From positions 1,054,001-1,118,000 of the forward strand of contig NZ_CP042345.1 in the NCBI RefSeq assembly GCF_007954425.1: 64,000 nt of DNA, in the 5' to 3' direction. The notes beneath the pieces were generated by a model, which saw only the letters and a program-made list of their open reading frames with translations, did not search any database and was not told the origin of the DNA. This stretch comes from Novosphingobium ginsenosidimutans. Its GTDB lineage: Bacteria > Pseudomonadota > Alphaproteobacteria > Sphingomonadales > Sphingomonadaceae. The position numbers and the translations under genes are program-made. Below, one piece after another: positions 1-64,000 of the stretch (the stretch's first letter is position 1; each line of letters begins with the position of its first letter).

Positions 1-1328
1 GTGCAGCCTCCGACATCACCGATGATTTTGCCGGTGCCGTTGATCGTAACGTTATAGGCCACCAGGATTTGACAGTAAGCGCCATTGTCAGCCTTGTCGA
101 CAATACCGCTGAAAGTAACTGAAGACTTGGGTAGATAAATCGCCCCAGTGATTTTCCAAGCCGGCTTGTTCCCAGCATAGGTGAAATCAACCCCAGTGGT
201 GATCCGCGGGTCCTGGTAGATCGCAACGCCTTTGAAGGCGGCCCCGGCATTAGTTGGGGCTTGGATGTTGAGCACGCCAGAGCCAGAGCCAGTGCCGTTG
301 TCGACTGGATAATGCTTGTAAACCCCACCGTTGGTACCGGAGAAAATCACAGTCGCCGAGGCCCCCGTCGCCGTTGACACGGTGAATCGATTAAGATCAA
401 GCTTGCCATTATAAATCACAAGCTGGGTGGCGGTTCCGGTGAGAGTTAAATTGCCAGTCAACTGCACATCGCCGCACAACTTGACCACGCCTGTGCGCGA
501 GCCCGAAATGCGGTTGGTGCCTGGCAGCGCAGGATCACGGGGACCTGAAGGGGCCTGCGGATAGGTGCTGCAAGTGTTGGCCGGAATGCTATTTACCATC
601 CCAGCGTAGGGGTCTGAAGGCAAATCAGTCTGACCCGAAATGTTGTTGGCAGTCTGGCTTGCACAGGTGCCAGAGACGGTTCCTGCTGCCACGGCGAAGT
701 CTGCGTCAAGGCCGTTACCGGTGCAAGTCATGTTGCCGTTTGAGAGCGCGGCGCAGCCCGAAAGATCCGCATCGGGCGTCCCATTGGTCTGCAGATTGTT
801 AAACGTCCAGACGCAAACCTCGTTGGTTAGCGCGCCTGATCCGCCTCCGGCCGCCACGGCGACTGCCCGAGCCCTTATCGTCTGATTACCGGAGAAGCCA
901 AGGACGCCGGAAAGGGAAAACGGGACACTGGTGCCGACTACGGCTTCGAAGCAGGTCGATCCGGCACGGACACCTACTGGGCAGGCTACCGATGCGGCAG
1001 TGACGGTTTCTGCGCCGGCCCCATTCACGAAGCCCAGCTTGCTGGCTGCAGCGCGCGCCTCGATTTGCGAGGTGGTGCCGGTGTTGCTGTTGACAATAGC
1101 CGCGGCCAGCGCGGCGCTGTCTGCCGCGTTCTGGGCAGAGCGCTGTATGTATTGCCAGCTCCCCAGTTCAACCGCATAGGCAACGCCGCCGACAATCGGG
1201 ATAAGCATCAGCGCCATCATCGGCGCGACGGCTGCGAGCTGCTGGTGCAGGAACCTGCGCAGGAAACGCATCAACCGCCCCTCGGCCAGGCGATCCGCAT
1301 CAACTGAATTGCCGGCTTCGGTTTGCAT
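1..1328 (-). CDS. TadG-like pilus assembly protein, partial (3' end beyond the window)
   Basis: Reading the minus strand from an ATG at 1328 gives an open frame of 442 codons that runs off the left edge, so the C-terminus is missing. The N-terminal part has a basic stretch, one hydrophobic segment around residues 35-55 (MMALMLIPIVGGVAYAVE) and then SAQNAADSAALAAA, the hallmark of the TadG/TadE-like putative Flp pilus-assembly N-terminal domain. The rest is Ser/Thr/Gly-rich with several Cys residues, consistent with an extracytoplasmic region. A GAGG lies five bases before the ATG; a second ATG at 1271 is possible. It is divergent from the flp-cpa-tad operon and probably works with that pilus as a minor pseudopilin or adhesin. 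Confidence 0.8.
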   Translation of the reverse strand, partial: MQTEAGNSVDADRLAEGRLMRFLRRFLHQQLAAVAPMMALMLIPIVGGVAYAVELGSWQYIQRSAQNAADSAALAAAIVNSNTGTTSQIEARAAASKLGFVNGAGAETVTAASVACPVGVRAGSTCFEAVVGTSVPFSLSGVLGFSGNQTIRARAVAVAAGGGSGALTNEVCVWTFNNLQTNGTPDADLSGCAALSNGNMTCTGNGLDADFAVAAGTVSGTCASQTANNISGQTDLPSDPYAGMVNSIPANTCSTYPQAPSGPRDPALPGTNRISGSRTGVVKLCGDVQLTGNLTLTGTATQLVIYNGKLDLNRFTVSTATGASATVIFSGTNGGVYKHYPVDNGTGSGSGVLNIQAPTNAGAAFKGVAIYQDPRITTGVDFTYAGNKPAWKITGAIYLPKSSVTFSGIVDKADNGAYCQILVAYNVTINGTGKIIGDVGGC

Positions 1329-1917
1329 GGTGACCTCGTTCGATCCTGCAGACTTCCAGCGCAACTGAAAAGGTGAAGCTCTGCCTGCTAAAACTATACT
1401 TGTCGCACTGCACTCTACCGGCACCTGTTAGCTTACAAGCTCTTCGCGCTGCATTCCTTGAACATAAGCGTGAAGTTCGGCGATTCGCAAGATTATTAAC
1501 CATGCCATTCGCAAACTTGTAGTTTTACGACAAAGGAGTTGCGCGATTTGTGCGAATCAATTTGCTTGATCATCGAGTCGGTCAGGTGCAAGGTGTGTCC
1601 GTCGGGCATCGCATTAACCGAAGTCCTTAATCCAAATCGCATTTAACTTGTTGTAAAGGTAAGTTAAAAATTTGCTACACGCTGTCAGTTGACGGTGCGG
1701 CCCGCTTGGTATGAAAATCCACCTATCCGAACAGGGGTCGCAATCGAAGTGCATCAAGTAACTCGGGACAAGTTATTGTTCTGGAAGCGAGGTTGTATTT
1801 CGGTGTTCAACCCTGAGCGGACGGGCCAACCGGAAATAGAGGCCGGAGCCCTGGTTTAGAAAACTGCCGACGTTACCCAACGAAGCGGGTGCGCCGGGTT
1901 CAAATGGGGTAATTGAT
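1329..1917. promoter_or_regulatory. Divergent intergenic region with candidate promoter for the pilus operon
   Basis: About 590 bases without a convincing gene separate the leftward TadG-like gene from flp. It is AT-rich for the neighbourhood and contains several TTAA tetrads (around 1613-1632 and 1640-1668). Their spacings, 9 and 17 bases, do not fit the CtrA consensus of 7. A TTGACG at 1689-1694 followed by TATGAA at 1710-1715 is a weak candidate sigma-70-type promoter, with an untranslated leader of about 200 bases before flp. This is inference from pattern only. Confidence 0.3.
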
Positions 1918-2106
1918 ATGACCAAGTTCATCACTTCGTTCCTGCGTGACGAAAACGGCGCTGCTGCCGCTGAATATGCTCTGATCCTCGCCATTGTCGG
2001 CGCTGGGATTGCAACGGCAGCTGGCTTGCTGGGCACTTCGATTTCGAATGCTATCACCCGTACTGGTGATGCGATCGACGATGTGAATCCGGCTGCTGCT
2101 GCGTAA
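1918..2106 (+). CDS. flp: Flp/Fap-type pilin
   Basis: A 62-residue prepilin, the major subunit of Flp (type IVb) pili. A short basic leader ending in Gly (residues 1-14, ...DENG) is followed by AAAAEYALILAIVGAG, which has Glu at position 5 and Tyr at position 6 of the mature chain, as expected for cleavage by a TadV/CpaA-type prepilin peptidase. One hydrophobic helix makes up the rest. The length is typical. It is the first gene of the rightward operon and is separated from cpaB by a strong hairpin, a usual way to keep pilin transcripts more abundant than those of the assembly machinery. The prepilin peptidase itself is not in this window. Confidence 0.95.
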   Translation: MTKFITSFLRDENGAAAAEYALILAIVGAGIATAAGLLGTSISNAITRTGDAIDDVNPAAAA

Positions 2107-2118
2107 TCACATTACTGG

Positions 2119-2152
2119 TTGGGGCGGCAAGAATTTGAATTTGCCGCCCCAA
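2119..2152 (+). terminator. Strong hairpin between flp and cpaB (attenuator or mRNA stabiliser)
   Basis: A perfect 12-bp inverted repeat (TTGGGGCGGCAA at 2119-2130, TTGCCGCCCCAA at 2141-2152) with a 10-base loop lies 13 bases after the flp stop. It is followed by TTCTAG rather than a clean T-run. It probably acts as a partial terminator or a 3' stabiliser of the pilin mRNA. Confidence 0.75.
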
Positions 2153-2171
2153 TTCTAGACAGGGGGCGTGG

Positions 2172-3074
2172 ATGCAGCAGCGAAACGTGATCATAGCGGG
2201 TGTGGCAATCCTTCTCGGGTTGCTAGCCGTGTTCGTGGTCAATGCCTATTTCTCCGGCATGGAGAAGCGCCAAGAGCGGGAGGCTGAGCAACAACAACTG
2301 GCGAAGGTCGTCGTTGCAAGCCAAGAGCTAAGTTTCGGTACACCGATTGGCCCTCAAAATTTGAAGCTGGCCAATTGGCCGGCAAGTTCGATTCCGGCTG
2401 GTGCTTTCACATCGGTTGAAGAAGCTTCAAGAAGCGGGGCAGTTGCGCTGCGCTCGATCGTTCCGGGCGAACCCGTATTGCGGTCGAAGATTTCGGGTGC
2501 CGATGGCCGCGCCACGCTTTCGGCCAACTTACCGACCGGCAAACTAGCCTATTCGATCCCAGTAACCGAAGTAGCCGGCGTTGCCGGCTTTGTCCGTCCT
2601 GGAGACCGAGTCGATGTGATCCTTACCCGCCAGATCCCCGGCAAAGGCGCCGAAGCGGCGACCGACAAGATGGCCGATGTTATCCTCGAAGGGGTCCCGG
2701 TGCTAGCGGTGGACCAGACGCTCAATGAGCAAGCGACTGCTGCGGCCGTTGCCAAGACTGCCACGCTAGAAGTGGACAGCTTTGGCGCACAGAAACTCGC
2801 GTTGGGCATCCAACTCGGCACTCTCAGCCTTGCGCTGCGAAATGTTGCAGATCAAGCTACCGGCGTGCGCTCGACCGTGATCCCCCGCAACCTTTCCGCC
2901 AGCAATTATTTCATCCCGGAAAGACCAAATGCCAGCGCCGCACCGCCGCCGGCTTTCCGATCGCCCACACTGGCGGCAGCTGGCAAGCCTGCCATGCTCC
3001 GCCCTGCCGGACCGACCATGACAGTCTACCGCGGCAGCCAGCCGTCTGAATATGAGGTGAAACGTGGCCGCTAA
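2172..3074 (+). CDS. cpaB: Flp pilus assembly protein CpaB (RcpC)
   Basis: A 300-residue protein with one N-terminal membrane segment (about residues 6-27, VIIAGVAILLGLLAVFVVNAYF). An SAF domain (about residues 45-115: VVVASQELSFGTPIGPQNLKL, then AVALRSIVPGEPVLRSKI) is followed by the RcpC/CpaB domain with YSIPVTEVAGVAGFVRPGDRVDV. CpaB is a periplasmic component of the Tad secretion apparatus associated with the secretin channel. An AGGGGG lies just before the ATG. The last codons overlap the GTG start of cpaC by 11 bases, which points to translational coupling. Confidence 0.95.
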   Translation: MQQRNVIIAGVAILLGLLAVFVVNAYFSGMEKRQEREAEQQQLAKVVVASQELSFGTPIGPQNLKLANWPASSIPAGAFTSVEEASRSGAVALRSIVPGEPVLRSKISGADGRATLSANLPTGKLAYSIPVTEVAGVAGFVRPGDRVDVILTRQIPGKGAEAATDKMADVILEGVPVLAVDQTLNEQATAAAVAKTATLEVDSFGAQKLALGIQLGTLSLALRNVADQATGVRSTVIPRNLSASNYFIPERPNASAAPPPAFRSPTLAAAGKPAMLRPAGPTMTVYRGSQPSEYEVKRGR

Positions 3075-4506
3075 GCAAATCACGCCGGCGCTGATCGCCG
3101 CCCTGCTTCTGGGGGCCACAGCCCTTGCGCCAGCCGCCGTCCAGGCCCAGGACCAGATGTCCGCCACCTCGGTCGAGATCCCACTCAACAAGAGTCAGGT
3201 GGTCAGCGCCGATCGCCCGATCGCCAAGGCGCTGGTCGGCAATTCCGAAATCGCCGATGTCGTGCCCCTGACAGATCGTTCGATCTACGTCCTCGGCAAG
3301 AAGATGGGCACCACCAGCCTGACGCTCTATGATGGCGGCGGCCGGGTGCTCTCGATCCTCGACATCTCAGTCGGTCCGGACGTGATCGCGCTGGAAGAGC
3401 AGCTCCGCCAGGTCGTGCCGAACGAGACGATCAATGCGCGCATCTCTAACCGTTCGATCGTGCTGACCGGCCTGGTCAACAGCGCAAGCGCGGCCGATCG
3501 CGCCAACCAGTTGGCCAAGGCCTACATCGACGAAAAGGAAGGTGGCAGCATCATCAACCTGATCGCGATGGGATCGAGCCAGCAGGTGATGGTCGAGGTG
3601 CGCTTTGCCGAAGTCCGCAGGGATGTTGGCAAGGACATCGGCGTGAAGCTCTCTGCCCAATCCCGCAATGGCAGTTTCGAAGGCGTTACTGGCGTAGGTT
3701 CGGGCTATTTTCCTGGAGTGCCCGCAGCAGGGGGGGCGGGGGGAATTCTTCCGTATCTTACTAGCGTGCCGATCTCCAATAGCTTTGGCGTGTTTCGCCA
3801 GCAGATCGGGCTAGGCAGCCTGAACATCAATGCCGTGCTCAATGCGCTGGAATCGCGGGACCTGGCCAAAACACTGGCCCAGCCGACCCTGATTGCACTA
3901 TCGGGCGAGAAGGCCTCGTTCCTCGCCGGTGGGGAATTTCCGGTCCCGGTCAGGCAGGACCAGAATGGCGGCCTAACTGTTGAATTCAAACCCTTCGGGA
4001 TCAGCCTGTCCTTCACGCCGACCGTGCTGGGCGACAAGACTATCAGCATGATCGTCGAGCCCGAAGTCAGCGCGATCGATCCGCAAGCTTCGCTGAGACT
4101 GAACGACATCATAATTCCGGGCCTGCGCACCCGCCGTGCCAACACCACGCTGGAGTTGCGGGATGGCGAGAGCTTTGCCATCGCCGGCCTGCTGTCCAAG
4201 GACTTTCAGACCACGGTAGAACAGGTGCCGCTGCTGGGTTCGATCCCAATCCTCGGAGCGCTGTTCCGTTCGAGCAGCTTCAAGAAGGGTGAGACCGAGC
4301 TGCTGATCGTCGTCACCCCGCACTTGGTTAAGCCGATCAAGCCGGAGCAGGTCCGCCTGCCGACCGACCGCGTGCTCGACCCGCGCGAAACCGACACGTT
4401 CCTGCTGGGGCAGCCTTATCGCCCGGCACCGGTCGAACCCGCCACGTCAAACGCGCCAGCTACCAAGAGCGCCGAAAAGAAGAAGGAGGACGGCCTTGCG
4501 TACTAA
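3064..4506 (+). CDS. cpaC: Flp pilus secretin CpaC (RcpA)
   Basis: A 480-residue outer-membrane secretin of the Tad system. It begins with GTG at 3064, inside the end of cpaB, and has a clear signal peptide ending in VQAQ (about residue 29). An N-terminal pilus/BON-like region (NKSQVVSADRPIAKALVGNSEIADV) is followed by a BON-like NARISNRSIVLTGLV segment. The secretin domain spans about residues 240-425, with ALESRDLAKTLAQPTLIALSG and the terminal VPLLGSIPILGALFRS...ELLIVVTPHLV signature. The C-terminal 50 residues are Pro/Lys-rich. It forms the pilus exit channel. Confidence 0.96.
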   Translation: MAAKQITPALIAALLLGATALAPAAVQAQDQMSATSVEIPLNKSQVVSADRPIAKALVGNSEIADVVPLTDRSIYVLGKKMGTTSLTLYDGGGRVLSILDISVGPDVIALEEQLRQVVPNETINARISNRSIVLTGLVNSASAADRANQLAKAYIDEKEGGSIINLIAMGSSQQVMVEVRFAEVRRDVGKDIGVKLSAQSRNGSFEGVTGVGSGYFPGVPAAGGAGGILPYLTSVPISNSFGVFRQQIGLGSLNINAVLNALESRDLAKTLAQPTLIALSGEKASFLAGGEFPVPVRQDQNGGLTVEFKPFGISLSFTPTVLGDKTISMIVEPEVSAIDPQASLRLNDIIIPGLRTRRANTTLELRDGESFAIAGLLSKDFQTTVEQVPLLGSIPILGALFRSSSFKKGETELLIVVTPHLVKPIKPEQVRLPTDRVLDPRETDTFLLGQPYRPAPVEPATSNAPATKSAEKKKEDGLAY

Positions 4507-4798
4507 GCTGCTGACCCTGGCCGGGGCTGCTACCGTGCTCCTGACCGGCTGTACCACCGCCGGCACCCTTAACACGCCTTACATGGGCGGGCCCGATAGC
4601 TTCGGCGAGGCCAACAAACAGACCATGGCCGCGATGATCATCGATCCGGACGCGGTCTACGAAGACGATGTGCCTGAAACCCATGCCGAGCATGCCGGCC
4701 AGGCCGTCGAGCGGTATCGTACCGACAAGGTCAAGGTGCCCGATCGGGTGAAGACCAATAGGGCGGCGCTTCCCGAAACCAGCCGGGAACCGAACTGA
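4496..4798 (+). CDS. Small lipoprotein of the Tad locus (CpaD position)
   Basis: A 100-residue protein starting with TTG at 4496, 11 bases inside the end of cpaC. The start is supported by an AAGGAGG six to eight bases upstream. A lipoprotein signal (TVLLTGC, lipobox Cys near residue 19) is followed by a hydrophilic, Asp/Glu-rich chain with no recognised domain. It occupies the place where other alphaproteobacteria carry cpaD, whose product is usually about 200 residues or longer. It is probably an outer-membrane lipoprotein helping the secretin, but its sequence does not let me call it CpaD. Confidence 0.7.
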   Translation: MRTKLLTLAGAATVLLTGCTTAGTLNTPYMGGPDSFGEANKQTMAAMIIDPDAVYEDDVPETHAEHAGQAVERYRTDKVKVPDRVKTNRAALPETSREPN

Positions 4799-4807
4799 GT
4801 AAGGGCC

Positions 4808-6010
4808 ATGGGCAGCGAAGATCTCCAGTCACATTACGCGCGAGTAACGAATTTGGGCAATGGTACGCGAATGATCGTCGTGGCATCGCCCGCCAACCTT
4901 GCAGTGCTCAGCGAATCCGCTTCGGCGGATGAGCTGACTGGACTGACCCTTGCGGCGCACGCGGCCCACGAGCCGCTGCCGTCAGCCCTGTTCCGCAATG
5001 CGGTCCTCGCGATCATCGAGGTCGACCCGCAGGATCGCCGCTCGCTCGATCGCATCAGCGCGGTGCGCGAACAGAACCCCGAGCTGGATCTGGTTGCTGC
5101 GATCAATGACGCCAGCGTCTCGCTGGTCCGCACCCTATTGCGCGAAGGCATAAGCGACGTGGTCGCGCTGCCCTTCGATCCCAGCGAGATAGTGCAGGTC
5201 ATCCTCGACGTCTCGGCCCGCCGCGGTGAGGAGATCGCCGCCGAAACGACCCTGGCTCCAGTGACCGTGGTGGCGCGATCGATCGGCGGCTGTGGCGCCA
5301 CTTCGTTGGCCACGCATCTGGCCGCCGAACTGGCCGCCCGCGATGAAACCGGCCGCGGCACACTGATTGTCGATCTGGACATCCAGCTTGGCGCCGTTGC
5401 CGACTATCTGGGCGTGACCCCGCGCAATACCATCTCCGACCTGCTGACCGGTGAGCACCGGCTTGACGAGGAACTGGTCCGCTCGGTCGCCACCGACGCT
5501 GGCGGCGGCTTGTGGGTGATCGGTGCTCCGCGATCGATCGTCCCCCTTGAATCGATTGACACCGATGTGCTGCTGCGCCTGCTGACCTTCCTACGCCGTC
5601 AGTATGCCCATGTCGTGCTCGATCTGCCGGCCAACTGGACCAACTGGGCGCTTTCCGCCGCGCTTGCCGCCGATACGGTACTGCTGGTTGTGGAATTGTC
5701 GGTGGCGAGCCTGCGCCAAGCCAAGCGCCGGCTGGAGCTGTTCGACACTGTCGGAATTGACCGGTCGCGGATCAAGATCGTCGTGAACCGGGCGGAACGC
5801 CGCCTGTTCCGGTCGATCAACCTCGAGGATGTCGCAACGACGCTCGGACATCCGGTGCTCGGCAGCTTGGCGCTTGACGCGCCCTTGGTCAGCACGGCCC
5901 AGAACCAGGGCGTCCTGGTCGGCAGTGTCCAGCGAAAGAGCCGTTATCTGGCCGACGTGGCACAACTAACAACCCAATTGCAGGAACTTGCCAGCGGGAG
6001 CCAGGGATGA
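4808..6010 (+). CDS. cpaE: CpaE/TadZ-like pilus localisation ATPase-fold protein
   Basis: A 400-residue protein with an N-terminal receiver-like domain (residues about 20-135, with LAIIEVDPQDRRSLD and GISDVVALPFDP) and a C-terminal MinD/ParA-fold domain (about 150-390: GTLIVDLDIQLGAVADYLG, HVVLDLPANW). CpaE/TadZ positions the pilus machine at the pole. The deviant Walker A stretch reads SIGGCGATS at residues 158-166: the signature Lys (I159) and the P-loop Lys (A164) are both absent, so ATP binding or hydrolysis may be altered. It lies between the lipoprotein and cpaF and overlaps cpaF by 4 bases (ATGA). Confidence 0.9.
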   Translation: MGSEDLQSHYARVTNLGNGTRMIVVASPANLAVLSESASADELTGLTLAAHAAHEPLPSALFRNAVLAIIEVDPQDRRSLDRISAVREQNPELDLVAAINDASVSLVRTLLREGISDVVALPFDPSEIVQVILDVSARRGEEIAAETTLAPVTVVARSIGGCGATSLATHLAAELAARDETGRGTLIVDLDIQLGAVADYLGVTPRNTISDLLTGEHRLDEELVRSVATDAGGGLWVIGAPRSIVPLESIDTDVLLRLLTFLRRQYAHVVLDLPANWTNWALSAALAADTVLLVVELSVASLRQAKRRLELFDTVGIDRSRIKIVVNRAERRLFRSINLEDVATTLGHPVLGSLALDAPLVSTAQNQGVLVGSVQRKSRYLADVAQLTTQLQELASGSQG

Positions 6011-7386
6011 GCACCTGGCACCTGAAGCGCCCACCGCAGGAGGACGCTGCAGCGACACCGAAAGGCGTAGGCCAGGAAGTGCAGCGCGTACCGGAATCCT
6101 TCCAAGTTTCGGACAAGCTTCTGGCACTGAAGGTATTGATTCACCACCAACTGCTTGAGAAGGTCAATCTCTCAGCGCTGGACAACATGCCCCGCGACCA
6201 GATCGCGAAGGAGATCTCCGACATTATCGTCGCGCTGCTGGACGAGCGGGGAGAAGTGCTGAACCGCGCGGAGCGGACAATCCTCAGCAATGACGTGTTG
6301 GATGAATTGCTGGGTCTGGGGCCACTTGAGCCACTGCTCAAGGACGATTCCATCAACGACATCCTCGTCAACGGTTTCCAGACGGTATTCGTGGAGCGGT
6401 CGGGGGTGCTCGAAAAGGTTTCGACCCGGTTCCAGGATGAGAAGCACTTGCTGCGTATCATCCAGAAGATCGTTAGCGCTGTTGGACGCCGGGTTGATGA
6501 ATCCTCGCCATTCGTGGATGCCCGCTTACCCGACGGTTCGCGTGTCAATGCCATTGTCTCGCCGCTGGCAATCGACGGATCGCTGCTTTCGATCCGCAAG
6601 TTCTCGAAGAAGCCGATCTCCATGCAGCGGATGATCGAGTATGGCTCACTGCCGCCGGAAATGGCCGAAGTGCTTGGTGCCATCGTGCGCGGGCGCCGAA
6701 ATGTGATCATTTCGGGCGGAACCGGTTCGGGCAAGACCACGATGCTCAACGCCTTGTCGACTTTCATCGATGAGCGTGAACGTATTGTAACTATTGAAGA
6801 TTCTGCCGAGCTCCAGCTCCAGCAAGAGCACGTGGCGAGGCTCGAAACCCGCCCCCCAAACATCGAAGGCAAAGGCGAAGTCAACCAGCGGGATCTGGTC
6901 AAGAACGCGCTGCGCATGCGCCCCGACCGCATCATCCTGGGCGAATGCCGCGCTGGCGAAGCATTCGACATGCTGCAGGCGATGAACACCGGTCACGATG
7001 GATCAATGACGACGATCCACGCCAACAATCCGCGCGATGCTCTTGCTCGTATCGAGCAGATGGTCGGGATGAGTGGCCTCGATATCTCGGCGCGGTCTGC
7101 CCGGGCGCAGATCGCCGCCGCGATCAACGTTGTCCTGCAGATTGGCCGCTTGAGCGATGGCAAGCGCAAGGTTCTGTCGCTCAGCGAAATCACGGGGATG
7201 GAAGGTGAAACCATCACCATGCAGGAAATATTCCGCTATCGAATGACCGGTCGCGATGAAGTGGGGAATGTCACCGGCTACTTCGAGGCAACCGGGATCA
7301 GGCCCCGCTTCGCCCAGGAGCTGGAAGCCTATGGCATCACGCTTGACCCGGCCCTGTTCCGGCCGGCAGGACGGAACGCCCGGTAA
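6007..7386 (+). CDS. cpaF: Flp pilus assembly ATPase CpaF (TadA)
   Basis: A 459-residue type II/IV secretion ATPase that powers Flp pilus assembly at the inner membrane. It has the expected N-terminal region ([26 protein letters not shown]), a Walker A at residues 237-244 (GGTGSGKT, Lys243), an Asp-box region, the Walker B-like [15 protein letters not shown], and the GSMTTIHAN histidine box. Its length is normal for the family. The start overlaps the end of cpaE (ATGA) and the stop codon abuts the tadB start, so all three are probably cotranslated. Confidence 0.97.
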
Positions 7387-8387
7387 TGACCGCCCTTCTG
7401 ATCAGGTTGCTGGTGCTTATCGCGATCTTCGGGTCGGTATTCCTTATCTCGCAACTGCTGGTCGGATCCTACGTCAACCGTCGAGCAGAGCGGGCAACGA
7501 TCAACCGCCGTCTCGCTTTGATGCAGTCGGGACTTGACCAGGAAGCTGTCACCGGCGCCCTGCTCAAGAACGCCCCCCCCACGCTCGGACCCGAAGCCAC
7601 CTATTTCGAGCAGGCATGGGTCGGTTTTGTTCGTACCGTGATGATGTCGGGCATCCAGGCGCAAAGCCGCAGTTTGGCCTTCGGGATGGGGGTCAGCTTC
7701 TGCGCTCTGCTGTTGCTGATAACCTTTATTGCGTGGATCCTGAAGTTTCCCATTACGGCCGGCGTTGTGATGCTTGTTGCTTCGGTCTCACTGGCGATCT
7801 CGGTGGGATTGCCGCTGCTCTATGTCAGTCGTAAAGCGCAGAAGCATCGGCAGCGCATGGAAGAGCAGTTCCCGCTTGCCCTCGATATCTTCACCCGATC
7901 GCTGCGCGCCGGTCATCCAATCGCTTCGGCAATCTCGCTGGTAACCGATGAGATGAGCGATCCGATTGGCAGTGAATTCGGTCTCGTTGCTGACGAGGTA
8001 GCCTATGGGGCCGAACTAACGGACGCGCTACTCGGCATGGCCGAACGCTGGGATCTCGACGACATGCGTATGTTCGTTGTCTCGGTCTCGGTCCAAAGCG
8101 AAACGGGCGGCAACCTTGCTGAGATTCTCCAGAATCTCTCCAACGTCATCCGTGCCCGTGCCTCGCTTTATATGAAGGTGCGGGCACTGAGTTCGGAGGG
8201 CCGGATGAGTGCCGTGATGCTGACGGCGCTGCCGATACTTACACTGGTTGGCCTGTTCGCAATCAACCCAGGGTTTTATCTCGATGTTGCTACAGACCCG
8301 ATCTTTGTAATCGGCTTCCCGGCACTGTTGGTGCTGTACGCATTGGGCGTCCTTATCATCCGCCGCATAGTCGATTTGAAGGTTTGA
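7386..8387 (+). CDS. tadB: Flp pilus inner-membrane platform protein TadB
   Basis: A 333-residue protein of the type II secretion system F domain family. It has an N-terminal membrane helix (about 4-28), a pair of helices near residues 95-140, and the T2SSF domain at about 160-290 (RMEEQFPLALDIFTRSLRAGHPI and SVSVQSETGGNLAEILQNLS), then C-terminal membrane helices. TadB and TadC together form the platform on which CpaF acts. The ATG overlaps the last base of the cpaF stop codon (TAATG), and tadC follows after one base. Confidence 0.96.
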   Translation: MTALLIRLLVLIAIFGSVFLISQLLVGSYVNRRAERATINRRLALMQSGLDQEAVTGALLKNAPPTLGPEATYFEQAWVGFVRTVMMSGIQAQSRSLAFGMGVSFCALLLLITFIAWILKFPITAGVVMLVASVSLAISVGLPLLYVSRKAQKHRQRMEEQFPLALDIFTRSLRAGHPIASAISLVTDEMSDPIGSEFGLVADEVAYGAELTDALLGMAERWDLDDMRMFVVSVSVQSETGGNLAEILQNLSNVIRARASLYMKVRALSSEGRMSAVMLTALPILTLVGLFAINPGFYLDVATDPIFVIGFPALLVLYALGVLIIRRIVDLKV

Positions 8388-8388
8388 C

Positions 8389-9357
8389 ATGATCGAGTAT
8401 CTCGCCACGAACGCCTGGGCGCGGACCGTCGTATTGGTACTAGTCTTCGCAGGGATTGCGGGGGTTGCCGCATGGGTGGCGCTCGCCGCCGCGCGTCGGC
8501 AGGAAATCAAGGACGAACTCCGCTCGATCGCCCGCACTGGGCATTCTGCGACGGTCGCAAGCCTCAGCGACCGACGAGATGATCAATGGAGTCGGCTCGT
8601 TGACCGGATCGAGAAGGCCGGCCTCAGCCTGACCGACACCAAATCCGATGTCTTGCGCGCAAAGATGCTTGCCGCGGGTTTCGATTCTCCGGCCGCCCCG
8701 CGCATATACACCTTGGTGCGGTTGTTGCTTGTTACCCTCTTTCCTGCATTGCTTGTCATTCTTACCTTGCTCGCGGGACAGGAACTCACCTTCGTCAAGC
8801 TCTACCTGCTTGGCTCACTGTCCGCGATCATTGGGCTCTATGTCCCAACCTTGTACGTCAGGGCCAGAGCGGACCGCAGACGAGAAGCGATAATCCGCGG
8901 CTTTCCGGATAGTCTCGACCTCATGCTGGTTTGCGTTGAGGCAGGTCTCGGTCTCGAGGCAGCCTTGGACCGGGTGGGACGCGAAATGTCTGTGTCGCAT
9001 CCTCTGGTGGGCCGAATGCTTACCACCAGCACCCTGTTACTGCGGGCCGGGGCTTCACGTGAAACTGCCTTGCGTAAGATGGCCGACACTGCAGGGGTGG
9101 ATGAAATCGCATCATTCGCAACTCTGCTTATTCAGTCGGATAGGCTTGGCACTAGTATTGCAGCCACTTTGCGCGTGTACGCAGACGAAATGCGGGAACG
9201 GCGGCGCATGCGGGCTGAGGAAAAAGCTCACCGCATTCCGGTGCTGATTTCCATCCCGGTAGTAACCTGCATGCTGCCAGTCATGATCGGCGTTCTAATG
9301 CTTCCTGCTGCCGTGCGTGTCGTTCGGCAGATGCTTCCTGCCATGAATGGAGGATAA
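8389..9357 (+). CDS. tadC: Flp pilus inner-membrane platform protein TadC
   Basis: A 322-residue T2SSF-domain protein, partner of TadB. The N-terminal helix (about 14-35) is followed by a membrane pair near 105-160 and the T2SSF region FPDSLDLMLVCVEAGLGLEAALDRVG, ending in LIQSDRLGTSIAATLRVYADEMRERRR and a C-terminal membrane pair. The last bases of tadC (GGAGG before TAA) provide the ribosome-binding site of the next gene, which again indicates a single operon. Confidence 0.95.
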   Translation: MIEYLATNAWARTVVLVLVFAGIAGVAAWVALAAARRQEIKDELRSIARTGHSATVASLSDRRDDQWSRLVDRIEKAGLSLTDTKSDVLRAKMLAAGFDSPAAPRIYTLVRLLLVTLFPALLVILTLLAGQELTFVKLYLLGSLSAIIGLYVPTLYVRARADRRREAIIRGFPDSLDLMLVCVEAGLGLEAALDRVGREMSVSHPLVGRMLTTSTLLLRAGASRETALRKMADTAGVDEIASFATLLIQSDRLGTSIAATLRVYADEMRERRRMRAEEKAHRIPVLISIPVVTCMLPVMIGVLMLPAAVRVVRQMLPAMNGG

Positions 9358-9358
9358 C

Positions 9359-10123
9359 ATGAGACTGACTGCATCGAAAGCGCTCTTTGCGACTCTCGGC
9401 TGTGTCCTGCTCGGTGGATGTTCGATCTTCGCCCCCAAGCACATGGCACAGTCAGTGCACGTGATCGATCAAGAGCAGCTCGCCAAAGCGAGCCAAGCCC
9501 GGGCCAAAATGTCCGAGGTTACAGATGCGGGGCGGGCGCTGCTGGACGCTGGGCAGCCCGGCTATGCGATCGACACATTCCGCAAGGCTCTGGCGAAAGG
9601 TGAAGCGCCTGGTCCGGCCCTGAATGGACTGGGTGTAGCCTATGCCCGCATCGGCCGGCAGGATCTGGCAGTATGGTACTTCAAGCAGGCGATGGTATTT
9701 GACCCGGGTGAGACCCGCTACGCTATGAACCTTGAGCGGGTTTCGGCCCCCACCAGTTTTGCAACCGCCCTGGCGGCGCAGGCGGAAGCGGCACCAATTG
9801 CTGGCGGCCCAGTGGGCCGGCCCGCTACTTCTCGCCCGGTGTACGTGGTGACACGCTCGCCTCGCGCCGAGATCAAGATCGTTACGGCGCCTGCACAATC
9901 AAATGTGTCAGCCAGGCCGACACGCATGGCCGTTGGGCAGTCGCTCGCCCGCATCGAGTTCGCGGACCACACCAACACCGAGCGCAAATCCCGAGTGGTA
10001 GAGGTAACGCCAACAAGGTCCCGGATCACGCAAGTCGGTAGTCCACCGGCGCGGAAGCCAGCTCCGACCGTTCGCATGGCATCCGCAAATCCGCAGCCAC
10101 TTAAGGTGGGCCGGACGAAGTAG
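9359..10123 (+). CDS. tadD: TadD-like TPR lipoprotein
   Basis: An exported TPR protein, last gene of the pilus operon. The ATG at 9359 is preferred over the one at 9347: it has GGAGGA at the right distance, and it gives a clean lipoprotein signal (LGCVLLGGC). Residues about 55-120 form two TPR-like helical pairs (GQPGYAIDTFRKALAKGEAPGPALNGLGVAYARIG in pieces; AVWYFKQAMVFDPGE). The C-terminal 120 residues are low-complexity, Arg/Pro/Thr-rich and have no recognised domain. TadD proteins are outer-membrane lipoproteins thought to help assembly or stability of the secretin. Confidence 0.85.
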   Translation: MRLTASKALFATLGCVLLGGCSIFAPKHMAQSVHVIDQEQLAKASQARAKMSEVTDAGRALLDAGQPGYAIDTFRKALAKGEAPGPALNGLGVAYARIGRQDLAVWYFKQAMVFDPGETRYAMNLERVSAPTSFATALAAQAEAAPIAGGPVGRPATSRPVYVVTRSPRAEIKIVTAPAQSNVSARPTRMAVGQSLARIEFADHTNTERKSRVVEVTPTRSRITQVGSPPARKPAPTVRMASANPQPLKVGRTK

Positions 10124-10251
10124 GCCAGGCCGCCGAAGTTGCATTCGGAGTCAAATCCTGGGTCCTCAAAGGCCCAGCCAAGCACCCCCATCGGACGGCC
10201 TGACGCACTGTTGGCTGCGGTTATGGATTGTGCTTGGTTTACGGGCTTAGC

Positions 10252-10830
10252 ATGATGAACGCAGAAGACGACTTCATCGATTACTACAAGATCCTGCAAG
10301 TCGATCCGGACTGTGATGATCGGGCGCTGGAGGCTGCCTATCGCAATCTCGCCAAAATGTTCCATCCCGATCACACCGATACCGCGGATGTCGAGAAATT
10401 CAGCGAAGTAGTCGAAGCTTACCGTGCAATCAGGGACCAGACAAAGCGCGAAGCGTACAATGTCATCTACTCAAGACACACCGGTTACGAATTCTCAGTT
10501 TCACAGAACGATGTTCCCTTCCATTCGTCTACCCTTTCCGATGCGGAAGCCCACGCTAGGATCCTAAATTTCCTGTATCGTAGTCGGCGGGAGAACGCCC
10601 AGGATGCCGGGGTTGGTCGGTATTTTGTCCAAGAGATGCTTGGTTGCTCAGATGAAAGTTTCGAGTTTCATCTTTGGTACCTGAAAGCCAAGGGGTACAT
10701 CGAAACGACCGAGCAAGGGACATTGGCCATTACCATAGACGGCGTGGATCACGTCATTACGACGGCCCGCACTGCGGCGCGGGACCCGCTGCGTATCACG
10801 CGTACCGATAGTGCGGATGGCGGGACGTAG
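10252..10830 (+). CDS. J-domain protein with winged-helix-like C-terminus
   Basis: The N-terminal 70 residues are a DnaJ domain: DYYKILQVDPDCDDRALEAAYR, the HPD motif in MFHPDHTDTADVEKF, and VVEAYRAIRDQTKREAYN. There is no Gly/Phe or zinc-finger region, so it is a class III co-chaperone that would recruit DnaK to a specific client. The C-terminal part (about 105-175) looks like a small helix-rich fold ending in a beta wing (LWYLKAKGYIETTEQGTLAITIDGVDHV). I chose the ATG at 10252; a TTG at 10228 is in frame. It is followed by an intrinsic terminator and is probably a single-gene unit. The client is unknown. Confidence 0.85.
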   Translation: MMNAEDDFIDYYKILQVDPDCDDRALEAAYRNLAKMFHPDHTDTADVEKFSEVVEAYRAIRDQTKREAYNVIYSRHTGYEFSVSQNDVPFHSSTLSDAEAHARILNFLYRSRRENAQDAGVGRYFVQEMLGCSDESFEFHLWYLKAKGYIETTEQGTLAITIDGVDHVITTARTAARDPLRITRTDSADGGT

Positions 10831-10897
10831 TGATGAGGCATCAGCCGTCGTCAGAGCTGACAGCGACGGTCTATACAGGAATCTGCTTAGGGCCTAG

Positions 10898-10920
10898 ACG
10901 ACGATAACCGTCGTGTTTTT
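10898..10920 (+). terminator. Intrinsic terminator after the J-domain gene
   Basis: A 6-bp perfect stem (ACGACG 10898-10903, CGTCGT 10909-10914) with an ATAAC loop is followed by GTTTTT. This is a classical Rho-independent terminator about 70 bases after the stop at 10830. Confidence 0.75.
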
Positions 10921-10999
10921 ACAAGACGCCCTGAATGGTCGACCCTTAAGCCTTTGCTGAGGGGTTGGAGGACGCTCTAACAGGCCGTGCTTATTCGAA

Positions 11000-11800
11000 A
11001 TGTCTTTCAGTCACGTCATCAAGCCAGAAGAGCTATCCGCGCTGGACTATCTGGCTAGCGACCATCCGCGCCCGATTGCTGTGCAATGGATCAATCGTGG
11101 CACTGACCGGCCACTGCGCAAGCAATCAATCGACTTGCTGTTACGGACCTTGTTCTCAGACGTCTTGTCCGAGAGTGTGGTCAAGCTCCACCGAACGTCT
11201 GGCCTGAGGGTCGAATTCCGCTCGGAAAACGAACGGCACAGGTTCGCACGCGATCTTGCGGCGGCCAAGTTGATCGAACAGCAGAACTGGACCGATCGCA
11301 TCACGATGATCTTCAGCGAGCAGACGCAGGCCAGCGCCGCTGCAGAGGCGCTCGTGGAAATTGGGATTTCCAAGACTGCGGTGTCGATCCTCTGGCGCGC
11401 AGGCCGTTTCATGGATGCCGACACACGCTGGATTGAAGGTCACAGCCTGTTGTCCGTCGCAGGCGCGACGGCAAGCGGCAGCATTGCGGGCCTGGCTTTA
11501 GGCGTGGCCCTGATTGCTGTGCCAGGCGTGGGACAAATCGCTGCGATCGGAGGCCTGGCTGCATCAGCGACTAGCGCAGCGCCAGCATTGGTCGGCATTT
11601 TTGGGGCGACCGCTGCGGCAATCCGCAAGATGCTCTCTGACCCTGATGTCGAGGATGTAGCGCGCAAACAGTTCATGGAACGCCAGAACTCCAGTCCTGT
11701 CTTTGTTACGGTAGACTTGTCGCTAGCCCAAGATGCTCATATGACCGCGACCAAGATCATGAAGCAGCACGGCGGACGAGCCGTCGGCAAACGCGTGTGA
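11000..11800 (+). CDS. YflT/GSP17M-like stress protein with glycine-zipper segment
   Basis: A 266-residue protein. Residues 1-85 are of unknown type. From about residue 95 the layout matches the general-stress-protein 17M/YflT pattern: a short beta strand and helix (ITMIFSEQTQASAAAEALVE), IGISKTAVSIL, a long Gly/Ala-rich hydrophobic hairpin (about 150-205), then a conserved end with PVFVTVDLSLAQDAHM and IMKQHGG. The hydrophobic part could insert in a membrane. Its function is not known. A frameshifted second copy of its C-terminal two thirds lies at 13110-13603, so this locus underwent duplication. The assignment rests on motif layout, not on a database match. Confidence 0.65.
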   Translation: MSFSHVIKPEELSALDYLASDHPRPIAVQWINRGTDRPLRKQSIDLLLRTLFSDVLSESVVKLHRTSGLRVEFRSENERHRFARDLAAAKLIEQQNWTDRITMIFSEQTQASAAAEALVEIGISKTAVSILWRAGRFMDADTRWIEGHSLLSVAGATASGSIAGLALGVALIAVPGVGQIAAIGGLAASATSAAPALVGIFGATAAAIRKMLSDPDVEDVARKQFMERQNSSPVFVTVDLSLAQDAHMTATKIMKQHGGRAVGKRV

Positions 11801-11937
11801 TCTGCCTTTATATGCCTTTGGCCTCACTCTAATCGGTCCAAACCTTTCTACTTTCGCTGACGTGTTTCGCTTGACTGCCTGAGATGGTCTAAACTTGGTC
11901 CTTGTCATTCCTCGTATGGCATGCACATTTTCTAAAT

Positions 11938-13080
11938 ATGGGGCGGAAAGAATTCTTCAGACTTCAATGGTTGGGACACGCAAGGGTCCGAGCCTATGCC
12001 ATAATTTTGGGGGTTTGCTCGCTTGCCAGCATGCCTTGGATGTTCGCCGATGCAATGAGGCCTGGTGGATCGGACTTCATAGCTTTCTGGTCAGCTTCGC
12101 GGATGGTGCTTGAAGGTCAAGCCGCCAAAATCTATAACCCTAATGCGCTTGGCGAAATCCAGCTTCGTGTCGCCTACGCGGACATAGTCCCATTCGTCCA
12201 TCCGCCCCAATTTCTGCTTGTGATCTGGCCGCTCGGTTTTCTTAACTATGCAGCCGCCTGGTTGTCGTGGACCGCTGCAACCTATGCTCTCTGGCTAATT
12301 ACAACCCGGCGGCTCTTTCCAACGCTCGGTTGGCCCATTGCTGCTTTCCCAGGAGCGTTGGTTGCACTTTGGCACGCACAGACAGGTTTTCTAACTAGTG
12401 CGATTCAAGCAGTTATCGCATGGCAGTTCCGTCGTGGCCCGTTCCGAGCCGGGTTGTGTGTAGGATTGCTAGTTATCAAACCGCATCTTGCAGTTCTTAT
12501 TCCTTTTGCTCTTCTAGCTTCGCGATCTTGGGCTGCTATCGGCGGAGCGGTGCTTTCGATAGCCGTAACTGCAATGGCTTCGTTGGTCCTGTTTGGAGAG
12601 TCGTCCTGGTTGACCTACCCTTCGTCTTGGGCGGTAAGTCAGTATCTGCTCGAAACCGGCAGCGACGCGTTTTTCCTGCGACAGGTAACAATCTACGCTA
12701 TGTTTCGAGCTTGGGGCTGGCCTGAGATTGCCGTAATTGCCCAGAGCTTCGTTACCCTGACCTCGATATTCGTAATTTGGAAGGTATGGGCCTGCGATGG
12801 GCCAACAGATGGCAAGGTCGCGTTGTTATTCGCGTTAACGCCATTGGCGACACCATACTTATTTAGTTACGATCTTCCGTTCCTAGTCATCCCCGTTGCC
12901 TGGCTGATACAGCAGTTCCAGCACCAATGGTCAAAGCCGATTCTGGTAGCCATGTATTTCGCGCCATTAGCCTGTCGGGCCATTGCGCTGCCCGTTGGAG
13001 TCAATCCTACGTCGTTGTTTTGTATCGGTATGGCCGTTTGCATATATAATGTTCTCAAAGAAAGCAGAACATCGGGATAA
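11938..13080 (+). CDS. GT87 family (DUF2029) membrane glycosyltransferase
   Basis: About 380 residues with nine or more predicted membrane helices. The early loop GSDFIAFWSASRMVLEGQAA carries the Asp-Phe pair characteristic of polyprenyl-phosphate-dependent GT-C enzymes of the DUF2029/GT87 family, which transfer mannose or a similar sugar at the outer face of the inner membrane. Other matching motifs are FVHPPQFLLVIWPLG, LLVIKPHLAVLIPFALL and TPYLFSYDLPFLVIP. A TTG at 11902 would extend it; neither start has a good Shine-Dalgarno. It is a paralogue of the gene at 15613. The substrate is unknown. The gene is visibly richer in A+T than the core genes. Confidence 0.8.
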   Translation: MGRKEFFRLQWLGHARVRAYAIILGVCSLASMPWMFADAMRPGGSDFIAFWSASRMVLEGQAAKIYNPNALGEIQLRVAYADIVPFVHPPQFLLVIWPLGFLNYAAAWLSWTAATYALWLITTRRLFPTLGWPIAAFPGALVALWHAQTGFLTSAIQAVIAWQFRRGPFRAGLCVGLLVIKPHLAVLIPFALLASRSWAAIGGAVLSIAVTAMASLVLFGESSWLTYPSSWAVSQYLLETGSDAFFLRQVTIYAMFRAWGWPEIAVIAQSFVTLTSIFVIWKVWACDGPTDGKVALLFALTPLATPYLFSYDLPFLVIPVAWLIQQFQHQWSKPILVAMYFAPLACRAIALPVGVNPTSLFCIGMAVCIYNVLKESRTSG

Positions 13081-13100
13081 ATTGACCGAGTAGTAGACTT

Positions 13101-13138
13101 GGCCTGCTCGCATTACGATCGCCTACTGCGAGCAGGCC
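13101..13138. repeat. 11-bp inverted repeat between the GT87 gene and the pseudogene
   Basis: GGCCTGCTCGC at 13101-13111 and GCGAGCAGGCC at 13128-13138 are perfect complements with 16 bases between. The right arm lies within sequence homologous to the functional stress gene, and the left arm sits at the point where homology begins. It may terminate the GT87 transcript or mark the breakpoint of the duplication. Confidence 0.6.
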
Positions 13139-13603
13139 CATGCCAACGCCGAAGCACAGGCTCTTGTGGCAAGTGGCATTTCCAGGGCTGCTGTGTCGAT
13201 CTTCTGGCGCGCGGGCCGTTTCATGGATGCCGTCACACGCAGTATCGAAGGTCACAGCCCGTTGTTTGTCGCCGTTGTCACGCAAGCCGCAGCACTGCGG
13301 CGTTGGCCTTGAGCGTGGCCCTGGTTGCAGCATCATGGCTGGGACAGATCGCCGCGATCGGAGCCTGGCCGCCTCAGCGGCCGGTTCAGAGCCAGCGTTA
13401 GTAGGCATTTTGGGGGCGACAGCTGTGGCAATCCGCAAGTAGCTCTCAGACCCTGATGTCGAGGATATGGCGCGCAAGCAGTTTATGGAACGCCAGAACG
13501 CCAGTCCTGTGTTTGTTACGGTTGACCTGTCCCTCGCCCAAGGCGCCGGCGCCGCGGCCAGCGCGATCACGAACCAAAACGGCGGACGGGCAGCATCCAA
13601 ATG
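13110..13603 (+). pseudogene. Decayed paralogue of the YflT-like stress gene at 11000
   Basis: The sequence from 13110 aligns base by base with about 11298-11800 of the intact gene (for example GCGCGCGGGCCGTTTCATGG against GCGCGCAGGCCGTTTCATGG) and ends at the equivalent TGA. It lacks the first third of the gene, has one-base deletions near 13285 and 13363 (GGAGCCTG where the intact copy has GGAGGCCTG), and a TAG at 13438-13440 where the intact copy reads ATG. It cannot make the full protein. The final third is well conserved, so the loss is fairly recent or the two copies have exchanged sequence. Confidence 0.85.
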
Positions 13604-13923
13604 AGCCTAACGTAAATAGCAAGTCGGTAGTAAATAACTTGGCTTCGGTACCTCGAACCGCTCTGCAATCGTTTTCAGCTATTGATTTGCCCGCAGTTGC
13701 ACTGCTCAGTCACCAAATTGCGTGATAAAGATCACGGCCTTCTTTCTCTTGCGTCGTTAATTAACAATTCAAGTCGGACCTTAAGGATCATAAACCTCGG
13801 GTATCCAAACCTGAACCCATCGGGGCGATGGTCTGATTGAGACAGCGCGACAAACAAGCCCATGTATTTCCGCCATGCTTTTGTGAGTGAGAAGAATATG
13901 AGCGCCAAGAGATCGATTCTGTA

Positions 13924-14373
13924 ATGCCCAAGAACAGCCGACTTGGCCTTCCCTTGCTTGGCGCCATCTCCTTCGTGGTTTTCGCGGTCGGACTTTTGGT
14001 CACAAATGGCCGCAATTTGCCCGGCTTGTTGGAGACCTTATCCGATCGAAGCACGTCCTGCATGCTTGTGACTGTCCATGATGGCAACACGATCCGGTGT
14101 GGATTTGAGCGGGTTCGTCTGGCGGGCATTAAAGCCCCAGAACTCCCAGGCTCTCCAGACTGCGCAGGATACCGAGCTTCAAGGTCCTGGTGCGACCCCG
14201 AATTGGCATATCGGTCAAAAGAGGCGCTCGAAGCATTTCTGGACTCTGGCAAAGTCGAAATTATTCGAAGCGGGGAAGACAGATCCGGCCAATCCTTAGC
14301 CATCGTCAAAGTCGATGGCGTAAACGCTGGGGAACACTTGATCGCGCGGAAGCTAGCCAAACCCTTGAAATAG
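13924..14373 (+). CDS. Membrane-anchored staphylococcal-nuclease homologue with altered active site
   Basis: A 149-residue protein with an N-terminal hydrophobic segment (about residues 8-27) and an SNase-like domain from about 45 onward: VTVHDGNTIRCGFERVRLAGIKAPELPG, then DRSGQSLAIVKVDGVNAGEHLIARKLA. Compared with the well-known SNase active site, metal-ligand Asp21 is Asn (DGNT for DGDT), Asp40 is Lys (GIKAPE for GIDAPE), and Arg87 is Gln (SGQSLA for YGRxLA), while Arg35 and Glu43 are kept. This suggests a non-catalytic, nucleic-acid-binding or decaying protein. It sits in the AT-richer accessory stretch. Confidence 0.8.
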   Translation: MPKNSRLGLPLLGAISFVVFAVGLLVTNGRNLPGLLETLSDRSTSCMLVTVHDGNTIRCGFERVRLAGIKAPELPGSPDCAGYRASRSWCDPELAYRSKEALEAFLDSGKVEIIRSGEDRSGQSLAIVKVDGVNAGEHLIARKLAKPLK

Positions 14374-14721
14374 CGAGGTGGTCTGTTTGTTAGGTGGCGG
14401 GTCGGTGGCAAAGATCCGGCGAACCGATGGATGTTTTACATGAGTACCCATATGGTCACACTATGCTATCCGTAGAAGTCTTGCCCATGCTTAGAAACAC
14501 AGAATACCTTTGGTTGTCTTGCGTGATCCATTACTCAATTGCGCCTTCGACGCCGACCAGAGTCGTGATACCATTAAGGACAGCTGGGCGTCTGCCGCTT
14601 ACGTAAGTGCGTATCCATGCGACGGGCTATTGAGTAATTTGGCTGTGCCTTGCAGTCAGCAACCTCACTGGCCGCTTGCTAACCATCTTAATCACTGCAT
14701 GCCCCTTGCAGCAGCAAGTGG
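14374..14721. other. Non-coding stretch
   Basis: Between the nuclease homologue and the convergent methyltransferase gene I see no reading frame with protein-like composition, no RNA gene and no clear terminator. Confidence 0.5.
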
Positions 14722-15315
14722 TTAGAAACCAGGTATCAGCTTGCGCGGAACTCGTTCCATCAATTCCCGATAAGCTGGGTCATTGCGGAGAAGGGCCTCT
14801 TCTTGCCTGATTCTGAGCACCTGGCAGGACCACGCAACTGCATATATCGCGGCGTTCATCATTGTGAACTCGGCTAAAAGGAAGCCAGCTTGGGTGATGA
14901 TATAGCCCAGGTACATCGGGTGCCTGACAAAACGGTAAGGCCCCCCCAGCTTAATGCCTCGATTAGCTGCCACTAAGCCAAAGGAGCGGTTAAGCGCTAG
15001 CTTGGCGGAGATGTTTACTACCAAACCAGCCAGCATCATCGCAGATGTCAGGATCGCAGGAGCGTAAGCGACCCCATCCGGTCTAACCAAGAGGGGGGCG
15101 CCAGTGCCTATGAATGCGATTGCTGTCGCATATGCGGAAGCCGGCATTTCACCAGGACGGCGGATGAGGATCAGAATAACCGCGAGTGTCTCGGAAATGG
15201 CCAGCAAAACAACATACGGCTGCACAGTGGCGATCTGCGCGAATGCCATAAAGAAGGGCGTTATCAGGAGGGCCAGGAAAAACCGCTCGCTATAGTCAAT
15301 GACTTTGGACATCAT
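14722..15315 (-). CDS. Integral-membrane methyltransferase of the ICMT/PEMT type
   Basis: About 197 residues with five or so membrane helices, starting at the paired ATG codons 15315/15312 (MMSKVIDYSERFFLALLI). The C-terminal part has GGPYRFVRHPMYLGYIIT and RIRQEEALLRNDPAYRELME, the SAM-binding signature of isoprenylcysteine carboxyl methyltransferase and phospholipid methyltransferase families. In bacteria such proteins methylate lipids or unknown hydrophobic substrates at the inner membrane. Its neighbours, two GT87 enzymes, make a lipid-linked or cell-surface substrate plausible but unproven. No strong ribosome-binding site is seen. Confidence 0.8.
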   Translation of the reverse strand: MMSKVIDYSERFFLALLITPFFMAFAQIATVQPYVVLLAISETLAVILILIRRPGEMPASAYATAIAFIGTGAPLLVRPDGVAYAPAILTSAMMLAGLVVNISAKLALNRSFGLVAANRGIKLGGPYRFVRHPMYLGYIITQAGFLLAEFTMMNAAIYAVAWSCQVLRIRQEEALLRNDPAYRELMERVPRKLIPGF

Positions 15316-15612
15316 GAAATATGAACTGATTTTCGCACTAACTGCAACTGCGTTAACTCTGATTGGGCATATTGGCGATCTTATGGTCAAGCCTTAGCTG
15401 ACCAGTTGGCCGGCCCGTTCCTGTGTCTTCAGCCAAAGGCCTCGTCTCGCAAAGCGCTAGCATTAACCTCAGCTACCAGTTCGGGAAATGAGCATGCATC
15501 ACGCAGGCGAGCTTCAGTAATGTCAAACGCGGGCATGCGCCGGATCTCCGCATCAACCTAGCGTAGTTCGCAATCGATCAGATATCTCAACCTCCGAAAC
15601 GTTAGGTGGCAA

Positions 15613-16857
15613 TTGGCGAGAATATTCCTTATTGCCTTTGGGTCAGAAAAATTTCAATCTTTCCCCATGCTTGGCTGGATTAGAGATTGTAATTGGCTCG
15701 ATTCTGCAAGAATCGAAGATTATTCACGGCCAATCGTGCTTCTATATATTCCGGGCTTGATTTTTTTTCTCTTGGTTTCACTGGACTTTCTGCCGATCCG
15801 AGCAGGGACGACGGGTACGGACTTCGTTAGTTTTTGGACTGCAGCGAAGCTGACCCTTGAGGGGAAAAGCCCATACGATCTCGAAACGTTTTACGCTGCG
15901 CAATCAGGTAGTATCTACTCTTTTCTCTATCCTCCCCCTTTCTTGGTTGTAGTTCTCCCATTCGGAGGCTTACCTTATACTATTTCACTACTTTTCTGGA
16001 TTGCCATTGGGGGCATAATTTTTACCTTGTTAGCGAAAAGAATTTCACCCTCGTCTGTATGGCCTATCCTCGCAATGCCGGCGCTGATAATTAACGCGGG
16101 TCATGGCCAAAACGGAGCATTGGTGGCCGCTCTATTTATTGGGGCGACCCTCACTATCGATACGAGGCCATTTTTTTCCGGGCTCCTTCTGGGATGCCTC
16201 ATCATCAAACCGCACTTCGGCCTGCTTTTCCCTGTCGCCTTTCTATGCGGAAGGCGGTGGTGGGTTATCATTGGAGGGATATCCGGTGCAGCGATCCTTG
16301 CCACAGCGTCAGTGTTGATTCTCGGCCCCCAAGCATGGATCGAATTCCTTTCGAAGGGCGGAGAGGCGATATCACAGCTGGAAGACAATGCTCTTTTGCT
16401 ACCGAAGCTTGTAAGTGCATTTGGTGCAATACGTGCGTCCGGAGGCCCGCTATGGTTGGCCTATTCCATCCAAGGAATTTGGGCAGCAGCCGCAGCTTGT
16501 TCCGTCGCATATGCATGGCTTAAGACTGATGCACAGTTTGCTATGGCTGTGCTGGCGACCGGCGCCGTCCTCGCTACGCCATTCGTTTATTCATACGATT
16601 TGATCGTCCTATTGATCCCACTAGCTTGGCTCGCCCAAGATGGAATGGGCAAAGGTTTTGTGTCTTGGGTCAAGCCAATAATGGTCATCGCGTTCTGGAT
16701 GCCTCTCTTTGACCGTTCGATTGCAGTCGCATTCAGTTTTAACCCCTCATTTCTAGCTAATTCAGCACTCCTCTACGCGCTATTTCGTCAGTATAGGCTA
16801 AAAGATGGGCGGAAGATATTGCATGATACATCTATCCACCGGCGAGTCTTATCGTGA
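15613..16857 (+). CDS. GT87 family (DUF2029) membrane glycosyltransferase, second copy
   Basis: A 414-residue, roughly ten-helix membrane protein similar in sequence to the gene at 11938. Shared signatures are GTDFVSFWTAAKLTLEGKSP (Asp-Phe pair), FLYPPPFLVVVLPFG, GCLIIKPHFGLLFPVAFL and TPFVYSYDLIVLLIPLAWL. The start is TTG at 15613 with AGGTGG close upstream; an ATG at 15667 is the alternative. The gene is clearly AT-richer than the tad or tol genes, with many TTT/TTA-type codons, which suggests acquisition by transfer. Probable role: polyprenol-phosphate-sugar-dependent glycosylation at the periplasmic face. The acceptor is unknown. Confidence 0.82.
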   Translation: MARIFLIAFGSEKFQSFPMLGWIRDCNWLDSARIEDYSRPIVLLYIPGLIFFLLVSLDFLPIRAGTTGTDFVSFWTAAKLTLEGKSPYDLETFYAAQSGSIYSFLYPPPFLVVVLPFGGLPYTISLLFWIAIGGIIFTLLAKRISPSSVWPILAMPALIINAGHGQNGALVAALFIGATLTIDTRPFFSGLLLGCLIIKPHFGLLFPVAFLCGRRWWVIIGGISGAAILATASVLILGPQAWIEFLSKGGEAISQLEDNALLLPKLVSAFGAIRASGGPLWLAYSIQGIWAAAAACSVAYAWLKTDAQFAMAVLATGAVLATPFVYSYDLIVLLIPLAWLAQDGMGKGFVSWVKPIMVIAFWMPLFDRSIAVAFSFNPSFLANSALLYALFRQYRLKDGRKILHDTSIHRRVLS

Positions 16858-17019
16858 AGACTTAAGCGGACTTGCCGGAGAGGCTGGGGGAGCTATCCGT
16901 CTAGGTGCGACGTACCCTTGGTTGGCGAAGCGCTGTCTTTCAGCACCCAGGCTCACCCCAACAATTCGCCCAGCTCCTTGCGCGGCAATTCGCCGCCCAC
17001 TCTGTCGTAACATATAGTG

Positions 17020-17053
17020 GGTCCGCCATTCCGATTGTTCGGAACGGCGGACC
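17020..17053. terminator. Long hairpin between convergent genes
   Basis: GGTCCGCC (17020-17027) and TTCCGA (17029-17034) pair with TCGGAA (17039-17044) and GGCGGACC (17046-17053), interrupted by one A/C mismatch, around a TTGT loop. It lies between the rightward GT87 gene and the leftward repeat-protein gene, so it may stop transcription in both directions. There is no T-run. Confidence 0.7.
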
Positions 17054-17111
17054 GGTTGAGTAACTGAGACGCGGGGGGGGGAGGGTCAGAACAGGCACCC
17101 AGTCTTGAGTA

Positions 17112-18455
17112 CTACTGCCCGCTTATCCGGAGCCGCCGGTTCAGCCGGTCGATCCGATCTTGAAGCTGAGCTTGATTGCGCGCCGACAAGTTGCCCGCGC
17201 GGTCATGTGGCATGTTTCGTTCGCGATAACGGATCGAGTTAAGCTCGCGCCGGACGCTCGTCAGTTCGCCTCGGGTCAGCTGGCGCTGGGCATTGGCAGA
17301 GCGGATGTATTGCTCAAGCCAGTTGACCTGGCTCTGGATGCCCCGACTGGGCCCATTCTGGCCGTCACCCGAGCCATAGCCTGAGGTTGCGATCCAGCGG
17401 CCGCGGCTGTCGTAGTAGCCATAGGTTGCGCCCGGCACCCAGCGTCCGTTGCTATAGTAGCCTGGATGGGGATCTTGGATCCAAACCCCGCTGGCATCTC
17501 GGTGGCCGCTAGCCGCGCCCTCGACCCAGCGTCCGCGCTGGTCATAATGACCGATGGCCAAGCCGGCGACCCAGCGGCCCCGCTGGTCGTAATATCCGCT
17601 GGCGGTGCCTGCGATCCAGCGGTCGTCGCTGTCATAGTATCCGCTTGAAGAGGCCGGGATCCAGCGGTTCTGGCCGTCAAAGCTGCCGCTGGCAGTGCCA
17701 TCATCGCGATGCGGCACCCAATTGTTGCGGGCGTCATAGTGGCCGTTTGGCTTACCTGCGACCCAGGTGTTATCGCGATCATAGTATCCGGTCGCGCGGC
17801 CTTGCTCGACCGAGGTGGCATGCCACAAGCCGCGGGTATCGTAGTAGCCATAGGCATCGCCGCGACGCGCATTTTGGCCGTCTGAACTGGCGATCCAGTG
17901 GCCGTTGCCATCGTAGCGGCCGTCTTGCGATCCGGCGACCCAGCGATCGTTGCGGTCATAATAGCCGTTGGCCGAAGCCGGGATCCAGCCAGCCTGGTCG
18001 CTATAGCGCACGTCGACCCGGGTCGGGCCGGTATTGGCGACCCAGCGGTTGTTGGAATCGTAGTGCCCGTTAGGCGCCCCGTCGATCCAGCTGCCTTCGC
18101 GGTCATAATAACCCTGGGCATCGGCCGAACTGGCATTGGTGGCATGCCAGCGCCCGTTGTCGTCGTAATAGCCATAGGCGTGATGACAATCGTTTGACGG
18201 CTTGGACAGCTGATTGCCAAGCAAGGCTCCACCGGCCGCGCCGATGACAGTGCCAATTACGCGGTTGCCGTTACCGGCTACCACGTTGCCCAGCACGCCG
18301 CCCACGCCTGCGCCGGCTACAGTAGCGGCTACCCGGGTGTTGCGCTGACGGTCACAGCTGGATTCGGTCTGTTGCTGGTCGCGTGACTGGGCGCTCGCCA
18401 CAGCCGGAACCAATGAAATGGCGGCAATGCCTGCCATCAGAATATGCCTTCGCAT
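17112..18455 (-). CDS. Exported glycine-zipper protein with 16 tandem GYYD/W repeats
   Basis: The ATG at 18455 has AGGAGA upstream and begins a clear signal peptide (RRHILMAGIAAISL...VASAQ). Next is a glycine-zipper two-helix segment (VAGAGVGGVLGNVVAG, VIGTVIGAAGGALLGNQL) like that of the 17-kDa surface antigen/YMGG family. From about residue 95 come sixteen imperfect repeats of a 15-residue core, roughly G-[YH]-Y-D-x-x-[GN]-R-W-[VI]-A-G-x-x-x; several carry short inserts. The C-terminal 75 residues are charged and helical (coiled-coil-like, SQVNWLEQYIRSANAQRQL). It is probably an outer-membrane-associated envelope protein. The function of the repeats is unknown. Confidence 0.8.
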   Translation of the reverse strand: MRRHILMAGIAAISLVPAVASAQSRDQQQTESSCDRQRNTRVAATVAGAGVGGVLGNVVAGNGNRVIGTVIGAAGGALLGNQLSKPSNDCHHAYGYYDDNGRWHATNASSADAQGYYDREGSWIDGAPNGHYDSNNRWVANTGPTRVDVRYSDQAGWIPASANGYYDRNDRWVAGSQDGRYDGNGHWIASSDGQNARRGDAYGYYDTRGLWHATSVEQGRATGYYDRDNTWVAGKPNGHYDARNNWVPHRDDGTASGSFDGQNRWIPASSSGYYDSDDRWIAGTASGYYDQRGRWVAGLAIGHYDQRGRWVEGAASGHRDASGVWIQDPHPGYYSNGRWVPGATYGYYDSRGRWIATSGYGSGDGQNGPSRGIQSQVNWLEQYIRSANAQRQLTRGELTSVRRELNSIRYRERNMPHDRAGNLSARNQAQLQDRIDRLNRRLRISGQ

Positions 18456-18570
18456 GTTGTGTCTCCTGGATGAACGGTTGCTCACCACACGAAACCCAAA
18501 CACTGCTCCGGCTTAATTGTTCCATGAAAATAAAGTAAATCAGACTATTACCTTAGAACTTTTCAATAGA

Positions 18571-18605
18571 ATCAGCACCCCCTTCATATAAAAGGGGGTG
18601 CTGAT
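18571..18605 (-). terminator. 14-bp perfect hairpin after csbD
   Basis: ATCAGCACCCCCTT (18571-18584) and AAGGGGGTGCTGAT (18592-18605) form a perfect stem with a 7-base AT-rich loop. It lies downstream of the leftward csbD-like gene and upstream of the repeat-protein gene. It likely terminates the csbD transcript, although the following bases are only mildly T-rich. Confidence 0.7.
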
Positions 18606-18644
18606 GATTGGGCTATGACTTTGCAGTAGCTCCGCGGGCCTGCT

Positions 18645-18827
18645 TCAGAGCTTGTCGCCAAACGCCCCCTTGGCGGCCCCGGCGATTTTCTGGGCCTGGC
18701 CCTTGGCGCGCTGTGCTGCACCCTTTGCAATCATGGCTGGCTTGTCAGTCTTTTCGCCGACCGCGATCTTGGCCTTTCCGATCGCATCGTTAGCGGACCC
18801 TTTGGCCTTGTCGATAAATTCACCCAT
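18645..18827 (-). CDS. CsbD family stress protein
   Basis: A 60-residue protein with the CsbD pattern: MGEFIDKAKGSANDAIGKAK at the start and IAKGAAQRAKGQAQKIAGAA in the second half, rich in Lys and Ala with spaced Gly, soluble and probably disordered or helical. CsbD-like proteins are abundant general-stress proteins of unknown mechanism. An AGGAGA precedes the ATG. It lies in a leftward group with another small stress-type gene and the repeat protein. Confidence 0.88.
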   Translation of the reverse strand: MGEFIDKAKGSANDAIGKAKIAVGEKTDKPAMIAKGAAQRAKGQAQKIAGAAKGAFGDKL

Positions 18828-18934
18828 GTCAGTTCTCCTGAGGTCCGCGCAGAAATCCGCACGGAGTACCGGCGCCAGCCAGTTCGGCCGACGTCATTTC
18901 GATCTGGTATGTGGAAAGCGGTAAGCCCGCCGCA

Positions 18935-19126
18935 TCAGCCGCCGACGTTTATGCCACCTAGCGAACCCAGCACGCCGAAGGCTCGGAGCAGCCACAGGAT
19001 CACGGCTATCACGACCACCCAATTGAGGATGTTCTTGATCTTGCCGTCCATTGGCAGGTAGTTGTTGATGAGCCACAGGACCACGCCGACGACGATCAGC
19101 ACGATTATGACGTTGATAAGAGGCAT
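18935..19126 (-). CDS. Thivi_2564-type small membrane protein
   Basis: A 63-residue protein with two membrane helices: MPLINVIIVLIVVGVVLWLI, then NYLPMDGKIKNILNWV in the loop, then VVVIAVILWLLRAFG. This matches the small family known as Thivi_2564 membrane proteins, often found beside CsbD and other stress genes. Its role is unknown. It probably belongs to the same stress-induced leftward cluster as csbD. Confidence 0.85.
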   Translation of the reverse strand: MPLINVIIVLIVVGVVLWLINNYLPMDGKIKNILNWVVVIAVILWLLRAFGVLGSLGGINVGG

Positions 19127-19573
19127 GTTTGGTCCCCGCTAGCTTCGAGAAGTCAGAGCGGATGCCCACTTCACGGAAAGAACCGACGATCCGGCAGATT
19201 GTTCCATCAGCGGATCAGTTCAAACTTCGCTGGGTCTTCCGGCGCAGTGTACAGCCATGCATTGCAAAGCGAGCTCCCGATCGGAGCGCTGTGAAGGTGG
19301 ACTTAGCGCTATTGTCCGCAATGTCGTCGCAACCGGGCAGTTCACTCTTTAGGCACAAGTTCACAAATGTGGACATCGGCAGTGTAAGCCGAGATCCGGT
19401 TGTCGACAACTTCGGTACGCAGCTCAATGTTAGCAGATTAAACGCTTGGCGTTTCAGTGGTTTCGGAGCAATGCCGGCTCCAAGGCCAAGATTCGGCTAA
19501 AGGCTCCGCCTCGCGATAAGCGAGGCTTTGGGTGGTGGGGGCACATAAACCGTGCCTCAATAGGAGACCGCCC
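19127..19573. other. Intergenic region before the DUF2924-recombinase pair, with a hairpin
   Basis: About 450 bases with no convincing gene. A perfect 7-bp hairpin (GCCTCGC 19508-19514, GCGAGGC 19520-19526) followed by TTT lies 45 bases before the DUF2924 start. It could be a terminator of an upstream transcript or part of the recombinase recognition region. The segment around 19310-19360 (TGTCCGCAATGTCGTCG) resembles one near 29521 (TGTCCGCAATGTTGTCG), so both may be remnants of one dispersed sequence. Confidence 0.45.
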
Positions 19574-20017
19574 TTGCTATTGACACCTGACACCAACCCG
19601 TCTGATCAACTCGCAAAACACCTGGCGGCGATCGCTGATCTGCCCGCCGCGGCGCTACGCGAGGAATGGGTTCAACTGACCCGGCGCATAGTGCCCAAAG
19701 TCAGTCCCAGCGTGCTGCGCTTGGCAGTTGCTTGGGAAATCCAAGCCAAGGCTCATGACGGTCTCTCGGTCGCAACGTGCCAGCGGCTCGAACAGCTCGC
19801 GCGGGCCAAGACCCTCGCTCATGGTACCCAGCTTGGCGTGCGGTTGGAGCGCGAGTGGAGGGGCACGCTGCACATCGTCACAGTCGATAAGGACCATGGA
19901 ATTCGCTGGAACGATCGCGAGTGGTCCTCGCTCAGCGAAGTAGCGCGTGCGATTACCGGCACGCGCTGGTCGGGGCCTGCCTTCTTCGGCCTGAAGCAGA
20001 AGCGGCGCGCCGCGTGA
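19574..20017 (+). CDS. DUF2924 domain protein, partner of the serine recombinase
   Basis: About 147 residues beginning with TTG at 19574, chosen because an AGGAGA lies eight bases upstream; a GTG at 19532 is less likely. It matches the DUF2924 pattern: LPAAALREEWVQLTRR, the LRLAVAWEIQAKAHDG helix, LAHGTQLGVRLEREWRGTLH, then GIRWNDREWSSLSEVARAIT and TRWSGPAFFGLK. DUF2924 genes are regularly found just upstream of large serine recombinases. They are suspected to be accessory DNA-binding or directionality factors. Its TGA overlaps the GTG start of the recombinase (GTGA), so the two are translationally coupled. Confidence 0.85.
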   Translation: MLLTPDTNPSDQLAKHLAAIADLPAAALREEWVQLTRRIVPKVSPSVLRLAVAWEIQAKAHDGLSVATCQRLEQLARAKTLAHGTQLGVRLEREWRGTLHIVTVDKDHGIRWNDREWSSLSEVARAITGTRWSGPAFFGLKQKRRAA

Positions 20018-21669
20018 AGGAAATCCGCTGCATAATTTACACGCGAAAGTCGAGCGAAGAAGGCCTCGACCAAGACTTCAATTCGCTCCACGCCCAGCGT
20101 GAAGCCTGCTCGGCTTACATTGCCAGTCAGGCGAGTGAAGGCTGGTTGCTCTTGCCCGAACGTTATGACGACGGCGGTCTGTCTGGCGGCACCCTGGAAC
20201 GACCAGCTCTCCAGCGTCTGCTATCCGATATCGCCACCCGCGAGATCGACATCATCGTCGTCTACAAGGTTGATCGACTGACTCGCTCGCTGCTCGATTT
20301 TGCCAAGCTGGTCGAAGCCTTCGACAAAGCTGGTACAAGCTTCGTTTCAGTAACACAGGCGTTTAACACGACGACCAGCATGGGGCGACTGACGCTCAAT
20401 ATGCTGCTTTCCTTCGCCCAATTCGAGCGCGAGGTAACCACGGAGCGGATCCGTGACAAGATCGCCGCCTCAAAAGCCAAGGGCATGTGGATGGGCGGGA
20501 CGCCCCCGCTGGGCTACCGTCCTGATGGCCGCAGCCTAGCAATAGTCCACGAACACGCGGCAATCGTTCGAGAGGTCTACGCGCGATATCTTACGATCGG
20601 TAATGTAAGACATCTTGCTGAGCAGCTTCAGGCTGATCGGATAGGCGCTCCGGTGCGCCATAGCGGCAAGGGAAGCCCATTCGGAGGGCGGCCGTTCACA
20701 CGCGGGCAGCTTTACGCGATCCTCAAGAACCCGGTCTATCTGGGCCGGATCGCACACAAGGGCCGTACCTTCGAAGGCCGCCATCCTGGTATCATCGCGC
20801 CTGTGCAGTGGGATGCGGTTCAGAAGAAACTTGCGGAGAACGTTCGCGGCCAACGTCAGGGGAGACGCCCACAGGAAGGGCTTCTAGTCGGTAAGCTCTT
20901 TGAAGCCGGCAAACCGCTTGTCGCCACGTATACGAACAAGGGCACGGTCCGTTACCGCTATTATGTAAGCCGAACGAAGCATTTCGATGCGTCTCCCGAA
21001 GGTATGCGCATTCCTGCTGGCGAGATCGAAGGCGTCGTGGTCGATTTAGTCGCCGGTCTGTTCGGCGATGCAGTGGGTTTGCTCGATAAGCTGGGCGCGC
21101 AGCTGGACTCAAGCAACATTGCATCGGTGATGAGCACATGTGCTGAGCTAAGCGTAACCTTGAAGGGGACCCGGCGCAGCGAAGTTAGATCTGTGCTGGA
21201 TTGTGTCCAGATCGAGTCAGGCCGCATCAGGATCGATCTCAGTTTGCCCGAATTGCTGCGGTTGCTCGACCTCACTGGCGCTAGCCAGAAAGCTGCTTGT
21301 TTCAGTGTCATGGTTCCAGTTCATTTGACAAGGACTGGTCGGGTGGTCCGTCTGGTCGATCGAACAGGAATTGTCGCGGCAGCGCGCGCTCCCGATCTTG
21401 CACTCGTTGCACTTCTCGCCAAAGCGAGGCGCTGGTGGGGACGCCTCGCCGACGGCGAACTTAATGTCCAGTCGCTGGCAGCAGAGGAAGGGGTGAGCCC
21501 CTCATGGATGATCAGGGTCGTTCGCTTGGCTTTTCTTTCCCCAAGCGTAGTTGAAGCGGCGCTTGAGGGGACCCTCAGGGCTGAGATCAACGGCACGATG
21601 CTAGTCCAAAAAGATGCGGTATCGGCTTCTTGGGCGGAACAGGAAACGAGATTGCTCGCATTCACCTGA
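20014..21669 (+). CDS. Large serine recombinase
   Basis: About 551 residues from GTG at 20014. The N-terminal resolvase domain has IIYTRKSSEEGLDQDFNSLHAQREAC (catalytic Ser about residue 13), IDIIVVYKVDRLTRS, and LTLNMLLSFAQFEREVTTERIRDKI. A recombinase domain (MWMGGTPPLGYRPD, RHLAEQL, GRPFTRGQLYAILKNPVYLGRIAHKG) and a zinc-ribbon/beta-rich region follow, and a C-terminal helical tail extends from about 400. Such enzymes integrate and excise phages or islands between att sites. Only DUF2924 is with it, so what it mobilises is unclear. The ORF is intact. Confidence 0.93.
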   Translation: MKEIRCIIYTRKSSEEGLDQDFNSLHAQREACSAYIASQASEGWLLLPERYDDGGLSGGTLERPALQRLLSDIATREIDIIVVYKVDRLTRSLLDFAKLVEAFDKAGTSFVSVTQAFNTTTSMGRLTLNMLLSFAQFEREVTTERIRDKIAASKAKGMWMGGTPPLGYRPDGRSLAIVHEHAAIVREVYARYLTIGNVRHLAEQLQADRIGAPVRHSGKGSPFGGRPFTRGQLYAILKNPVYLGRIAHKGRTFEGRHPGIIAPVQWDAVQKKLAENVRGQRQGRRPQEGLLVGKLFEAGKPLVATYTNKGTVRYRYYVSRTKHFDASPEGMRIPAGEIEGVVVDLVAGLFGDAVGLLDKLGAQLDSSNIASVMSTCAELSVTLKGTRRSEVRSVLDCVQIESGRIRIDLSLPELLRLLDLTGASQKAACFSVMVPVHLTRTGRVVRLVDRTGIVAAARAPDLALVALLAKARRWWGRLADGELNVQSLAAEEGVSPSWMIRVVRLAFLSPSVVEAALEGTLRAEINGTMLVQKDAVSASWAEQETRLLAFT

Positions 21670-21683
21670 AGGCATCCCGACAT

Positions 21684-21723
21684 TCTTGCAACTGCAAGAC
21701 AAAGTACGGACGCCAGAAGGCGT
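21684..21723 (+). terminator. Two small hairpins after the recombinase gene
   Basis: TCTTGC/GCAAGA (21684-21699, AACT loop) and ACGCC/GGCGT (21710-21723, AGAA loop) lie 15-54 bases after the recombinase stop. Together they could terminate its transcript. Neither is followed by a T-run. Confidence 0.4.
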
Positions 21724-21935
21724 CACACTTTACTGTCACCTCGTCTACTTTTCAGGGATCTCGGCGTAGCATGTCTGAAGTCTGACATGGCAGACGTTCT
21801 TTGCGCCAAACTTTATCCCCCAAACAAGCCATTCGTTTTGCAGGTTTCCGCCATTTTGGGACGACAGGTTTCAGGGCCGCCAACCGCAGGGCTGTTCGGC
21901 AGCTTTGTGGGGTAAGCGGACACACAGTGAGGAGT

Positions 21936-22661
21936 TTACCGGACTAGGATCGTGAAGAGCCACTGACCGAACGCGCGTTGAATACCACGATCAAAGAACA
22001 TGACTTCAAGTACCTGTTCAAAGACCAGTGCGGGTGCGACGATAAGCCACACTGGATGGACTGCGCCATATCTCAACTTGTCACGCCCAGCGGCGACCAA
22101 GATGGGCGAGTAAGCCAGTACGAGGGCGAACCAGATATCGGGGTTTGGCACAGCTGGGAACCAGTGGCGCAGACGAAAGAAAGCCGGCCACAGCAACTGA
22201 ATAGTTGCCAGCATCACGAGACGTTTGTGCCAGTCAGCCTGCCGTCGGGCGGCGATCGCTGCGGCAACGAGCAGAACAAAGAGGCCAAGGCCCGTCGCAG
22301 TCCCTGACAAAGCCGAGGTCGCGGCAGTGCCAATCTCGACTATATCTCTTTTGGCAGCCCAGACTGCCGTGGCTATGCCGCTAGTCCATACGACCAAGGA
22401 AAGCGGCAGCGCTGCTTGCCCAATTTGCCGATGGATCGATGTCCGTTGCTTTCTGACAAGAAGCGCCTGCGCAATGAATGAAAGTACCCAAGCGAACGCA
22501 GACGCGCCGTGGAGATGGATATACCAGGGCGCCGAGAAGGTTCCGCGAACCATTGGAGCGGCATAAGTCACACCGAAGCCAAAGCCGACTACGACAATGC
22601 CGGCTAGTCCAAACCCAGTGTAGAAGAGCGTGGCTCGATCACGCAGCCATGGATTCGCCAT
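21936..22661 (-). CDS. Uncharacterised seven-helix membrane protein
   Basis: A 241-residue protein with about seven membrane segments. Features are WYIHLHGASAFAWVLSFIAQALLVRKQRTSIHRQIGQ, with His-rich loops, and ARRQADWHKRLVMLATIQLL. This arrangement of histidines in helices 2 and 4-5 is reminiscent of DUF2306-like or cytochrome-b561-like membrane proteins, but I do not recognise a defined family. It stands alone, leftward, upstream of a DUF5694 gene on the same strand (120 bases apart). Confidence 0.65.
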   Translation of the reverse strand: MANPWLRDRATLFYTGFGLAGIVVVGFGFGVTYAAPMVRGTFSAPWYIHLHGASAFAWVLSFIAQALLVRKQRTSIHRQIGQAALPLSLVVWTSGIATAVWAAKRDIVEIGTAATSALSGTATGLGLFVLLVAAAIAARRQADWHKRLVMLATIQLLWPAFFRLRHWFPAVPNPDIWFALVLAYSPILVAAGRDKLRYGAVHPVWLIVAPALVFEQVLEVMFFDRGIQRAFGQWLFTILVR

Positions 22662-22780
22662 TCTTCAGTTCCCCGAGGCAACTTGCCGCAGGTTTCTGGC
22701 CTCTGCAATGTAATCGGCCTCGGCTGGCTGATTTGCCAGCAATATTGGGGAAAGTCGAATGGCGGCCTTCCAGATCGACG

Positions 22781-23887
22781 CTATCGCGCCAGCACGCCAG
22801 CCGTGTCCACCACTTGGACGTCGACCATCATGCCAAGATAGGCGTCAAACCAAGGCTTGTGCGCCGAGCCTACAATCACAAGCACGCGCCTGCCGGGGAA
22901 CCGAGCGGCAACTTCCCGGATATTGGCGACCATGCGGAGATTGCGCGTCTCCCACAGTGCCACGCGGCGGCGGCCAACCTGATTGGGGCTTGGGCGGTTC
23001 AGCATGTTGAGCCATTGCCCATCGGCGTCCAAACGGCCAGCGGCCGCGCTGTTGAGCATGCGGTATGTCGCCAGGGTCTGGTCGGATGTGCCAAGATTGC
23101 GGGAGGCTTCGGCCAAGGCCTTGAATTTTGGATCGGCGAGCAATTCGGCAAGCCAGGGCTCCGCCATGAAGTCTTTTATTGGCTGGTCCATTGCCGGATC
23201 CCAATCGTCGCTCTGATCGTCGGTGGGCTGTACTCGTTCCAGCCCCAGGCGCACGGCCAAACGCGCTGCAATCAGGTGATTTTCATTGGGGCGGGCGGCA
23301 AAGGCATCAAGCTCGCGGGCCAGAAGCTTCGATATGCTGGCATCTGCTTTACGTTCTGCCGGTTCCAGTCGCCACCATTGCACCAACGCGGAATTCGGAT
23401 CGCCGGCGGCAACAAACAGCGCTGCCAGCCGCCGCCGCTGTTCGGGCGTGGGTGCCTTCGGCCAAGCGGCCAAAGTGCGGCGCACCTCGGCTTCGGCCTG
23501 CGGCATATCCATCGCCAGCGTAACGCGTGACATTCCGGCAAGCGCCATAGCCCGGCCGCCGTAGGTTGCTGCCACGTCAGGGTGGGTTGCCCGATAGGCC
23601 CACATCGTGTCGATGCCGGGCCCAGTTAGGGCCTCGATGGCAATGGCATCAGGTTTGAACCCGGCGAGCCGATCAAGCAGCGGCTCCAGCACTGACGGGT
23701 CCCAGTTCTCAGGCGTACCGCTGAGGTGGGGTGTGCCCAATACCATGATCTGCGTTGGTTCACCGATATGAACCTGGTGGTATGTGCGCGGATCGAAAGT
23801 GACCGCAGGGTCCTTCGCGCCAACCGGTGGAGCCGCGATCAGGCATGCCAGCGAAATGGCTAGAGGCAACATTCGAAATCCCTGCAT
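22781..23887 (-). CDS. DUF5694 domain exported protein
   Basis: A 368-residue protein with a signal peptide (MLPLAISLACLIAAPPVGAK). The mature part starts with HIGEPTQIMVLGTPHLSG and ends with RRVLVIVGSAHKPWFDAYLG, the two motifs that define DUF5694, a group distantly related to the TraB/GumN putative peptidase fold. The middle is helical and Ala/Leu-rich. A GAGG precedes the ATG at 23887; an ATG at 23872 is the alternative. Function is unknown, and it is probably periplasmic or a lipid-facing hydrolase. Confidence 0.75.
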   Translation of the reverse strand: MQGFRMLPLAISLACLIAAPPVGAKDPAVTFDPRTYHQVHIGEPTQIMVLGTPHLSGTPENWDPSVLEPLLDRLAGFKPDAIAIEALTGPGIDTMWAYRATHPDVAATYGGRAMALAGMSRVTLAMDMPQAEAEVRRTLAAWPKAPTPEQRRRLAALFVAAGDPNSALVQWWRLEPAERKADASISKLLARELDAFAARPNENHLIAARLAVRLGLERVQPTDDQSDDWDPAMDQPIKDFMAEPWLAELLADPKFKALAEASRNLGTSDQTLATYRMLNSAAAGRLDADGQWLNMLNRPSPNQVGRRRVALWETRNLRMVANIREVAARFPGRRVLVIVGSAHKPWFDAYLGMMVDVQVVDTAGVLAR

Positions 23888-24390
23888 TATTGCCTCATCC
23901 GATAAGCGCGGCGCCTTACTGTATTACGTAACCATAACAGCTCCACTCGATCGGTCAATCTCAAGCGCATCGTCTCGCATGAACGCGGGCGTCCGCTTTG
24001 TTGGGGGAAAGAGACTTAGGTGCGCGCAGATCTAAAAGCGAAGAGTTGGACGATCTTGAATCGCAGCCTCTAGCGGCAGTCAATCAAGTAGCAGACATTG
24101 GTTGAAGGTTCGCAACGACCGTTTTTTAAAAGTTATGGAGCTGCTCGCGCGATAAGAGCTTCCGTGGAAGTTGAAGTGAGGTGCTGGCCTTATAGATTCG
24201 CAAGAATATGGCGTACAGGAGCGGCCGGAAAGGGAATGCAATCGCTACATCCACGTCGGGGGGCTATAGCCGCTCAATATCCAAGAATTCTTGCATCCGC
24301 CATGCTGGCAGGCACCACGTGGTCGTCTGGATTGACCCGCGGACTGCCCGCATCGCGTCATGAGCTGAGCCAGCACCTCACCGTGCGCCC
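23888..24390. other. Non-coding stretch
   Basis: Five hundred bases upstream of the DUF5694 gene and downstream of the metallothionein-like gene. Open frames here have compositions unlike real proteins. I see no RNA gene. It must hold the promoter of the leftward DUF5694 gene near its left end. Confidence 0.4.
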
Positions 24391-24483
24391 TTACTTGCCG
24401 CAGCGGCAGTTAGGACCGCACTTGCAATCAACGCAGGTGCAAGTGGGCTTGCAGCGCGCATCATGTTCTTGCTGAGTGGTCAT
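24391..24483 (-). CDS. Metallothionein-like Cys-rich peptide, 30 residues
   Basis: A small gene read on the minus strand from ATG at 24483 to TAA at 24391, with AAGGAG seven bases before the start. The 30-residue product has seven Cys in the order C-x3-C-x-C-x2-C-x-C-x3-C-x-C (residues 11, 15, 17, 20, 22, 26, 28), in CKPTCTCVDCKCGPNCRCGK, and no aromatic residue. The Cys-x-Cys pairs and Lys/Gly spacing are typical of metallothioneins, which bind Zn(II), Cd(II) or Cu(I) through thiolates. It stands alone between a non-coding stretch and the beta-lactamase-family gene. Codon-level integrity and the ribosome-binding site make it very likely real. Confidence 0.85.
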   Translation of the reverse strand: MTTQQEHDARCKPTCTCVDCKCGPNCRCGK

Positions 24484-24532
24484 TTCATTTCTCCTTTGTG
24501 AGTTTGCGAGGATTTCTGTTTATGCTTGGCGA

Positions 24533-24573
24533 CGATTGCCGGCTTGAACGAAATGGCTAAAATCAGGCAATCG
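24533..24573. repeat. 8-bp inverted repeat upstream of the metallothionein-like gene
   Basis: CGATTGCC (24533-24540) and GGCAATCG (24566-24573) are perfect complements 25 bases apart, 50-90 bases upstream of the metallothionein-like start and 50 bases downstream of the hydrolase stop. It may be a hairpin ending the hydrolase transcript or an operator. The sequence alone does not decide. Confidence 0.4.
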
Positions 24574-24622
24574 TAGCGCGACCTCGGCACGATCAACGCA
24601 AGGGGGGCGCGGCGATAACTGG

Positions 24623-26449
24623 TCAATCCGACGAAACCGATAATGTCGTCTTGCCGTCGTCTCCCAACTTCAAAGTGAATCTGTAAGCAGCAGTCTCTCC
24701 GATCAATAGCCGGATATTGCCGCCATGCTGGACCAGGGCGATGCTCCCACGATCCGGGACAAGCGTCGCACCTGCGCTGACCCCGAAATCGACTTGCTTC
24801 CAGTCCTCTGACGCAAGCTTTAACTGGTGCTCGCCAGGCTGCATCATGATCCGGACCGCGTATTGCCTGGGACCTTCCTTGATCAACGGTGCGCCGATTG
24901 ACCAGCCGTTCATGGAGCCTCGCAGGTAGATTGGCACATCCGCTTTGACTGCCTGAGGCTTTGTGCGCAGCAAGGTCATCGGCGGTCCACCCGCCACGAG
25001 CTGGAAACTTTGATAATCTGGCGCGAACTCTATCACTAATCCGCTGACGTTGGTTCGAAAGCGGACCGGACTTAGCGGGACGAGGCGTTCGGGGCGCGGC
25101 CCCCCAGTCTGCGCAAACAGGCCATCCTCCCGGGCATCGAGATAGACCGAAAGTCCGCCGCCTTCGAACAGGCCGGATGCCTGTGCCAGCTCTGCCGCAG
25201 AGCGCGGAAGCTCCACATCAGACGGCACGTCAAGTTCGGTCCAGCCATACAGGGCCGCCGCTGCGCGAACGATTTCGTCGGCAAGACGGCGGCCTTGGTT
25301 ACCATTCGTCAAGACTACGATCCCTTCGCCTCGCTCAGCATAGGCAATCATCGCAGACTGGAACCCTTCATTCGCGCCATCATGGCCGAACCGAAGATTT
25401 TCTCCGGTACCGGCAATCGCTGGCCCCAGACCCCAGTCTTTCCCGCCGGTGGTGAACATTGCTTTAGTCATGGCGGGTGACAGACGGTGGCCCGGCTTGC
25501 CTCTCGCCGAAGCCTGGATATCCAGCAGCAATCGAGCAAGGTCACTCGCCGTGGTCCACAGGCCGGCCGGGGCAAGCTCGGGATAAATGTGAAAACCTCC
25601 GCCGAGGACCTTGCCGTCGACGTGACCCAGCGCAGCATTTGCCAGAATGTCGCTCGAGGGTGGCTGGGCATATGCGCTGCGCGTCATCCCAAGCGGCTTC
25701 AAGAGTTCGCGCTGGGCAAGCCGCGAAAAGTCCATGCGGGTCGAGTTTTCAAGCGCCGCTTGCACGACCATGTAGCCGCCGCCAGAATACTGCCATTGCG
25801 AGCCGGCCGGCAGCACACTGCGAATTGCCGGATTATTGGCAGGCGGTTCGCCATCCATGATTTGGTTGAACGAGGGCAGGCGTTGATCTTTTCCGTATCC
25901 GGCGAATCCGTGGACCCCAAGTCCGCCGGTGTGGCTCAATAACTGCCGCAAGGTGACTCCTGATGGAGCCAGCTTGGGGTCGTTCGGCAACTGCCATTGT
26001 CGCAGGACGCGATTGATATCGTCATCGAGCAAGAGCTTGCCCTGTTCGACGGCCCGGAGTGCCATGATGGCTGTCGCTAGCTTGCTGATAGATGCGGCCT
26101 GGAATGCGGTATCAGCGGTGACTGGCCGGCAGCTTGCCAAGTCTCGCACGCCCCAGCCCCTCGCCCAATCGATCTTGCCATTGTGGATTACCGCGATGCT
26201 GACACCCGGCACCTGATAGGCGGCCATGCGTTCGGCCAGCGTGAATCGTTGTGCCTTATCCTGGACAATCGCCGGACGCAGGTTCGTCTCAAGTGCCTTC
26301 GTGCGCACATTCGACTTGCCTCCCAGTTCGGAGGGCAGCGGATGGCAATTTGCGACTGGTCCTTGGGCCCATCCCGCAGCAGAAAGCGTGAGAGCCAGCA
26401 GCGCGGACAAAACTCGGCCAATGGTTGGGGCGGGGTGCATTCTCACCAT
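24623..26449 (-). CDS. Serine beta-lactamase-family hydrolase with C-terminal beta domain
   Basis: A 608-residue exported protein (signal peptide ending near AAGWAQ). Residues about 60-400 are a class C beta-lactamase/CubicO-like domain: AASISKLATA (SxxK nucleophile motif), WQYSGGGYMVVQAAL (Tyr-Ser-Gly in the YxN position), LLSHTGGLG, and FGHDGANEGFQS (HxG-like third motif). The C-terminal part carries IYLRGSMNGWSIGAPLI, like a CBM48-type beta-sandwich, and ends in LGDDGKTTLSVSSD. Enzymes of this family are mostly esterases or D-aminopeptidases, not true beta-lactamases. A GAGGAA precedes the ATG. The substrate cannot be told. Confidence 0.85.
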   Translation of the reverse strand: MVRMHPAPTIGRVLSALLALTLSAAGWAQGPVANCHPLPSELGGKSNVRTKALETNLRPAIVQDKAQRFTLAERMAAYQVPGVSIAVIHNGKIDWARGWGVRDLASCRPVTADTAFQAASISKLATAIMALRAVEQGKLLLDDDINRVLRQWQLPNDPKLAPSGVTLRQLLSHTGGLGVHGFAGYGKDQRLPSFNQIMDGEPPANNPAIRSVLPAGSQWQYSGGGYMVVQAALENSTRMDFSRLAQRELLKPLGMTRSAYAQPPSSDILANAALGHVDGKVLGGGFHIYPELAPAGLWTTASDLARLLLDIQASARGKPGHRLSPAMTKAMFTTGGKDWGLGPAIAGTGENLRFGHDGANEGFQSAMIAYAERGEGIVVLTNGNQGRRLADEIVRAAAALYGWTELDVPSDVELPRSAAELAQASGLFEGGGLSVYLDAREDGLFAQTGGPRPERLVPLSPVRFRTNVSGLVIEFAPDYQSFQLVAGGPPMTLLRTKPQAVKADVPIYLRGSMNGWSIGAPLIKEGPRQYAVRIMMQPGEHQLKLASEDWKQVDFGVSAGATLVPDRGSIALVQHGGNIRLLIGETAAYRFTLKLGDDGKTTLSVSSD

Positions 26450-26567
26450 GATTTCCTCGGATCATTTGAAGGCTCTGCACCTAGATCCGGTCGATCATCG
26501 TCACTTGAACGCAAGGGCTATTCTTTGAACGGCTCCCAATCACCTGTCCCCGCCATGCCGTGGACTT

Positions 26568-27329
26568 CTAGAGAATCCGCAGAGATGTCGGCGAGATCCC
26601 GAACATGCGTTTGAAAGTGCGGCTGAAATGCGCGGAGTCGGCAAAGCCGGCCTCGTGTGCAACCACCGTCATGGGGTGGCCCTCGGCCATCAACGCTGTC
26701 GCCCGTGAAAGCCGTAACCACAGCAAGTAGGTCCTGAACGGTAGTCCAGTCTCTTCCACAAATAGATGGCGCAAGCGGCTAGCGGAAAGCCCGCTCAGAC
26801 CCTCGAAGTCGCGCAAACTGATCGCGCGATCGAGATTCTCGCCGGCTGCCGCCATCAATTTGCGCACGCGCAGGTCCGGAGCATCGCCGACCACACCCCC
26901 GGTGAGCTGCTCGACCAACTGGCGCCCAAGCAATTCGAGCTTGTTAATGCCGCCCTCATCCGCGCGAAATGCACTGAGCACAGCATCAGAAAGTGGCCGA
27001 AGTTTATCGAACGGCACCGGCGCCAGCTTGGCCTGCTGCAAAAGTGAACGGGCTACCGTTCTCCCAGACCGGCTATCGGGGTCAATGAACAGATGCGCAA
27101 TGACGCCGCTGGACTCGAACACATGTGGGGCGTTCGGCGCAATAATGACTGCCGGACTGTCAAGCGCGGTGTCTTCGGCCTCAAATCGCATCCACCCACC
27201 CAGTGAAATGCTGATCTGTACGGCGTGATGCGCATGGGTCTCGGTCCGTGACCCGGGCTTGACCACGTCGACTACCCAGAGGCTTCCGCCTTGCCACATG
27301 GCGATCCGGGTTTGCGCCAAAAGGGTCAT
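26568..27329 (-). CDS. AraC-family transcriptional regulator
   Basis: About 253 residues from the ATG at 27329. Starts at 27347, 27419 or TTG 27452 are also in frame and cannot be excluded. The N-terminal cupin-like sensor (GSRTETHAHHAVQISISLGG) is followed by a C-terminal pair of helix-turn-helix motifs: ISLRDFEGLSGLSASRLRHLFVEETG and AEGHPMTVVAHEAGFADSAHFSRTFKRMFGISP. It is divergent from the operon starting at 27506 and is the obvious candidate regulator of that operon. The hydrolase gene at 24623 is on the same strand downstream. Confidence 0.9.
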   Translation of the reverse strand: MTLLAQTRIAMWQGGSLWVVDVVKPGSRTETHAHHAVQISISLGGWMRFEAEDTALDSPAVIIAPNAPHVFESSGVIAHLFIDPDSRSGRTVARSLLQQAKLAPVPFDKLRPLSDAVLSAFRADEGGINKLELLGRQLVEQLTGGVVGDAPDLRVRKLMAAAGENLDRAISLRDFEGLSGLSASRLRHLFVEETGLPFRTYLLWLRLSRATALMAEGHPMTVVAHEAGFADSAHFSRTFKRMFGISPTSLRIL

Positions 27330-27505
27330 GCAATCCCAATACACCATTTTGCCAATCGCACACACGCCAGCCGAACCATTCAAGCCGCTTGCGGTAGCTT
27401 TCGGCAAAAGGGCGGACATGCATCCAATCTTCAGCGCTTCATGGAGGCTCAAGCATTGTCACGCGCATTCAGGCTTTCGAACGGCAACAAGACGGAGCAG
27501 ATCTC

Positions 27506-27955
27506 GTGACCGCGGCAGATCTTGCGCGCGTTAGTTGTAGCGCATTTTTTCTGGCCGGCCTGATCACAGGTTGGTGGAAATACCGATGCATTGCCGCCAG
27601 CCCGACGGCCACAGCCCCGGTCTACGTCGACATCTGCCACCGCGCGGCGTTGATGTATGCCTTCGCGTGCCTGGTCTTGGCCGAACTGGCCAGTTTGAGC
27701 GCTTGGCCCGCGGCAGTGAATCTATGGGCGGTTGGCGGGCCGATCCTGTTCTTTGCGCTCGCCCTGGCAAGCTATGCCGTGCACGCGTTACTGGCTGACA
27801 CCGACAATCAGTTGGCGCAGCCTCACCGGCTAGGGCGACACGCCGTTCACCCGGCGATGGTCAAGGGCTTCATGGTTCTGCTCGCCACGGTTGAGATCGG
27901 AGGTTCGGCTGTCCTTGCGGCAGGTTACCTCCGTACGCTGACTGTCACTGCCTGA
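27506..27955 (+). CDS. Uncharacterised four-helix membrane protein
   Basis: A 149-residue protein from GTG at 27506 (GGAG nine bases upstream) with about four membrane helices: SCSAFFLAGLITGWWKY, AALMYAFACLVLAELASL, AVGGPILFFALALASYAVHAL and MVLLATVEIGGSAVLAAGYL. I do not recognise the family. It is the first gene of an operon with another membrane protein (18 bases away) and a hydrolase, divergent from the AraC regulator. Confidence 0.7.
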   Translation: MTAADLARVSCSAFFLAGLITGWWKYRCIAASPTATAPVYVDICHRAALMYAFACLVLAELASLSAWPAAVNLWAVGGPILFFALALASYAVHALLADTDNQLAQPHRLGRHAVHPAMVKGFMVLLATVEIGGSAVLAAGYLRTLTVTA

Positions 27956-27973
27956 CCAACGAGGAGACTTGGC

Positions 27974-28441
27974 ATGGCTTATCTGATCGGAGTTTTGCTT
28001 GCCGCTGCGACGCTGGCCTTCACCAAGAGCACAGGGATGGATCGTGATCGCGCACTCTACCCGTTGATGTTGATTGTTATCGCTTCGTACTATGCCCTAT
28101 TCGCCGTCATATCAGGTCGCAATTCCGTGCTCTTGCAAGAGCTGGTCATGATCGGCCTGTTCGTGTCGGCAGCTTGGCTTGGTTTCACGCGTTGGCCGTG
28201 GCTGCTCGTTGCGGGTCTGGCAGGTCACGGGCTGTTTGATGCAGTGCACGGGCACCTGATCGCGAATACCGGCGTGCCTGCCTGGTGGCCAGCCTTTTGC
28301 CTCGCCTTTGATGGTAGCGCTGCTGCCTATGTCGCCTGGCGCCTTCATGCCGAGAACCGGCTTACGGGAACCAGTATCCCAGCCACGAAAATGACCGAAC
28401 TTCAGATCATTCCTGGCCATGTCGGGGGAGCAGGTCGATGA
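27974..28441 (+). CDS. Small membrane protein, DUF6010-like
   Basis: A 155-residue protein with four or five membrane helices. The motif LLVAGLAGHGLFDAVHGHLI followed by NTGVPAWWPAFCLAFDGSAAAYVAW (histidines in a helix, then a Trp/Pro loop and an Asp-containing helix) resembles the DUF6010 family. GAGG precedes the ATG. Its TGA overlaps the ATG of the following hydrolase (ATGA), so the two are coupled. Role unknown. Confidence 0.7.
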   Translation: MAYLIGVLLAAATLAFTKSTGMDRDRALYPLMLIVIASYYALFAVISGRNSVLLQELVMIGLFVSAAWLGFTRWPWLLVAGLAGHGLFDAVHGHLIANTGVPAWWPAFCLAFDGSAAAYVAWRLHAENRLTGTSIPATKMTELQIIPGHVGGAGR

Positions 28442-29364
28442 GAAAATTGACAAGTGCATTCGCTTTGGGTTGCCTCGCCGCCTTTGCGCCGGTTCAAGCC
28501 GTATCCCAGGGTGTGCCGGCAGCAGGCGTCTCCTATTCGCTCCAGCAGAGCGCAGCAGAAGATCCTGGTAATCGCCCCATACCCATCGTGATCTGGGCCC
28601 CGAAGGCGGGATCGCGCTTGGGCCTGATCGTAATTTCGCACGGAACTGGCGCTGGCCCCACCGCGCATATCGATACCGCACAGGCCTTGGCTGAGGCGGG
28701 CTTTGTTGTCGTCGCGCCAATGCACCCTGGCGACAATTTCCAAGACGATGCCAGTGTGGGGAAGTCGAACTGGTTTGCTGATCGCTCACGGCATGTGGCC
28801 AGGGTGATCGACTACATGCTGACCGATTGGGAGGGGCATGCGCGTATTGCGCCGCGTCGGATCGGGATTTTCGGCTTCTCGGCTGGCGGAACGACTGCCC
28901 TCATATCGGTCGGCGGTGCGCCGGATCTTGGGCGCGTTACGCCCCACTGCGCCAGTGCCCCCGAATTTGTCTGCCAGATCATGCGCCCCAATGTTCCAAA
29001 ACAAGCCCCCCAGTGGACCCATGACAAGCGCATTGCCGCAGCGGTAGTTACCGCACCGGGCATTGGCTTTGCATTCCCGCCGAACGGCCTCAAGCACGTG
29101 CGCGTGCCGGTCCAGCTCTGGGCGGGCTCCGCCGACGAGACCGTGCCTTATGCTTCAAATACGGCGATTGTCAGAAACCTGCTGCCGCAGGCGCCCGAGT
29201 TCCACAACGTGGATGGCGCAGTCCACCTCTCATTCCTGGCACCCTGCACCGCGCAGACGCCAGCATTCCTGTGCCAGGATCGCCCCGGGTTTGATCGGGC
29301 ACAGTTCCATGCCAGCTTCAATCAATCAGTGACGGCGTTCTTTCAGAAGCAGCTCAAGCGATGA
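28438..29364 (+). CDS. Exported alpha/beta hydrolase (dienelactone hydrolase-like)
   Basis: A 308-residue protein with a signal peptide (LTSAFALGCLAAFAPVQAV). The alpha/beta hydrolase signs are LGLIVISHGTGAGPTAH (oxyanion region), RIGIFGFSAGGTTAL (nucleophile elbow G-F-S-A-G), VQLWAGSADETVPYAS (acid) and NVDGAVHLSFL (His). Extra loops contain several Cys, which may form disulfides in the periplasm. It closes the three-gene operon 27506-29364. The substrate is probably an ester but is unknown. Confidence 0.85.
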   Translation: MRKLTSAFALGCLAAFAPVQAVSQGVPAAGVSYSLQQSAAEDPGNRPIPIVIWAPKAGSRLGLIVISHGTGAGPTAHIDTAQALAEAGFVVVAPMHPGDNFQDDASVGKSNWFADRSRHVARVIDYMLTDWEGHARIAPRRIGIFGFSAGGTTALISVGGAPDLGRVTPHCASAPEFVCQIMRPNVPKQAPQWTHDKRIAAAVVTAPGIGFAFPPNGLKHVRVPVQLWAGSADETVPYASNTAIVRNLLPQAPEFHNVDGAVHLSFLAPCTAQTPAFLCQDRPGFDRAQFHASFNQSVTAFFQKQLKR

Positions 29365-29573
29365 CAGGGAACTGCCGTTCGTATTGAGGAATATCAGTTC
29401 TTAGTCTGGCTTTGGACAAGGCGGCCAGCCACCTTCTGGGCGGCGATGAATGGACGTCGGGATTCGAGCTCCAACTTTGCGCTTAAACGGTCCGCTTCGT
29501 CAGCAAGGACTCTGCGCGAATGTCCGCAATGTTGTCGGGTCCGGTCAGTCCTCTTTTGAGGAAAATCGTGCGT

Positions 29574-29603
29574 TACCGGCCATTGGCGTGCCAACGGCCG
29601 GTA
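29574..29603 (-). terminator. Strong hairpin after the tyrosine integrase gene
   Basis: TACCGGCC (29574-29581) and TTGGC (29583-29587) pair with GCCAA (29590-29594) and GGCCGGTA (29596-29603), with a single A/C mismatch and a 2-base apex (effectively a 4-base loop). It starts six bases past the integrase stop. Its design resembles the hairpin at 17020-17053. Confidence 0.7.
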
Positions 29604-29608
29604 TACAA

Positions 29609-30241
29609 TCAGATGTCCGTCCGCTCTGACAAAGTCAGTGCATCATCAACGTCGACGCCGAGATACCGCACGGTGTTCTCAATGTTGGTGTGACCGAGCA
29701 GGATCTGTACCGCCCGCAGATTGCCGGTCGCCTTGTAGATCAGCGAAGCCTTGGTCCTTCGCAGCGAGTGGGTTCCAAATTCCCGCTTATCCAGGCCGAT
29801 GATTGTAACCCATTCGTCGACTAGGCGAGCGTACTGCCTGGTGCTGAGGTGACCCAAGTAATCAATGCGGCTCGGAAACACGAAATCTCGCAGAGAACCA
29901 CCGCGATGCCCCAGCCAGACCGCGACACTTCGCCGCGCTTCAGTCATGATCTCGAACTGCACCGGTCGTCTGGTCTTCTGCTGGATGATCGTCGCGCGAT
30001 TACGAAACTCTCCAGCCGATATCAGATCGCCGATTTTGAGTTTGACGAGATCACAGCCCCGCAATTTGCTGTCGATTGCCAGATCGAACAATGCGCGGTC
30101 ACGAAGCCTCTGGTGCTCATCAAGATAGAAGCGGATTGCCCAGATATCGCGGGGCCGCAACGGTCGCTTTGCTCCTACTGTCTGGCCAATATTCCAAGGG
30201 CGCCGGCTTTGGATGGCGGGGTCGAAATCAGAATGTCCCAT
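29609..30241 (-). CDS. Tyrosine recombinase (site-specific integrase)
   Basis: A 210-residue phage-type integrase consisting of little more than the catalytic domain. The active site is visible: Arg in LAIDSKLRGCDLVKLK, Lys in QQKTRRPVQFEI, HSLRR (His and second Arg in GTHSLRRTKASLIYK), the second His in LLGHTNIENT and the nucleophile Tyr in VRYLGVDVDDA. The arm-binding domain is missing, as in many short integron- or island-type enzymes. The ATG at 30241 has GGAG seven bases upstream, but that ribosome-binding site is inside a hairpin (30246-30280), suggesting translational control. Confidence 0.9.
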   Translation of the reverse strand: MGHSDFDPAIQSRRPWNIGQTVGAKRPLRPRDIWAIRFYLDEHQRLRDRALFDLAIDSKLRGCDLVKLKIGDLISAGEFRNRATIIQQKTRRPVQFEIMTEARRSVAVWLGHRGGSLRDFVFPSRIDYLGHLSTRQYARLVDEWVTIIGLDKREFGTHSLRRTKASLIYKATGNLRAVQILLGHTNIENTVRYLGVDVDDALTLSERTDI

Positions 30242-30245
30242 AGCA

Positions 30246-30280
30246 GTTCTCCGGGTGGCCGAATTGGCCGATCGGAGAAC
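30246..30280 (-). promoter_or_regulatory. Hairpin that sequesters the integrase Shine-Dalgarno
   Basis: GTTCTCCG (30246-30253) and CGGAGAAC (30273-30280) form a perfect 8-bp stem. Inside it GGCC/GGCC (30257-30260, 30266-30269) adds a second stem. On the minus strand the GGAG that serves the ATG at 30241 (spacing 7) is part of the stem, so the ribosome-binding site would be closed in the folded leader. It could also be a DNA operator. Confidence 0.6.
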
Positions 30281-30429
30281 GCCGCACTCAGCTCATCCGC
30301 TTCCGCTGACAAAGCGGCCATCTATGTGCAGACTAGCTCGCTTCAAAAGCGGACCGCTGATTATGTCCCAAATGCTGGCCATCGGCACTATCAGTGCCCG
30401 CAGTAGCACCTGGAATTAATCGCCAGCAT

Positions 30430-32769
30430 TCAGGCGACAGAACCGGCAAAGCGCTGGCCTTGAATCTCGACGCCGAACCGCTGGATGAGCTCGTGTACCG
30501 CTGCCGCAGGAACCGGGCGATTGACGAGATAGCCCTGCACCAGATCGCAGCCTTCGCGTTGCAGGACATCCAGCTGGGTCAGTTCTTCGACGCCCTCAGC
30601 CAACGCTTCGATCCCCAAGGCATGCGCTAACGTAATGATTGCGCGAATGATCGCAAAGCCGGAAGCTTCGGTTTCCAGTCCGCGAACGAAGCTCTGATCG
30701 ATCTTGAGCTTATCGAATGGGAACGACCGCAGATAGCTTAGTGATGAGTATCCGGTGCCAAAGTCGTCGAGGGCAATCCTGATTCCAAGCGCGCGCAACG
30801 AATGCAGTGTTTCGAGGGTGCGCTTGACGTTGCCAATGAAGATGCTTTCGGTGATTTCTAACTCAAGCCGCTCAGCTGGAAGGCCGCTGGCAGACAACGC
30901 CTGAATGACGGTTTGCTTTAGTCCGGGCGAAGCAAACTGCTTAGGCGAAACGTTTACGGCAACCATCATCGAATTCGGCCAGGTCGCAGCAATGCGGCAG
31001 GTTTCGCGCAGAACCCACTCCCCGATCGGCACGATCAGACCTGAATCTTCAGCAAGCGGAATGAAGTCAGCTGGGCTGACCATGCCTTGGACGGGATGGT
31101 TCCACCGCAGCAGCGCCTCGAAACCTTTAATCTGCTGTTCCGCGACACTGTAGAGCGGCTGGAAATAGACCTCAAACTGGCCCTCTCGAATTGCCGAACG
31201 CAGGTCCACCTCGAGCTTTCGGCGGCGGCGAGCTTCTTCATCGAGTGCTGCCTCGAAGAAGTGATACGCACCTTTCCCATCGTTTTTAGCCTGATAAAGC
31301 GCCAGGTCGGCATTCTTTAGGAGCGTTTCGCGGTCGGCTCCATCGGCGGGCCCAACCGCGATGCCAAAGCTAGCGGAGAGCGCCACAGCCTGTTCACCAA
31401 TCAGGATCTCGCCGGTTAGGGTCTTGCTGAGCAATTGCGCAATCCGCGCGAGGTTTGCTTCGGCGTTCAACCCTTGCAACAGAATGCCAAATTCATCACC
31501 GCCAAAGCGCGCGAGCTCAGCTTCCGGCATTGCAGCCTGGAGCCGCTGACTGACTATGCGGAGCAGTTCGTCACCGGTGGGGTGGCCGAGCGTATCGTTG
31601 ATCAACTTGAAATCGTCGAGGTCGATGAAGGCAATGAGATTGCGCCGCTCGTCAGATTGCGTGTCGATCGCCCGGTCGAGCTTTTCGATAAAGAACCGCC
31701 GGTTTGGCAGGCCGGTCAGGCTGTCATGCAAAGCAACATGTGTGATTTGCCGCTCACGCTCATCAATCGCATCGACCATCGAATTGAAGTTGGACGCAAG
31801 TGCGGCAATTTCATCGTCGCCAGCGACAGCGACGCGGATCACCTCTCCACTGCCGAAACGGCGCACGGCATCGGTCAAAGCGCTTAGCGGACGGGTTACC
31901 CGTGCAGAGAGCTTAACGGCCAGCCATCCTGCAACCGCCAAGCCCACCAAGGCAATAAACAGCAGGAGCAATTTGAGCCACGCATAGCCGGCCATTGCAT
32001 CAGCCAACGAATGAGTCAGTATGAGGCGGGGTGCTACGGCCGTTTGCATGCTGGGCAGCGGCGAAATGCGCGCAAGCACTGTCTCGCCAGCCAAGTCCAC
32101 TTCGACAATTGTGCCGCTCGGGATACCTGACAGCGCAGCAGGCAAGCGATTAGCAGTGGTGACACTGGCTTCGATTGCAACGGCGGACAACTTGCTCAGC
32201 TTGGTCATGTCAGCTCGGGACATCGGCTGCGCAACCAGTAGCCAGCCAGCCAGATCGGGCATTTCGATCGGCGCGGCGACAGCCAGGCCAAGCTGACCGC
32301 CAAGGTCGATCACGCCGCGAGATTGCTGATCTTCGAGTGTAGCGAATACTGCGGAGCCATCGATAGCTGGCGCATTGCTGGAGGTGACGATGCTGCCATC
32401 AAGCCCGATCACCATTGCGACCCGGCTGCCGGTGCGGGCAGCGAGCGAATCCAAAGCGGAAGCGAGTGTGGCCCGGTCGCCGACCGCATACGCCGAACGG
32501 AACCCAAAGTCGCGAGCAACGACATTGGCCGAAGCCTGCATGACCGCCGCCCGGTTCTCGATTATATTGTCGAACACGCGCGAATTGGCGGCCATGTCGC
32601 GCTGCGCGGCAAGCTGGGCAAAATGGTTGATGCCCTGACTGGATACGAGCAGCGAGAGCGACATCAGAACTGCCAGAACGCCAAGAAAGGTAAGCGTTAT
32701 CCTCTCACGGAAGGATTTCAGCTTCGGGAGCTTACAGCGAACCAAACGAAGGCGTGCCGCGCGTTTCAT
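30430..32769 (-). CDS. GGDEF-EAL c-di-GMP enzyme with extracytoplasmic sensor
   Basis: A 779-residue membrane protein. An N-terminal helix (about 25-45) is followed by an extracytoplasmic sensor of about 210 residues, a second helix (about 262-285), and HAMP (LSARVTRPLSALTDAVRRFGSGE). The GGDEF domain has the intact motif FGGDEFG near residue 423, and the EAL domain (EALLRW near 551) has NVSPKQF, ELEITESIF and LDDFGTGYSSLSYLRSFPFDKLKID. Both catalytic signatures look complete, so it could make and break c-di-GMP. One base separates it from the upstream cupredoxin-like gene on the same strand. Confidence 0.95.
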   Translation of the reverse strand: MKRAARLRLVRCKLPKLKSFRERITLTFLGVLAVLMSLSLLVSSQGINHFAQLAAQRDMAANSRVFDNIIENRAAVMQASANVVARDFGFRSAYAVGDRATLASALDSLAARTGSRVAMVIGLDGSIVTSSNAPAIDGSAVFATLEDQQSRGVIDLGGQLGLAVAAPIEMPDLAGWLLVAQPMSRADMTKLSKLSAVAIEASVTTANRLPAALSGIPSGTIVEVDLAGETVLARISPLPSMQTAVAPRLILTHSLADAMAGYAWLKLLLLFIALVGLAVAGWLAVKLSARVTRPLSALTDAVRRFGSGEVIRVAVAGDDEIAALASNFNSMVDAIDERERQITHVALHDSLTGLPNRRFFIEKLDRAIDTQSDERRNLIAFIDLDDFKLINDTLGHPTGDELLRIVSQRLQAAMPEAELARFGGDEFGILLQGLNAEANLARIAQLLSKTLTGEILIGEQAVALSASFGIAVGPADGADRETLLKNADLALYQAKNDGKGAYHFFEAALDEEARRRRKLEVDLRSAIREGQFEVYFQPLYSVAEQQIKGFEALLRWNHPVQGMVSPADFIPLAEDSGLIVPIGEWVLRETCRIAATWPNSMMVAVNVSPKQFASPGLKQTVIQALSASGLPAERLELEITESIFIGNVKRTLETLHSLRALGIRIALDDFGTGYSSLSYLRSFPFDKLKIDQSFVRGLETEASGFAIIRAIITLAHALGIEALAEGVEELTQLDVLQREGCDLVQGYLVNRPVPAAAVHELIQRFGVEIQGQRFAGSVA

Positions 32770-32770
32770 A

Positions 32771-33391
32771 TTAGCGAACTGGTACGGAGATGACCACAGC
32801 CTGCCCGGCTTTGGCAGTCACGGTCTGGACCAAGACGTTATCAGTACCGCGCAGCCGCGGATGCCAGACAGTGATGCTGTAGCTGCCAGGTCCAAGCGAT
32901 CGAATGGCGGTTCGGCCGCCCGCGTCGGTCACGTTGGCAAACGGCGTGTTGGTAACCCGGATATAGCCGCGCATCTGATCGTGGATGTTGCAGCCTAGCA
33001 CTGCTGTCCCGGCCACGGCGAACCGCTGTATGCGGTTCTGCTCGCGGCCATAAAGATCGATCTGGAAGCGCCCAGTGCGCGAAAAGCTGTAGACCGAGTG
33101 CCGAACCGTATCCAGGTTGGGGAAGGCGACATTTGCGCCAACCGGAACGATCAGGGTGCCCGGTACGAAGGCTAGATCGCGCTGCGCCATGGCACTCCGC
33201 CACGGAAAAGCGGCAGGTAGGGTGCTGCCCTGCGGCCGCGCAACCTCAACGACGGCCTGGTAGACCGGAGCGCCATTCTGATCGATCACCCGCACTGCCA
33301 GTTCGGCTGGCGGAGACGCAGAAACGGCGGCGAGTGAGCAAAGCGCCAAAACCGCCTTCAAATGGCGCGAATGACGCGATGCGCTTCCCAT
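32771..33391 (-). CDS. Cupredoxin-like exported protein ('methylamine utilization'-annotated type)
   Basis: A 206-residue exported protein (signal peptide about residues 10-27). The central part has the type-1-copper-like ligand pattern: VAFPNLDTVRHSVYSFS (first His) and AVLGCNIHDQMRGYIRV (Cys, His, Met). The C-terminal part (DAGGRTAIRSLGPGSYSITVWHP) is a carboxypeptidase-regulatory-like beta domain. Databases commonly name this type 'methylamine utilization protein', although no methylamine genes are here. It is directly upstream of the GGDEF-EAL gene, in the same operon, and may supply a copper- or redox-related signal to its sensor. Confidence 0.8.
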   Translation of the reverse strand: MGSASRHSRHLKAVLALCSLAAVSASPPAELAVRVIDQNGAPVYQAVVEVARPQGSTLPAAFPWRSAMAQRDLAFVPGTLIVPVGANVAFPNLDTVRHSVYSFSRTGRFQIDLYGREQNRIQRFAVAGTAVLGCNIHDQMRGYIRVTNTPFANVTDAGGRTAIRSLGPGSYSITVWHPRLRGTDNVLVQTVTAKAGQAVVISVPVR

Positions 33392-33477
33392 GCCGAGCCG
33401 GGCTAGAGCAAAACCCTTAAAAGAATGACTAACCGCTCGATAACGCGTTTTAAACCACAGTTAGGCATATCGGGCTG

Positions 33478-34377
33478 ATGCACGGTCGCGCTAACAAGAA
33501 ATCTGCCCACACATGTCTCTTCGCCAGCTTGCTCACGGCTGTTTCGCTGACGGCGTCCGGCGCTCAAGCGTCCAGTCTCCTGGATGGCGGCAAGCTGTTG
33601 CTGACTAACGGCGTCACCACTGTAGAAGGCAGCAGCGGAGGCGGTCTCGCTAGCTGGGCGGTCATTGCCGGCAACGAGACCGATCGTGCCATTGGTCTCT
33701 CGGCGCATGCGACAGTGGTAGTGCTGCCGGATTACCGGCTGGACACCCGGGGCATTGCCATCGGGATCAAGGACCGGTTCGAGTTGAGCTATGCCCGTCA
33801 GAACTTGAACACCGGTCAGGTTGGTGCCGCGCTTGGATTGGGGCGGGACTTCACTTTTAACCAGGACATCTATGGAGCAAAGGTGCGACTGTTCGGCGAT
33901 CTGGTTTATGGGCCGGCAGCCCTGCCGCAAGTCAGCATCGGTGTGCAGCACAAACGAAGTCGCGACGGCGCTGTGGTCATGGCAGTTGGAGCAGCTTCAG
34001 TCACGGGGACCGATTATACGTTGAGCGCGACAAAGTTGTTTCTCGACAAAAGCATTCTGGCCAATGCGACGCTTCGTTTGACCAGCGCAAACCAGCTTGG
34101 CCTGCTAGGCTTCGGGACGGTGGGCCGAACTGGGAAGTCGGCTCAGTTCGAAGGTTCGATCGCCTGGCAGCTGAGCCGCCGGCTGATCGTTGGCGGGGAA
34201 TACCGCACCAAACCGGACCGGCTGGCAATTGCCCGCGAAGATGATGCTGCGGACTTGTTCGCCGCCTATGCATTGAACCGTAATTTCACCATTACCGCTG
34301 CCTATGTCGATCTTGGTTCGATCGCCACGGTCAATAGTCAACGCGGTGCCCTTCTCTCGCTTCAGGCGGCTTTCTGA
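33478..34377 (+). CDS. DUF3034 family outer-membrane-type protein
   Basis: A 299-residue exported protein (signal peptide ending near SGAQAS). It has the DUF3034 opening LLDGGKLLLTNGVTTVEGSSGGGLASWAVI and then alternating beta-strand segments (DRFELSYARQNLN, KVRLFGDLVYG, TLRLTSANQLGLLGFG), ending in an aromatic strand with terminal Phe (GALLSLQAAF). This is the pattern of a small outer-membrane beta barrel. It is divergent from the cupredoxin/GGDEF-EAL operon and is followed after one base by the haemoglobin gene. Confidence 0.85.
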   Translation: MHGRANKKSAHTCLFASLLTAVSLTASGAQASSLLDGGKLLLTNGVTTVEGSSGGGLASWAVIAGNETDRAIGLSAHATVVVLPDYRLDTRGIAIGIKDRFELSYARQNLNTGQVGAALGLGRDFTFNQDIYGAKVRLFGDLVYGPAALPQVSIGVQHKRSRDGAVVMAVGAASVTGTDYTLSATKLFLDKSILANATLRLTSANQLGLLGFGTVGRTGKSAQFEGSIAWQLSRRLIVGGEYRTKPDRLAIAREDDAADLFAAYALNRNFTITAAYVDLGSIATVNSQRGALLSLQAAF

Positions 34378-34378
34378 C

Positions 34379-34960
34379 ATGTTCACGCTTGCTTACCTGG
34401 CTGCCTTACTGGCTGGTTCGTCCGATCCCCAAACTACGCCGCTAGCTCCGTCTGAGCAGGTTTCATCTGAGCAGCCAGCTGGCTCTGTCGATTGGGACAA
34501 GGAATTTGGAGTGGAACGCGTTGACCGAGATCCGGTGACAGGCGAGGTTCCCATCGCTCCATACGAACAGTCCAATGCCAATGCTCAAGCAACGCCTTTC
34601 TCTGACGCCAAGCTGCTGGCGGCATTCGGCGGTCGGACTGGCATACAACGGATCGCCAATCGATTGGTCGAGCTGAGCGAGGCAGACCCGCGCATCAGTG
34701 ACGTATTCAAGGCAAAAGACACGGTCCGACTGAAACGAACCTTGTTCGAGCAGTTCTGCTACATCATGGGCGCGGGCTGCGACTATACCGGCCGCACCAT
34801 GCAGGCCGCGCACAAGGACCTGGGCCTGCAACGCGCCGACATGAATGCGCTAGTCGAAAATCTCCAACAGTCGATGCACGAGGCCAAAGTTCCATTCTCA
34901 GCACAAAATCGGCTCCTCGCCAAGCTGGCCCCGATGGAACGGGAAGTCGTGGTCCGCTGA
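34379..34960 (+). CDS. Exported group 1 truncated haemoglobin
   Basis: About 193 residues from ATG at 34379, one base after the DUF3034 stop. The N-terminal hydrophobic stretch (FTLAYLAALLAGSSD) looks like a signal peptide, which is unusual for a globin. About 60 polar residues follow, then the globin fold from about residue 80: LLAAFGGRTGIQRIANRLVE, FEQFCYIMGAGCDYTGRTMQAAHKDLGL (proximal His near residue 145), and the terminal helix NRLLAKLAPMEREVV. Truncated haemoglobins bind O2 or NO. An exported one beside a GGDEF-EAL sensor protein suggests gas or redox sensing or protection outside the cytoplasm. Confidence 0.85.
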   Translation: MFTLAYLAALLAGSSDPQTTPLAPSEQVSSEQPAGSVDWDKEFGVERVDRDPVTGEVPIAPYEQSNANAQATPFSDAKLLAAFGGRTGIQRIANRLVELSEADPRISDVFKAKDTVRLKRTLFEQFCYIMGAGCDYTGRTMQAAHKDLGLQRADMNALVENLQQSMHEAKVPFSAQNRLLAKLAPMEREVVVR

Positions 34961-35370
34961 CATTTTCGCGATTCAGACAGGACTCTAGCAACCGTTATGC
35001 TTGGCTGGAACGACGGCTTGGCGCACCTTGCGTTTCTAAGGAGACGTTTCGGATCGTCCAGCTGAGGTGCCGTTGGGGCAGGCTTCCCGTTAATCGTCTG
35101 TAGTCGCGAACATTTCGGACGATTAGACGGACATCAGCACCCGTTGATAGCTGGCGCTTGTTCATGAATGAGGCTAGTGGCGGCAAGCTAATGGGGAACC
35201 AGCTTGATTTGGCGCGTTTGGCTCCGCGCATGTTTCTCGCGTCATTGGCAGCGAGCAATGTGTCTTCATCATCATCGCCCTAATCGGACAATGAGACTCA
35301 ACGGGATTGGACACCGGTTCAGTTCTGATCCTTGCCCGGGCTCTTGTCACGGATGCATATCATGGGTCCG
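34961..35370. other. Non-coding stretch
   Basis: Some 400 bases between the globin gene and the convergent PilZ gene. No frame has protein-like composition and I see no RNA gene. It includes two GTTTCGGA-like / TTTCGGACGATT fragments (35045-35060, 35113-35127) that may be decayed repeats. Confidence 0.4.
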
Positions 35371-35724
35371 TCAATACCGCGGCAGCGCCGGAAGCGGACG
35401 CCCAAACCGATCGCGTGGTTCCATTTGTTCAAAGGCTGTCGTGGTCGGTGAGAAGCCAAGGAACTTGACCGCTGCTTCGTGAAGGGCATGGCCAAAGCTT
35501 ACGCCGGCACAGCCGTCCTTCTCCCAAACAACACGGCCATATACTTCGATAAAGTCATTCAGCTTGAGATGAATGGAGGCTCCGCCTTTGATCCCGGACA
35601 TAGGGGCCTCGATCATGCAGCCCCAAACAGAAAGATCGTAAAGCAGAACAAAGTCCCGCCTCTCGCCAAAAAAGCATTCGATCTCTTTATCGACAACGAA
35701 GCGGTCGTAGTTTCGTTCGTCCAT
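35371..35724 (-). CDS. PilZ domain protein
   Basis: About 117 residues from the ATG at 35724 (an upstream in-frame start at 35796 would add 24 residues without domain content). The PilZ c-di-GMP-binding signature is present: RNYDR near the N-terminus (an RxxxR motif) and YDLSVWGCMIEAP (D/NxSxxG). The strand GRVVWEKDGCAGVSFG is typical of the end of the barrel. It is a stand-alone c-di-GMP effector, here a few kilobases from a GGDEF-EAL protein and before a large autotransporter. Confidence 0.88.
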   Translation of the reverse strand: MDERNYDRFVVDKEIECFFGERRDFVLLYDLSVWGCMIEAPMSGIKGGASIHLKLNDFIEVYGRVVWEKDGCAGVSFGHALHEAAVKFLGFSPTTTAFEQMEPRDRFGRPLPALPRY

Positions 35725-35959
35725 AACATTCTCACTATTGGCAGATGAGAATTGACACACCGAGGTAAACTTACTGTTAAGTAGGTTCTTTTTCAAAAGG
35801 CGGATCGCCCCCAGATATGGGCGGCCCTTTCTGGTACCTAGCGGCAGTTATCTGAAAGTGGCGCCCCGCAACCTGCCGTACTGGACTAGTCCGACTGAGC
35901 TGCGGTGCGTTCCGCAAGCGACATGCCATCGAATGATCCGTTTCAGTCCATTAGTCTTC

Positions 35960-36122
35960 AACTTGAAAGCCTTCGCAAAGGCGAGATTCAATGCGGCTGA
36001 TGGTTTGCCTGCAACTGTTCGCGGGTTCGAGTCGCGGCTGTTCCTTCGGTGGGCGATGTTTCGAAGCGGGACACTCTTGCCTCGCTTCGCGTCTCACCAG
36101 GCGGAGCAAGGCTCCGCTTTTT
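35960..36122 (+). ncRNA. Candidate structured RNA ending in an intrinsic terminator
   Basis: No gene is seen in 35797-36387, yet a well-formed + strand terminator lies at 36101-36122. Upstream of it are a GCCTT/AAGGC hairpin near 35970-35983 and a 7-bp stem CGAAGCG (36062-36068) / CGCTTCG (36083-36089). These suggest a small RNA of roughly 100-200 bases. I find no match to tmRNA, RNase P RNA or SRP RNA signatures. The 5' end is a guess. Confidence 0.35.
36101..36122 (+). terminator. Intrinsic terminator without an obvious upstream gene
   Basis: GCGGAGC (36101-36107), loop AAG, GCTCCGC (36111-36117), then five T. This is a textbook Rho-independent terminator on the + strand. The nearest upstream + strand gene ends at 34960. 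Confidence 0.8.
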
Positions 36123-36387
36123 GTTTGGAATGAAACGATTAACGGGTTGATCTGGCTCGAGTCGCTTCAGCGACCTTCGGGCATTCTCCGATCAATTCAA
36201 AAACCCTTACTTTCCCGTACGGCAGTGATAGCTTCGGTGAGCCCCAGACTGGTTAACGGCTAATCAAAACCGTTGGGGGTCGCGCCTGACTGGAGCCCGA
36301 CGCATGGCGATGACGCCAACGTCGTGAGTTCGTCACTGCTGCCTGTTTCAGAACTAGGGGCAACAGGCACTGAAGGGGGAAATCAGG

Positions 36388-39300
36388 ATGCACCACTTCA
36401 CCGCAAGCAAGGTTCGTGTGCTGCTGCATGCCAGCGTGTTGGCTACCGTTGCCGGGTTGATGGCCGGACGCGCGGAGGCCCAGGATTACGGAATCATCTC
36501 AGATGGCCCCGTCTCGCTGGGTGTCTCGAACCCGAACGGGACCACACTCCAAGGAAACAAGAGCGGCGTTTACGCTCGGGGTGGTGGAGTAAGCGTTGAT
36601 AACCGCGGAACCATCCGCGGCGACGGAACCTACGATGGCCCCGACGCACCGCCGGACGGTGGGATCACCATCGCCCAGGCGGGCTCATATGTATTTAACT
36701 ACAGCAGCGGCCTGATCTCCGGTGCGCGGTTCGGCATTACCACTGCGTATTATTTCAACCCCGAAACTTCCCAGCTTGAAGGCCGCGCCATCGGCACAAA
36801 CGTCTTCAATCTTGGCCAAATCATTGGCGATACTGACGATGGTGTGCGGCTGATTGGCGGCGGCACTGTCGCCAACAATGGTTTGATCGAAGGTCGTACA
36901 GGCACCAATGCCGACGGTGTTTCGATGTTCAGCTTTGCCGGTCAGAATACCAGCGGCCAGACTGGCATTGGGACCGTAAGCAATGACTTTGGTGCCACAA
37001 TACGCGGCAACCGGTTCGGCGTCATCCTTTCCGGTGGCGGCACGGTCTATAATTACGGGTCGATTATTGGACCTGACTTCAGCAGTGGAACCCTGACTGG
37101 CTTTGGCGGCGGCGTTCTCATCCAAGCCCAAGTGAGCGAGCCAGGCAAGATTGGGACGATTATTAACAACGGCTCGATTACCGGAGGAAGCGGGGTCAGT
37201 TTTGGCGGCGCGCTTTCCAGTGGCATCGTGGAGAATTACGGGACAATAACCGGCACGCGCCTTGCTGGGGTCGACAACAGCAGCTCCGGTGTTGTCACCG
37301 TCAATAATTTTGGCACCATTACAGGAGTGCGCGGCGTCCTCGCACGTGAAGGCGCCATTACGCTCAACAACTCGGGCGAAATTTTCGGACAAGGAAGCGG
37401 GGGCAGCACCGGAGCAGTCGTGATCGAACAGGCCGGCTCCAGCATTCAGAACAGCGGCCTCATTCAGGGAAATATGTTCGGCATCACTGCCAACGCTTAT
37501 TTCAATGCAGCAACCGGTCAGTCGGAGGGACGGGCGATCGGCACTGCTGTTACCAACACTGGTACCATTCGCGGTTTGAATAACGATGGTATCCGTCTCA
37601 TCGGTGGCGGCACCGTGACCAACAGTGGGCTGATCGAAGGCTTAAATGGCTCTTTGGCAGACGGAATTTCGGCATTTGGTCATACTGGCCAGGATTTGAC
37701 CGCGACCACTGCAATTGCGACGGTCAACAATCTTGCGGGCGGCGAAATCCGCGGCAACCGTTACGGCATCATCCTGTCCAACGGCGGGACCGTGAACAAT
37801 GCAGGGACTATCTGGGGTGCCGACTACAGCAGCGGGAACCTCAACGGCCTCGGCGGTGGGGTTGCGATCCAAGACGTGAACGGCGGTGGTGTTAAAATCG
37901 CCACAGTGATCAACGGCGGTACGATTACCGGGGGTGTCGGGGTAAGTTTTTCCGGAGCCATGACAGCCGCTAACCTCGTCAATAGCGGCAGTGTAATTGG
38001 CCGTGTCGGCGATGCGGTGAGCTCCAACAGCAACACTGTGGTCAACATTACTAACGAAGCGACCGGGACGATTACCGGTGCCCGTTCGGGCGTGTTCAGC
38101 GAATACAGCCAACTGCACCTGACCAATGCTGGCACCATTCGCGGGAATGGCAGCAATGCCAACTTCAACCGCACCGATGCTGGCGTGGTCATGATTCAAC
38201 CGGGATCGACGGTCAGCAACAGCGGTACGATTTCTGGGGCAAAGTTCGGGATTACGACCACTTATCTAGTTGAATCAGGCGTTTTCAGCGGCCTCGCTCG
38301 CGACACCAGCGTGGTCAACAGCGGCACAATCCGCGGCGATACAAATGATGGCGTGCGGCTGGTCGGTGGTGGCAGCGTTACCAACAGCGGGTTGATCGAA
38401 GGTCTAGTCGATCCGTTGGCGGATGGCATCTCCATTTTCGCCTTCGATACCCAGGACATCAGCGCGATAACTGGCATCGGTTCAGTGACCAATCAGGCCG
38501 GCGGCACAATCCGTGGCAGCCGGTTTGGTATTATTCTCTCAGGCGGAGGATCGATTGAGAATGCCGGCAACATCATTGGCGGAGATACGAACTCTGCTAA
38601 CTTGAACGGACTGGGTGGCGGCATATTGATCCAGGGCCAAAACGGCTTTCCTGACAAGTTAGCCTCCGTAAACAACGCGGGATCAATTAGCGGCGGCAAC
38701 GGTGTCAGCTTCGGGGGAACCATGGCGGCTGCCTCGCTAAGCAACAGTGGCACCATTACGGGAACGGTTGGCGATGCGATCGCCGGCAACTCATCTGCCC
38801 GGATCACGGTCAATAACCTTGCGGGCGGCAATATCTCAGGCGCGCGTTCTGGCATTTACGGAGAGTTTTCGCCGTTGTCGGTCAACAATGCTGGAACGAT
38901 CCGCGGCAACGGCACCAACGGCAGTTTCAATCGCACTGATGCGGGCGTGATTGTCGTTCAGCCGGGCTCCTCCGTCACCAATACTGGGACGATTTCTGGC
39001 CGGGTATTTGGCATTACAACTTCATACCTGGTCGACGCGGCAACTGTTGATTTCCTCGGCCTTGCTCGCGGCACAGCAGTCACCAACAGCGGCACAATCC
39101 GCGGTGACACCAATGACGGCGTAAGGCTGATGGGCGGCGGTACCGTGACCAACAGCGGGCTGATAGAAGGTCTGGTCGGTGGGGGTGCAGATGGCGTTTC
39201 GATGTTTGCCTTCGAAGATCAGGACCTCACTGGCGTAAGCCAGATCGGTAGGGTTACTAACCAAAGCGGTGGCACCATTCGAGGTAACCGGTTTGGCGTA

Positions 39301-41808
39301 ATCCTATCCGGCGGCGGCACAGTCGAGAACGACGGGCTAATCCGCGGAAACAGCGGCGGCATATTGATCCAAGGGGCGACAGTCCCGGGCAGCTACGCAG
39401 GCACAGTGATAAACCGGGGGTCTATCGAGAACGGCATCTTCCTGAACAATGACGTCGTTGCGGACGTTACTAACAGCGGTAGCATCAGCCTCGACAGCGC
39501 GACTGGTGCGGCTATCGAAGCATTGGGTCAAGCCATGCTGCTGAACACTGGAACGATCAGCAACGCGCTCGGTACCGCCATTCGTTTCGGCGCGGCTAAC
39601 GACACCCTCACGCTTGGCACAGGCTCTCAGATCGTAGGCACATCCGATGGCGGCAGTGGCATCGACACATTGAGGCTCAATTCTGGGACGGGTGTGATCC
39701 AATCGCTGGGGCGGTTTGATAATTTCGAGACCCTTGAGGTGCTGGCTGGCACGTGGAATGTTTCTAGCAATTCCGGCTCGTTCGGAACGATCAACATCAG
39801 CGGCGGCGAGCTTGGCGTGACCGGCGCGATTGCTGGAAACGTGACGACAAGCGGCGGCGGAACTTTCCGATTAGGTTCAGGAGGGACCGTCGGCGGATTT
39901 ACGGGCAACATCGTCAATGATGGCCGACTGCTCATCGACATCGGCAGCAACTTTGATGTGACCGGCAGCTTTTCCGGCACAGGTCTGTTCACCAAGCAAG
40001 GCGCCGGCACCGTATCATTCCTCGGTGGCTACAACTTTGGCGGGACGACGCAGTTGCTGGGGGGAAGCATCCGAATTGCCGGTGCGATCAACCCATCGAC
40101 GGTTTTCGATCTGCAGAGCGGTACACTAGACCTGTCAGGCAGCACCACAACCACGATTGCTGGGCTTTCCGGCACGAGCAGCAGCAGCCTGCTTCTAGGT
40201 GGCACAGCCAATCTGACTGTCAATCAGACAAATAATACGGTTTATGCTGGGTCGATTTCGGGTTCTGGCTCCCTGCTGAAGCAAGGCGATGGCCGGCTCA
40301 ACCTGACCGGCACAAACACCTACACCGGCACAACCACGGTTGCAGGTGGGACCTTGGCTGTAAACGGTTCGATCACCTCGCCGGTTACGGTGAAATCAGG
40401 TGCCACGCTTGGCGGGACCGGAACCACAGGAACCGTGACCATCGAAACGGGCGGGATCTTCGCACCTGGCAATTCGATCGGCACCATCAACGTCAAGGGG
40501 ACGCTTCGGTTCCAATCTGGGTCAAGGTATCTGGTTGAAGCCAGTGCAGCTGGCGCTGCAGACCGTATCAATGTGACTGGCGACGCGGTCATTGGTTCCG
40601 GCGTTTCAGTGCAGGTCCTGGCTGCCAATGGCAATTACAAGCCATCGACGTCCTACATGATCCTCACGGCGACCAACAAGATAACAGGGACCTTTGCTTC
40701 GGTCAGTACTGACCTTGCGTTCCTGGAACCTAAGCTCAACCAGACGAGCAAATATGTGGAACTGACGCTGAAGCGGAAGAGCAACACCTTCGCATCCATC
40801 GCAGCCGATCCGAAGCAGGCGGCGGTTGCAACAGCAATCGAATCCATGGGGCTCTACAATTCTCTGTATGACAGCGTGCTGACTCAGAACCTTGCCGGAG
40901 CTCGGGCAGCCTTTGACTCGTTCTCGGGTGATTTCTTTGGCACGATTTCTAACCGGATCGTGGGCAGCGCACTGGGCATCAAGGATCAGTTGGCGGCAGA
41001 CGCGCTGACGGCTGCGCAAGGACCGGCGGTGTGGAACATGGTCGAGACTGGCACCCGCACGAGTTTTTCGCCGCGCTATAGGTCGGGGCTCAGCCTAGCC
41101 CGTAACGGGTTCAGCGTAGCGGTTATGACCGGGTATGTGCCCTATGAGCGCCTTGCCGCCGGCGGCGAAGGCAACGCTTCGGTCGCGACGCACTATGCCG
41201 GCGGAACCTTCGGTTACAATGCCGATGGTTGGAGTCTGGGCGTCGGTGCTGGCTTTGCCCGGCATGAAGTCCAGGCGAGCCGGCACATTGCATTTAGCGA
41301 CTTCGCGGATGGTTCGCAGTCCCGCTACAGCACTTCTACCCGCCAGCTGTTTGCCGAGGCGTCCTATTCATTCCACGCTGCGGGACTTTCGGTCACACCG
41401 TTCGCAAGTGCGACGCGGATGTCCATTAGCGGAAACCGCATCGAAGAGATCGGCGGGGATGCTGCGCTGTCGATCATCAGTGCCAACCGCACCCTCAATC
41501 TCGCTAACGCAGGGCTCCGAATTGCTGGGACGTACGACTTGGGCAGAGGATTGCGCATCGCACCCAAGCTTGCAGCGAGCTGGCAATGGGCAGGCGGAGA
41601 CCTTGGCACCTGGCAGCAGAGCCAGTTCAAGGGGAATGGCACCCGGTTCGATATTGTGGCAGCGCCCCTCGCAGCGAAAAGCGTAAACGTCGATGCAGGT
41701 CTCGAACTAAGTCTAGGTCGGATGTCGCTGGCGACCGAGTATCGCCGGAGTTCAGTGCTCCAGGAAGTGGGTGATGGCGGCTACGTTACCTTCCGGTTCG
41801 CCTTCTAG
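36388..41808 (+). CDS. Large autotransporter (type V secretion) with repeat passenger
   Basis: An 1806-residue protein. A signal peptide (ends near GRAEAQ) leads into a Gly/Asn/Thr-rich passenger predicted to be a beta-helix, with countless NSGTI, NNAGTI and GGGTVTNSG turns. Within residues about 105-1000 a unit of some 250 residues is repeated four times, each with GARFGIT-like, NDGVRLxGGGTVTNSGLIEG and GGxIRGxRxGIIL motifs. A passenger-associated transport repeat (LTGTNTYTGTTTVAGGTLAV, about 1310-1330) precedes the C-terminal autotransporter beta-barrel (about 1540-1806), which ends YVTFRFAF with the terminal aromatic. It is probably an adhesin or surface protein. A GGGGGAAATCAGG precedes the ATG. 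Confidence 0.93.
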   Translation: MHHFTASKVRVLLHASVLATVAGLMAGRAEAQDYGIISDGPVSLGVSNPNGTTLQGNKSGVYARGGGVSVDNRGTIRGDGTYDGPDAPPDGGITIAQAGSYVFNYSSGLISGARFGITTAYYFNPETSQLEGRAIGTNVFNLGQIIGDTDDGVRLIGGGTVANNGLIEGRTGTNADGVSMFSFAGQNTSGQTGIGTVSNDFGATIRGNRFGVILSGGGTVYNYGSIIGPDFSSGTLTGFGGGVLIQAQVSEPGKIGTIINNGSITGGSGVSFGGALSSGIVENYGTITGTRLAGVDNSSSGVVTVNNFGTITGVRGVLAREGAITLNNSGEIFGQGSGGSTGAVVIEQAGSSIQNSGLIQGNMFGITANAYFNAATGQSEGRAIGTAVTNTGTIRGLNNDGIRLIGGGTVTNSGLIEGLNGSLADGISAFGHTGQDLTATTAIATVNNLAGGEIRGNRYGIILSNGGTVNNAGTIWGADYSSGNLNGLGGGVAIQDVNGGGVKIATVINGGTITGGVGVSFSGAMTAANLVNSGSVIGRVGDAVSSNSNTVVNITNEATGTITGARSGVFSEYSQLHLTNAGTIRGNGSNANFNRTDAGVVMIQPGSTVSNSGTISGAKFGITTTYLVESGVFSGLARDTSVVNSGTIRGDTNDGVRLVGGGSVTNSGLIEGLVDPLADGISIFAFDTQDISAITGIGSVTNQAGGTIRGSRFGIILSGGGSIENAGNIIGGDTNSANLNGLGGGILIQGQNGFPDKLASVNNAGSISGGNGVSFGGTMAAASLSNSGTITGTVGDAIAGNSSARITVNNLAGGNISGARSGIYGEFSPLSVNNAGTIRGNGTNGSFNRTDAGVIVVQPGSSVTNTGTISGRVFGITTSYLVDAATVDFLGLARGTAVTNSGTIRGDTNDGVRLMGGGTVTNSGLIEGLVGGGADGVSMFAFEDQDLTGVSQIGRVTNQSGGTIRGNRFGVILSGGGTVENDGLIRGNSGGILIQGATVPGSYAGTVINRGSIENGIFLNNDVVADVTNSGSISLDSATGAAIEALGQAMLLNTGTISNALGTAIRFGAANDTLTLGTGSQIVGTSDGGSGIDTLRLNSGTGVIQSLGRFDNFETLEVLAGTWNVSSNSGSFGTINISGGELGVTGAIAGNVTTSGGGTFRLGSGGTVGGFTGNIVNDGRLLIDIGSNFDVTGSFSGTGLFTKQGAGTVSFLGGYNFGGTTQLLGGSIRIAGAINPSTVFDLQSGTLDLSGSTTTTIAGLSGTSSSSLLLGGTANLTVNQTNNTVYAGSISGSGSLLKQGDGRLNLTGTNTYTGTTTVAGGTLAVNGSITSPVTVKSGATLGGTGTTGTVTIETGGIFAPGNSIGTINVKGTLRFQSGSRYLVEASAAGAADRINVTGDAVIGSGVSVQVLAANGNYKPSTSYMILTATNKITGTFASVSTDLAFLEPKLNQTSKYVELTLKRKSNTFASIAADPKQAAVATAIESMGLYNSLYDSVLTQNLAGARAAFDSFSGDFFGTISNRIVGSALGIKDQLAADALTAAQGPAVWNMVETGTRTSFSPRYRSGLSLARNGFSVAVMTGYVPYERLAAGGEGNASVATHYAGGTFGYNADGWSLGVGAGFARHEVQASRHIAFSDFADGSQSRYSTSTRQLFAEASYSFHAAGLSVTPFASATRMSISGNRIEEIGGDAALSIISANRTLNLANAGLRIAGTYDLGRGLRIAPKLAASWQWAGGDLGTWQQSQFKGNGTRFDIVAAPLAAKSVNVDAGLELSLGRMSLATEYRRSSVLQEVGDGGYVTFRFAF

Positions 41809-41810
41809 GA

Positions 41811-41847
41811 GGTGATTATCACCAGGGCAGGAGCAATCCTGTCCTGG
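41811..41847 (+). terminator. Double hairpin after the autotransporter gene
   Basis: GGTGA/TCACC (41811-41823, loop TTA) is followed, sharing two bases, by an 11-bp stem with one G-T wobble (41822-41832 with 41837-41847, GCAA loop). No T-run follows. It is probably the transcript end or a stabiliser. Confidence 0.6.
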
Positions 41848-42425
41848 CGTTGCGCAAACCGTAGTAGGAGCTGCCGCATGGGATCGCCTGGGATTTGAGG
41901 GCCCGATTTGTCAACGCCTAGTCTTTTTGGACCCGCCTACTGATCTGCGACGCCATTGGTCTTATTGTCTGCTCAGTTGGTGGATTGGAACGTTTTCAAC
42001 GCTTCACCATTGCAGATGTCCGCTATTTCCATTGGGATTTCGAATGCAGACGTTCCGTACCTTCCCACAAAGCGGACAACCGAGGCAAATCCTTCAATTT
42101 GCAGACGGTGCTTCAATCACAATTTTTGAGAGGCCCGCCGAGCAGGCAGCTTTGATCAGGAAGTGTCATTCTATTCTCAACGCTTTCATCTTGCGTTACG
42201 GCCTGAACCAAGCAATCTGCCCTTGCTTCCTGTGAAAGCCAGGAAGCGGGGCTTGGAAACCCCTGCATACAAACTCGGTCAACAGCGATGCTGAAGGCCG
42301 GGTGGCATGCGCGCATGTCCAGCCGGCAACGGTAAAGGCGCATGCGCCTGTGTGTATGCCAGGTTTCCAACATCCGGCTTCGGCCGTCGCCCCGAGAGGA
42401 CATAGGAGCGACGCGTGAGGCTGCC
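41848..42425. other. Non-coding stretch
   Basis: About 580 bases between the autotransporter and the next rightward gene. No convincing gene. It contains a GGGG/CCCC hairpin near 42247-42262 and a GCGCATGCGC palindrome near 42338-42347 that may belong to the promoter of the following gene. Confidence 0.4.
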
Positions 42426-42905
42426 ATGATCGAAGACGTGCCCGTCGCGGGATTGCCGCCACGTGAGGCTGGCCAGCAGACGGCGCGCAAGGCTGTGCAG
42501 GTCCTGCTGGCAAAGGATGCGAGATATCACTGCCCAACCGGGATCGAGCGTAAGGCGCTACTGGTTGGTTATGCCATGCGCGGCATGACCCTTTACGGTG
42601 CCGCCTTTGACGTCCTTCGCCTTAATCACCCCATCGCCCTGACTGATGCCGAAGCCATTGCCCGGTCGATTGACGCGATCACCGTGTGCGAGATCAAGTC
42701 GACCAACCGGGCCAACATCGGACCTGAGCTCAAAGGTTATATGTTCAACATAACAGCTGCCGAACACCTCACCGCCCAGAGCGTCGGAGCGCGCTATCGC
42801 TTCGTGTTCGTGAGCACCGTTACCGGCGAACACTGCGAGATGAGCCTCAATGAAGTGTTCGGCCGGGCGCGCGGAATGTACCCGGCCTGGCACATCCGGT
42901 TCTAG
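42426..42905 (+). CDS. Hypothetical protein with PD-(D/E)xK-like pattern
   Basis: A 159-residue protein from ATG at 42426; an upstream ATG at 42342 would add an unlike segment. I do not recognise a named family. The order of elements, TGIERKALLVGYAMRGMTLYG, SIDAITVCEIKSTNRANIGPELKGYMFN, then ARYRFVFVSTVTGE, recalls the restriction-endonuclease-like core: Asp before a strand, ExK (EIK) at its end, then a helix and a further strand. This is only a pattern reading. It is convergent with the DUF5681/DNA methyltransferase operon, which gives some weight to a DNA-related role. Confidence 0.5.
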   Translation: MIEDVPVAGLPPREAGQQTARKAVQVLLAKDARYHCPTGIERKALLVGYAMRGMTLYGAAFDVLRLNHPIALTDAEAIARSIDAITVCEIKSTNRANIGPELKGYMFNITAAEHLTAQSVGARYRFVFVSTVTGEHCEMSLNEVFGRARGMYPAWHIRF

Positions 42906-42934
42906 CGCGCACGAGGGATCGCAGGGCTGCTGGC

Positions 42935-43711
42935 TTACTCGCCGGATTCGGGATCGGCCCACTCGTCGTCGCCTCTGTACCATTCGGGCGGCTCGGCCGG
43001 CGGCTTGAAGGCCGGGAACTTGGCGGGATGCTTCTTCTTGAAGTCAGCGGGCAAGCGCCGGTTGAAACGATAAAACTGGCGCCGCACCTTCAGGTAGCGT
43101 TGAAAATCCCTCTCAAGCGGGTTGTAGAGCCCGGCCGCTTCGATCAGCTCATCTGCGACCATGAAGAAAGCGCTGCGCTGCTTGTCGATATAGTTCCAGA
43201 GGGCGGCCTCTTCGGCAGTCACCGGACCGATGAAACGAAACTCTGTTGCCGAGATGATCTTGATGTCGTTCGGATCGGGGTAAACCTCGGGGAGCTTCTG
43301 ACCCAGCATGCGACGCCGCATGAAGATTGGCCCCCAATACTCCTTGTACGCAATCAGGTCCTTGACCGCATTCGAGCGCCACTCGTGGTCAGCCTTTAAT
43401 GCCTCCTCGCAGAATTTGAGCAGCAGCTTTCTGTCTTCCGGTCGATTGCTCGTCCGCAGTTCCAAAAGTAGCTTGTCGAGATTGGTGAAGGGAGTTCCGT
43501 CAATCTCCGTGATGACCTTTCGGGCTTCCTTGAGCATGCGCTGCTGAAATTCATTGAGCGGAGCGGAATGTGCCATGGTCTGCTTCTTTCTGGGCCGGCC
43601 AGTGGGGTTGGGACAGTAGCCCTTGGGCCAGCGGTGTTCGTACGGGGGCTTGCCGTAGCCGGCCGGTTGACCGACCAGCTCGGGATCGATGTCATCTGGA
43701 TCGTTAGCCAT
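42935..43711 (-). CDS. DUF5681 domain protein
   Basis: A 258-residue hydrophilic protein. The start ATG at 43711 overlaps the end of the methyltransferase gene by 8 bases. The N-terminal part has the DUF5681 signature, GYGKPPYEHRWPKGYCPNPTGRPRKK. The remainder is helical and rich in Lys, Arg, Glu and aromatics, and ends acidic. DUF5681 proteins occur beside phage-type and island genes, and their function is not established. Being translationally coupled to the ParB-MTase gene, it probably acts with that enzyme. Confidence 0.8.
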   Translation of the reverse strand: MANDPDDIDPELVGQPAGYGKPPYEHRWPKGYCPNPTGRPRKKQTMAHSAPLNEFQQRMLKEARKVITEIDGTPFTNLDKLLLELRTSNRPEDRKLLLKFCEEALKADHEWRSNAVKDLIAYKEYWGPIFMRRRMLGQKLPEVYPDPNDIKIISATEFRFIGPVTAEEAALWNYIDKQRSAFFMVADELIEAAGLYNPLERDFQRYLKVRRQFYRFNRRLPADFKKKHPAKFPAFKPPAEPPEWYRGDDEWADPESGE

Positions 43712-45032
43712 CGACTTCGTCTCGCGTAGCGGCAGCTTCGGCCTCGGCTTCCAGGTCGGCAAAGGAGCGCCCGTCAGACTGACGGATTGCCGTCAGGCCA
43801 TAAGCCGCCTGCATGCGCCGGATCGCGACATCCACGAAGCGCGGTTCGATCTCGATCAGGTATCCCCGCCGCTCGGCGGCTTGGGCCGCGACCATGGTGC
43901 TGCCGATCCCGCCAAAGGGATCGAGGACGATCCCATCGTGCGAGGTCACGTCAAGGATGGCATCCTGCAACATGTCGACCGCCTTAGGCGTCGCGCGACT
44001 TTTCAGGAGCTCGGCGCGCTCGCTGCTCGCCGTCGTCATCCCGTCGTAGTGCCAGGCAGTCGAGCGGTTGCGACCGTGCTTGCCGAGCTGGACATTGTCG
44101 CGCGGCGGGGCGTCGCCGTTGCGGAAGTAGACGACCTGCTCGGTCTGCGATCGAAACGGCGTTCCCTGCCCGGGCTGGCTCTTGATCCAGGTGCACATCG
44201 CCTTGGGCCTTCCAAATACCACGGTGCCCGCGCGCAGCAGCTCCAGCAGGAAGTGGTAGCTCATGAAGAAAGCCTGCCAGGCACCGGGCTCGCTGGCGCT
44301 CTTCATCAGCCGCATGACCGTGGTGAGGAAGCGGGTGAACTCGTTGGGCGACATCTCGCCGTGGCCATAGGCGAACTCCTCCCTGGTGGGATCGCTCGAG
44401 ATTGTCGCCATGGGGATGTTGTAGGGACTGTCGGTCAGTCCGAACTGGGCCAGCTCTCCCTGCATCAGGGCGGCGAAGCTGCCGTGCTCCAGCGAGCTTG
44501 CACAAAGCAGCCGGTGCCGTCCGACCTGCCAGAGGTCACCAGGCCTGTTGACGACTGTCTGCGTGGCGTTGGTGTTGCAGGCTAATTCTGATCCTGGCTC
44601 CTTCGCTCCGAGGCTCAGTAGCCGGGTCAGCTCGCCCTCCTCAATCGCGAGGCACTTGAAAATGTCCTCCCTGAGCAATCGGTCGAGCTCGCGCAGTTCC
44701 TCTGCGAGAAGCACGTCGTCGTAGGCACCGAGGTCGTTCAACTTGTGGGCATTGACCGCGTAGAGCCGCAGCTCGTCCGGCGTCATGTTGGCGATCAGCA
44801 GCACCGGGACCTGCGTCCAGCCAAGTTGGCGCGCGGCCTGGACGATCGCGCCGCCGCACACCACGTGGTCCTCGCTATCAACCAGGACCGGCTCGACCAC
44901 CATGCCGGTGCGTTCAAGCTGGCGCTTGGCTTCTTCAATCTGGCACGCGGGATACTTGCGCCAGCCGCGCTTGCGCAGCTTGAGCGCAGCGGGATCTCTG
45001 AATTCGATCGAATGGGAATTTATCACAACCAT
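43704..45032 (-). CDS. DNA methyltransferase with N-terminal ParB-like domain
   Basis: About 442 residues from ATG at 45032 (AGGAGG eight bases upstream). Residues about 30-130 are a ParB/Srx-like nuclease-type domain (EPVLVDSEDHVVCGGAIVQAARQLGWTQVPVLLI). The C-terminal DNA methyltransferase has motif IV DSPYNIP and then motif I LDPFGGIGSTMVAA, with the catalytic motif preceding the SAM-binding one as in beta-class N6-adenine or N4-cytosine enzymes. No cognate restriction gene is obvious unless the gene at 42426 is one. It is likely an orphan or island-borne enzyme that marks DNA. Confidence 0.92.
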   Translation of the reverse strand: MVVINSHSIEFRDPAALKLRKRGWRKYPACQIEEAKRQLERTGMVVEPVLVDSEDHVVCGGAIVQAARQLGWTQVPVLLIANMTPDELRLYAVNAHKLNDLGAYDDVLLAEELRELDRLLREDIFKCLAIEEGELTRLLSLGAKEPGSELACNTNATQTVVNRPGDLWQVGRHRLLCASSLEHGSFAALMQGELAQFGLTDSPYNIPMATISSDPTREEFAYGHGEMSPNEFTRFLTTVMRLMKSASEPGAWQAFFMSYHFLLELLRAGTVVFGRPKAMCTWIKSQPGQGTPFRSQTEQVVYFRNGDAPPRDNVQLGKHGRNRSTAWHYDGMTTASSERAELLKSRATPKAVDMLQDAILDVTSHDGIVLDPFGGIGSTMVAAQAAERRGYLIEIEPRFVDVAIRRMQAAYGLTAIRQSDGRSFADLEAEAEAAATRDEVDG

Positions 45033-45480
45033 GGCGTCTTCCTCCTGCAAGGTGACATCCGTGGTGGGATTTGCCCCCTATAGAACAAAGCCGAAACAAT
45101 GGCAATTGGAATTGCGCTCTCCGCGAGCGCTAAAGCGATCTTTGCGGGTTAACGCGAGTTGTCGGCCAATTTCCTGCGTTTTGCTTGCTATTGTCGTTCT
45201 GCGACCCCGAATTATCGCGTGTTATCGCGACCAATCGGCTGTTTCTCGGCAATTGGCGGAGTGCAAATCAGGTCGCGATGGGACCGTATAACACTGAATC
45301 TCAGCTAATTTCCTGCGATACGATGGATGTGGTTCAGTCCATTGGGGCGGCCCATTAGCAGCGAAAACAGGGAAAATCGGCCAAACCGTACTGCCGAGCA
45401 AAGGCGCAGAGAAAGCCAGCGCAAACCTGCCGCATCTTGACGCTGTCACGGTTCTCTCCGCTACCTGACAACACCGAAAG
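45033..45480. promoter_or_regulatory. Upstream region of the methyltransferase operon
   Basis: No gene is seen. It carries repeated short motifs: AATTTCCTGCG at about 45168 and 45307, and TTATCGCG-type sequences near 45214-45230. These may be regulator sites for the leftward operon or remnants of an integration event next to tRNA-Ser. Confidence 0.35.
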
Positions 45481-45496
45481 CCCGCATAATTGCGGG
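45481..45496 (-). terminator. Small hairpin downstream of tRNA-Ser
   Basis: CCCGCA/TGCGGG (45481-45486, 45491-45496) with a 4-base loop; on the minus strand it is followed by CTTTC. It lies 46 bases beyond the 3' end of the tRNA and could end its transcript. Confidence 0.5.
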
Positions 45497-45542
45497 ATTG
45501 AGTGGCTGGGCTAGGTGGGTACAGGGAAGAGAGAAGACTGCT

Positions 45543-45633
45543 TGGCGGAGCGGGAGGGATTCGAACCCTCGATACGCTTTTGACGTATACTCACTTTCCA
45601 GGCGAGCGCCTTCGACCACTCGGCCACCGCTCC
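45543..45633 (-). tRNA. tRNA-Ser (anticodon GGA)
   Basis: The minus strand folds as a class II tRNA: acceptor stem GGAGCGG/CCGCTCC with discriminator G and encoded CCA, D-arm GCCGAGTGGTCGAAGGC, anticodon stem CTCGC/GTGAG with loop CTGGAAA (anticodon GGA, decoding UCC/UCU), a long variable arm (TATACGTCAAAAGCGTATC), and T-arm GAGGGTTCGAATCCCTC. The 3' end faces the accessory region to the left, the usual orientation for island integration. Confidence 0.95.
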
Positions 45634-45720
45634 GCATGCACTGGAAGCTTGCGCCCTAGCGGCGGCAGGCGGGCGGCGCAAGCATTGGCGGCAGGGCGGT
45701 GCGTTCCTATCTCTCAGCCC

Positions 45721-46125
45721 ATGGAACGAACCTTTGGCCTGGCGCCCGACGCCGCCGAGATTGAGGCGCTGGCCGATGCAGCCCTGGCCCGTCTGCCCGA
45801 ACCCTTTGCCGCGCACCTTGAGGGCGTGGTGCTGCAGGTCGAAGAATTTGCCGATGCGGAGACCCTGGCGCTGCTGGGGATCGAAGACCCGTTCGAACTG
45901 ACCGGGCTCTACGAAGGCGTGCCGGTAGGCGACAAGCATTCCGCGCCGAGCGGCACCCTGCCCGACCGGATCCGCCTGTTCCGCGCAGCCATCCTCGACG
46001 AATGGATCGCCCGCGGGAACGAGACGCTGGAGCATCTGGTGGCGCACGTAGTGATCCACGAGGTCGGTCATCACTTCGGGCTGAGTGATGCGGATATCGA
46101 GGCACTGGAGGACGCGGCGGACTGA
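45721..46125 (+). CDS. Metallopeptidase family protein (minimal zincin, HExxH)
   Basis: A 134-residue protein from ATG at 45721. The C-terminal half has VIHEVGHHFGLSDADIEALE, where HEVGH plus a downstream Asp fits the small zincin-like metallopeptidase family. The middle contains GVPVGDKHSAPSGTLPDRIRLFRAAILDEW, also conserved in that family. The fold is a minimal zinc metalloprotease of unknown substrate. The start lies about 90 bases from the 5' side of tRNA-Ser. Confidence 0.88.
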   Translation: MERTFGLAPDAAEIEALADAALARLPEPFAAHLEGVVLQVEEFADAETLALLGIEDPFELTGLYEGVPVGDKHSAPSGTLPDRIRLFRAAILDEWIARGNETLEHLVAHVVIHEVGHHFGLSDADIEALEDAAD

Positions 46126-46164
46126 CCGCTTGCAGCGCTGTGATTTGCTGGCAAAGTCTGCGCC

Positions 46165-47214
46165 ATGCGCAAACACCTGATCCCGTTCGCCGCCCTGCTT
46201 GCCACTACGCCGGCCATGCCCCAGGCCTCGGCCAATGTGGCCGCCGGCCGCGCGCAGCCCTCGCCGCTCGCCCCGGCCGAGATCGTCAATGCCGCCCCCA
46301 AGGCCGATTGGGCGGCGATCGCACCGTCCGACCTCTTGGTGATGGACCTGGCCTCCGACGGCAAGGGCAAGCCGCGCCGCGTTGTGATCCAACTGATGCC
46401 CGCCCCGTTCAGCCAGGGCTGGGTCGGCAATATCCGCAAGCTGGCGGCGGCGCGGTTCTGGGACGGCACAAGCATCAATCGGGTGCAGGACAACTATGTC
46501 GTGCAGTGGGGCGATGGAAATGCGGAGGACAAGGCCAAGGCGAAGTCGCTGCCGGGGGAATTGGCGGTGGTGCCGCAAACTGACTATTCGACCAGGCTGG
46601 GCCAACAAGAAATTGTCTATAGCCCGAACTCCGCGACACTGCGGGTTCAGGACTTCATAACTGACGGTACCGGTTCAAGAATCCGCTGGTATCCGATCCG
46701 TGCGACCAAGGATGCATATGCTGAAGGCACTGCCATCTTGGCCGGTTGGCCAATCGCAGTTGCGCGCTCGCCGGCGGCAAAGGGCAAGAGGATCGAGCTT
46801 AGTGGCTGGCCCGTCCACTGCTACGGCATGGTCGGCGTCGGTCGCGATATGCCGCCCAACACGGGCACCGGGGCCGAGCTCTATACCGTGATCGGCCATG
46901 CCCCGCGCCATCTCGATCGCAATATCGCGCTGGTCGGCCGGGTGATCGAAGGGATCGAGCACCTGTCTAGCCTGCCGCGCGGGACCGGGGCGCTGGGGTT
47001 CTATGAAACGCCGGAAGAACGCACCGGGATCGTCTCGGTCCGGATCGGCAGCGAGGTGAGCGGGCTGCCGGCCTATGAATACCTCTCCACCGAGAGCGAC
47101 AGCTTTGCCCGCTATGCCGATGCCCGCGCCAACCGCCGCGACACCTTTTTCATCCGGCCCGCCGGCGGGGCCGACATCTGCAACATTCCGGTGCCGGTGC
47201 GGCGGGTGAAGTGA
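46165..47214 (+). CDS. Exported peptidylprolyl isomerase (cyclophilin type)
   Basis: A 349-residue protein with a signal peptide. The cyclophilin fold is recognisable: RVVIQLMPAPFSQGWVGNIRKLAAARFWDGTSINRVQDNYVVQWGDG in pieces near residues 75-120, then a long insertion and the closing NIALVGRVIEGIEHLSSLPRG. It catalyses cis-trans isomerisation of prolyl bonds in the periplasm, although the active-site Arg/Phe/Trp residues of classical cyclophilins are only partly conserved. The DUF1905 gene overlaps its end by 4 bases (GTGA). Confidence 0.88.
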   Translation: MRKHLIPFAALLATTPAMPQASANVAAGRAQPSPLAPAEIVNAAPKADWAAIAPSDLLVMDLASDGKGKPRRVVIQLMPAPFSQGWVGNIRKLAAARFWDGTSINRVQDNYVVQWGDGNAEDKAKAKSLPGELAVVPQTDYSTRLGQQEIVYSPNSATLRVQDFITDGTGSRIRWYPIRATKDAYAEGTAILAGWPIAVARSPAAKGKRIELSGWPVHCYGMVGVGRDMPPNTGTGAELYTVIGHAPRHLDRNIALVGRVIEGIEHLSSLPRGTGALGFYETPEERTGIVSVRIGSEVSGLPAYEYLSTESDSFARYADARANRRDTFFIRPAGGADICNIPVPVRRVK

Positions 47215-47522
47215 TCGAGCGGATTGCGCACACCGGCACGCTCTGGCGCTGGAACGGAAACTCCGGCGGCTCGTGGCATTTCCTGACGATTGATGGCGAG
47301 GCCGGCGAGGCTTTGTCCGGCACGGCGCTGATGCGGCGGATGGAAAAGACCCTGGGCGGCTTTGGCTCGCTGAAAGTCACTGCCACCATTGGCGACAGCC
47401 AATTCCGAACCTCGCTATTTCCCAGCAAGGAACTGGGCTGGCTGCTGCCGGTCAAGGCCAGCGTGCGCAAGGCCGAAGGGATCGATGAAGGGGATGCAGT
47501 TGAAGTCTTGCTGGAGGTCTAG
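47211..47522 (+). CDS. DUF1905 domain protein
   Basis: A 103-residue protein from GTG at 47211, overlapping the cyclophilin stop. It matches DUF1905: HTGTLWRWNGNSGGSWHFLTI, GFGSLKVTATIGDSQFRTSLFPSKELGWLLPVKA and KAEGIDEGDAVEVLLEV. It is a small beta-rich fold of unknown function. Its stop overlaps by 4 bases the end of the convergent rsh gene. Confidence 0.88.
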   Translation: MIERIAHTGTLWRWNGNSGGSWHFLTIDGEAGEALSGTALMRRMEKTLGGFGSLKVTATIGDSQFRTSLFPSKELGWLLPVKASVRKAEGIDEGDAVEVLLEV

Positions 47523-49609
47523 AGCCGCTCTGCCTCGGCCACGGCATCGCTGGCGCGCAGGGCCGAGACGATGCGGGTGAGGTGCGCCAGGTCCGTCACG
47601 TCGAGATCGACGTCGTAAGTACTGAACAGCTCATCGCGGCTCGAGTTTTCCAGCGCGGCGATGTTGGCGCGGTTGCTGGCGAAAATGCCGGCCGCTTCGG
47701 CCAGGGTGCCGGGGCGGTTATGCAGCACCATCCGAATGCGGGCGACCGCGCCGGTGGTCCGCTCACCCCAGGAGAGGTCAAGCCAGTCGGCATCAACCCC
47801 GCTGGCGAGCGTCAAGCAGTCGATCGCGTGGACTTCCACCCCCTTGCCCGGCACGCGCACGCCAACGATCCGGTCACCCGGCACCGGATGGCAGCATTCG
47901 GCAAGGTGGAAGGCGACACCGGCGGTGAGGCCGCGGATCGAGATCGCGCGTTCCTGCTTGGGCCAGTGGTCGGGATCATCCATCCCGCTGGTGCTGCCGG
48001 GGACCAGGGCTTCCATCACCTGCCGGTCAGCCAGCTTGGCCGTGCCGATTGCGACCAGCAGATCTTCCTCGGTGCCGAGGCCCAGACGCTTGACCGCTTC
48101 GCGCACGGCCTTCTTGCCGATCTTGCTGGGAAGGCGATCGGCAATCCCCTCAAGCAGCTTCCGCCCGATCGCGGCGACTTCCTCGCGCTCTTTCGCGCGC
48201 ACCGCGCGGCGGATCGCGGCGCGGGCCTTGCCGGTAACGACAAAGCCCAGCCAGGACAGCTGCGGGGAGGCGGTGCGGTTCTTGATGATCTCCACCACGT
48301 CGCCATTGTTCAGCGGCGTGCGCAGCGGCATGTGGCGGCCATTGATCTTGGCTCCGACCGCGAAGTTGCCAAGGTCGGAGTGGACCGCATAGGCGAAGTC
48401 GACCGGGGTTGAGCCCTTGGGCAGCTGGTGCAGCGCGCCCTTGGGGGTGAAGGCAAAGATCCGGTCCTGGTAGATCGCCAGGCGCGTGTGTTCGAGCAGT
48501 TCCTCGGCATCGTGGCTGGCATCGACGATCTCGATCAGATCGCGCAGCCAGCCGACCTGGCCGTCGGGCCGGTCACCCTGTTTGTAGGCCCAGTGCGCGG
48601 CCAGCCCGAACTCGTTGGTCCGGTGCATGTCATGGGTGCGGATCTGCACCTCCATCCGCATCGAGTTTTCGAAGATCAGGCTGGTGTGGAGCGAGCGGTA
48701 GCCGTTCGACTTGGGGGTTGAGAGGTAGTCCTTGAACCGGCCCGGGATCATCTGCCAGGTGGTGTGGAGCACGCCCAGCGCGCGGTAGCAGTCCTCGGTG
48801 CTGTCGGTCAGCACGCGGAAGGCCATGATATCGGTGATCTGCTCGAACGAAACATGCCGTTCGGCCATCTTCTTCCAGATCGAATAGGGGTGCTTTTCGC
48901 GTCCGGAGACCTCCACCTTCAGCCCGGTCTCAGCCAGCGCCTGCTTGATCGCAAGAGCAATGGCATCAACCTGGCCCCCATCGGTCTCGCGGATCTGGGC
49001 CAGTCGCCCGGTGATGGTGGCATAGCCTTCAGGCTCCAGCTGCTCAAAGGCGAGCAACTGCATCTCGCGCATGTATTCGTACATGCCGACCCGCTCGGCC
49101 AGCGGGGCATAGATATCCATCGTCTCGCGCGCGATCCGGCGGCGCTTGTCGGCGCTCTTGATGAAGTGAAGCGTGCGCATGTTGTGGAGCCGGTCGGCCA
49201 GCTTGACCAGCAGGACGCGGATATCCTCGCTCATCGCCAGCAGGAACTTGCGCAGGTTTTCGGCCGCGCGCTCGTTCTCGCTCATCACCTCGATCTTGGA
49301 GAGCTTGGTGACGCCATCGACCAGCCGCGCGACATCGCCGCCGAACAGGCGCTCGATCTCGGCCGTGGTCGCCAGGGTATCCTCGACCGTATCGTGGAGC
49401 AGAGCGGTGATGATCGTGTCCTGGTCGAGCTTCAGCTCGGTCATCAGGCCGGCCACCTCGACCGGGTGGCTGAAATAGGGATCGCCGCTGGCGCGCTTCT
49501 GCGTGCCGTGTTTCTGCACGGTATAGACATAGGCCCGGTTCAGCATCGCCTCATCGGCGTCCGGGTCATAGGCGAGCACCCGCTCGACAAGTTCATACTG
49601 GCGCAGCAT
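47519..49609 (-). CDS. rsh: Bifunctional (p)ppGpp synthetase/hydrolase (Rsh)
   Basis: A 696-residue RelA/SpoT homologue. In order it has an HD hydrolase domain (YFSHPVEVAGLMTELKLD, LLHDTVEDT), the synthetase domain (EVSGREKHPYSIWKKMAE, SNGYRSLHTSLIFENS), a TGS domain (FAFTPKGALHQLPKGSTPVDFAYAVHS), a conserved central region (CCHPVPGDRIVGVR), and a C-terminal ACT domain (RIRMVLHNRPGTLAEAAGIF). Both catalytic motifs are complete, as expected for the single Rsh of alphaproteobacteria. It runs convergent with DUF1905, overlapping by 4 bases. Confidence 0.97.
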   Translation of the reverse strand: MLRQYELVERVLAYDPDADEAMLNRAYVYTVQKHGTQKRASGDPYFSHPVEVAGLMTELKLDQDTIITALLHDTVEDTLATTAEIERLFGGDVARLVDGVTKLSKIEVMSENERAAENLRKFLLAMSEDIRVLLVKLADRLHNMRTLHFIKSADKRRRIARETMDIYAPLAERVGMYEYMREMQLLAFEQLEPEGYATITGRLAQIRETDGGQVDAIALAIKQALAETGLKVEVSGREKHPYSIWKKMAERHVSFEQITDIMAFRVLTDSTEDCYRALGVLHTTWQMIPGRFKDYLSTPKSNGYRSLHTSLIFENSMRMEVQIRTHDMHRTNEFGLAAHWAYKQGDRPDGQVGWLRDLIEIVDASHDAEELLEHTRLAIYQDRIFAFTPKGALHQLPKGSTPVDFAYAVHSDLGNFAVGAKINGRHMPLRTPLNNGDVVEIIKNRTASPQLSWLGFVVTGKARAAIRRAVRAKEREEVAAIGRKLLEGIADRLPSKIGKKAVREAVKRLGLGTEEDLLVAIGTAKLADRQVMEALVPGSTSGMDDPDHWPKQERAISIRGLTAGVAFHLAECCHPVPGDRIVGVRVPGKGVEVHAIDCLTLASGVDADWLDLSWGERTTGAVARIRMVLHNRPGTLAEAAGIFASNRANIAALENSSRDELFSTYDVDLDVTDLAHLTRIVSALRASDAVAEAERL

Positions 49610-49620
49610 TAACGCCTATG

Positions 49621-49637
49621 TGGGGGAACAGCCCCCA
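49621..49637 (-). terminator. Hairpin between hemF and rsh
   Basis: TGGGGG/CCCCCA (49621-49626, 49632-49637), loop AACAG, with an adjacent imperfect AAACCGC/GCGGGTTT stem at 49638-49655. Both lie between the hemF stop and the rsh start on the minus strand. Confidence 0.5.
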
Positions 49638-49662
49638 AACCCGCAAGCGGTTTTGCCGTCGG

Positions 49663-50520
49663 TCAGGACCAGGTCGCCTCTGGCGGCAGGCTCATCAGGA
49701 TGGCATCGATGTTGCCGCCGGTCTTGAGGCCGAACAGCGTGCCGCGGTCATAGACCAGGTTGAATTCGGCATAGCGGCCGCGCCATTCGAGCTGCTGGGC
49801 CTTGTCGGCCGGGGTGAAGGGCATGCCCATCCGGCGGCGTACCAGCATCGGGAAGGATGCCAGGAAGGCTTCCCCGACATCGCGGGTGAAGGCGAAATTG
49901 GCCTCAAACCCGGCATCGTCGGCGCATTCAAGGTGATCGTAGAAGATCCCACCCACGCCGCGATGGACGCCGCGGTGAGGGATGTAGAAGTACTCGTCGG
50001 CCCAGGCCTTGAACTTGGGATAGTATTCCGGATCGTGGGCATCGCAGGCCGCCTGGTAAGCGGCATGAAAGTCCGCCGTATCCTCTTCGTACGGGATCGG
50101 CGGGTTGAGATCGCCGCCCCCGCCGAACCAGGCCTTGGTTGTCGTCAGGAAGCGGGTGTTCATGTGCACGGCCGGCACATGCGGGTTGGCCATGTGCGCC
50201 ACCAGGCTGATGCCTGTGGCGGTAAACCCGGGCTGATCGGCACTCGCCCCGTTGACCGATGGTGCGAATTGCGGCGCAAAGGTGCCGTGGACGGTCGAGA
50301 CATTGACGCCGACCTTTTCGAACACCTTACCCTTCATCAACCCCTGGGTGCCGCCGCCGGGGTCAGGATTTCCTTCCTCCTCACGGCTCCATGACTTGTA
50401 ATCGAACCGGGCGGCGCTGCCGGCTTCAGCTTCGATCGCTTCAAATTCGGCGCAGATCCGGTCGCGCAGGCTTTCAAACCAGGTCTTGGCGCGGGCGGTA
50501 TGGGGGGTCCAGTCAGTCAT
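49663..50520 (-). CDS. hemF: Oxygen-dependent coproporphyrinogen III oxidase
   Basis: About 285 residues from ATG at 50520 (a GTG at 50529 is also in frame). HemF decarboxylates coproporphyrinogen III to protoporphyrinogen IX using O2 in haem synthesis. Signatures: WSREEEGNPDPGGGTQGLMKG, GTFAPQF, MANPHVPAVHMNTRFL, TKAWFGGGGDLNPPIPYEEDT, HRGVGGIFYDHLE, and the end RYAEFNLVYDRGTLFGLKTGGNIDAILMSLPP. The length is complete. It is divergent from pdeM. Confidence 0.96.
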   Translation of the reverse strand: MTDWTPHTARAKTWFESLRDRICAEFEAIEAEAGSAARFDYKSWSREEEGNPDPGGGTQGLMKGKVFEKVGVNVSTVHGTFAPQFAPSVNGASADQPGFTATGISLVAHMANPHVPAVHMNTRFLTTTKAWFGGGGDLNPPIPYEEDTADFHAAYQAACDAHDPEYYPKFKAWADEYFYIPHRGVHRGVGGIFYDHLECADDAGFEANFAFTRDVGEAFLASFPMLVRRRMGMPFTPADKAQQLEWRGRYAEFNLVYDRGTLFGLKTGGNIDAILMSLPPEATWS

Positions 50521-50564
50521 TCCTGACACTTGCCAAGCGATTGGCCTTACGGCAAGGAAAAGCC

Positions 50565-51233
50565 ATGGTTCCCTTTTCGTTCGCAGGTGAGGATATGGCG
50601 CTGCTGGAAGGCGGCGCGCTTTACTGGGCGCGGGAGCAGGCGCTGCTGGTGGCGGACCTGCACCTGGAAAAGGCCAGCTTCTTTGCGCGGTTCGGACAGA
50701 TGCTGCCGCCCTATGACAGCCGCGAAACGCTGGAGCGGGTCGCCCGCGCGATCCGCCTTAGCGGCGCGAGGCGGGTCTTCACCCTAGGCGACAATTTCCA
50801 CGATGGCGATGGGGCCAACCGGCTTGAGCCGCACGCCGCCGGGATGCTGGCCGCGCTGACCCGGGTGGTCGACTGGGTCTGGATCGGCGGGAATCATGAT
50901 GCTGGCGCGGCGCCCGGAACCATGCTGGAGGAACTTGCCGTGGGCCCGCTGGTGCTGCGGCATGAAGCGCGCGCCGGGGAACTACGCGCCGAACTGTCGG
51001 GCCATTTTCATCCCAAGCTGCGGATTGCGGCGCGCGGACGCTCGGTCGCGCGGCCGTGTTGGGCGGCCAGCGAGCGCAAGCTGATTCTGCCGGCCTTCGG
51101 CGCGCTGACCGGCGGGATGGACGTGGCCGACCCGGCGATCATCGCCGCGATGCAGCCCGCCCGCATGGTCCACGCGGTGCTGCCGGTACGCGGCAAACTG
51201 GTCCAGGTTCCAGTGTGGCGCGAAGCGGCGTAA
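50565..51233 (+). CDS. pdeM: Ligase-associated metallophosphoesterase PdeM
   Basis: A 222-residue metallophosphoesterase from ATG at 50565 (AAGGAAA upstream). Motifs are LLVADLHLEKASFFARFG, VFTLGDNFHDGDG, WIGGNHDAG, and SGHFHPKLRI, the two-metal phosphoesterase set, and the sequence style is that of PdeM, an endonuclease usually encoded with an ATP-dependent DNA ligase and an Lhr-type helicase. Those partners are not in this window. It is divergent from hemF. Confidence 0.9.
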   Translation: MVPFSFAGEDMALLEGGALYWAREQALLVADLHLEKASFFARFGQMLPPYDSRETLERVARAIRLSGARRVFTLGDNFHDGDGANRLEPHAAGMLAALTRVVDWVWIGGNHDAGAAPGTMLEELAVGPLVLRHEARAGELRAELSGHFHPKLRIAARGRSVARPCWAASERKLILPAFGALTGGMDVADPAIIAAMQPARMVHAVLPVRGKLVQVPVWREAA

Positions 51234-51306
51234 ATTCGCGGCTTCCACCGCGCGAGGATTCGGATTAAGGACGCGCCACTGAGACATTGCCTAAGGAGCA
51301 GGAACT

Positions 51307-51849
51307 ATAGCACCCCCACCCCGGCGCATGCTGGCCCCCCCCGTGAAGAGCGGGCCGCGCTACAACCAGATGATCACCTCGGACAAGGTCCGCGTCATTG
51401 ACGAAAACGGTGAGAACCTTGGCGTCATGTATACCCGCGAAGCGATCGAGCAGGCAGCCGAAGTAGGGCTGGACCTTGTGGAGATCTCTCCCAACGCCGA
51501 TCCGCCGGTGGCGAAGTTCCTTGATGTCGGCAAGTTCCGGTATGAGGCCCAGAAAAAGGCCAATGCCGCGCGCAAGAATCAGAAGACGCAGGAGATCAAG
51601 GAGATCAAGATGCGTCCGAACATCGACGATCACGACTATGACGTGAAGATGCGCGCGATCCACAAGTTCATCGGCGAGGGCGATAAGGTGAAGGTCACCC
51701 TGCGTTTCCGCGGTCGTGAGCTCTCGCACCAGCAGCTGGGGATGAACCTCCTCAAGCGGGTGCAGGAAGACACCGCCGAAGACGCCAAGATCGAGGCCTA
51801 TCCCCGCATGGAAGGCCGCCAGATGCTGATGGTGCTGTCACCGAAGTAA
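51307..51849 (+). CDS. infC: Translation initiation factor IF-3 (ATA start)
   Basis: IF-3 binds the 30S subunit and proofreads start-codon choice. The body has [52 protein letters not shown], and [19 protein letters not shown], ending [13 protein letters not shown]. The first ATG (51328) is 29 bases from any good ribosome-binding site. An AAGGAG at 51293-51298 sits exactly eight bases before an in-frame ATA at 51307, and an in-frame TAA at 51292-51294 closes the frame just upstream. I therefore place the start at ATA, adding residues APPPRR. Rare starts are known for infC (AUU in E. coli) and let IF-3 repress its own synthesis. Confidence 0.92.
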
Positions 51850-51883
51850 GCCCGGCTCCGGTCGGAACACAGGGGGAGGAAGC

Positions 51884-53287
51884 ATGACCGCCAGGCGCAT
51901 CGCCTTCTGGCTGGGCCCGCTCGGCTTCCTCCTGACCCTGCTGACCCAGGCCCCGGCGGGCATGCCGGACCCTGCCTGGCCTACTGCCGGGCTGGTCTGG
52001 TGGATGGCGGCCTGGTGGATGACTGAAGCGCTGCCGCTGTCGGTCACCGCGCTGCTGCCGTTCATCGTCTTGCCGCTGGTCGGCGTGGCTGATGCCAACA
52101 AGACCGCCTCGACCTATTATTCGCCGGTCATGTTCCTGTTCCTCGGCGGGGCCTTCCTGGCCCTCGCGATTGAGCGGACCGGGCTGCATCGGCGGCTGGC
52201 GCTGGCGATCCTGTCCCGCGCCGGCCATTCGCCGCTGCGGCTGCTGCTGGCGGTGATGTGCGCCACGGCGCTGATCAGCATGTTCATTTCGAACACCTCG
52301 ACCGCACTGATCATGATGCCGATGGCACTGGCCATGCTCGCTTCTGGCGGCGTGCGCGAGGGTGAGACGCTGGGCATGGCCGGCGCCCTGCCGATGGGCG
52401 TGGCCTTTGCCGCGACGCTGGGCGGCTATGGCACGATCGTCGGCACGCCGACCAACGCGATTGCCGTCGCCCTGCTCCAGAAAAGCCTGGGGGTGGAGAT
52501 CAGCTTTGTCGAATGGTCGATGTACGGGCTGCCGCTGGTTGCCCTATCGGTCCCGCTGGCCGCACTGATCATCGCCAAGGTCCAGCGGATCGGCGAGAGC
52601 AGCTTTGATCCCGCCGCCGCTCGCGCCGCGATCCACTTGCCGCCGGCTTGGACCACACCGGAAAAGCGCCTGGCCCCGATCTTTGCCGTGACCGTGCTGG
52701 CCTGGGTGACCATGCCGCTGCTGAAGCCGCTGTTCCCGCCGGGCGGGCTCGATGACGGGACCATCGCCGCGCTAGCCGGGCTGACGCTGTTCTTCATCCC
52801 CGACGGCACGGGCCGTCCCCTGCTGAAGTGGGACGAGGCCAACCGCGCGCCCTGGGGCGTGATCCTGATGTTTGGCGGCGGCCTCGCGCTCGCCATGGGC
52901 ATGACCGAAAGTGGCCTTGCCGACTGGATGGGCCAGATGCTGCTGCCGCTGAAGGCTGTGCCACTGCCGATCGTGGCGCTGGTGCTGGTCGGCTTCGTCG
53001 TGCTTGTCACCGAGTTCGCCAGCAACATCGCTGCGGCCAGCGGGATCATGCCGGTGGTCGGCGCACTGGTGGTAGCGCTTGGGGCAGACCCGATCCTGCT
53101 CGCCCTGCCCGCCGCGCTCGCGGCCTCGTGGGGCTTCATGCTGCCGGCCGGGACCGGGCCCAATGCGCTGGCCTGGGCAACCGGCCATATCGCCCTGCCG
53201 CGCGTGCTCAAGGCTGGCTTAATGCTTGATCTCGCGGGTGTGCCGCTGATGGTCGGGGTCGTCTGGGCGGTTGCTGCGCTAACCTGA
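51884..53287 (+). CDS. SLC13/DASS family anion permease
   Basis: A 467-residue membrane protein with about eleven helices, with GGAGG before the ATG. The sodium/anion signature SNTSTALIMMPMALAML appears in helix 4-5, and the second repeat has TEFASNIAAASGIMPVVGAL, both SNT-type ion-binding loops of the divalent anion:sodium symporter family. GVADANKTASTYYSPVMFLFLGGAFLALAIERTGLHRRLA is also typical. The substrate is probably a di- or tricarboxylate or sulfate. Downstream is a sulfur-amino-acid gene, so sulfate is possible but unproven. Confidence 0.88.
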   Translation: MTARRIAFWLGPLGFLLTLLTQAPAGMPDPAWPTAGLVWWMAAWWMTEALPLSVTALLPFIVLPLVGVADANKTASTYYSPVMFLFLGGAFLALAIERTGLHRRLALAILSRAGHSPLRLLLAVMCATALISMFISNTSTALIMMPMALAMLASGGVREGETLGMAGALPMGVAFAATLGGYGTIVGTPTNAIAVALLQKSLGVEISFVEWSMYGLPLVALSVPLAALIIAKVQRIGESSFDPAAARAAIHLPPAWTTPEKRLAPIFAVTVLAWVTMPLLKPLFPPGGLDDGTIAALAGLTLFFIPDGTGRPLLKWDEANRAPWGVILMFGGGLALAMGMTESGLADWMGQMLLPLKAVPLPIVALVLVGFVVLVTEFASNIAAASGIMPVVGALVVALGADPILLALPAALAASWGFMLPAGTGPNALAWATGHIALPRVLKAGLMLDLAGVPLMVGVVWAVAALT

Positions 53288-53401
53288 TTCCGGTTGCAGT
53301 TGAAATCAGTTTTGCGGCCCGTTAGTCTGGTGTCATCCCGGACCGGGCGGAGATGCGCACCTGCGGAGGTTAGGCGCGCCAGGGCCCCCGGCACCGCTTC
53401 A

Positions 53402-53463
53402 GCTCCCGCCTTCCTGGGAGCGTCCGCGCCCATTCCAAAGGCGCAGCAGGAAGGACGCCAGCC
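53402..53463 (+). promoter_or_regulatory. Structured leader with anti-Shine-Dalgarno loop
   Basis: Stem GCTCCC (53402-53407) / GGGAGC (53416-53421) presents loop bases CCTTCCT (53409-53415), the exact complement of the ribosome-binding sequence AGGAAGG at 53448-53454. A competing stem pairs GCGTCCGCGCC (53420-53430) with GGCGC (53440-53444) and GGACGC (53453-53458). The two folds share bases, so they could act as a switch controlling translation of the next gene. I see no match to known SAM or SAH riboswitch consensus. Confidence 0.5.
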
Positions 53464-54750
53464 ATGGCCGACACGCGTAAACCCAAAGCCGCGATCACCC
53501 ATATCGGCAATCACGAACTCTCGCCCGCCACGCTGATGATGAGCCACGGCTATGATCCAGTGCTGTCCGAAGGCAGCCTGAAGGCCCCGATCTTCCTGAC
53601 CAGCACCTTTGCCTTCCCCAGCGCCGCCGATGGCAAGCGCTTCTTCGAAGGGATTACCGGTAAGGTTCCCGGCGGCACCGATGGCCTGGTCTATTCGCGC
53701 TTCAATGGCCCCAACCAGCAGATCCTCGAAGGCCGCCTCGCGCTGTGGGACGGCGCTGAAGAGGCGCTATGCTTTTCCAGCGGGATGACCGCGATCACCG
53801 TGCTGATGCTGGCGCTGTGCAATGCCGGGGACGTGATCGTCCACTCCGGCCCGCTTTATGCGGCCAGCGAAGGCTTCGTCGCCAAGCACATGAGCCGGTT
53901 CGGCGTGACCTACCGCGACTTCCCGGCCGGGGCGACCCGCGCCGAGATCGAGGCCGTGATTGAAGACGCCAAGGCCCTGGCCGCCAAGCAGGGCGGCAAG
54001 GTTGCGATGATCTATCTGGAAAGCCCGGCCAACCCGACCAATGCCCTGGTCGATGTCGAGGCGGTGCGAGATGCCCGCAACGCCGCGCTGGGTGCCGAAT
54101 GCCCGATCGCGATCGACAACACCTTCCTCGGCCCGCTCTGGGCCCGCCCGATCGACCAGGGCGCGGACCTGGTGGTCTACTCGCTAACCAAGTACGTCGG
54201 CGGTCATTCCGACCTTGTCGCCGGATCGGTCTCTGGCGCGAAGAAGTGGCTCACCCCGATCCGGATGCTGCGCAACACCATGGGCGGGATCGCCGATCCC
54301 AACACCGCCTGGATGCTGCTGCGCAGCCTAGAGACGGTCGAACTGCGCATGGCCCGCGCTGGTGAGAATGCCGCCAAGGTCTGCGCCTGGCTCAAGGACC
54401 ATCCGAAAGTCGAGGGCCTTGGCTATCTCGGCATGATCGACGATCCGCGCCAGCAGGATATCTATGGCCGCCACTGCAGCGGTGCAGGCAGCACCTTTTC
54501 CCTGCTGCTCAAGGGCGGCGAGGCGGAATGCTTCCGCTTCCTCGATGCCCTCAGGATCGCCAAGCTGGCGGTCAGCCTGGGCGGGACCGAGACGCTGGCC
54601 AGTCACCCGGCCAGCATGACGCACCTCTCGGTGCCGGACGAGCGCAAGGCCGCGCTGGGCATCACCGACAACCTGGTGCGGATCTCGATCGGGATCGAGG
54701 CCGCCGATGACCTGATCGCCGATTTCGAACAGGCGCTGGCGGCGGTCTGA
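53464..54750 (+). CDS. Cystathionine gamma-synthase family PLP enzyme
   Basis: A 428-residue Cys/Met metabolism PLP-dependent enzyme. It has YSRFNGPNQQILEGRLALWDGAEEALCFSSGM (PLP-phosphate region), IYLESPANPTNALVDVEAV, AIDNTFLGPLWARPIDQGADLVVYSLTKYVGGHSDLVAGSV (active-site Lys in SLTKY), and LAVSLGGTETLASHPASMTH near the end. It could be cystathionine gamma-synthase/lyase or a related gamma-elimination or -replacement enzyme in methionine or cysteine metabolism. Which cannot be told from sequence alone. A structured leader with an anti-SD precedes it. Confidence 0.92.
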   Translation: MADTRKPKAAITHIGNHELSPATLMMSHGYDPVLSEGSLKAPIFLTSTFAFPSAADGKRFFEGITGKVPGGTDGLVYSRFNGPNQQILEGRLALWDGAEEALCFSSGMTAITVLMLALCNAGDVIVHSGPLYAASEGFVAKHMSRFGVTYRDFPAGATRAEIEAVIEDAKALAAKQGGKVAMIYLESPANPTNALVDVEAVRDARNAALGAECPIAIDNTFLGPLWARPIDQGADLVVYSLTKYVGGHSDLVAGSVSGAKKWLTPIRMLRNTMGGIADPNTAWMLLRSLETVELRMARAGENAAKVCAWLKDHPKVEGLGYLGMIDDPRQQDIYGRHCSGAGSTFSLLLKGGEAECFRFLDALRIAKLAVSLGGTETLASHPASMTHLSVPDERKAALGITDNLVRISIGIEAADDLIADFEQALAAV

Positions 54751-54772
54751 CCCGCCGCCAGCCGCCCGCCGA

Positions 54773-56101
54773 TCAGAGCTTCATCGGCTGGCGCTGCCAA
54801 TAGGTCAGCGAACGCCACAACCATTCGAACGGGCCAAAGCGGAAGTATTTCAGCCAGATCACGCTCCAGATGAACTCGGCAACCCAGATCGCGCCGACGA
54901 CGTAATAGAGCTCGTGCCGCTCCAGCTGGCCCCACAGGCCCAGGCCCGGCCCGAAGCTGTAGAACAGCCAGGTGCAGACGATCGTCTGCATCAGGTAGTT
55001 GCTGAGCGCCATCGTGCCAACCGCCGCCATGCCGCGCTGGAACGCCTTGAACAGACCAGACTTGATGAAGGCCAGCAGTAGGCCAAGGTGGCCGATAACC
55101 ATGGCGAGCCGGCTGATCTCGTAAGTCGTGTCCGCCTGCCGTGCGGCCACGATGTCAAAGCCGGACCCGACGATCAGGTTCATCTCATAAAAGCCCAGCG
55201 GCAGGCCGATACCATAGCCCGCCACCACCATGCCGAGGTAGAACTGCATCGAACGCTGCGCCCCAAGCACGCCCAGCTTGAGCAGCGCCATACCGATCAG
55301 CATGAAGGGCACCATGTCGAAGAAGAAGAAGAACGGCAGGCCGATCCACTGGAACTCGAAGCTGCCCGGCAGCTGCCCGCTGACCGCGTCGAGGTAGGAC
55401 CCGCTGTGCCAGGCCTTTTGCTCAGCCGCGTTTTCCGGGGTCGGGGTCCAATGGCTCAGCTCACGCTCCCATCCTTCGATGGCCTGCTCCTGCTCGGCGG
55501 TCAGCTTGGTGCCGGCTGCCTTGGCCGTCAGCGCCGCAGTCGCGGTTGCCTTGGTCTCAGCCAGGCTCTTGGCTCCGCCGAACGACATTACCGTGGCGAC
55601 CAGCAAGAGCGCGCCGGCAATGATCAGCAAGCGGCGCGGCGCCAGCTTGCGGAACGAGAACAGCACCAGCCCGCACAGCGAATAGGCAAACAGGATCTCG
55701 CCAGTCCATAGTAGCAGAGTCCAGTGGATCACGCCGAACAGCATCATCCACAGCATCCGGCGGAAATGGACCTCGGCGGCCATGATGCCCGCGCCGGCTT
55801 GCTCCATCCGCTCGGTCAGGAGCACGATCCCGGCCCCGAACAGCAGCGAGAAGATGCCCCGCATCGTTCCTTCGAAACCAACGTTGATGATCTTGAAGGC
55901 CAGCAGGTTGGGTCCCTCCGCCCCGCCCGCCACGGTTGGATTGCCATAGGCCTGGAACAGCAGGCCAAAGGCCGTGATGTTCATGGCCAAGATGCCGAAG
56001 ACGGCAATTCCGCGCAGGATATCGAGCGATTCGACGCGCGCCGCCTTGGTAACTGGCGCTACGGCGTCCCGACCTTCGAAGGTCGGATTGTCTTCAGCCA
56101 T
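54773..56101 (-). CDS. DUF418 family membrane protein
   Basis: A 442-residue protein of about ten membrane helices. It starts with the usual RVESLDILRGIAVFGILAMNI and ends with the DUF418 C-terminal signature WLKYFRFGPFEWLWRSLTYWQRQPM, including GTMALSNYLMQTIVCTWLFY. Function is unknown for the family. A hydrophilic loop of about 80 residues (around 185-265) is Ala/Thr-rich. It runs convergent with the cystathionine gamma-synthase gene. Confidence 0.92.
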   Translation of the reverse strand: MAEDNPTFEGRDAVAPVTKAARVESLDILRGIAVFGILAMNITAFGLLFQAYGNPTVAGGAEGPNLLAFKIINVGFEGTMRGIFSLLFGAGIVLLTERMEQAGAGIMAAEVHFRRMLWMMLFGVIHWTLLLWTGEILFAYSLCGLVLFSFRKLAPRRLLIIAGALLLVATVMSFGGAKSLAETKATATAALTAKAAGTKLTAEQEQAIEGWERELSHWTPTPENAAEQKAWHSGSYLDAVSGQLPGSFEFQWIGLPFFFFFDMVPFMLIGMALLKLGVLGAQRSMQFYLGMVVAGYGIGLPLGFYEMNLIVGSGFDIVAARQADTTYEISRLAMVIGHLGLLLAFIKSGLFKAFQRGMAAVGTMALSNYLMQTIVCTWLFYSFGPGLGLWGQLERHELYYVVGAIWVAEFIWSVIWLKYFRFGPFEWLWRSLTYWQRQPMKL

Positions 56102-56253
56102 CGGACTTCTCCCCGGGCGGGGAAAGCGCGACCCGATAACTGCCCCTGTTGAGCCGGCCCACCCTTCCGGCTGCGGACATTGTGGAAGCTACGCGGGCCA
56201 TCGCCATCGGGCAAGGGTTGATAGCGACGGCAGCTTCTGCTTGAGGCAGGGGC

Positions 56254-56730
56254 ATGAGCGAGCACACCCACGACAAGTTGCAACAGGACGCACCCACCCG
56301 CCGCCCGGGCCTGGCCCAGGTCGCCGAAGGCCAGTGGGCCGGGTGGTATCACTGGGAACCGGTCGACTATTTCGAAGAGCACGCTGGCCCGTTCTACTGC
56401 AAGCCCGAGGGTGAAGGCATCCTCTGCGGCTTCATCCCCGAGGCCAAGAACCGCAACGGCGGCGGCAATATCCACGGCGGCGCGCTGATGACCTTTGCTG
56501 ACTATGCGCTGTTCATGATCGCCGGCGGCATGGACACTTCGGTCCACGGCGTGACGATGAACATGAACTGCGATTTCGTCGGCGCGGCCGAACCCGGCCG
56601 GCTGCTGACTGCGCGCGGCGAGGTGGTCCGGGCCGGCGGCAGCGTCGTTTTCGTGCGCGGGATCATCGACGATGCCGGCCGCAACGTCCTGTCGTTCTCG
56701 GCCTCGATCAAGCGTTTCAAGAAGGGTTGA
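56254..56730 (+). CDS. PaaI-type hotdog thioesterase
   Basis: A 158-residue hotdog-fold acyl-CoA thioesterase. The active-site region is NRNGGGNIHGGALMTFADYALFM, with HGG and the downstream Asp conserved in the PaaI group. The C-terminal strand DAGRNVLSFSASIKRFKKG is typical. It hydrolyses acyl- or aryl-CoA esters. The end overlaps the convergent GNAT gene by 14 bases. Confidence 0.9.
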   Translation: MSEHTHDKLQQDAPTRRPGLAQVAEGQWAGWYHWEPVDYFEEHAGPFYCKPEGEGILCGFIPEAKNRNGGGNIHGGALMTFADYALFMIAGGMDTSVHGVTMNMNCDFVGAAEPGRLLTARGEVVRAGGSVVFVRGIIDDAGRNVLSFSASIKRFKKG

Positions 56731-57244
56731 GCGCCAGCTCCAGGTAGACGCTGTCGCACCATTCGCCGCCAACCAGCCAGGTCCGATTGGCTCGTCCTGT
56801 CTCGATAAAGCCCGCGCGTTCAAGCAGGCGCAGCGAAGCGGCATTGCGCGGATCGACATCGGCCCTGAGCCGCGGCAGGCCGCGTCTGCGCATATAGTGG
56901 ACCAGCCCGGCCAGAGCCTCGCTGGCCAGGCCCTGGCCGTGAAAGGCCGGATGCAGCAGATAGCCGAACTCCGGCAGCCGCCAGCAGCCCATCTTGCCGA
57001 TCGGCTGGCCCTGGTATTCGATCACGAAATCGTCGCTGATCAGCGGATCGGCGGCGATCATGTCGGCCAGCCATTGCTCGGTCATGGCCAGGTCTGGATG
57101 GGGCGGCGTGGCCCAATAGCGCATCACGCCGGGATCGCTCATTGCGGCATGGAACATCGCAAGGTCATCCGGGCGGGCGCGGCGCAAAACTACGCGGCCC
57201 GCCTCAATCCGGTCCTGGCGGGTAGCTGGATCTAGCCCTTCCAC
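56717..57244 (-). CDS. GNAT family N-acetyltransferase
   Basis: A 175-residue RimJ/RimL-like acetyltransferase: GRVVLRRARPDDLAMFHAAMSDPGVMRYWATPPH at the start, FVIEYQGQPIGKMGCWRLPEFGYLLHPAFHGQGLASEALAGLVHYM (acetyl-CoA loop HGQGLASEA), and DVDPRNAASLRLLERAGFIETGR at the end. The target is not known; this subtype acetylates proteins or small amines. The start lies inside the end of the J-domain gene (13-base overlap), so the two are cotranscribed. Confidence 0.93.
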   Translation of the reverse strand: MEGLDPATRQDRIEAGRVVLRRARPDDLAMFHAAMSDPGVMRYWATPPHPDLAMTEQWLADMIAADPLISDDFVIEYQGQPIGKMGCWRLPEFGYLLHPAFHGQGLASEALAGLVHYMRRRGLPRLRADVDPRNAASLRLLERAGFIETGRANRTWLVGGEWCDSVYLELALNPS

Positions 57245-57765
57245 TCCCGCCGTTCCTCGGCTGCACGCAGAACTTCGTAGGCCAGTTGCAGCGCCTGAAA
57301 GGCCTTGGCGGCTTCCTCGTCGCCGGGGCGCAGGTCAGGGTGGACCTGCTTGGCCTTGGCCCGGTAGCTCTTCTTGATCGCCCCGAAATCGGCGTCGGGT
57401 TCCAGCTCGAGCAGGTCAAGCGCGCGCAATTCGTCGCGGCTGCGAGTGCCATCGCCCGAACCGGCCCAGGCATAGTGCGCCGATTCCTTGAAGCCTTCGT
57501 GGGTCTGGCGCTCCTTCGCCTCGCGTTCAGCGGCTTCTTCGGCGGTAAGGCCGGCGAAGTAGTCCCAGCCGCGATTGTATTCGGCCGCATGGTCCTGGCA
57601 GAACATCCAGCGGTCCGGGCTGTTGGGCGATTTGGGCGCGGGGCAGGTCCCGGGCTCGGTGCAGCCGGCACGGTCGCACAACCGGACCTGCACGGTTTCG
57701 CGCGCACCGCCGTAGCCGCCCCAGCGCGGGAAGCCCCAATTGTCGGATCGGCGTGCCCTGCTCAT
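57232..57765 (-). CDS. J-domain (DnaJ-like) protein
   Basis: About 177 residues from ATG at 57765. The C-terminal 60 residues are a J domain: ALDLLELEPDADFGAIKKSYRAKAKQVHPDLRPGDEEAAKAFQALQLAYEVL, with the HPD motif. The N-terminal part has CDRAGCTEPGTCPAPKSPNSPDRWMFCQDHAAEYN, a Cys/His set that may bind zinc. Co-chaperones of this layout are conserved in alphaproteobacteria. It is upstream of GNAT on the same strand. Confidence 0.9.
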   Translation of the reverse strand: MSRARRSDNWGFPRWGGYGGARETVQVRLCDRAGCTEPGTCPAPKSPNSPDRWMFCQDHAAEYNRGWDYFAGLTAEEAAEREAKERQTHEGFKESAHYAWAGSGDGTRSRDELRALDLLELEPDADFGAIKKSYRAKAKQVHPDLRPGDEEAAKAFQALQLAYEVLRAAEERREWKG

Positions 57766-57909
57766 CCCGCCGCGATAGGCCTTCCCACCGAGTCCGCGCA
57801 AGCGAAAGCGGCCTTCAGGGAAAGTTCAGGAATGGCAGGCAAAAGTCCGTATTGCATTGCAGCATGTGCAGGCGCATCTGCCGCACGCGATTTCCGCCGG
57901 AGTTTCACC

Positions 57910-58089
57910 ATGATGAGCAAGCAACTCGCCGTGTCGATTGCCGCCTCAGTGCTGGCGATGGCGGCCTATGCCCTGCTGGGAGTCGATATGCCCGGCCCCA
58001 GCCTGCAGAACGAAGGGCCGCGCTGGTCGGCCCATGCCGACACCTCGGCCCTGCCCGATATCGGCCAGCTGCTGCCGACGCTGCAGTAA
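57910..58089 (+). CDS. Short membrane-anchored or exported protein, unknown
   Basis: A 59-residue product from ATG at 57910 (GGAG nine bases upstream): MMSKQLAVSIAASVLAMAAYAL is a signal or anchor helix, followed by GVDMPGPSLQNEGPRWSA and an Ala/Leu-rich tail. I do not recognise it. It sits between the J-domain gene (divergent) and the pal gene (convergent), with no partner. Confidence 0.55.
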   Translation: MMSKQLAVSIAASVLAMAAYALLGVDMPGPSLQNEGPRWSAHADTSALPDIGQLLPTLQ

Positions 58090-58112
58090 GCAGCGCCGGT
58101 CAACCGTCTTCC

Positions 58113-58628
58113 TCAGTCGATCGTAATCGTCACCGCACGGCGGTTCCGGGCCCAGCTTTCCTCATCCGAGCCGAGCGCCACCGGGCGCTCCTTGCCGTAG
58201 CTGACCGTGGTCAGCCGCCCGGCGTCAACACCCAGCGAGACGAGGTAGTTCTTCGCAGCATTGGCGCGGCGTTCCCCCAGTGCAAGGTTGTATTCGCGGG
58301 TGCCGCGCTCGTCGGCATGGCCCTCGATCGTGGCGCGCTTGCCCGGGTACTTCTGCAGCCACCCGGCCTGGGCCTGGAGCGCAGCCTGATCCGCCGCGTC
58401 GACATTGAACTTGTCGGTATCGAAGTAGATCGTGTCCTGGCCCATCATCTGGGCAACGAAGTCGGCCTGACTGCCGGGTGCAGGCGCGGAGGAAGTGCCC
58501 TCGGTCGAGCCGGTCGAAACCGCCGGACCCGGATCGGGCGGAAGCTGCTGGGGGGCCTTCTTCGAGCAGGCGCCCAGCGCCAGCGCGGCCGCGATCACGG
58601 CGGTGAGGGTCAGGCGGGTCTTGGCCAT
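58113..58628 (-). CDS. pal: Peptidoglycan-associated lipoprotein Pal
   Basis: A 171-residue lipoprotein from ATG at 58628 (AAAGGAGA upstream). The signal ends ALALGACSKK (lipobox). The OmpA-like domain has IYFDTDKFNVDAADQAALQAQAGWL and RATIEGHADERGTREYNLALGERRANAAKNYLVSLGV, which binds peptidoglycan through its Asp/Arg residues. Pal anchors the outer membrane to the wall and is the last gene of the tol-pal operon here. Confidence 0.96.
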   Translation of the reverse strand: MAKTRLTLTAVIAAALALGACSKKAPQQLPPDPGPAVSTGSTEGTSSAPAPGSQADFVAQMMGQDTIYFDTDKFNVDAADQAALQAQAGWLQKYPGKRATIEGHADERGTREYNLALGERRANAAKNYLVSLGVDAGRLTTVSYGKERPVALGSDEESWARNRRAVTITID

Positions 58629-58699
58629 GGAACTCTCCTTTGAATTTCGAGCATTGTGATGGTGCGGTAACAACCGAGTCAATGGCGATCTGGGTTCCA

Positions 58700-60073
58700 T
58701 CAGGGACGAAGTGGTCCCCAGGCGGGATCGGAGCCATCGACCGGAGTTTGCAGACGCCGCTCGTTGCGACCGGTCAGGTCAACCTGCCAGAGCGAGGCCT
58801 TGCCGCTGCCCCGCGCGGTCCGGAAGAACTGGATAATCCGGCCGTTGGGCGCCCAGGTCGGTGCTTCGTCCTGCCACGAATCGGTCAGATAGCGCAGCTC
58901 GCCGCCGCCCGGGCCCATCACCGCGATGCGGAGATTGCCGGCGATATGAGTAAAGGCGATCTGGTCGCCGCGCGGGCTCCATTCGGGCGTTGCGGCGCGC
59001 CCGCCAAAGAAGCTGATCCGCTTTTGGCCCGAGCCATCGGCGTTCATTACATAGACCTGCTGGCTGCCCGAACGGTCGCTTTCGAACACGATCCGGCTGC
59101 CATCGGGTGAGAACGAGCCGCCGATGTCGATCCCGGGCGTATCGGTCAGCCGCACTGCCGCGCCGCCGCTGGCCGGCATCTTGTAGATGTCAGTATTGCC
59201 GGCAACCGCCATCGAATAGAGCACCCATTTTCCATCGGGCGACCAGCGCGGCGCGAACAGCGGGTTCTGGCTCTGCAGCAGCAGCCGCTGGCTGCCCCGC
59301 TCCAGATCGTAGATGTAGATCCGGGGCTGACCGTTGAAGTAGCTGAGGTAAAGGATCGACTTGTAGTCGGGCGAATAGCGCGGGGTCAGCGCCGTAGTCT
59401 GCCCGGTGGTCAGGTAGCGGTGGTTGGCCCCATCCGAATCCATGATCGCCAGCCGCTTCATCCGCCGGTCCTTGGGTCCCGTCTCGGCGATATAGGCGAT
59501 GCGGCTGTCGAAGAACGGGCTTTCGCCCGAGAGGCGGGCATAGACCATGTCCGAACACTTGTGCGCCGCGCGGCGCCAGTCACCCGGGGCGACCTGCCAG
59601 GCGGCGCTCGCCAGCTGCTGCTTCAGGGCAACGTCGTAGAGATAGCAGCCAACCAGCAGCTGGTCGCCATCGCCGGGGCGGACAAAGCCCTGAACCAGCA
59701 TTTCGGCACTGCGCCCGGACCAGGTATCGAAGCTGGGGGTGCGGACCTCCTCAAACGCCGGGCGCGGCAGGCTGTCTGGCCCGACCGGTTTGAACAGGCC
59801 GTTGTTCTTGAGATTGGCGGTGATCACCTGGGCGAGGCTGTAACCCAGCGCCCCGGTCGAGCCGGCGCTGGTTGCGGTCGGCACATCGGCATTGGTGGCA
59901 AAGGCCGGAATCGCGATGCCAAGGTCCTGCCAGTCGCTTTCGTCGGAAACCGAGCCTGACAGCCCTTCCTCAGCCGGGACGGCCACGGTCGGCTGCGGCG
60001 TGGGGGTGGACTGCTGCGCCAGCAGCGGCGACCCGGCCAGCAGGGCAAGTACGGCAAGCGAGGTACGGATCAT
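58700..60073 (-). CDS. tolB: Tol-Pal system periplasmic protein TolB
   Basis: A 457-residue exported protein (signal peptide ending LLAQQS). The N-terminal TolB domain (TGALGYSLAQVITANLKNNGLFKPV) is followed by a WD40-like beta propeller with repeats such as RYSPDYKSILYLSYFNGQPRIYIYDLE, PRWSPDGKWVLYSMA, GGSFSPDGSRIVFESDRSGSQQVYVM and PEWSPRGDQIAFTHIAG. It interacts with Pal and TolA. Its start overlaps the tolA stop (ATGA). Confidence 0.97.
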   Translation of the reverse strand: MIRTSLAVLALLAGSPLLAQQSTPTPQPTVAVPAEEGLSGSVSDESDWQDLGIAIPAFATNADVPTATSAGSTGALGYSLAQVITANLKNNGLFKPVGPDSLPRPAFEEVRTPSFDTWSGRSAEMLVQGFVRPGDGDQLLVGCYLYDVALKQQLASAAWQVAPGDWRRAAHKCSDMVYARLSGESPFFDSRIAYIAETGPKDRRMKRLAIMDSDGANHRYLTTGQTTALTPRYSPDYKSILYLSYFNGQPRIYIYDLERGSQRLLLQSQNPLFAPRWSPDGKWVLYSMAVAGNTDIYKMPASGGAAVRLTDTPGIDIGGSFSPDGSRIVFESDRSGSQQVYVMNADGSGQKRISFFGGRAATPEWSPRGDQIAFTHIAGNLRIAVMGPGGGELRYLTDSWQDEAPTWAPNGRIIQFFRTARGSGKASLWQVDLTGRNERRLQTPVDGSDPAWGPLRP

Positions 60074-60885
60074 TGCGACAGCTTTCGGTCAAAACGGAAG
60101 GTGGTGATACGTTTCCACGCCGGATAGAACTCATCCGGCAGGTTGAAGGGCGCAGCCAGGCGCACGGCGCGAATCGCCTGCTCGGCGTGGCGCGCAGCTT
60201 GGGCGCGGTTGGCATCGGTAATGCCTTCCTGCCGAACCACCCGGGGATTGCCGGCCAGTGAGCCATCGGGGTTGAGATCCCAGGTCAGGATGGTCACCAG
60301 CAGTTCGGCTTCAGCCCCCTGCGGCGCGACCCATTTGGGCTTCAACTGGCGCGAGATCGCCCCTGAAAGCGCCGAGCGCACCGCCGGGCCGATCGTGGCG
60401 GCAGGCGGCGGGCCGGGCGGGGCCTTGGCCGTGCCGCTGGGGCTACCTTTCAGGAAATCATCGCCGATCCGGCTCGCGCCGGGTTTGGTTACGGCCTTGG
60501 CCGGCGGTGCCTTTGGCGCGGGCGTGGCGGCCTTGGCTGGCGGGGCCTTGGCGGGGGTAGCCTTGATTAGCGGCGCGGGCCTGGGCGGCGGCGCGATGGT
60601 GGCGCGTGGCAGCGGCTTGGGCAGGGGTTCGGGCTGAGCCACGGGCGCGGGGTGCGGGGCCGCCTGTTCGCCCAGTTCGGGTGCTTCCTCCGCTGCCGCA
60701 GGGGCGGTGGAGGGTGAGGTCGAGATCAGCCCGACGTCGTCGCTTAGCGTCACGGTAATCCGCTCGGGCGGCGGCAAGGGAAGGGCGCTCGGCCGGATCG
60801 TCAGCACCAGCACCAGCACAACGTGCGCCGCCACCGCAGCCAGCAGCGCCAGTCCTTCATCGCGGCGAAGAGCGGTCACGGCCAT
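60070..60885 (-). CDS. tolA: TolA-type energy transducer (TonB-like C-terminus)
   Basis: About 271 residues from the ATG at 60885 (AGGACTGAG upstream); a GTG at 60909 would overlap tolR. One membrane helix (GLALLAAVAAHVVLVLVLTI) is followed by a Pro/Ala/Lys-rich spacer (about 60-150) and a C-terminal domain (SGAISRQLKPKWVAPQG...ELLVTILTWDLNPDGSL) of TonB/TolA type. It spans the periplasm linking TolQR to TolB and Pal. It is shorter than enterobacterial TolA. Confidence 0.92.
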   Translation of the reverse strand: MAVTALRRDEGLALLAAVAAHVVLVLVLTIRPSALPLPPPERITVTLSDDVGLISTSPSTAPAAAEEAPELGEQAAPHPAPVAQPEPLPKPLPRATIAPPPRPAPLIKATPAKAPPAKAATPAPKAPPAKAVTKPGASRIGDDFLKGSPSGTAKAPPGPPPAATIGPAVRSALSGAISRQLKPKWVAPQGAEAELLVTILTWDLNPDGSLAGNPRVVRQEGITDANRAQAARHAEQAIRAVRLAAPFNLPDEFYPAWKRITTFRFDRKLSQ

Positions 60886-60889
60886 CGGC

Positions 60890-61351
60890 TCAGTCCTGTC
60901 CGGACGCACCTGAACTGTTGGTGACCAAAGAGATGGCGTTGAACCCGGCGCGATTAAGCTCGCCCATCACGGCGATAACCTCGCCATAGTCGAGGCTCTT
61001 GTCGGCCCGCAGCGTCACGAGCGGCAGCTTGCCATCTGCGCCCGGCGGGATCGAGGCGAGCCGGTCAGGCAAGGCGGCACGCTCGATCTCGGTCTGGTCA
61101 AGATAGAGCCGGCCGTCGCGCGCCAGGGTCAGGTTCACCTGCTGCGGTTCCTGGTCGAGCGCCTGGGCACGGCTGTCGGGCAGGTCCACCGGTACCCCGG
61201 CGTTGAGTAGCGGGGCCGTGACCATGAAAATGATCAGCAGCACCAGCATCACGTCGACCAGCGGCGTCACGTTGATCTCGGACACTGGCGTCCGGGCACG
61301 GCGGCGCCCCCGCCCGCTGCGCCCACCGCCAGGAGAGAGGCTGGCGCCCAT
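60890..61351 (-). CDS. tolR: TolR/ExbD family proton-channel protein
   Basis: A 153-residue protein with one membrane helix (ISEINVTPLVDVMLVLLIIFMVTAPLL, with the functional Asp in PLVDVM) and a periplasmic domain (VDLPDSRAQALDQEPQQVNLTL, LPLVTLRADKSLDYGEVIAVMGEL). It works with TolQ to use the proton gradient. The start codon shares one base with the tolQ stop codon. Confidence 0.95.
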   Translation of the reverse strand: MGASLSPGGGRSGRGRRRARTPVSEINVTPLVDVMLVLLIIFMVTAPLLNAGVPVDLPDSRAQALDQEPQQVNLTLARDGRLYLDQTEIERAALPDRLASIPPGADGKLPLVTLRADKSLDYGEVIAVMGELNRAGFNAISLVTNSSGASGQD

Positions 61352-62055
61352 TAAACCGCGTCCAGTTCGCGGCTGAGGCTGGCGTGGAAGCGGTCGGCAA
61401 AACGCTGCATCCGCGCCTCCAGCTGGTTCACCCGGTGCGAAAAGCGGTTGTAGGCAATCACCGCCGGGATTGCCGCGAACAGGCCGATCGCCGTGGCAAA
61501 CAGCGCCTCGGAGATGCCCGGCGCAACCACGGCCAGCGACGAGTTCTGCTGTGAGCCGATCTGGAAGAACGAGTTCATGATCCCCCAGACCGTGCCGAAC
61601 AGCCCGACGAAGGGTGCAACCGATCCGACCGTGGCAAGAAAATTCAAACGTTCAGCCAGCCTGTCCGCCTCTTGCGCAACGGCGCTGTCCATCACCGCGA
61701 CTAACCGCTGGCGGGTGCCTTCGCGGTCAATCACCTTGGCAGCAGTCGAACGGCGCCATTCGCCGAGCCCGGCCGAAACAACCCGCGCCGAAGGGATTTC
61801 ACCGGCTTCCTTGGCGCCCCGCTCGGCCTGGAACGCGTCGATATCGGCCGCCTTCCAGAAATCGCGCTCATAAGCTTCGGTCCGCTTGCGGATCCCGGCC
61901 ATGCGCAGCGAGAACGAGATGATGATCGCCCAGACCCAGACCGAGGCGAGGATCAGCCCGGCCATAACCGACTGGACGACAATATCCGCATCGAAGAACA
62001 GCTTGACCGGATCAAGCCGGGTCGGGGCAGTGGCCAAGAGGGCAAGGGTGCTCAT
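61351..62055 (-). CDS. tolQ: TolQ proton-channel protein
   Basis: About 234 residues starting at ATG 62055; the longer upstream reading is unlike TolQ. Three membrane helices are seen (DIVVQSVMAGLILASVWVWAIIISFSLRM; FLATVGSVAPFVGLFGTVWGIMNSF; GISEALFATAIGLFAAIPAVIAYN), with the conserved GLFGTVWGIM and EALFATAIGL motifs of the TolQ/ExbB/MotA family. It overlaps the ybgC stop codon by one base (TGATG). Confidence 0.96.
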   Translation of the reverse strand: MSTLALLATAPTRLDPVKLFFDADIVVQSVMAGLILASVWVWAIIISFSLRMAGIRKRTEAYERDFWKAADIDAFQAERGAKEAGEIPSARVVSAGLGEWRRSTAAKVIDREGTRQRLVAVMDSAVAQEADRLAERLNFLATVGSVAPFVGLFGTVWGIMNSFFQIGSQQNSSLAVVAPGISEALFATAIGLFAAIPAVIAYNRFSHRVNQLEARMQRFADRFHASLSRELDAV

Positions 62056-62510
62056 CAGGATCCTTCGGGCATGATAGTGGCAAAGGCATCGCGCCAGGCA
62101 GCGGGCATTCGCCGCGGGCGGCCTTCGGGAGAAACAAAACCGATGCGCAGCCGCGCTTCGGAAAGGAGGCGACCGTCCTCGTGCCGCGCCACCTGGTGCA
62201 TCCGGCAACTTGCTGCACCAAGGTCTTCGCAGGTCGTCTCAATCTGCACGGCATCGTCCAGCCGCGCCGGGGCGGCATAGCGAATGGTTAGCTCGGTCAC
62301 CGCAAAGGCTCCCTCGCCAGCCTCGTTGACCGCCCGCTGGTCGATCCCGAGCAGGCGGACGAAATCCGACCGGGCACGCTCGAACCAGCGCAGGTAATTG
62401 GCGTGATAGACCACGCCCGAGAGGTCCGTATCCTCGAAATAGGCGCGCACGGCAAAGCGGTGCACCTTGCCATCGACCAGGCCCGAGGGGGCAGGGGGGA
62501 ACGTCGCCAT
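62055..62510 (-). CDS. ybgC: Tol-Pal-associated acyl-CoA thioesterase YbgC
   Basis: A 151-residue hotdog thioesterase, first gene of the tol-pal operon. It has VRAYFEDTDLSGVVYHANYLRWFERARSDFVRLLG, the Asp/His/Tyr active-site region of the 4-hydroxybenzoyl-CoA thioesterase type, and FAVTELTIRYAAPARLDDAVQIET. Its placement before tolQ matches the usual order ybgC-tolQ-tolR-tolA-tolB-pal. Confidence 0.95.
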   Translation of the reverse strand: MATFPPAPSGLVDGKVHRFAVRAYFEDTDLSGVVYHANYLRWFERARSDFVRLLGIDQRAVNEAGEGAFAVTELTIRYAAPARLDDAVQIETTCEDLGAASCRMHQVARHEDGRLLSEARLRIGFVSPEGRPRRMPAAWRDAFATIMPEGS

Positions 62511-62554
62511 GCCCCCGCCTTAGCCGGGGCGCGACTCGCAGGGCAAGAGCGCGA

Positions 62555-62938
62555 TCAGTCGAACCGCGCCAGCATCGGGCCAAGCGGCTTGCCGCCGAAC
62601 AGATGGACGTGAAGATGCGGCACTTCCTGGTGGCCGTGCTGGCCGATGTTGGCGAGCAGGCGATAGCCCGGCTCGACCAGCCCCAGGCTGCGCGCGACAT
62701 GGCCGACTGCGCGGACGAAGCCGGCGATCTCTTCGGCCGAAGCCCCGGCCGAGAAATCATCCCAGCTGACGTAAGGCCCCTTTGGGATCACCAGCACGTG
62801 CGTTGGCGCCTGCGGGTTGATGTCGTGGAACGCGAGCGCCCACTCGTCCTCGTAGACCGTGCGGTTCGGGATTTCGCCGCGCAAGATCTTCGCGAAGACG
62901 TTGTGGTCGTCATAGGGCAGGGTAGGATCGATCGGCAT
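62555..62938 (-). CDS. hinT: HIT-family nucleotide hydrolase (HinT-like)
   Basis: A 127-residue protein with the histidine-triad motif HLHVHLFGG and the typical start FAKILRGEIPNRTVYEDEWALAFHDINPQAPTHVLVIPK. HIT enzymes hydrolyse adenosine phosphoramidates or related nucleotides. Its start codon shares one base with the hisE stop. Confidence 0.95.
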   Translation of the reverse strand: MPIDPTLPYDDHNVFAKILRGEIPNRTVYEDEWALAFHDINPQAPTHVLVIPKGPYVSWDDFSAGASAEEIAGFVRAVGHVARSLGLVEPGYRLLANIGQHGHQEVPHLHVHLFGGKPLGPMLARFD

Positions 62939-63252
62939 TATTCGCTCCGGCTGGCCTTTTCGGCGATCCCGCTGGTTCCTTCGCGGCGCTCAAGCTCGGC
63001 CAGGACCTGGGCAAAGGGAATATCATGCTCAGCCAGCAGAATGAGCAGGTGGAAGATCAAGTCCGCCGCCTCGGCCACTTCTTGCTCGTGCGTTCCCGCA
63101 AGGTGGGCAATGATCAGTTCAACCGCCTCTTCGCCGACTTTCTGGGCGACCGCATCCCCACCCTTCGCGTGCAGTTTGGCGACATAGCTGGAGCCTGGAT
63201 CGCCATCGAAACGCGCGCGAATCACAGCTTCAAGGCGTGAGATTGTGTCCAT
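62938..63252 (-). CDS. hisE: Phosphoribosyl-ATP diphosphatase HisE
   Basis: A 104-residue all-helical enzyme of the MazG-like type. Motifs: LEAVIRARFDGDPGSSYVAKLHAKGGDAVAQKVGEEAVELIIAHL, with the E-x-x-E metal site, then EVAEAADLIFHLLILLAEH with the second Glu/Asp pair. It removes pyrophosphate from phosphoribosyl-ATP in histidine synthesis. It lies two bases after hisF in the same operon. Confidence 0.96.
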   Translation of the reverse strand: MDTISRLEAVIRARFDGDPGSSYVAKLHAKGGDAVAQKVGEEAVELIIAHLAGTHEQEVAEAADLIFHLLILLAEHDIPFAQVLAELERREGTSGIAEKASRSE

Positions 63253-63254
63253 CG

Positions 63255-64000
63255 CTACCCTCTCGCCGGAAGTCCCGCCCGGCGCAAGGCCGCGTGCGCC
63301 TCGGCAATGGTGTGCTTGCCGAAGTGAAAGATCGAGGCGGCCAGGACCGCGCTGGCGTGACCCCTAGTAACGCCTTCGACCAGGTGATCGAGTGTCCCCA
63401 CCCCGCCGCTGGCAATCACCGGCACCGACACGGCATCGGCGATCGTGCGGGTGAGTTCCAGGTCATAGCCGGCCTGGGTGCCATCGCCGTCCATCGAGGT
63501 GACCAGCAATTCGCCCGCACCCAGCTCGGCCAGCCGGATCGCGTGCGCCACGGCATCGATCCCGGTCGCCTGGCGGCCGCCGTGGGTGAAGATCTCCCAG
63601 TGATCGCCCTGCCGCCGCGCATCGACCGAGGCGACGACGCACTGGCTACCGAACCGCTCGGCAATCTCGGCCACCACTTCGGGCCGGCTGACGGCGGCGG
63701 AATTGACCGCCACCTTGTCGGCCCCGGCCAGCAGCAGTGCCCGGGCATCCTCGACCGCACGGACCCCGCCGCCGACAGTCAGCGGCATGAAGCAGACTTC
63801 GGCAGTGCGCCGAACCACATCCAGCAAGGTTCCGCGCCCTTCGTGGCTGGCGCTGATATCGAGGAAACACAGCTCATCCGCCCCGGCCGCGTCATAGGCC
63901 CGCGCCTGCTCGACCGGATCGCCGGCATCCTTGAGGTCGACGAAGTTCACGCCCTTGACCACCCGGCCATTGGCGACATCGAGACAGGGAATGACCCGGA
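63255..64000 (-). CDS. hisF: Imidazole glycerol phosphate synthase subunit HisF, partial
   Basis: The cyclase subunit, read on the minus strand and cut off by the right edge; only about the first ten codons are missing. [32 protein letters not shown], then [41 protein letters not shown], and [17 protein letters not shown] are diagnostic, including the catalytic Asp residues (C-L-D near the start, and D in [13 protein letters not shown]). With HisH it makes imidazole glycerol phosphate. Confidence 0.96.

Follow-up and report, generated by a model that had tools for sequence, protein, structure and literature searches.

Bacterial metallothioneins are short and Cys-rich, and gene finders and filtered BLAST searches easily overlook them. 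A typical trait of metallothioneins is the clustering of thiols in C-x-C order; the arrangement C-x3-C-x-C-x2-C-x-C also occurs in the beta domain of the mammalian proteins, and the copper peptide of Neurospora is similar in size to the peptide considered here. CadR belongs to the MerR-type regulators. The locus described in this study resembles SmtA and BmtA, with their SmtB/ArsR-type repressors, in combining a small Cys-rich peptide with a regulator gene and an operator beside or near it, so far as the accessible portions of two accounts go (PMC7387436, PMC8790569). The same portion of the former ascribes a Cys9His cluster to PflQ2 MT and presents the metallothionein operon of Pseudomonas as lacking metal-responsive regulators (PMC7387436). 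In Pseudomonas aeruginosa, CadR and the zinc-ribbon peptide Zrd offer a further likeness, a metal regulator activating a small Cys-rich peptide; Zrd is likened to metallothioneins and described with mononuclear sites only, and AraC is nowhere mentioned in the text (PMC12301328). No link between metallothioneins and AraC was found in the open literature, including the available sections of PMC13160365 and PMC4486848; most subscription papers fell outside the scope of that search, and novelty is unproved.

The minus strand of the window (the whole 64,000-nucleotide stretch analysed) carries a gene whose translation, from an ATG start to a TAA stop, is MTTQQEHDARCKPTCTCVDCKCGPNCRCGK (Table 1). 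Its Cys residues occupy positions 11, 15, 17, 20, 22, 26 and 28, a spacing of C-x3-C-x-C-x2-C-x-C-x3-C-x-C, and account for 7 of the 30 residues (23%), with three C-x-C motifs. Phe, Tyr and Trp are absent, and the single His, at position 7, lies outside the Cys region. The preliminary description had claimed a short minus-strand gene with AAGGAG, ATG and TAA, seven Cys in this order and no aromatic residues, all of which was confirmed by the translation and by the AAAGGAG read ahead of it. Small, Cys-rich, bearing C-x-C motifs and free of Phe, Tyr and Trp, the peptide has the sequence features of the metallothionein class.

Table 1. Features of the peptide locus, in window coordinates
Feature	Position	Strand	Details
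Metallothionein-like peptide gene	24391..24483 (stop included)	-	30 aa, seven Cys; translation
Shine-Dalgarno AAAGGAG	24491..24497	-	Read in the sequence; ends 7 nt from ATG
Possible -10 hexamer CATAAA	24519..24524	-	Recognised by eye, 18 nt past TTCAAG
Upstream element copy 1, ATTTTAGCCATTTCGTTCAAGCC	24541..24563	-	TTCAA at -65 from peptide ATG; predicted to be an AraC operator covering the -35 region
Serine hydrolase, class C beta-lactamase superfamily (PF00144)	24623..26449	-	Pfam E 8.8e-55; lies between the regulator and peptide genes
Upstream element copy 2, AGAATAGCCCTTGCGTTCAAGTG	26502..26524	-	TTCAA at -60 from hydrolase ATG; matrix score 27.9
AraC-family regulator	26568..27329	-	253 aa; PF12833 E 3.9e-21, alignments, tree
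Small membrane-type protein	27974..28441	+	Relatives adjoin the peptide gene in L157 and L162; 54 and 56% identity

The seven-Cys codon pattern has one match without mismatch in the window, where shuffled sequence would be expected to give 0.12 matches with up to three mismatches. When two GG positions were added, making the pattern slightly stricter though still satisfied by the window, it matched 119 stretches in genome_contigs (257 Gb), a rate corresponding to about 3e-5 matches per 64 kb on two strands. Conservation is stronger evidence for the peptide gene than these chance-pattern statistics. Two of the 119 stretches proved homologous beyond the Cys, namely those of Sphingomonas sp. CBMAI 2297 (L041) and Sphingomonas sp. 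1F27F7B (L115), which are 70 and 79% identical to the window peptide. Of 397 genomes in this family, seven matched in a profile search at E 0.01: the window's own genome (G000), G178 and five others. The G178 match (L124; E 1.2e-6, 50% identical, seven Cys) is a third homologue, and the five others (L125-L129) were dropped, having only 3 or 4 Cys and lacking the conserved pattern. The seven Cys are kept in register in all four homologous ORFs, and pN/pS is below 1 in each of the six pairs (0.18-0.53), on few sites. The 63-nt core of the gene is 57-89% identical between homologues, and the 60 nt downstream, aligned without gaps at their best, are 38-50% identical in the three comparable pairs. 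Because seven-Cys homologues occur in separate genomes with pN/pS at these values, the window ORF is, judged by its sequence, a genuine gene. Of the two signs that the preliminary description had proposed to look for among sphingomonads, conserved Cys spacing is present in three further ORFs with exact spacing and open frames, and purifying selection is indicated, on few sites, by the pN/pS values; neither a lack of such homologues nor broken frames, which it had named as refutation, was encountered.

A chance open reading frame would fit the very short length of the gene and the absence of a true copy from all 58 same-genus genomes; the conservation of frame, Cys, ribosome site and promoter element in separate genomes leaves this reading a negligible probability and in practice refutes it. 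Two weak same-genus matches (L002, L003), with 3 to 6 Cys in no conserved pattern, were chance frames, and the distribution of the peptide gene is patchy. Most of the remaining pattern stretches were apparently low-complexity or out-of-frame reads. In the sphingomonads L055 and L103 the Cys codons fall only out of frame, within what by eye appears to be a DUF559 gene, and a Paracoccus match is out of frame within an apparent ABC transporter gene. Cys-rich repeats in frame were found in L008, L021, L043, L079 and L095, the last (a Proteobacteria MAG) encoding at about 1268-1381 (+) a separate 37-residue CxC-rich peptide of repeated C-x-C-G units. The Cys-pattern scan of viral_contigs gave no match.

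No family model recognises the peptide. Neither Pfam nor NCBIfam gave a match for the window sequence even at E 10, the other peptides gave nothing nearing a cut-off there, and PF02069 has no match in the whole genome although a Synechococcus control was detected. Against SmtA/BmtA in particular, the peptide lacks both the family model and the nine-Cys-plus-His cluster. The sole PDB match of the four-row profile was metallothionein 1qjl (E 0.69), and the single window sequence matched trypsin inhibitors at the top (E 0.29), neither being significant. These last matches, the small size and Cys content, and one homologue that weakly hits an NCBIfam model of Cys-rich RiPPs (E 0.047; 13.7 bits, the cut-off being 45) could be read as signs that the peptide is the precursor of a Cys-rich product, modified or secreted, such as a RiPP, a bacteriocin or a knottin-like peptide. 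Such a precursor is very unlikely here: the number of Cys is odd, no leader is seen, no maturase or exporter gene was recognised in the list of surrounding ORFs, some of which were searched, and the peptide is linked instead to a regulator.

That regulator belongs to the AraC family. Its start at ATG 27329 was picked by alignment, and the open frame may begin at TTG 27452. The C-terminal part forms a double helix-turn-helix, with PF12833 and PF00165 both over their cut-offs; the N-terminal part has no Pfam match and contains four His (H32, H34, H35 and H69) that are invariant in all seven aligned sequences. The window protein has no Cys. In L041 and L115 the peptide gene is directly preceded, on its upstream side, by an AraC-family regulator gene, whose counterpart in the window is set two genes upstream, separated from the peptide gene by the PF00144 serine hydrolase.

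Before the peptide genes stands an element with the core AGCC-NN-T-N-CGTTCAAG, in tandem (L041, L115, L136, L138, L160-L163), divergent (L156-L158) and displaced (L159, window) arrangements. TTCAA lies 61-68 bp before the ATG of 11 peptide genes, and AGCC, a T and TTCAA are invariant across all 11 elements. With leave-one-out matrices, each of the 11 elements was the top site of its own locus, and its score was reached by none of 500 shuffles in 10 loci and by one in L136; the window's copy 1, at 28.2, is the top site of the 64 kb (0/500 shuffles). Outside the training set, a site scoring >11 lies no more than about 2.3 kb from the AraC gene in 13 of 16 loci, the only match in L140 lies ~4 kb from that gene, and L142 and L169 have none above the threshold of 11. 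The threshold was reached in five of six follow-up loci, the sixth (L189) carrying a variant recognised by eye. The exact core AGCCVHTNYRTTCAA has 13 occurrences in 12 genomes, where the reversed pattern has one; three of the 12 have no exact match. Eight of these sites precede peptide genes, one precedes the window hydrolase and one lies at the AraC locus of G1085; the three inside long open frames were taken as chance. A generic promoter scan called no promoter on the peptide's strand and did not report the CATAAA hexamer. Element and regulator are conserved together across loci, and contact between the AraC protein and the element is predicted.

The conserved ORF, the regulator gene and the element are linked across genomes. 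The AraC searches that revealed this were run without reference to the peptide, at thresholds of 1e-45 (family) and later 1e-40. Within the family, five of 397 genomes encode a close AraC relative and all five have a small CxC-rich ORF nearby, the short peptide in G000 and G178 and a longer CxC-rich peptide in the other three. In the class (7/385 genomes), the peptide accompanies the regulator in four of the six besides G000 (G760, G665, G610 and G628), with no peptide ORF beside it in G809 and G631; in the phylum (5/398) it does so in one of four (G1056), with none beside it in G1085, G1001 and G1167. The family of G1056 supplied AraC relatives in 8 of 147 genomes, six of them new, and a peptide was present in all six. 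Rule and matrix had been fixed before this search, and these six are the only test made after fixing; the AraC gene and its element can thus serve as bait for metallothionein genes. The peptide-ORF rule had been altered once after data were seen, when the peptides of L138, L163 and L167, missed at first, were found downstream of the element. A last AraC search, of seven genomes, yielded two, both already known. In total, a small CxC-rich ORF adjoins the regulator in 16 of 21 separate genomes and is absent beside it in five, a count rather than a rate given overlapping samples and two thresholds, and one that leaves out L041 and L115, which were found through the peptide.

AraC relatives also occur in 29 plasmid records. 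At two of the ten plasmid loci inspected the peptide is present (the megaplasmid pMTS1 of Cupriavidus sp. P-10 and a Gemmatirosa plasmid, Gemmatimonadota), and at eight it is absent beside the regulator. A single fixed rule applied to 25 loci (297,334 bases) returned 12 peptide ORFs, each just downstream of an element. In viral_contigs the AraC search turned up a single weak, partial match. A tblastn search of plasmids with two of the longer peptides returned nothing, and since the pMTS1 peptide was missed by its own search, BLAST negatives for such low-complexity peptides are uninformative. The combination is found in Alphaproteobacteria, in genomes of other Pseudomonadota, on a Cupriavidus megaplasmid and on a Gemmatimonadota plasmid.

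In the AraC tree (27 rows), the starred set of 12 (97/94) comprises 11 peptide-linked rows and L135. L161 and L162 share a group with the window regulator (93/85, not starred); the peptides that the window's resembles, those of L041, L115 and L159, come with regulators that form a separate group (100/99). The window locus may have been assembled from two modules, although the tree and peptide likeness are only suggestive of this.

The element might instead be a feature of the end of the AraC gene, or serve that gene's own control, with the AraC protein having no part in regulating the peptide; it does overlap the AraC stop codon in L041 and L115. This is improbable given its position elsewhere. 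In L156-L158 regulator and peptide genes are divergent and the element still lies before the peptide, in L159 it does so with an opposite-strand gene intervening, and in the window a gene of 608 aa separates the peptide's element from AraC.

The element suggests, by its position at other loci, a wider regulon beyond the peptide genes. In more distant loci it precedes genes for DUF3703 (L164 and L166; L137 as annotated), for which nothing was found in the open literature searched, as well as genes for YtkA-like lipoproteins (tested in L168; by eye in L135, L138 and L166), sterol desaturases or fatty acid hydroxylases (annotated in L139, L143 and L144; by eye in L165) and an MMPL protein (L141). 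Because such genes follow the element in loci without the peptide, the inducing signal may not be metal. They would also accord with a peptide that acts as a thiol or redox buffer, is induced when the cell meets oxidative, envelope or lipid stress, and binds metal only incidentally; the di-haem cytochrome c peroxidase genes found close to two regulators would fit this as well. Such a buffer is nevertheless unlikely, in view of the peptide's seven clustered C-x-C thiols, of a metallothionein type, and of the several regulator relatives whose neighbours include cadR, P-type ATPase, CDF or efflux genes. The AraC locus of Cupriavidus pauculus has P-type ATPase, lspA and cadR genes as annotated, without the element, and that of Pseudomonas mandelii has CDF, cadR, DUF3703 and lspA, likewise as annotated. 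Metal genes around some of the regulators point to metal, without proving it. A metallothionein role for the peptide gains support because this kind of regulator and the element also adjoin different, longer CxC-rich peptides, of which that of pMTS1 is followed by two genes, one of them CzcI-like by a weak match (E 9.5e-5; 23 bits, the cut-off being 100) and the other for outer-membrane efflux.

Beside the window locus itself, nothing was recognised as a metal-resistance gene. The hydrolase (608 aa) falls far short of all the NCBIfam beta-lactamase cut-offs shown. The Cupriavidus plasmid likewise has a PF00144 serine hydrolase close to its regulator (L136:2459-3796), with no element before it. 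The small membrane-type protein is possibly an accessory gene; it has no Pfam or NCBIfam match and no element was found before it, and relatives occur at 3 of 26 AraC loci. Its family takes in L162:3912-4691 (-), which is fused to DUF3703, and L157:1752-2153 (-). The G+C content of the window is 0.51-0.64 over roughly the first 45 kb and 0.62-0.68 after that, the change falling near a tRNA-Ser gene (45543-45633), and the peptide locus may lie on an acquired island (1-45543). A large serine recombinase (19921-21669, +; PF00239 and PF07508) is encoded ~3 kb from the peptide gene, and a row of co-directional genes at 2172-10120 (+) has, by eye only, the look of a tad-type pilus cluster.

The best reading of the locus, with a probability of roughly 0.7, is that the peptide buffers metal and that a dedicated AraC-type activator turns on its gene; metal binding, DNA binding and the inducer are deduced. 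The peptide is probably cytoplasmic, and its seven thiolates, in C-x-C and C-x2/3-C spacing, would wrap a small metal-thiolate cluster buffering a thiophilic metal such as Zn, Cd or Cu(I). The AraC protein is predicted to bind the element around the -35 region of the peptide promoter and, under metal stress, would recruit RNA polymerase there, acting by activation rather than repression. Through the second copy of the element it would switch on the serine hydrolase together with the peptide, placing both under one regulator. The preliminary description was right about the gene, and its assignment to the metallothionein kind is probably correct. The regulator and element beside metallothionein-like peptides are of more interest than the peptide gene alone, and with a single regulator and a single 23-bp site it becomes possible to test how such peptides are switched on in proteobacteria.

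A broader proposal has about an even chance of being right: a so far undescribed metal-defence module crossing phyla, in which the AraC regulator is a metal sensor, with its conserved His residues perhaps involved, and acts through one element to activate fast-evolving metallothioneins missed by the family libraries tried. Short fungal and animal metallothioneins show no significant sequence relation to the window peptide in Pfam or PDB searches, and the likeness to them is probably convergent. The Pseudomonas metallothioneins PflQ2 MT and PmtA are likewise bacterial Cys-rich metal peptides, but the window peptide has seven Cys in place of the Cys9His described for PflQ2 MT in the available text, and a regulator gene is linked to it, unlike the operon as presented there. 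In contrast to SmtA/BmtA, the window genome is without PF02069, the regulator is of the AraC type rather than ArsR/SmtB, and the element is not a 12-2-12 inverted repeat. If the proposal is true, the AraC-type activators would constitute a metallothionein regulatory class apart from the SmtB/ArsR and MerR types.
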